Source: Entrophospora sp. SA101 (lineage: Eukaryota > Glomeromycota > Glomeromycetes > Entrophosporales > Entrophosporaceae). From it: a stretch of 11,795 nt of DNA. Positions 1-11,795 of this stretch are shown in pieces. Below the pieces are notes generated by a model. The model was not told the DNA's origin, did not search any database, and worked only from the letters and a program-made list of their open reading frames with translations. A program made the translations under genes and the position numbers. The stretch lies in NCBI GenBank assembly GCA_958430865.1, contig CAUDNR010004296.1, positions 33,710 through 45,504 of the forward strand, read 5' to 3'. Every line of letters starts with the position of its first letter. Within the stretch, counting starts at the first letter, position 1.

Positions 1-513
1 ATGGTTTTCAAGTCGATTTAATCCTCTAGTGATATTTATAAAGGGGTCTATATGTGCCATATCTGTATCTTCCTCTTTTGAATTATATAAACTTGGAGAG
101 CTTCTTCGAGAAGAAATAACTTTGAATCTATGCCTTAGATTTTGAACCCGCTCTTCTGATTCTTGTAACTGCCTCTCTATATTATCAATATAGGATATCT
201 TATCTCGGATTTCTTTTTTGTTATATGAGAGCTGTTTATTAAGGTTGGAGATTTCTGCTCTCAACTCTGCCTTTTCTTCCTCCGAAGCATTCTCGAGCTG
301 TTCCAGTTCTTTATTGAGAGATTGGATTTCATTCTGACACCTGGTATATTTACATTCCAGATCCTTTATATATTTCTCATTTGATTTGTTGATGGCTAAC
401 TCCGATTGTAATATCTCCTGGAGTTCTCGGTTAATTTGTTCTAGCTCGAGTTCTTTATCTGTAGCCAATCTATGAGTTGTTCGATTGGGAGGTCGGGGTC
501 TTTGAAATGCCAT
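1..513 (-). CDS. Coiled-coil protein, partial (C-terminus beyond the window)
   Basis: An open frame of 171 codons runs from an ATG at 513 (reading leftward) to the window edge with no stop, so it is the N-terminal part of a longer gene. After a short basic, proline-rich head (residues 1-15, MAFQRPRPPNRTTHR) it is almost entirely charged heptad-like sequence rich in E, K, Q, L and N (about residues 18-130), which predicts a long coiled coil. A serine-rich and then acidic stretch follows near residues 133-150. I see no catalytic motif. It is divergent from the integrase gene with only 97 nt between the two ATGs, suggesting a shared bidirectional promoter inside the same mobile element. A structural or accessory element protein is my inference; a host coiled-coil gene is the alternative. 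Confidence 0.75.
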   Translation of the reverse strand, partial: MAFQRPRPPNRTTHRLATDKELELEQINRELQEILQSELAINKSNEKYIKDLECKYTRCQNEIQSLNKELEQLENASEEEKAELRAEISNLNKQLSYNKKEIRDKISYIDNIERQLQESEERVQNLRHRFKVISSRRSSPSLYNSKEEDTDMAHIDPFINITRGLNRLENH

Positions 514-537
514 AGCTATTTTTACGGCATAATATAT

Positions 538-563
538 CTTTCATAGAAAGGAGACTTTGTCTC
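538..563. repeat. Double-hairpin element DH1
   Basis: Two perfect 13-nt hairpins lie end to end. The first has arms CTTTC and GAAAG around loop ATA; the second has arms GAGAC and GTCTC around loop TTT. It lies between the divergent coiled-coil and integrase genes, 47 nt before the integrase ATG, so it is probably in the 5' leader of the integrase mRNA or in the shared promoter. Confidence 0.8.
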
Positions 564-610
564 TTAACTTATCTTCCGACTTTGCTATACATAATTTGTA
601 CTATATAGAA

Positions 611-2302
611 ATGAGTAGGTCCTTAGACCATGCTTCGCATAAATTGGGCACACCTATTATTAGAATCGATCCAGATGAGGAATTAAACTTAATCTGTAAA
701 TTGCTTTTTTACCAACCTACTGGTTTTTTCTCCAATGCAAAAGCATTAAGAGATGCATGTAAAAAAGAAGGATATAATTTCCCATATAAAAAGGTTCGTG
801 AATGGTTGCATAACCAGAATGAATGGCAAAAATACGCACCATCGCCAAAAGATACTCCACGAGTTAGTTATGGTAAAATTCAAAAACCAAATTGTGTACA
901 TCAGTGCGACCTCCTATTTCTTACGCATGATCATTATAAAGGTAAAAAATGGATAGCGGTGCTTAATATAATAGACGTGTCTAGCAGGTACAAAGAGAGT
1001 GTTCCTCTCACATCGAAGAAAAGTTCGGAGGTTGCAAAAGCATTCAGGAAAATTTATGATGATCCCAATAACCCTCTTACATACCCGACACTTCTACAAT
1101 GCGATGGTGGTAAAGAATTCATGGGTGAAACTGCTCGATTAATGGAAGCGCATAATGTCACAATTCGAGTAATTGGTGCATATAGTCATCGTGGATTAGC
1201 TCTTGTAGAACGATTCAATAAGACGTTAGCAGAGATGCTTTATAAAATCCAGTATGCTGTCGAATCAATATCTAAAGATCATAAATTAATAAGAGAGTGG
1301 GTCAAGTATTTGCCAGAAGTTATCGATTACCTAAATAATTATCCAACACGTCTTATTAGAGCTCCTGGATCCTCGAAGTGGGGGTTGGCACCAATAAAAG
1401 CCATCAAATTAGAAAAGGTTGAATCTCGGCCATCCACAAAATATAAACGTCCTGTTGGGAAAAATGAGGAGAATAAGTTAAAGAAGGGTGATACAGTTCG
1501 TTACCTGCTTGCTAATGCGGAGTGGGAAGGAGGTATGGAGAATCAGAAAAGAGCCACGGATCCGGTATGGAGTCCAACTTTATTTAAAATTCGAAAAATT
1601 GTTGTAACGAAGAATGAACCAATTTTATATTATTTAGAAGGTGATGATGAATATGCTCCAAAGCGTGGATTTGTGAAAGAGGAACTCATGCACATAGATC
1701 TAGAAAAACTTCAGTATCCGCCCCAGAGTATATTGGAAGAAAACACTCGTTCCAGATCTATTAATTTCGTTCGTATTATTAATAAAACGTCTAAAGCCGA
1801 AGAGTATGCAAAGAAGCGTGACGGAAAATGTCTTGGTAAAACTGGCCAAATAAATGATTTCGATGTATATCTCTGGTCCTGTGAAAACGGGAAGCATCAG
1901 TTTGAGTATCCATTAGAAGTTTTAGAGCGGAAATTCGAATGGTGTCCCCTATGTCATCATAATAAAGGTGAGAGATCCGCGAGGTATATTTTCGAAGATC
2001 TGTTAGGTAAAAAATTTCCATCTTGTAAACCGTCATTTTTGAATGGGATGCAATTAGATGGATATAATGAAGAATTAAAATTGGCATACGAATTCCAGGG
2101 ACCTCAACATTTTTCCGAGAATCCAATGTTCCATAAGCGAGGCAAGATAGACTTAGATGAGCAAAGGAAGCGCGATCAAAAAAAACAGGATATATGTGCT
2201 CGAGAAGGTATAGATCTTATTTGTATCCCGTTCGATTGTGATTTATTTCCGTACATAAAAAGCAAATTACAAGAGAGAGGTTATTTATCGTATAAGAAAT
2301 AA
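611..2302 (+). CDS. Polinton/Maverick-type DDE integrase with C-terminal zinc ribbon and restriction-like nuclease domain
   Basis: A 563-residue protein from the first ATG. The frame is open upstream but holds only a TTG, unlikely as a eukaryotic start. Residues about 20-80 look like a helical DNA-binding head. The rve/RNase H core follows: catalytic D100 (in HQCDLLF), D165 (LQCDGGKEF) and E200 (LVERFNKTL), with 34 residues between the last two. An SH3/chromo-like integrase C-domain lies at about 290-365 ([10 protein letters not shown] ... GFVKEEL). An unusual tail follows: a zinc ribbon with C424, H429, C445 and C448, then a PD-(D/E)XK-like fold with D483 (QLDGYN), E494 and Q496 (YEFQGPQHF) and a basic helix. 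The role expected from the family is insertion of linear element DNA; the tail may bind or nick DNA. The packaging ATPase starts 15 nt downstream on the same strand. No intron and no break are seen. Confidence 0.9.
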
Positions 2303-2317
2303 ACTCATAGGATAAAT

Positions 2318-3082
2318 ATGGCACATAGTAAACTTGACCCATGCGAGATCTTTGTACTCAATGTCGATGAGTATACAAATCCAGAACGTTTTAATGGTAT
2401 TAACTCATGTCCACAGTGGCCTTTCAATGTCCTAGTATCAGGGCGGACTAGATCAGGGAAAACTAATATGATTATTAGTCTTTTACTTGGGAATAAAATG
2501 TTTCGAATGTTTAGTGGAAAAAAGGGTGGAACAAGATATATTAAGAATGATGACTTGGTTTTGTTCGGTCACCACCTTAAGGAGCCAAAATATAGACATT
2601 TGCGCGATTGTTACCGAATAATTTCAAATAGTCCAAAGCCATATCGTGAAGATATTACATTCCGAGCATTGAAACCTGACAAAATACCAAAAATAGAAGA
2701 ATTCTCTCCCAAAAGAGGAACAGTTGCTATATTCGAAGATGTATGCAATGAACCCAAAAAAATACAAGATAGAATTATTCCCTATTTTACCGAAGGGCGC
2801 CACTCTAATATTAGCTCGATATATGTCACACAATCTTTCTTCGACTGTCCTGGAAAAATAAGAAAAAATTTGGATTACATTTGTTTATTTAATGGCGCGG
2901 GCACATATGATGAACTAGTTAACATTGCCCGACGATATACAAAAAAATGGCGCGATGTTGTTGATATCCTTGATAAAAATTTACAAGGTAGAGAATTTAT
3001 TGTTATCGATTTAACTAGAGCAAAAGAAGACGCTTTATATCTTCGCAAGGGATGGGACCAGCCCCTTGATCTTTCTATCTAA
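2318..3082 (+). CDS. Polinton-type genome-packaging ATPase (A32/FtsK-HerA superfamily)
   Basis: A 254-residue P-loop ATPase. The Walker A motif is at residues 42-49 (GRTRSGKT), inside [16 protein letters not shown]. Walker B is at 135-142 (TVAIFEDV, with acidic E140 and D141). The conserved family segment follows: [16 protein letters not shown] at about 160-175, with R161 a likely arginine finger and Q172 a likely sensor. The length fits the A32-like ATPases of Polintons, virophages and large DNA viruses, which drive DNA into preformed capsids. It starts 15 nt after the integrase stop, a virus-like packing, and its stop overlaps the end of a small leftward frame. With the integrase it is the main evidence for a Polinton-like element here. 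Substrate and partners are inferred from the family. Confidence 0.9.
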
Positions 3083-3213
3083 CTGGATCGAGATTTCAGA
3101 TATTCAAGGTATTTTTCAGCTTCTTGCAATTCTATCCTCTTTTCTTCAACCTCATATCGCAATTTCTTATTTTCATTAACCCGCTTTTCATGATCTATAG
3201 TAATTTCTCGCAT
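3079..3213 (-). CDS. Possible small coiled-coil protein or 3' fragment
   Basis: A 44-codon frame with ATG at 3213, ending tail-to-tail with the ATPase gene (the two stop codons overlap). The product is nearly all charged helix-forming sequence ([20 protein letters not shown]), similar in character to the coiled-coil gene at the left edge. It may be a remnant or last exon of a related gene. Shortness and the lack of a recognised family keep confidence low. Confidence 0.3.
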
Positions 3214-3228
3214 AAATCGTTGTAATAT

Positions 3229-3254
3229 GAGTCAGAGACCCTATGCTCCGCATA
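3229..3254. repeat. Double-hairpin element DH2 (one mismatch)
   Basis: Hairpin 1 has arms GAGTC and GACCC around loop AGA; four of five pairs form, with one A-C mismatch of the kind a single transition would create. It abuts hairpin 2, arms TATGC and GCATA around loop TCC, which is perfect. It lies about 150 nt beyond the ATPase stop. Confidence 0.6.
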
Positions 3255-3428
3255 TACATAATTAGCACTTGAGTATCGGAAGTATAATTTCTTTTTTTTT
3301 TTCCTGATATTTCTGTCTATATAATATATCATACATCCTATCTGCCACTCATATTTTTGAGATGATCGAATCCTGCCGTATTTGAAGTTAGAGTGGATGT
3401 GTAAAAATATATTAGGTATCGATACATT

Positions 3429-3454
3429 ATTGCGAAGCAATGATCCTTTGGATC
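3429..3454. repeat. Double-hairpin element DH3
   Basis: Two perfect abutting 5-3-5 hairpins: arms ATTGC and GCAAT around loop GAA, then arms GATCC and GGATC around loop TTT. The ATTGC/GCAAT stem recurs in the copy at 7884-7909. A 10-bp palindrome, GTATCGATAC, lies just upstream at 3417-3426. Confidence 0.8.
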
Positions 3455-3528
3455 TATCTACACTAGGGGGATTTTTGTGTTGTATGAAATGAGTTTGTAT
3501 GCAAAAATATATAGATTTAAATGTGGTT

Positions 3529-3627
3529 GAGTCGTGCTAGAGTTGAGCTAGAGTCGCGCTAGATTTTTTCTATATAATTATATGTAAAATATCATACTTG
3601 TGCTAGAGTCGAGCTAGAATCACGCTA
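3529..3627. repeat. 99-bp array with 11-bp period
   Basis: Three units, GAGTCGTGCTA, GAGTTGAGCTA and GAGTCGCGCTA, fill 3529-3561. Three more, TACTTGTGCTA, GAGTCGAGCTA and GAATCACGCTA, fill 3595-3627. The 33 nt between them equal exactly three units, and the first of these, GATTTTTTCTA, still resembles a decayed unit. The whole is best read as nine units in one phase. Confidence 0.7.
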
Positions 3628-3688
3628 AAAATATATTAAATCATTATATTAAAATATATTAAATCATTATATTAAAATATAGTAAATT
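3628..3688. repeat. 23-bp tandem duplication, AT-rich
   Basis: Two identical 23-bp copies (3628-3650 and 3651-3673) are followed by a diverged partial third (3674-3688). The unit is nearly all A and T, with a single C at its 14th base. It directly follows the 11-bp array. Confidence 0.8.
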
Positions 3689-3884
3689 ATCTTTAACTAC
3701 CGCTAATTCGATTTTTTAGAAAAAAAGCTATTAATCATCACGAAATAGCAGTGAATAAAAGTCTAAAGTACTAGCCATCAAGGAATACTTTAGGTGGTTT
3801 TATTTTAAATATATGAATAAGTTATATAATAAATAGATATATTAACCAGATAAATAGATATGTGTATTGCTCTGCAGACACGGT

Positions 3885-4553
3885 CTATACATTGCTAACT
3901 TGACGCATTTCTGCTCGAATATTCTGCAAGCACGCATAATGCAAAGCGAGTTCAGTCGCCGTCAATCCATCTGGGCGATAAATCCACTCCACAACCTTCC
4001 TTTGTATTTTAATACATGCTTTAATCTTTTTTCCAACTTCTCTTGCACGTTTGATCCTTCTAATTGCATTTGTCGTCCATAATTCGTAGCGACGTAATGC
4101 ATAGTTGTCATCGTATTTACGTTCGGATTTGGGTTTTTGTATGATTTTTTGGTATTCTCCATAACTCACACCACAGTATTTATTTCCAGCACAATGAGAG
4201 GCCCAATGTTTTTCCATTCCAATATGATTATAGTTATTTCCCATATTTTTGGTTCGTTTTCCGGTATATACTAGTTGATTACAAGAGAAGCAGATAGCAA
4301 TACCAATTTCAGGCGCATAACTTTTATAAAATCCATTAACCTCAGACCAATATGTTATTAACTTCCTAGCTTCAAGATATTTTTTACTATTATAAGGTAA
4401 GAGATCATTTTCTCTAAAATATGTAAGACGTTCCCAAATCCGTTCCATCCATTCGGTAGGAGTCTCATTTGATGAAACGATACCCATCTCCAGAATTTCA
4501 TCCCATTCAGCGTCGGTACAATTAGTTCCACGTCTTTCACTTAAGCTAGCCAT
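3885..4553 (-). CDS. Zinc-finger protein with C-terminal IQ-like helix, function unknown
   Basis: A 222-residue intronless frame from ATG at 4553. Residues 10-75 are helical and W/E-rich. A Cys/His cluster follows: C88 and C91 (CFSC), then H110, H116, H120, C121 and C127, consistent with one BED-like or virus-type zinc finger that uses a subset of these. The C-terminal third is strongly basic and contains an IQ-like helix (KIQRKVVEWIYRPDG, about residues 182-196). I recall similar basic IQ-like tails in Rhizophagus and giant-virus hypothetical proteins, but cannot name a function. DNA or nucleic-acid binding is an inference from the finger and charge. It is transcribed away from the zinc-ribbon nuclease gene across a 163-bp spacer. 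Confidence 0.75.
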   Translation of the reverse strand: MASLSERRGTNCTDAEWDEILEMGIVSSNETPTEWMERIWERLTYFRENDLLPYNSKKYLEARKLITYWSEVNGFYKSYAPEIGIAICFSCNQLVYTGKRTKNMGNNYNHIGMEKHWASHCAGNKYCGVSYGEYQKIIQKPKSERKYDDNYALRRYELWTTNAIRRIKRAREVGKKIKACIKIQRKVVEWIYRPDGLTATELALHYACLQNIRAEMRQVSNV

Positions 4554-4716
4554 TTTATATAACCTATTTGTAGTGTTTATGGAAGTATATGTGATTTATA
4601 TCGAATTTAAGGATTAGACCTATTTGATTTAATAACTATATACTTTAGATATCTGAATTCATTTTTTGTGTAGAATTTGAACAGAAATTTATTTATATAA
4701 AACTTTGCTAATCTCA
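4554..4716. promoter_or_regulatory. Short bidirectional spacer with TATATAAA on both sides
   Basis: This 163-bp spacer separates two divergent genes. TATATAAA occurs at 4694-4701, about 15 nt before the rightward ATG, and on the other strand immediately before the leftward ATG. Both are too close to the annotated starts for ordinary TATA-box spacing, so either leaders are extremely short or these are simply AT-rich sequence. A role as promoter for both genes follows from position only. Confidence 0.4.
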
Positions 4717-5985
4717 ATGCGATTAAAAATAACCTTAAATGATGCTTGTAATATTGCCAGAACTCGTAATGGTTTGTGTCTTTCAGATACATATATTAAT
4801 ATTTCCACACCATTGAGATGGAAATGTTCTAAAGATCATGAATGGGATGCTCCACTTGATAGAATAAAATATAGGAATACTTGGTGCCCTGTTTGTGCAG
4901 GTCGGCATTCTTTTCATCTTGAAATTGCTAGAAAGATTGCTATAGATAGAGGTGGATTATGTCTTTCTATCCAATGTACAGCTACCAAGGAATTATTACA
5001 GTGGAGATGTTCCAAAGGTCATGAATGGTCAGCAACCTACAATAATATTATACACAATAAAAATTGGTGCATAAAATGTTCGCATAGAAAGCCTTGTACT
5101 CTTGAAGATGCTATAAAAGTCGCACATACTAGAAATGGAAAATGTCTTTCTGAAAAATTTATTAATGGTAAGTCACTATTATTATGGCGCTGTGCTGTAA
5201 GTCATGAATGGAATGCTAGTCTTGAGAGTGTAAAAAATAAAAACACATGGTGTCCACATTGTGTAGGAGGTAGACCCCGATATACTCTTGAAGATGCTAG
5301 AAAAATTGCGCATGATAGAAATGGGAAATGTCTTTCTGAAAAATATATTAATAGCATGACAGCTTTATTGTGGCGTTGTTCTAAAGGGTATGAATGGAAT
5401 GCAACATTTAATAGTATTAAAAATGCAAATTCATGGTGCCCCCATTGTTCTGGACGATACGCCTGTGATATTGATCAAGCCAAGCAAATTGCATTTAGTC
5501 GGAATGGCGAGTGTCTCTCTACCTCATATTTTAATAACTATTCAAATCTATTATGGAAATGTGTTAAAGGACATATATGGCATGCAACACTTAATTCTAT
5601 TAAAGATCGAAATACCTGGTGTCCAATTTGTCGAAATAAATATGAAAATTTATGTCATGAAATTGTTTCTAAATATCTTGGACCGCCATCTAAGATACGT
5701 CGTCCTAATTTCTTAAAAACACCAGAACATTCCACAGGTTTAGAACTTGATATATTTTATCCTGAATATGGTTTTGCAATTGAAGTACAAGGAGTGCAAC
5801 ATGAAAAATATATTGAATTCTTTCATAATGGTGATCCCAATAATTTTATTAAACAGCAAGCACGGGATCAACTCAAGAAAGAATTGTGCGAAGAAAACTG
5901 GATTGCTTTAAGATATGTCTGGTATTATGAAGATCCATATATAGTTGTTCCAGAACATCTTCGAGAATTGGGTCTTATTAAGTAA
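4717..5985 (+). CDS. Five-fold zinc-ribbon repeat protein with C-terminal restriction-like (Vsr/PD-(D/E)XK-like) nuclease domain
   Basis: A 422-residue protein from ATG 4717; the frame extends upstream only to a TTG. It has five tandem modules of about 57-62 residues, each with a helix (ARKIAHDRNGKCLSEKYIN type), then W-[RK]-C, a GHEW-type histidine, and W-C-x2-C. These match the DUF4379-like zinc-ribbon pattern (C, H, C, C ligands). Module 4 has Tyr225 (KGYEW) in place of the ligand His, so it may not hold zinc. Modules 3 and 4 are close at DNA level, indicating fairly recent internal duplication. The C-terminus (about 308-422) carries D345 (LELDIFYP), E356 and Q358 (AIEVQGVQH) and a basic helix, a nuclease-like core also present in the integrase tail at 2000-2300. 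Sequence-guided DNA binding or cleavage is inferred; nuclease activity is unproven. Confidence 0.88.
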   Translation: MRLKITLNDACNIARTRNGLCLSDTYINISTPLRWKCSKDHEWDAPLDRIKYRNTWCPVCAGRHSFHLEIARKIAIDRGGLCLSIQCTATKELLQWRCSKGHEWSATYNNIIHNKNWCIKCSHRKPCTLEDAIKVAHTRNGKCLSEKFINGKSLLLWRCAVSHEWNASLESVKNKNTWCPHCVGGRPRYTLEDARKIAHDRNGKCLSEKYINSMTALLWRCSKGYEWNATFNSIKNANSWCPHCSGRYACDIDQAKQIAFSRNGECLSTSYFNNYSNLLWKCVKGHIWHATLNSIKDRNTWCPICRNKYENLCHEIVSKYLGPPSKIRRPNFLKTPEHSTGLELDIFYPEYGFAIEVQGVQHEKYIEFFHNGDPNNFIKQQARDQLKKELCEENWIALRYVWYYEDPYIVVPEHLRELGLIK

Positions 5986-6213
5986 ATCTAAAACTTTAAA
6001 TGCTCCATGATTAAGCAATAAAATCTCATGTGCTATTTTATTTTTCTGACACACCCACATACACGCATATGCACAGTAAAGATAAGCCTAATATGGGCAT
6101 TGATAAATACAAAAAAAATAATAAGAACATGAAACAAGTTCAAAGTATTATAGATTGCAGTGCAGTGTCAACAAATAGGATTATTATAAAAACTTTAACA
6201 CATTACATATTCA

Positions 6214-7442
6214 TTATCTTGGCTGACTTTTCAAAACTACTCGCTGAATTTCGTAAAGATCAATGGTGAAATTACCATCAAGAATTGCAGGACGAGGATA
6301 AGAAACCAGTGGAACATATCCAATAGCTGGAATAGGTGGGTCATAAAATACATCACTTATCGGAATGTTGATCTGATATGCTGGATTACCCGGAGCATTA
6401 CATCCAGTAGGTTGACTACTACCAAAATGCCACTATTTTTTAGACATATACATGTAAATATCGAAAAGATAAAATAAACAGAATCTCTAAACAGTTTAAC
6501 ATTACTTTTCTGGTTTGCAATCCCTGTCTCCATAATTTAGCCTAATTTTTAAAAAGTTTTTTAGAATATCAACTACGAAACTACAACAAAATAGTCAACA
6601 GATACATACTTTCATTGATCGATTAAATTGTCCATGTGTATTTCGTGTAGTTTGCAAATCATAAAGTTTTATTCCTAATACACATCTCACGTACTGCTGA
6701 CTCATCCAAAGTTCACACTTATTTTTCAATCCACGGTAACTTTGACTAACTGCAACCTCACATACTATTCTAGCATGAGGATTCCCCTACAAAAATATAA
6801 GTATTAGAAAGTTGTATACAAAACAGATAATGATAATATACACCAAATTCAATGCACCCTTGTGTCGCTTGGGGGAGGTCCAAGATTAAGAGGTCCAGAA
6901 TTGGGAGGTCTTGGAACGTATGCCTCATTTGGAAGTACTGCAATATCCGGTGCAATCCTAAGTCCATCTGCATTTGGTGAAGGATGAACTATAAAAAGGA
7001 TGTAAGATATTAGAAAATCCATAAAAAGTCAAAGATCAAGCAAGCTTGAATTTTCTTACGTGGTTGACCCAAAACGATTATTGGTGGATCAATAATAACG
7101 CCACCATTTGGAATTTTGAAATAATCTTGCAATAGTGCAACAACATATTCATGTTCTTGTGTGCACATATCAATAATAAAAACGTTGCCGTTATTATATT
7201 CAAGCTTGTACCCAGATAGTTCACGGCTTTCAAGAAATTTGTTGTAGTTTTTTATCGATATATTGGAACCAATCTTAAAAGGTAAACTGCAATTCATGTG
7301 AGCTAACACTAAGTGGGACTTAAAGTAAAGGATCACAGTTCTATGATAAAATCATATGTTACCTATTCTCCTCTATAGGTTCCTTTGGAAATTTTGGAAG
7401 TCGGAATTGTTCTTGAAGCTTCTTAGTTAAATCACGAAACAT
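6214..7442 (-). CDS. Uma2-like (DUF820) restriction-endonuclease-fold protein, six exons
   Basis: Exons, reading leftward: 7442-7363, 7286-7060, 6988-6858, 6786-6610, 6541-6506 and 6432-6214. Introns are 76, 71, 71, 68 and 73 nt, all GT-AG, with phases matching at every junction. The product is 289 residues and ends at TAA 6214-6216. The Uma2 signature is visible: LEYNNGNVFIID followed by EHEYVVALLQ, then APDIAV with D117, then CEVAVSQS with E156 and nearby K167/K169, the PD-(D/E)XK-type core. The C-terminal part (NIPISDVFYDPPIP ... FTIDLYEIQRVVL) matches a fungal extension I recall from Rhizophagus Uma2-like proteins. In bacteria the fold belongs to mostly uncharacterised nuclease-like proteins; the fungal role is unknown. 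It diverges from the trihelix gene across a 471-bp promoter region. Confidence 0.85.
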
Positions 7443-7507
7443 TTTGAAAAAAGTTTGAGTAGAAAATATGACGTAGTTTTGTAGAAATAAGTCTCGAATT
7501 ATTACAT

Positions 7508-7515
7508 CATTTATA
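7508..7515 (-). promoter_or_regulatory. Candidate TATA box of the Uma2-like gene
   Basis: TATAAATG on the minus strand lies about 65 nt upstream of the ATG at 7442, a spacing close to that of the TATA elements of the two genes to the right. Assigned by sequence and position only. Confidence 0.4.
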
Positions 7516-7635
7516 GGTAAAGATAATCGGGTTATCGATCACAAGTCACGAGATATTTGAAAAGTAAACCGGCACGGGATCAAGGAAATCGCGGTTTAGC
7601 ACGTGAAAAAAGTAAATGAACATCCATAGATTTAT

Positions 7636-7679
7636 ACCGTTAAAACATGGTTGAAACAATGTTGAAGTGTGGTTGGAAA
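7636..7679. repeat. Decayed 11-bp-period repeat block
   Basis: Four consecutive 11-mers, ACCGTTAAAAC, ATGGTTGAAAC, AATGTTGAAGT and GTGGTTGGAAA, share a TGGTTGAAA-like core. They look like older versions of the clean minisatellite about 60 nt to the right. Confidence 0.5.
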
Positions 7680-7742
7680 AGCAATAAATTTTACAATAGC
7701 GGACTAGTACCAAGCACATATATCTTAACATAATCATGGATA

Positions 7743-7797
7743 TATGGTTAAAGTATGGTTAAAGTATGGTTAAAGTATGGTTAAAGTATGGTTAAAG
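7743..7797. repeat. Perfect 11-bp minisatellite, five copies
   Basis: TATGGTTAAAG is repeated five times without error. It ends 26 nt before a TATA box of the trihelix gene and sits in the divergent promoter region shared with the Uma2-like gene. The period is near one helical turn, so copies face the same side of the DNA. An inverted 13-nt match, TTAACCATACTTT, occurs at 11647-11659. Confidence 0.9.
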
Positions 7798-7823
7798 TAC
7801 TGCCAAAATACTTAAGATACACT

Positions 7824-7830
7824 TATAAAA
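7824..7830 (+). promoter_or_regulatory. Candidate TATA box of the trihelix/SANT-like gene
   Basis: TATAAAA in the context ACTTATAAAAGC, 84 nt before the chosen ATG at 7914. It supports choosing 7914 over the in-frame ATG at 7788, which lies upstream of this box and inside the minisatellite. Confidence 0.5.
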
Positions 7831-7883
7831 GCAACAAAATCCCACCTTCTCGCATTATATTCATTGTCGGGATAAATATCGTA

Positions 7884-7909
7884 GAGGCAAAGCCTCATTG
7901 CTCTGCAAT
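7884..7909. repeat. Double-hairpin element DH4
   Basis: Two perfect abutting 5-3-5 hairpins: arms GAGGC and GCCTC around loop AAA, then arms ATTGC and GCAAT around loop TCT. The element ends four nucleotides before the ATG of the trihelix gene. In the mRNA it would be a structured block directly in front of the start codon. Confidence 0.85.
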
Positions 7910-7913
7910 AAAA

Positions 7914-8808
7914 ATGGTTGAATGGACTGATACTCAAATACGTATCCTCATTGATGAGCGTAGAAATAGAAATGAAGAATATCATAATTTTGGAAGGAAT
8001 TGAATCAGATTTTGGGATAGCATCGCAACCAGAATTAATCAAGAACATAATACGAGCTTTAATGTAAAGAAAATTCCCGCCTTCTCAGTCAATGACCTCG
8101 AAGCCAGATATATACAGTTAGCAGGTAATCGACCAAATTTTTTTGCTTACATCTTAGCTATTATGACTAATAATTTATGTCAATTAGTTGATGTGTGATT
8201 ATATGGCAGGGAATCGAAGAGCACGAAGAAGTCGAATGGATGCGCAATACTTTGATGAGTTTCGTACGCATTTTTGGAAGAGGCCTGAAGATGAATTTGA
8301 TAAAATCCGCAACATTAATAGTTCTAATCGTAGACAACGTAGAATTTGGGGGAATAATACACCCGCACCATCTACTGGGGAAGTTGAACATGAATTAGGT
8401 CAAACATTGCCAGATAATCGAAGAAGCCGAAGAACTTCCGTTGATAGTCGAAGAAGTCGTAGACGGTCAGCATCTCCATCTCCACCCCGTGATGCTATAA
8501 ACACTAATACAAACAATCCTGGTGTGGAAAATCCTGAACAAAATATTGGCCATTCTGGCTCTATCGAATCATCATCTCTTCAACCACCACCTTATGAGGC
8601 CATAGATGAAGCACAAAATAATTCTTCAGAAATGAATCAGAGCCATGTTGTTTCTAATCGCGAAGTAGCTGTCTCTGGTAATATACCCTTGTCTCAAAAC
8701 GACAGTGATGTTAGTATGCATGATGTAGACCCTTCAGGTCATTACTCTGCAATAGGAGATAGTCAAACATTTTCTAATATGTATTCGATAAATGAAGAGG
8801 TTGGATAG
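7914..8808 (+). pseudogene. Trihelix/Myb-SANT-like DNA-binding protein with RS-rich tail, one in-frame stop
   Basis: From ATG 7914 the frame reads MVEWTDTQIRILIDERRNRNE, a trihelix start, then meets TGA at 8001-8003 (codon 30). It continues in the same frame with IRFWDSIATRINQEHNTSF and a third helix, FSVNDLEARYIQL. CGA to TGA is the likeliest lesion. An 85-nt intron at 8125-8209 (GTAATC ... GGCAG) joins in phase to RARRSRMDAQYFDEFRTHFW and RPEDEFDKIRNIN, the conserved C-terminal block of this family as I remember it. An RS/RRSRR-rich stretch (8400-8490) and a long Ser/Asn/Pro-rich disordered tail follow to TAG 8808. A second acceptor at 8187 would give a different frame beginning MCDYMAGN. 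A downstream ATG at 8191 could still make a product lacking the DNA-binding helices. A transcription-factor role is inferred from the fold. A sequencing error at 8001 is possible. Confidence 0.65.
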
Positions 8809-8863
8809 CGGAGCTAGTGTCTTATTTCTGGAGAAATGACATTCCATGCCTGACACATAAATT
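8805..8863. repeat. Duplicated double hairpin, copy A (filled)
   Basis: This starts at the stop codon of the trihelix gene. Arms TAGC and GCTA enclose loop GGA. Next come arm GTGTC (8817-8821) and its partner GACAC (8852-8856), separated by 30 nt instead of 3. The flanking ACATAAATT is shared with copy B at 8967-8998. The 30-nt loop contains another double hairpin. Confidence 0.75.
8824..8850. repeat. Nested double hairpin inside copy A
   Basis: Arms ATTTC and GAAAT enclose loop TGGA (8824-8837). They abut arms GACAT and ATGCC around loop TCC (8838-8850), which has one A-C mismatch. Removing these 27 nt leaves the host hairpin with an ordinary 3-nt TTT loop, as in copy B (loop TCT). Confidence 0.65.
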
Positions 8864-8966
8864 TTTAGTACTTTGTGCTACAAGCTTTGAGTAATATATT
8901 GTGGAACGTACCTTATTTGATCGCTAATATTACTATGATTTCATATTCCGAGATCGCCCATAGATA

Positions 8967-8998
8967 ATAGCGGAGCTAGTGTCTCTGACACATAAATT
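8967..8998. repeat. Duplicated double hairpin, copy B (empty)
   Basis: Arms TAGC and GCTA around loop GGA (8968-8978) abut arms GTGTC and GACAC around loop TCT (8979-8991), followed by ATAAATT. It matches copy A at 8805-8863 apart from the nested insertion and one loop base. Confidence 0.8.
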
Positions 8999-9062
8999 AA
9001 TTCATACATCCAAAATATTGCCCCGAAATTATTAATTTATTAACCTACAGAACTACTAACAT

Positions 9063-9070
9063 TATAAAAA
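9063..9070 (+). promoter_or_regulatory. Candidate TATA box of the RING gene
   Basis: TATAAAAA lies 47 nt before ATG 9118. A C-rich patch ending TTTCCCG follows it at about 9080-9087, loosely like the CCCACC patch after the trihelix TATA box. Confidence 0.45.
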
Positions 9071-9117
9071 CAAAGCACATTTCCCGTAAATGTACCATTA
9101 ATCATAAAATTACAGTT

Positions 9118-10175
9118 ATGAGCATTTCATGTCTAAAAACTCTTGCATTAAATATTCTTCAAAATTGCACTCCCGAAGCTATTGCAAGTGGTATCGAAAT
9201 TCCCGAACTAGATTCATGCTCAATATGTTATGAAGAAATTTTTTTTTAAGTCTAATAAAAAAGCCATTTACAGCTCTACCATGTGGTCATATATTTCATC
9301 GTACCTGTCTTGAAAACAGTATCACAAATGGTATAGAAATTTGTCCTGCTCGTGATTGTTCTAAATCTTTTGAATCGGAGTTGCAGGACGTTGAAGTATC
9401 AGAAGTACGATCTTTTTCATCCCAAGATGCTATGAGTATTGATGGATCATTAGAAAATTATTCTCGACAAAAAACCAACACATTGGAAAATGATCCGTCA
9501 CACCTAGATACGATCGCAGAAGACCCATCTGATGACAATCGTTCACAAAACAAAGAATCTGACATACCTGAAACATCGACTACAAGTACTTTGCCATCCA
9601 AACGCGTTAATAAATCTACCACTGTAGATAAATCATCCAGTAAAAAAGCGAAACTGGTTAAGAAGATAGAATCACCTACATTAAAAAAAATTATCAAAGA
9701 ATTATCAGCCGATGCTTCTCAGCAAGTCTCTTCGGGAAATACTATCATCTTACAGTCAGAATCTGCCCCTATAATAAACAAAGACTCGGTTAATTTTCTT
9801 GAATTGTATAATAAGATTACCTACGCTGAAGAAAATAATCAAAAAACGACCCAAGATGTGATTCGTTGTTATTACAATTTCGGGAAAGGCCTAACAATAT
9901 GGTTTGATCATTATCGACAATCTAATAATGAGGATGCATCCAATGCCCTCGTTAATGATAAAATTAGGGAACAGACTGTTGATAAAATTACGGAGGTCAA
10001 TCTTCGAAAAAGAAAGGAAAAGGCTAGGAAAATTTATAAACTTTTTAATAGTGTTGGTGTGGAGTTGATAGGGCGAGTTCGATCTTTTTCCGCATCAGCT
10101 ATTTCGAAATTAAGTCTGGATGATATTGATTATATAATAGCAAAAACTTTGAAAGCGAATCGAAATCTCGTTTAG
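9118..10175 (+). pseudogene. RING-finger protein with basic C-terminal domain, frameshifted at a poly-T run
   Basis: From ATG 9118 the first 43 codons encode a leader and the first RING pair (DSCSICYEE), then hit TAA at 9247 just after a nine-T run (9239-9247). The rest of the RING follows in another frame: ALPCGHIFHRTCLEN, then CPARDC. The order is C-x2-C ... C-x1-H-x2-H-x2-C ... C-x4-C, a RING-H2 with an unusually wide last pair. The frames would agree with one more T in the run. The same frame continues through a Ser/Asp/Asn-rich linker, a lysine-rich patch (SSKKAKLVKKI, a possible nuclear signal) and a helical C-terminal domain (NLRKRKEKARKIYKLFN ... VRSFSASAISKLSLDDIDYII) that I recall from many Rhizophagus proteins. 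The family role would be ubiquitin ligation. Real mutation, assembly error in the homopolymer, and slippage are all possible. Confidence 0.75.
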
Positions 10176-10204
10176 GGGTTGAGAAATATGTCTTACTGCG
10201 CCAC

Positions 10205-10222
10205 TGTGAACTTCGGTTCACA
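10205..10222. other. Stable hairpin with cUUCGg loop after the RING gene
   Basis: TGTGAAC, TTCG, GTTCACA: a perfect 7-bp stem closed by C-G around TTCG, the extra-stable tetraloop in RNA. It begins 30 nt after the stop at 10175, so it probably lies in the 3' untranslated region. It does not have the 5-3-5 double form of the other hairpins. Confidence 0.65.
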
Positions 10223-10248
10223 CCTATTTATGCAAAAATAATAAAGAT

Positions 10249-10713
10249 TTATAAAAAAAACTTTTGTTGATTTGCATTTTTAGTAAGAATATCCATACCG
10301 ATATCTGATGCGTCTGACTTCTTTGATACATCCACTTTGAATATTATCATCACATCGCCATAAACGAAAAAAGTCACATTATTTTTATTGCAGAGCAGGC
10401 CATTGGGCGATGAATCGAAGATTCGAGACTCTGTCTCTTCTATGAATCATGGCACTTATGTACCTGTTGTATGCGCTTTAAGTCTTTCATTTAATCCATG
10501 GCCCTGATCTTCTGCGATCCACTTTTTCAAGTATATAAGTGTATACTTACCTCCAATAAATTCCCTGACCGTAACTTCTTCGTGAAAATTAAAAGGAAGT
10601 TCATACATATATTTTACGGGATCTTTCTATGCCTTGGTATGAGCTCCGCTCTTAAATGTGGGTATGAATAGTTGAGTGTCTTTTTCATATTTTTCTAATT
10701 GTAAAGAAGGGAA
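10249..10713 (-). pseudogene. Decayed coding remnant, family not recognised
   Basis: Reading leftward in one frame, 155 codons look coding but contain three stops, at 10627-10629 (TAG), 10456-10458 (TAA) and 10447-10449 (TGA), and end at TAA 10249-10251. Protein-like blocks lie between the stops: KYEKDTQLFIPTFKSGAH, then YELPFNFHEEVTVREFIGG with YTLIYLKKWIAEDQGHGLNE, then TFFVYGDVMIIFKVDVSKKS. A good donor, GTAAGT, occurs at about 10551, so part of the decay could instead be intron structure. I cannot name the protein. The double hairpin at 10412-10437 lies inside it. Confidence 0.5.
10412..10437. repeat. Double-hairpin element DH6
   Basis: Two perfect abutting 5-3-5 hairpins: arms GAATC and GATTC around loop GAA, then arms GAGAC and GTCTC around loop TCT. 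The second stem is identical to the second stem of the copy at 538-563. A decayed ATTGC-AGA-GCA motif at 10388-10398 may be a remnant of a neighbouring copy. Confidence 0.8.
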
Positions 10714-11116
10714 TTAAATTTTGATCATCCCTCTGCATAATCAATCAATCAGATAATCAATATGTTGTACGAATATAATGTGGCTATGTAATGAAAATTA
10801 TTTTTAGAATTTCAATATGTGTGATACATGATCATATTGCATACATGTTTGTGCGATTTACCAAATTTGATTAATTACCTCATGTACATTCATTTTCTTT
10901 GTGTGGGAAATTTTTGGCGTAAAAACATTCTTTATTCATCTGCATTATACTCATTCTGTAGAACTGAAAGAAGACGTAGAAAGAGATGAACGAAAACGTT
11001 TTAAAAGGACAGTATATCGAATCTATTTACGTTAATTGCTTATTAACGGTTTTGTATTTCGATATCTAACATTTTTTTAACATAAAAAACTATATTTTTA
11101 TTCGAATTCTTAAGTC
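10714..11116. other. AT-rich spacer, no gene supported
   Basis: About 400 nt between the decayed remnant and the small right-hand gene. A rightward frame ending at 11033 has a charged C-terminal stretch (VELKEDVERDERKRFKR) but no ATG and no supporting family. I see no repeats or RNA genes here. Confidence 0.5.
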
Positions 11117-11347
11117 ATGGAAAACTTTTTATTAAATTTCGTCCCAGTATCGGCCATTACAGTTGTATCTGCCTTATATAAATGTGTGGAGTCGGATGGA
11201 TGGACTGGTGATCGTGAACGAATGATACAAAAATTCATATCAATATCAGAAAATGCATTGAGAAAGGTTCCTAATTTCGATAATGAACGTTTAGAGAGAC
11301 TTCGAAGTTTTGGATCTGGCGAGAGTTTGAAACAGCGAGTAAGTTAA
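11117..11347 (+). CDS. Small hypothetical protein or first exon of a longer gene
   Basis: A 76-residue frame from ATG 11117. The N-terminus is hydrophobic (LLNFVPVSAITVVSALYKCV), possibly amphipathic or membrane-associated. A charged helical part with a leucine/arginine-rich end follows (ERLERLRSFGSGESLKQR). I do not recognise the family. A consensus donor, GTAAGT, begins at 11339, so residue 74 may end exon 1. Acceptors at 11390 and 11420 are available. The first would give another short stop, the second would open a frame running to a stop at 11538-11540 (WANVRCGSNTTSRMAVA within it). Whether the gene ends at 11347 or continues cannot be settled here. Confidence 0.5.
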   Translation: MENFLLNFVPVSAITVVSALYKCVESDGWTGDRERMIQKFISISENALRKVPNFDNERLERLRSFGSGESLKQRVS

Positions 11348-11795
11348 GATCTTTAACACGTTGGCGGATATGATGAGTCGTTATTTTTAGGTTTCCTGAA
11401 ATGGACTATACTGATTGAAGTGCAATGGTAGTATACATTCTAGTGAATGGGCTAATGTCCGTTGTGGTAGTAATACTACTTCCCGCATGGCAGTAGCTAG
11501 TTGTACACACTTACACCTTGGACTACTTTCATTATAGTTAAACTTTCTTCTGGTACTTTGATGGCTTATATGAAAACGGAAACCTAATCTGATCCGCGCA
11601 ATTTTATTTAGTGAATTTTATTATTTACAACGTTTAGTAACTAGTTTTAACCATACTTTGGGTTGGAGGTGCTTTTGACGATTTATGTTCCCTTATGGAG
11701 GTGAATGCTCTAGCAATCGATGTGGTGGATTGGTATGAAGAAGCAAATGAAAATATACGTTCCCTGAAATGTGATATTGGACAGTGTAAAAAAGA
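11348..11795. other. Right-hand end: possible further exons, not resolved
   Basis: Two coding-like frames lie here on the plus strand. One is at about 11421-11540. The other opens near 11642 and runs to the window end (LCSLMEVNALAIDVVDWYEE within it). They could be later exons of the gene starting at 11117 or the start of a gene continuing beyond the window. A 13-nt inverted match to the minisatellite unit is at 11647-11659, and a 5-3-5 hairpin with arms GTAGT and ACTAC is at 11467-11479. Confidence 0.35.

Follow-up and report, generated by a model that had tools for sequence, protein, structure and literature searches.

The mitogenomes of fission yeasts (Schizosaccharomyces) harbour potentially mobile double hairpins, which are reported to lie mostly in intergenic DNA and occasionally in rRNA genes, and which were sought there by a GC content of >75% (PMC10085805). 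For the mitochondrial double-hairpin elements (DHEs) of Allomyces, mobility has been proposed, and they are reported to have no flanking duplications (PMC2800124). The GC clusters of yeast mitochondria (GC42 and relatives) are described as short palindromes with high turnover, short flanking direct repeats, merger and shuffling; the four commonest types measure 32-42 nt, with 75-86% GC (as read from a table) and AG or ACT flanks (PMC4478555). A search of open-access literature turned up no short palindromic mobile element of this sort for a nuclear genome. The internal eliminated sequences (IESs) of Paramecium have a minimum length of ~26 bp, short flanking repeats and TA flanks, lie inside genes and undergo programmed excision.

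The elements analysed here come from a stretch of 11,795 nucleotides of Entrophospora sp. SA101 DNA (the window) and from related loci in the same genome. They are best read as resembling mitochondrial DHEs and differing from them in compartment, GC content and flanks. Like the DHEs of Allomyces, other chytrids and Schizosaccharomyces, they join two neighbouring hairpins whose structure is conserved while the sequence varies, and their presence at homologous sites is optional. Unlike them, they are very probably nuclear, measure 26 (24) bp, have 38-54% GC by direct count of six window elements (against the >75% criterion used for fission yeast), carry C-G-closed triloops with T on both flanks, and have in-frame copies in ORFs. 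The Allomyces elements are reported to lack flanking duplications; in Entrophospora, filled and empty sites differ by 27 bp at position 3429 and by 26 bp at position 538. With the yeast GC clusters they share a short palindromic form with short direct repeats at the flanks, whereas those clusters are mitochondrial with AG or ACT flanks and the Entrophospora elements have T...T in 17/17 loci. The likeness to Paramecium IESs extends to a size of ~26 bp, short flanking repeats and copies inside genes; the IESs are not double hairpins, have TA flanks and are excised in a programmed way in ciliates, and no sign of programmed excision emerged for the Entrophospora elements.

Double hairpins in the window and their genomic setting

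Six positions at which the initial annotation had placed double hairpins all hold them as described, four perfect and two near-perfect or a 24-nt variant (Table 1), and C-G closure, read by eye, extends to 12/12 loops of these elements. Hairpin 1 of the element at 3229 is not fully closed in the minimum-energy fold; its homologue in a related locus (L086:7033) is perfect, with arms GGGTC and GACCC. The extra part of the copy at 8806..8856 looks, by eye, like a degenerate nested double hairpin. The 51-bp segment at 10398..10448 is missing in paralogues L042-L045, and the composite that it forms with its host hairpin recurs in L046, L047 and L057.

Table 1. Double hairpins and associated features of the window (hyphens separate arms and loops; a slash separates the two hairpins)
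Feature	Position	Strand	Context or basis
Double hairpin, perfect: CTTTC-ATA-GAAAG / GAGAC-TTT-GTCTC	538..563	+	T...T flanks; between divergent ORFs (ATGs 513 on -, 611 on +)
rve-type integrase ORF, surrounding Polinton/Maverick-like DNA	533..2302	+	PF00665, 31.9 bits, just below 32.6 cut-off
A32-like ATPase ORF	2303..3082	+	PF04665; homologues in Glomeromycotina
Double hairpin, near-perfect: GAGTC-AGA-GACCC / TATGC-TCC-GCATA	3229..3254	+	9/10 pairs
Double hairpin, perfect: ATTGC-GAA-GCAAT / GATCC-TTT-GGATC	3429..3454	+	Flanks T...TA
Double hairpin, perfect: ATTGC-AGA-GCAAT / GAGGC-TTT-GCCTC (T...T orientation)	7884..7909	-	ATG at 7914, 4 nt downstream
Degenerate double hairpin, 8/10 pairs	8728..8753	-	Within ORF 8188-8805; - strand flanks T...TA
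Copy of 8968 element; second loop 30 nt instead of TCT (27 nt extra)	8806..8856	-	Sequence
24-nt variant, perfect 4-3-4 / 5-3-5: TAGC-GGA-GCTA / GTGTC-TCT-GACAC	8968..8991	-	Sequence, fold
51-bp optional segment	10398..10448	+	Set into ATTGC-AGA-GCA^AT hairpin starting at 10387
Double hairpin, perfect: GAATC-GAA-GATTC / GAGAC-TCT-GTCTC	10412..10437	+	T...T flanks; within 51-bp optional segment

The host genome comprises 101 Mb, and protein similarity points to an Entrophospora-like Glomeromycotina fungus, a relative of fungi that associate with plant roots. On indirect evidence the DNA bearing the double hairpins is very probably nuclear, not mitochondrial: Polinton-like genes lie on the same contig, the 57 matches to the ATTGC-family pattern described below are spread over 40 different contigs, and protein homologues in other species sit on megabase contigs. 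Phage records yielded no near match to window positions 1-3500, and a search with the window's integrase returned no viral contigs.

Excess of abutting hairpins over chance

The window contains 4 perfect abutting 5-3-5 doubles against 0.032 expected from 600 dinucleotide shuffles, in agreement with the ~0.03 that had been estimated from base composition. Both loops are C-closed in 4/4 of these doubles, compared with 0.0 such doubles in the shuffles, and no double occurs in the window at any spacing from -2 to +11 other than 0. A 94.4-kb set was assembled from the window, loci L082-L087 (selected by homology to the window, 5/6 of which also had a known GAGAC site) and loci L001-L008 (picked for carrying GAGACTTTGTCTC). 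It holds 20 doubles at spacing 0 versus 0.0 when shuffled, and no doubles of 6-3, 5-4, 5-5 or 6-4 hairpins at that spacing. The window and L082-L087 together (71.6 kb) contain 16 C-closed doubles, several of which are copies of one another. Unselected loci (117.8 kb) gave 3 perfect doubles versus 1.0 shuffled, 1/3 of them C-closed; spacing 0 is not outstanding there, and other spacings also give 1-3. The excess is thus confined to abutting hairpins, at spacing 0, with 5-bp stems and 3-nt loops. A chance origin is rejected on the shuffle comparisons for the window (4 vs 0.032) and the 94.4-kb set (20 vs 0.0).

Genome-wide families and covariation

DNA-level searches among fungi covered this Entrophospora genome. 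The ATTGC-family pattern, in which three pairs of hairpin 2 are unconstrained, has 57 exact matches genome-wide versus 0 for the reversed pattern used as control. The three free pairs are all complementary in 46/57 places and in 16/20 distinct elements, with 7 stems, while hairpin 2 is imperfect in 11/57 matches. The GAGAC-family pattern gave 30 exact matches versus 0; a search with just the one GAGAC hairpin separates less cleanly (44 matches vs 20 for the control). The family with variable stems, fixed architecture and C-G closure that the initial annotation had proposed is borne out far above chance, and it survives the comparison of genome-wide counts with controls. Matching places in the genome number well over a hundred (77, 38 and 30 in three pattern searches).

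Covariation points the same way in part. Cells with both sides changed numbered 38 versus 10.5 when shuffled, and 95.6% of cells were paired versus 29-43% when slid; two of five measures did not exceed the shuffles (both-sides-changed pairs, 3 vs 2.8; further pair types, 11 vs 10.1). The 24-mer of the 8968 element has 18 exact copies genome-wide (control 0), lying in at least three unlike contexts among the 9 contexts read; the flanks of several copies are alike at 20-24 of 40 bases, and some share AT-rich right flanks.

The ATTGC-family pattern also occurs in at least 120 stretches of IMG/VR. Among the matches listed (80 loci), hairpin 2 is complementary in 1/81, which is the chance level, and presence of the family in these viral contigs was rejected.

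Loop composition

A purine loop 1 followed by a pyrimidine loop 2, which had been put forward as a rule, holds as a bias and not strictly: it is found in 12/17 independent loci and, within the ATTGC family, in 12/20 distinct elements, the remainder being purine-purine (5), pyrimidine-pyrimidine (2) or mixed (1). Individual loops are all-purine or all-pyrimidine in 69/74 cases, the 17-locus and 20-element sets overlapping. The companion proposal, that the two loops kiss, found no surplus of complementary loops in either set: full complementarity occurs in 1/17 loci (2.5 expected with loops re-dealt) and in 3/20 elements (2.6 expected).

Flanking bases and filled and empty sites

T lies on both sides of the element in all 17 independent loci examined. 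Across all fetched 10-kb loci, elements with at least 8 pairs have T...T flanks in 22/23 cases, the exception being an 8-pair case. No ATTGC-family match genome-wide has a left neighbour other than T, and the next base to the right is A in 51/57 and T in 6/57.

The element at 3429 is absent in four paralogues (L088-L091) with flank identity of 93-98%, which are exactly 27 bp shorter, corresponding to the element and one T; this difference would imply a 1-bp duplication of T. A similar element lies at the same place in L092 (76% identity), and five further matches (73-76% identity) hold T-ATTGC...GACCC-CTT-GGATC-T within the aligned stretch. Since six diverged places hold a similar element there, L088-L091 may have lost theirs precisely, and precise loss is as plausible as gain at this site. 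The element at 538 is present in L028 and L029 and absent at the same place in L031-L035; compared with L031-L033 (72-81% identity) the difference is 26 bp, not 27. L034 and L035, without the 538 element, carry another element ~25 bp away that is missing in the other paralogues. Optional presence, T...T flanks and the 27-bp unit go beyond what the initial annotation had seen.

Copies inside coding sequence

Perfect copies lie within four ORFs (554, 324, 316 and 302 codons) of fetched relatives, in more than one frame, so the view that all elements lie outside intact coding sequence fails as a generality. One of these ORFs encodes a family-B DNA polymerase (PolB). In the PolB homologue P0123, the peptide that the element encodes is interrupted by exactly 9 additional residues; P0134 has exactly 9 residues fewer, but its other gaps resemble annotation errors. 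At the protein level, the PolB element site is common to several Glomeromycotina genera. For a second in-ORF element (L082:4643), 4 alignments among the 120 homologues listed reach the site, 3 with the peptide and 1 too diverged. As 27 bp equal nine codons, an insertion of this length keeps the reading frame, which would allow copies to persist inside genes.

Interpretation and alternatives

The double hairpins are probably non-autonomous, structure-defined nuclear mobile elements of a Glomeromycotina fungus that insert at (A/T)T(A/T) and duplicate one T. The mobile unit would be 26 bp, with hairpin 1 (usually with an all-purine loop) adjoining hairpin 2 (usually with an all-pyrimidine loop), each made of a 5-bp stem and a C-G-closed 3-nt loop. 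An enzyme acting in trans would recognise the single strand once folded into a nicked dumbbell, with a 10-bp stacked stem and two triloops, and insert it at (A/T)T(A/T), duplicating the single T. If only well-folded copies were mobilised, the arms would stay paired while their letters drift, and in-place inversion of a hairpin would yield copies with the same stem and the reverse-complement loop. Polinton-like DNA might, speculatively, be element-rich if single strands become exposed as it replicates.

A parallel exists in the single-strand transposons of the IS200/IS605 type and in their short derivatives, which are recognised through hairpins in single-stranded DNA and insert beside a short fixed sequence. 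The Entrophospora unit differs in consisting of the hairpins alone, and its genome in lacking a Y1 transposase match: PF01797 gave 0 matches in the unmasked stretches, while 5/14 control genomes matched. No moving enzyme was identified. The rve-type integrase is an unlikely mover, because such integrases duplicate several target bases.

An unlikely alternative holds that the hairpins are old and persist through template switching: correction of quasi-palindromes at replication would keep the arms paired, copies would have spread solely by being carried along when Polinton-like DNA was duplicated, and empty sites would be slippage deletions between the flanking Ts. By that mechanism paired arms need no selection, and palindrome slippage from T to T would give a 27-bp loss. 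Loss at 3429 becomes plausible given the six diverged places with a similar element, and the occurrence of the PolB site in several genera also speaks for this alternative. Left unexplained are the enrichment of the C-G-closed 5-3-5 form at spacing 0, T...T at all 17 loci, identical 24-mers in unlike contexts, and two different elements ~25 bp apart that are each missing from the other paralogue.

That the hairpins are pieces or end remnants of a larger transposon bounded by such hairpins is quite improbable. A ~75-bp composite with a nested element does recur in several contexts, and the AT-rich right flanks common to some 24-mer copies would suit such an origin, but the filled/empty borders at 3429 and 538 coincide with the ends of the 26-bp unit to within one T, and the stems are many and different. 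That the hairpins regulate genes at the RNA or DNA level, for instance from the 5' UTRs or 3' ends of Polinton-like genes, is highly improbable: although an ATG follows the elements at 538 and 7884 after 47 and 4 nt, respectively, and that at 8806 begins at a stop codon, position relative to genes is inconsistent, perfect copies occur within ORFs, paralogous upstream regions are without elements, and the flank rule is unexplained.

If the elements are mobile, it is possible, though we put this forward tentatively, that they form a new, shape-defined class of nuclear transposable element. Such a 26-nt dumbbell, among the smallest proposed for nuclear genomes, would enter (A/T)T(A/T) sites, duplicate 1 bp and leave a 27-bp footprint of nine codons, spreading frame-neutrally through virus-like and other Glomeromycotina genes and adding nine-residue peptides, including to a Polinton-like DNA polymerase. 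With a nuclear family of fixed architecture, a flank rule and >100 matching places, movement of ultra-short elements would become directly testable, and proteins would gain in-frame insertions through the frame-neutral footprint.

Other hairpin geometries

The other geometries tried were mostly without excess. C-closed doubles with 3/5 loops and at least 8 pairs numbered 8 versus 0.8, and 5-4 hairpins at spacing 1 formed 3 doubles in the 94.4-kb set versus 0.4 when shuffled.

Genomic setting of the elements

The window forms the end of contig C1790 in an assembly of 101 Mb and 2,123 contigs. Among its open reading frames (ORFs) are a Pox_A32-type ATPase and an rve-type integrase that scores just below the Pfam cut-off, both gene types to be expected in Polinton/Maverick-like DNA. 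The ATPase has named homologues in Diversispora, Cetraspora, Geosiphon and Rhizophagus. A sister locus (one chosen for homology to the window) carries a DNA polymerase ORF that is 99% identical to an Entrophospora sp. SA101 protein. We infer that the host is an Entrophospora-like fungus of the Glomeromycotina and that the window DNA is nuclear. Its GC content is 0.344, versus 0.25-0.32 in unselected loci; a 1.5-Mb endogenous viral region of R. irregularis is reported at 36.6%, against 28.0% for the remaining chromosome (PMC10640383).

Double hairpins exceed chance expectation

All six places listed in the initial annotation (26-nt elements starting at 538, 3229, 3429, 7884 and 10412, and a 24-nt variant at 8968) match its description: four perfect abutting pairs of hairpins with 5-bp stems and 3-nt loops (5-3-5), and two near-perfect ones (3229 and 8968). 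It estimated about 0.03 perfect doubles by chance; 600 dinucleotide shuffles gave 0.032 per shuffle, against 4 observed in the window. All four have C-G loop-closing pairs (C-closed) in both hairpins, for which the shuffles give an expectation of 0.

A 94.4-kb set comprised the window, sister loci L082-L087, and L001-L008, picked for holding GAGACTTTGTCTC. It contains 20 perfect 5-3-5 doubles at spacing 0. No other spacing between -2 and 11 yields more than 1, and doubles of 6-3, 5-4, 5-5 or 6-4 hairpins are absent at spacing 0. At a threshold of 9/10 pairs, 36 doubles were found versus 5.4 in shuffled sequence, and 25 versus 0.1 with C closure added. Weak excesses were seen for 5-4 hairpins at spacing 1 (3 versus 0.4 shuffled, 94.4 kb) and for C-closed 3/5-loop doubles with at least 8 pairs (8 versus 0.8).

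Unselected loci (117.8 kb) hold 3 perfect doubles versus 1.0 shuffled, and since other spacings also give 1-3, spacing 0 is not exceptional in this set. Two of the three have AT-only stems; the other is C-closed and a member of the element family. On these counts Polinton-like DNA seems to be where the elements concentrate, a comparison qualified by the fact that 5 of the 6 sister loci already contained a known copy when chosen.

Fixed structure with variable sequence

The pattern TATTGCNNNGCAATGNNNCNNNGNNNCT, which leaves three hairpin-2 pairs free, gave 57 exact matches genome-wide (20 distinct, on 40 contigs) and 20 one-mismatch matches, whereas the reversed control gave 0. In 46 of the 57 (16/20 distinct), every one of the three free pairs is complementary, with seven different stems; in IMG/VR loci with the same core pattern without the Ts, this holds in 1 of 81, the level predicted by chance. 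Across 32 distinct sequences (20 exact, 12 one-mismatch), cells with both sides of a pair changed numbered 38 versus 10.5 in shuffles, and 95.6% of cells were paired versus 29-43% with the partner slid. Pairs with both sides changed (3 versus 2.8 shuffled) and further pair types (11 versus 10.1) showed no excess in this set.

The GAGAC family, named like the ATTGC family by one hairpin stem, occurs at 30 places genome-wide (control 0). With four of five pairs left free, its 10 distinct hairpin-1 sequences comprise seven that are perfect and three with one mismatch (by eye). On its own, the GAGAC hairpin is less specific (44 places versus 20 in the control), and some copies lack a partner hairpin. 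Some elements with identical stems have reverse-complement loops (GACCC-AAA-GGGTC and GACCC-TTT-GGGTC; GATCC-AAA-GGATC and GATCC-TTT-GGATC), the pattern expected from in-place inversion of a hairpin.

Loops were compared in 17 independent loci and 20 distinct ATTGC-family elements, overlapping sets with 74 loops, 69 of them all-purine or all-pyrimidine. The proposed order of purine first and pyrimidine second holds in 12/17 loci and 12/20 ATTGC-family elements; the eight ATTGC-family exceptions are five purine-purine, two pyrimidine-pyrimidine and one mixed. This order is invariant under reverse complementation and so carries no strand information. The suggested kissing of loops found no support, as full loop-loop complementarity (1/17 and 3/20) did not exceed that with loops re-dealt (2.5 and 2.6).

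Features located in the window and in fetched loci
Location	Feature	ORF	Pfam match
L082:1073	perfect element in ORF	554 codons, open at locus end	family-B DNA polymerase (PF00136)
L082:4643	perfect element in ORF	324 codons	none
L087:3104	perfect element in ORF	316 codons	
L019:6105	perfect element in ORF	302 codons	none
Window 10387-10460; L046, L047, L048, L057	~75-bp composite in unlike contexts: GAATC/GAGAC double hairpin within an outer ATTGC hairpin, with a TTCTTTGAATC-like tail		
Window 8806-8856	copy of 24-nt variant with 27 extra nt in second loop		
L067:172	further stem pair GTGTC-AAA-GACAC/TGGGC-TCT-GCCCA, beside a second double hairpin, both within one 213-bp stretch		
Window 4681-5985	~5 CxxC zinc-ribbon-like motif repeats (by eye) and C-terminal domain	ORF	no family above cut-off
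Window 7745-7799	tandem repeat GGTTAAAGTAT, ~5 copies, upstream of the 7884 element		
Window 10205-10222	lone hairpin TGTGAAC-TTCG-GTTCACA with TTCG tetraloop, other than the double-hairpin type		

Optional presence, flanking Ts and mechanism

The 538 element is present in paralogues L028 and L029, while L031-L033 lack 26 bp in surroundings 72-81% identical; L034 and L035 also lack it and have, about 25 bp away, another double hairpin that is missing in the other paralogues. The 10412 element lies within a 51-bp segment missing in L042-L045. This segment is itself set into the hairpin ATTGC-AGA-GCA^AT, and the same composite recurs in other contexts; its 551-bp surroundings are found at five near-identical places including the window. 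Genome-wide, the 24-nt variant has 18 exact, 8 one-mismatch and 12 two-mismatch copies (control 0); of nine contexts examined, at least three are unlike, and among the rest some have partly similar flanks.

Flanks were scored for C-closed elements with at least 9/10 pairs, 26 distinct 50-mers being reduced to one member for each of 17 insertion loci, told apart by flank differences at more than 8/24 bases. In one orientation, T stands on both sides in 17/17. When the threshold is lowered to 8 pairs across the window and the fetched 10-kb loci, T...T occurs in 22/23 rows, the exception being an 8-pair case with G...A. No ATTGC-family match genome-wide has a non-T on the left, and the base after the right-hand T is T in 6 of the 57 matches, therefore A in 51. 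We read these flanks as the mark of insertion into (A/T)T(A/T) sites that duplicates 1 bp; alternatively, one T may be part of the element itself.

At the 3429 site, four paralogues (L088-L091; flank identity 93-98%) are shorter by exactly 27 bp, which corresponds to the 26-bp unit and one T. L092, only 76% identical, has a similar element in this position, and five other hits (73-76% identity) include a matching ATTGC...GACCC-CTT-GGATC element within the aligned stretch. Because six diverged places carry a similar element, precise loss from L088-L091 and gain are equally plausible at this site, which counts against the insertion reading.

Shape, flanks, unit size and optional presence are direct observations. 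In the proposed mechanism, an enzyme working in trans would recognise the folded strand; no Y1 transposase was found in the genome searched. Chytrid and fission-yeast mitochondrial DNA is known to contain double-hairpin elements (PMC10085805). GC clusters of yeast mitochondria undergo turnover and have short repeats at their flanks (PMC4478555), mobility has been proposed for Fusarium mitochondrial palindromes (PMC7218506), and flanking duplications are reported to be absent from Allomyces elements (PMC2800124). The present elements work as mitochondrial double-hairpin elements do, yet their compartment and composition set them apart from that class. Open-access literature searches for elements of this kind listed no nuclear counterpart.

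Copies inside open reading frames

The claim that all elements lie outside intact coding sequence does not apply generally, as perfect elements occur within open frames of 302-554 codons (see table), in more than one reading frame; a degenerate element also lies within a 206-codon ORF of the window. Fifteen of 27 polymerase homologues were aligned at the protein level. A peptide like the element-encoded one occupies the same place in 10/15, from Entrophospora, Diversispora, Ambispora, Gigaspora and Cetraspora; one of these, P0123, has exactly nine further residues inside it. The stretch is missing in three: P0134 lacks exactly nine residues, its other gaps resembling annotation errors, and P0124 and P0132 have larger gaps. 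The remaining two, both from Rhizophagus, differ at this place. The polymerase copy would thus be old, or the polymerase genes have moved between lineages.

The perfect element at L082:4643 lies near its ORF start. In Rhizophagus, some homologues of this ORF bear the names gag-pol fusion or aspartic peptidase; the elements may therefore also enter retroelement-like genes.
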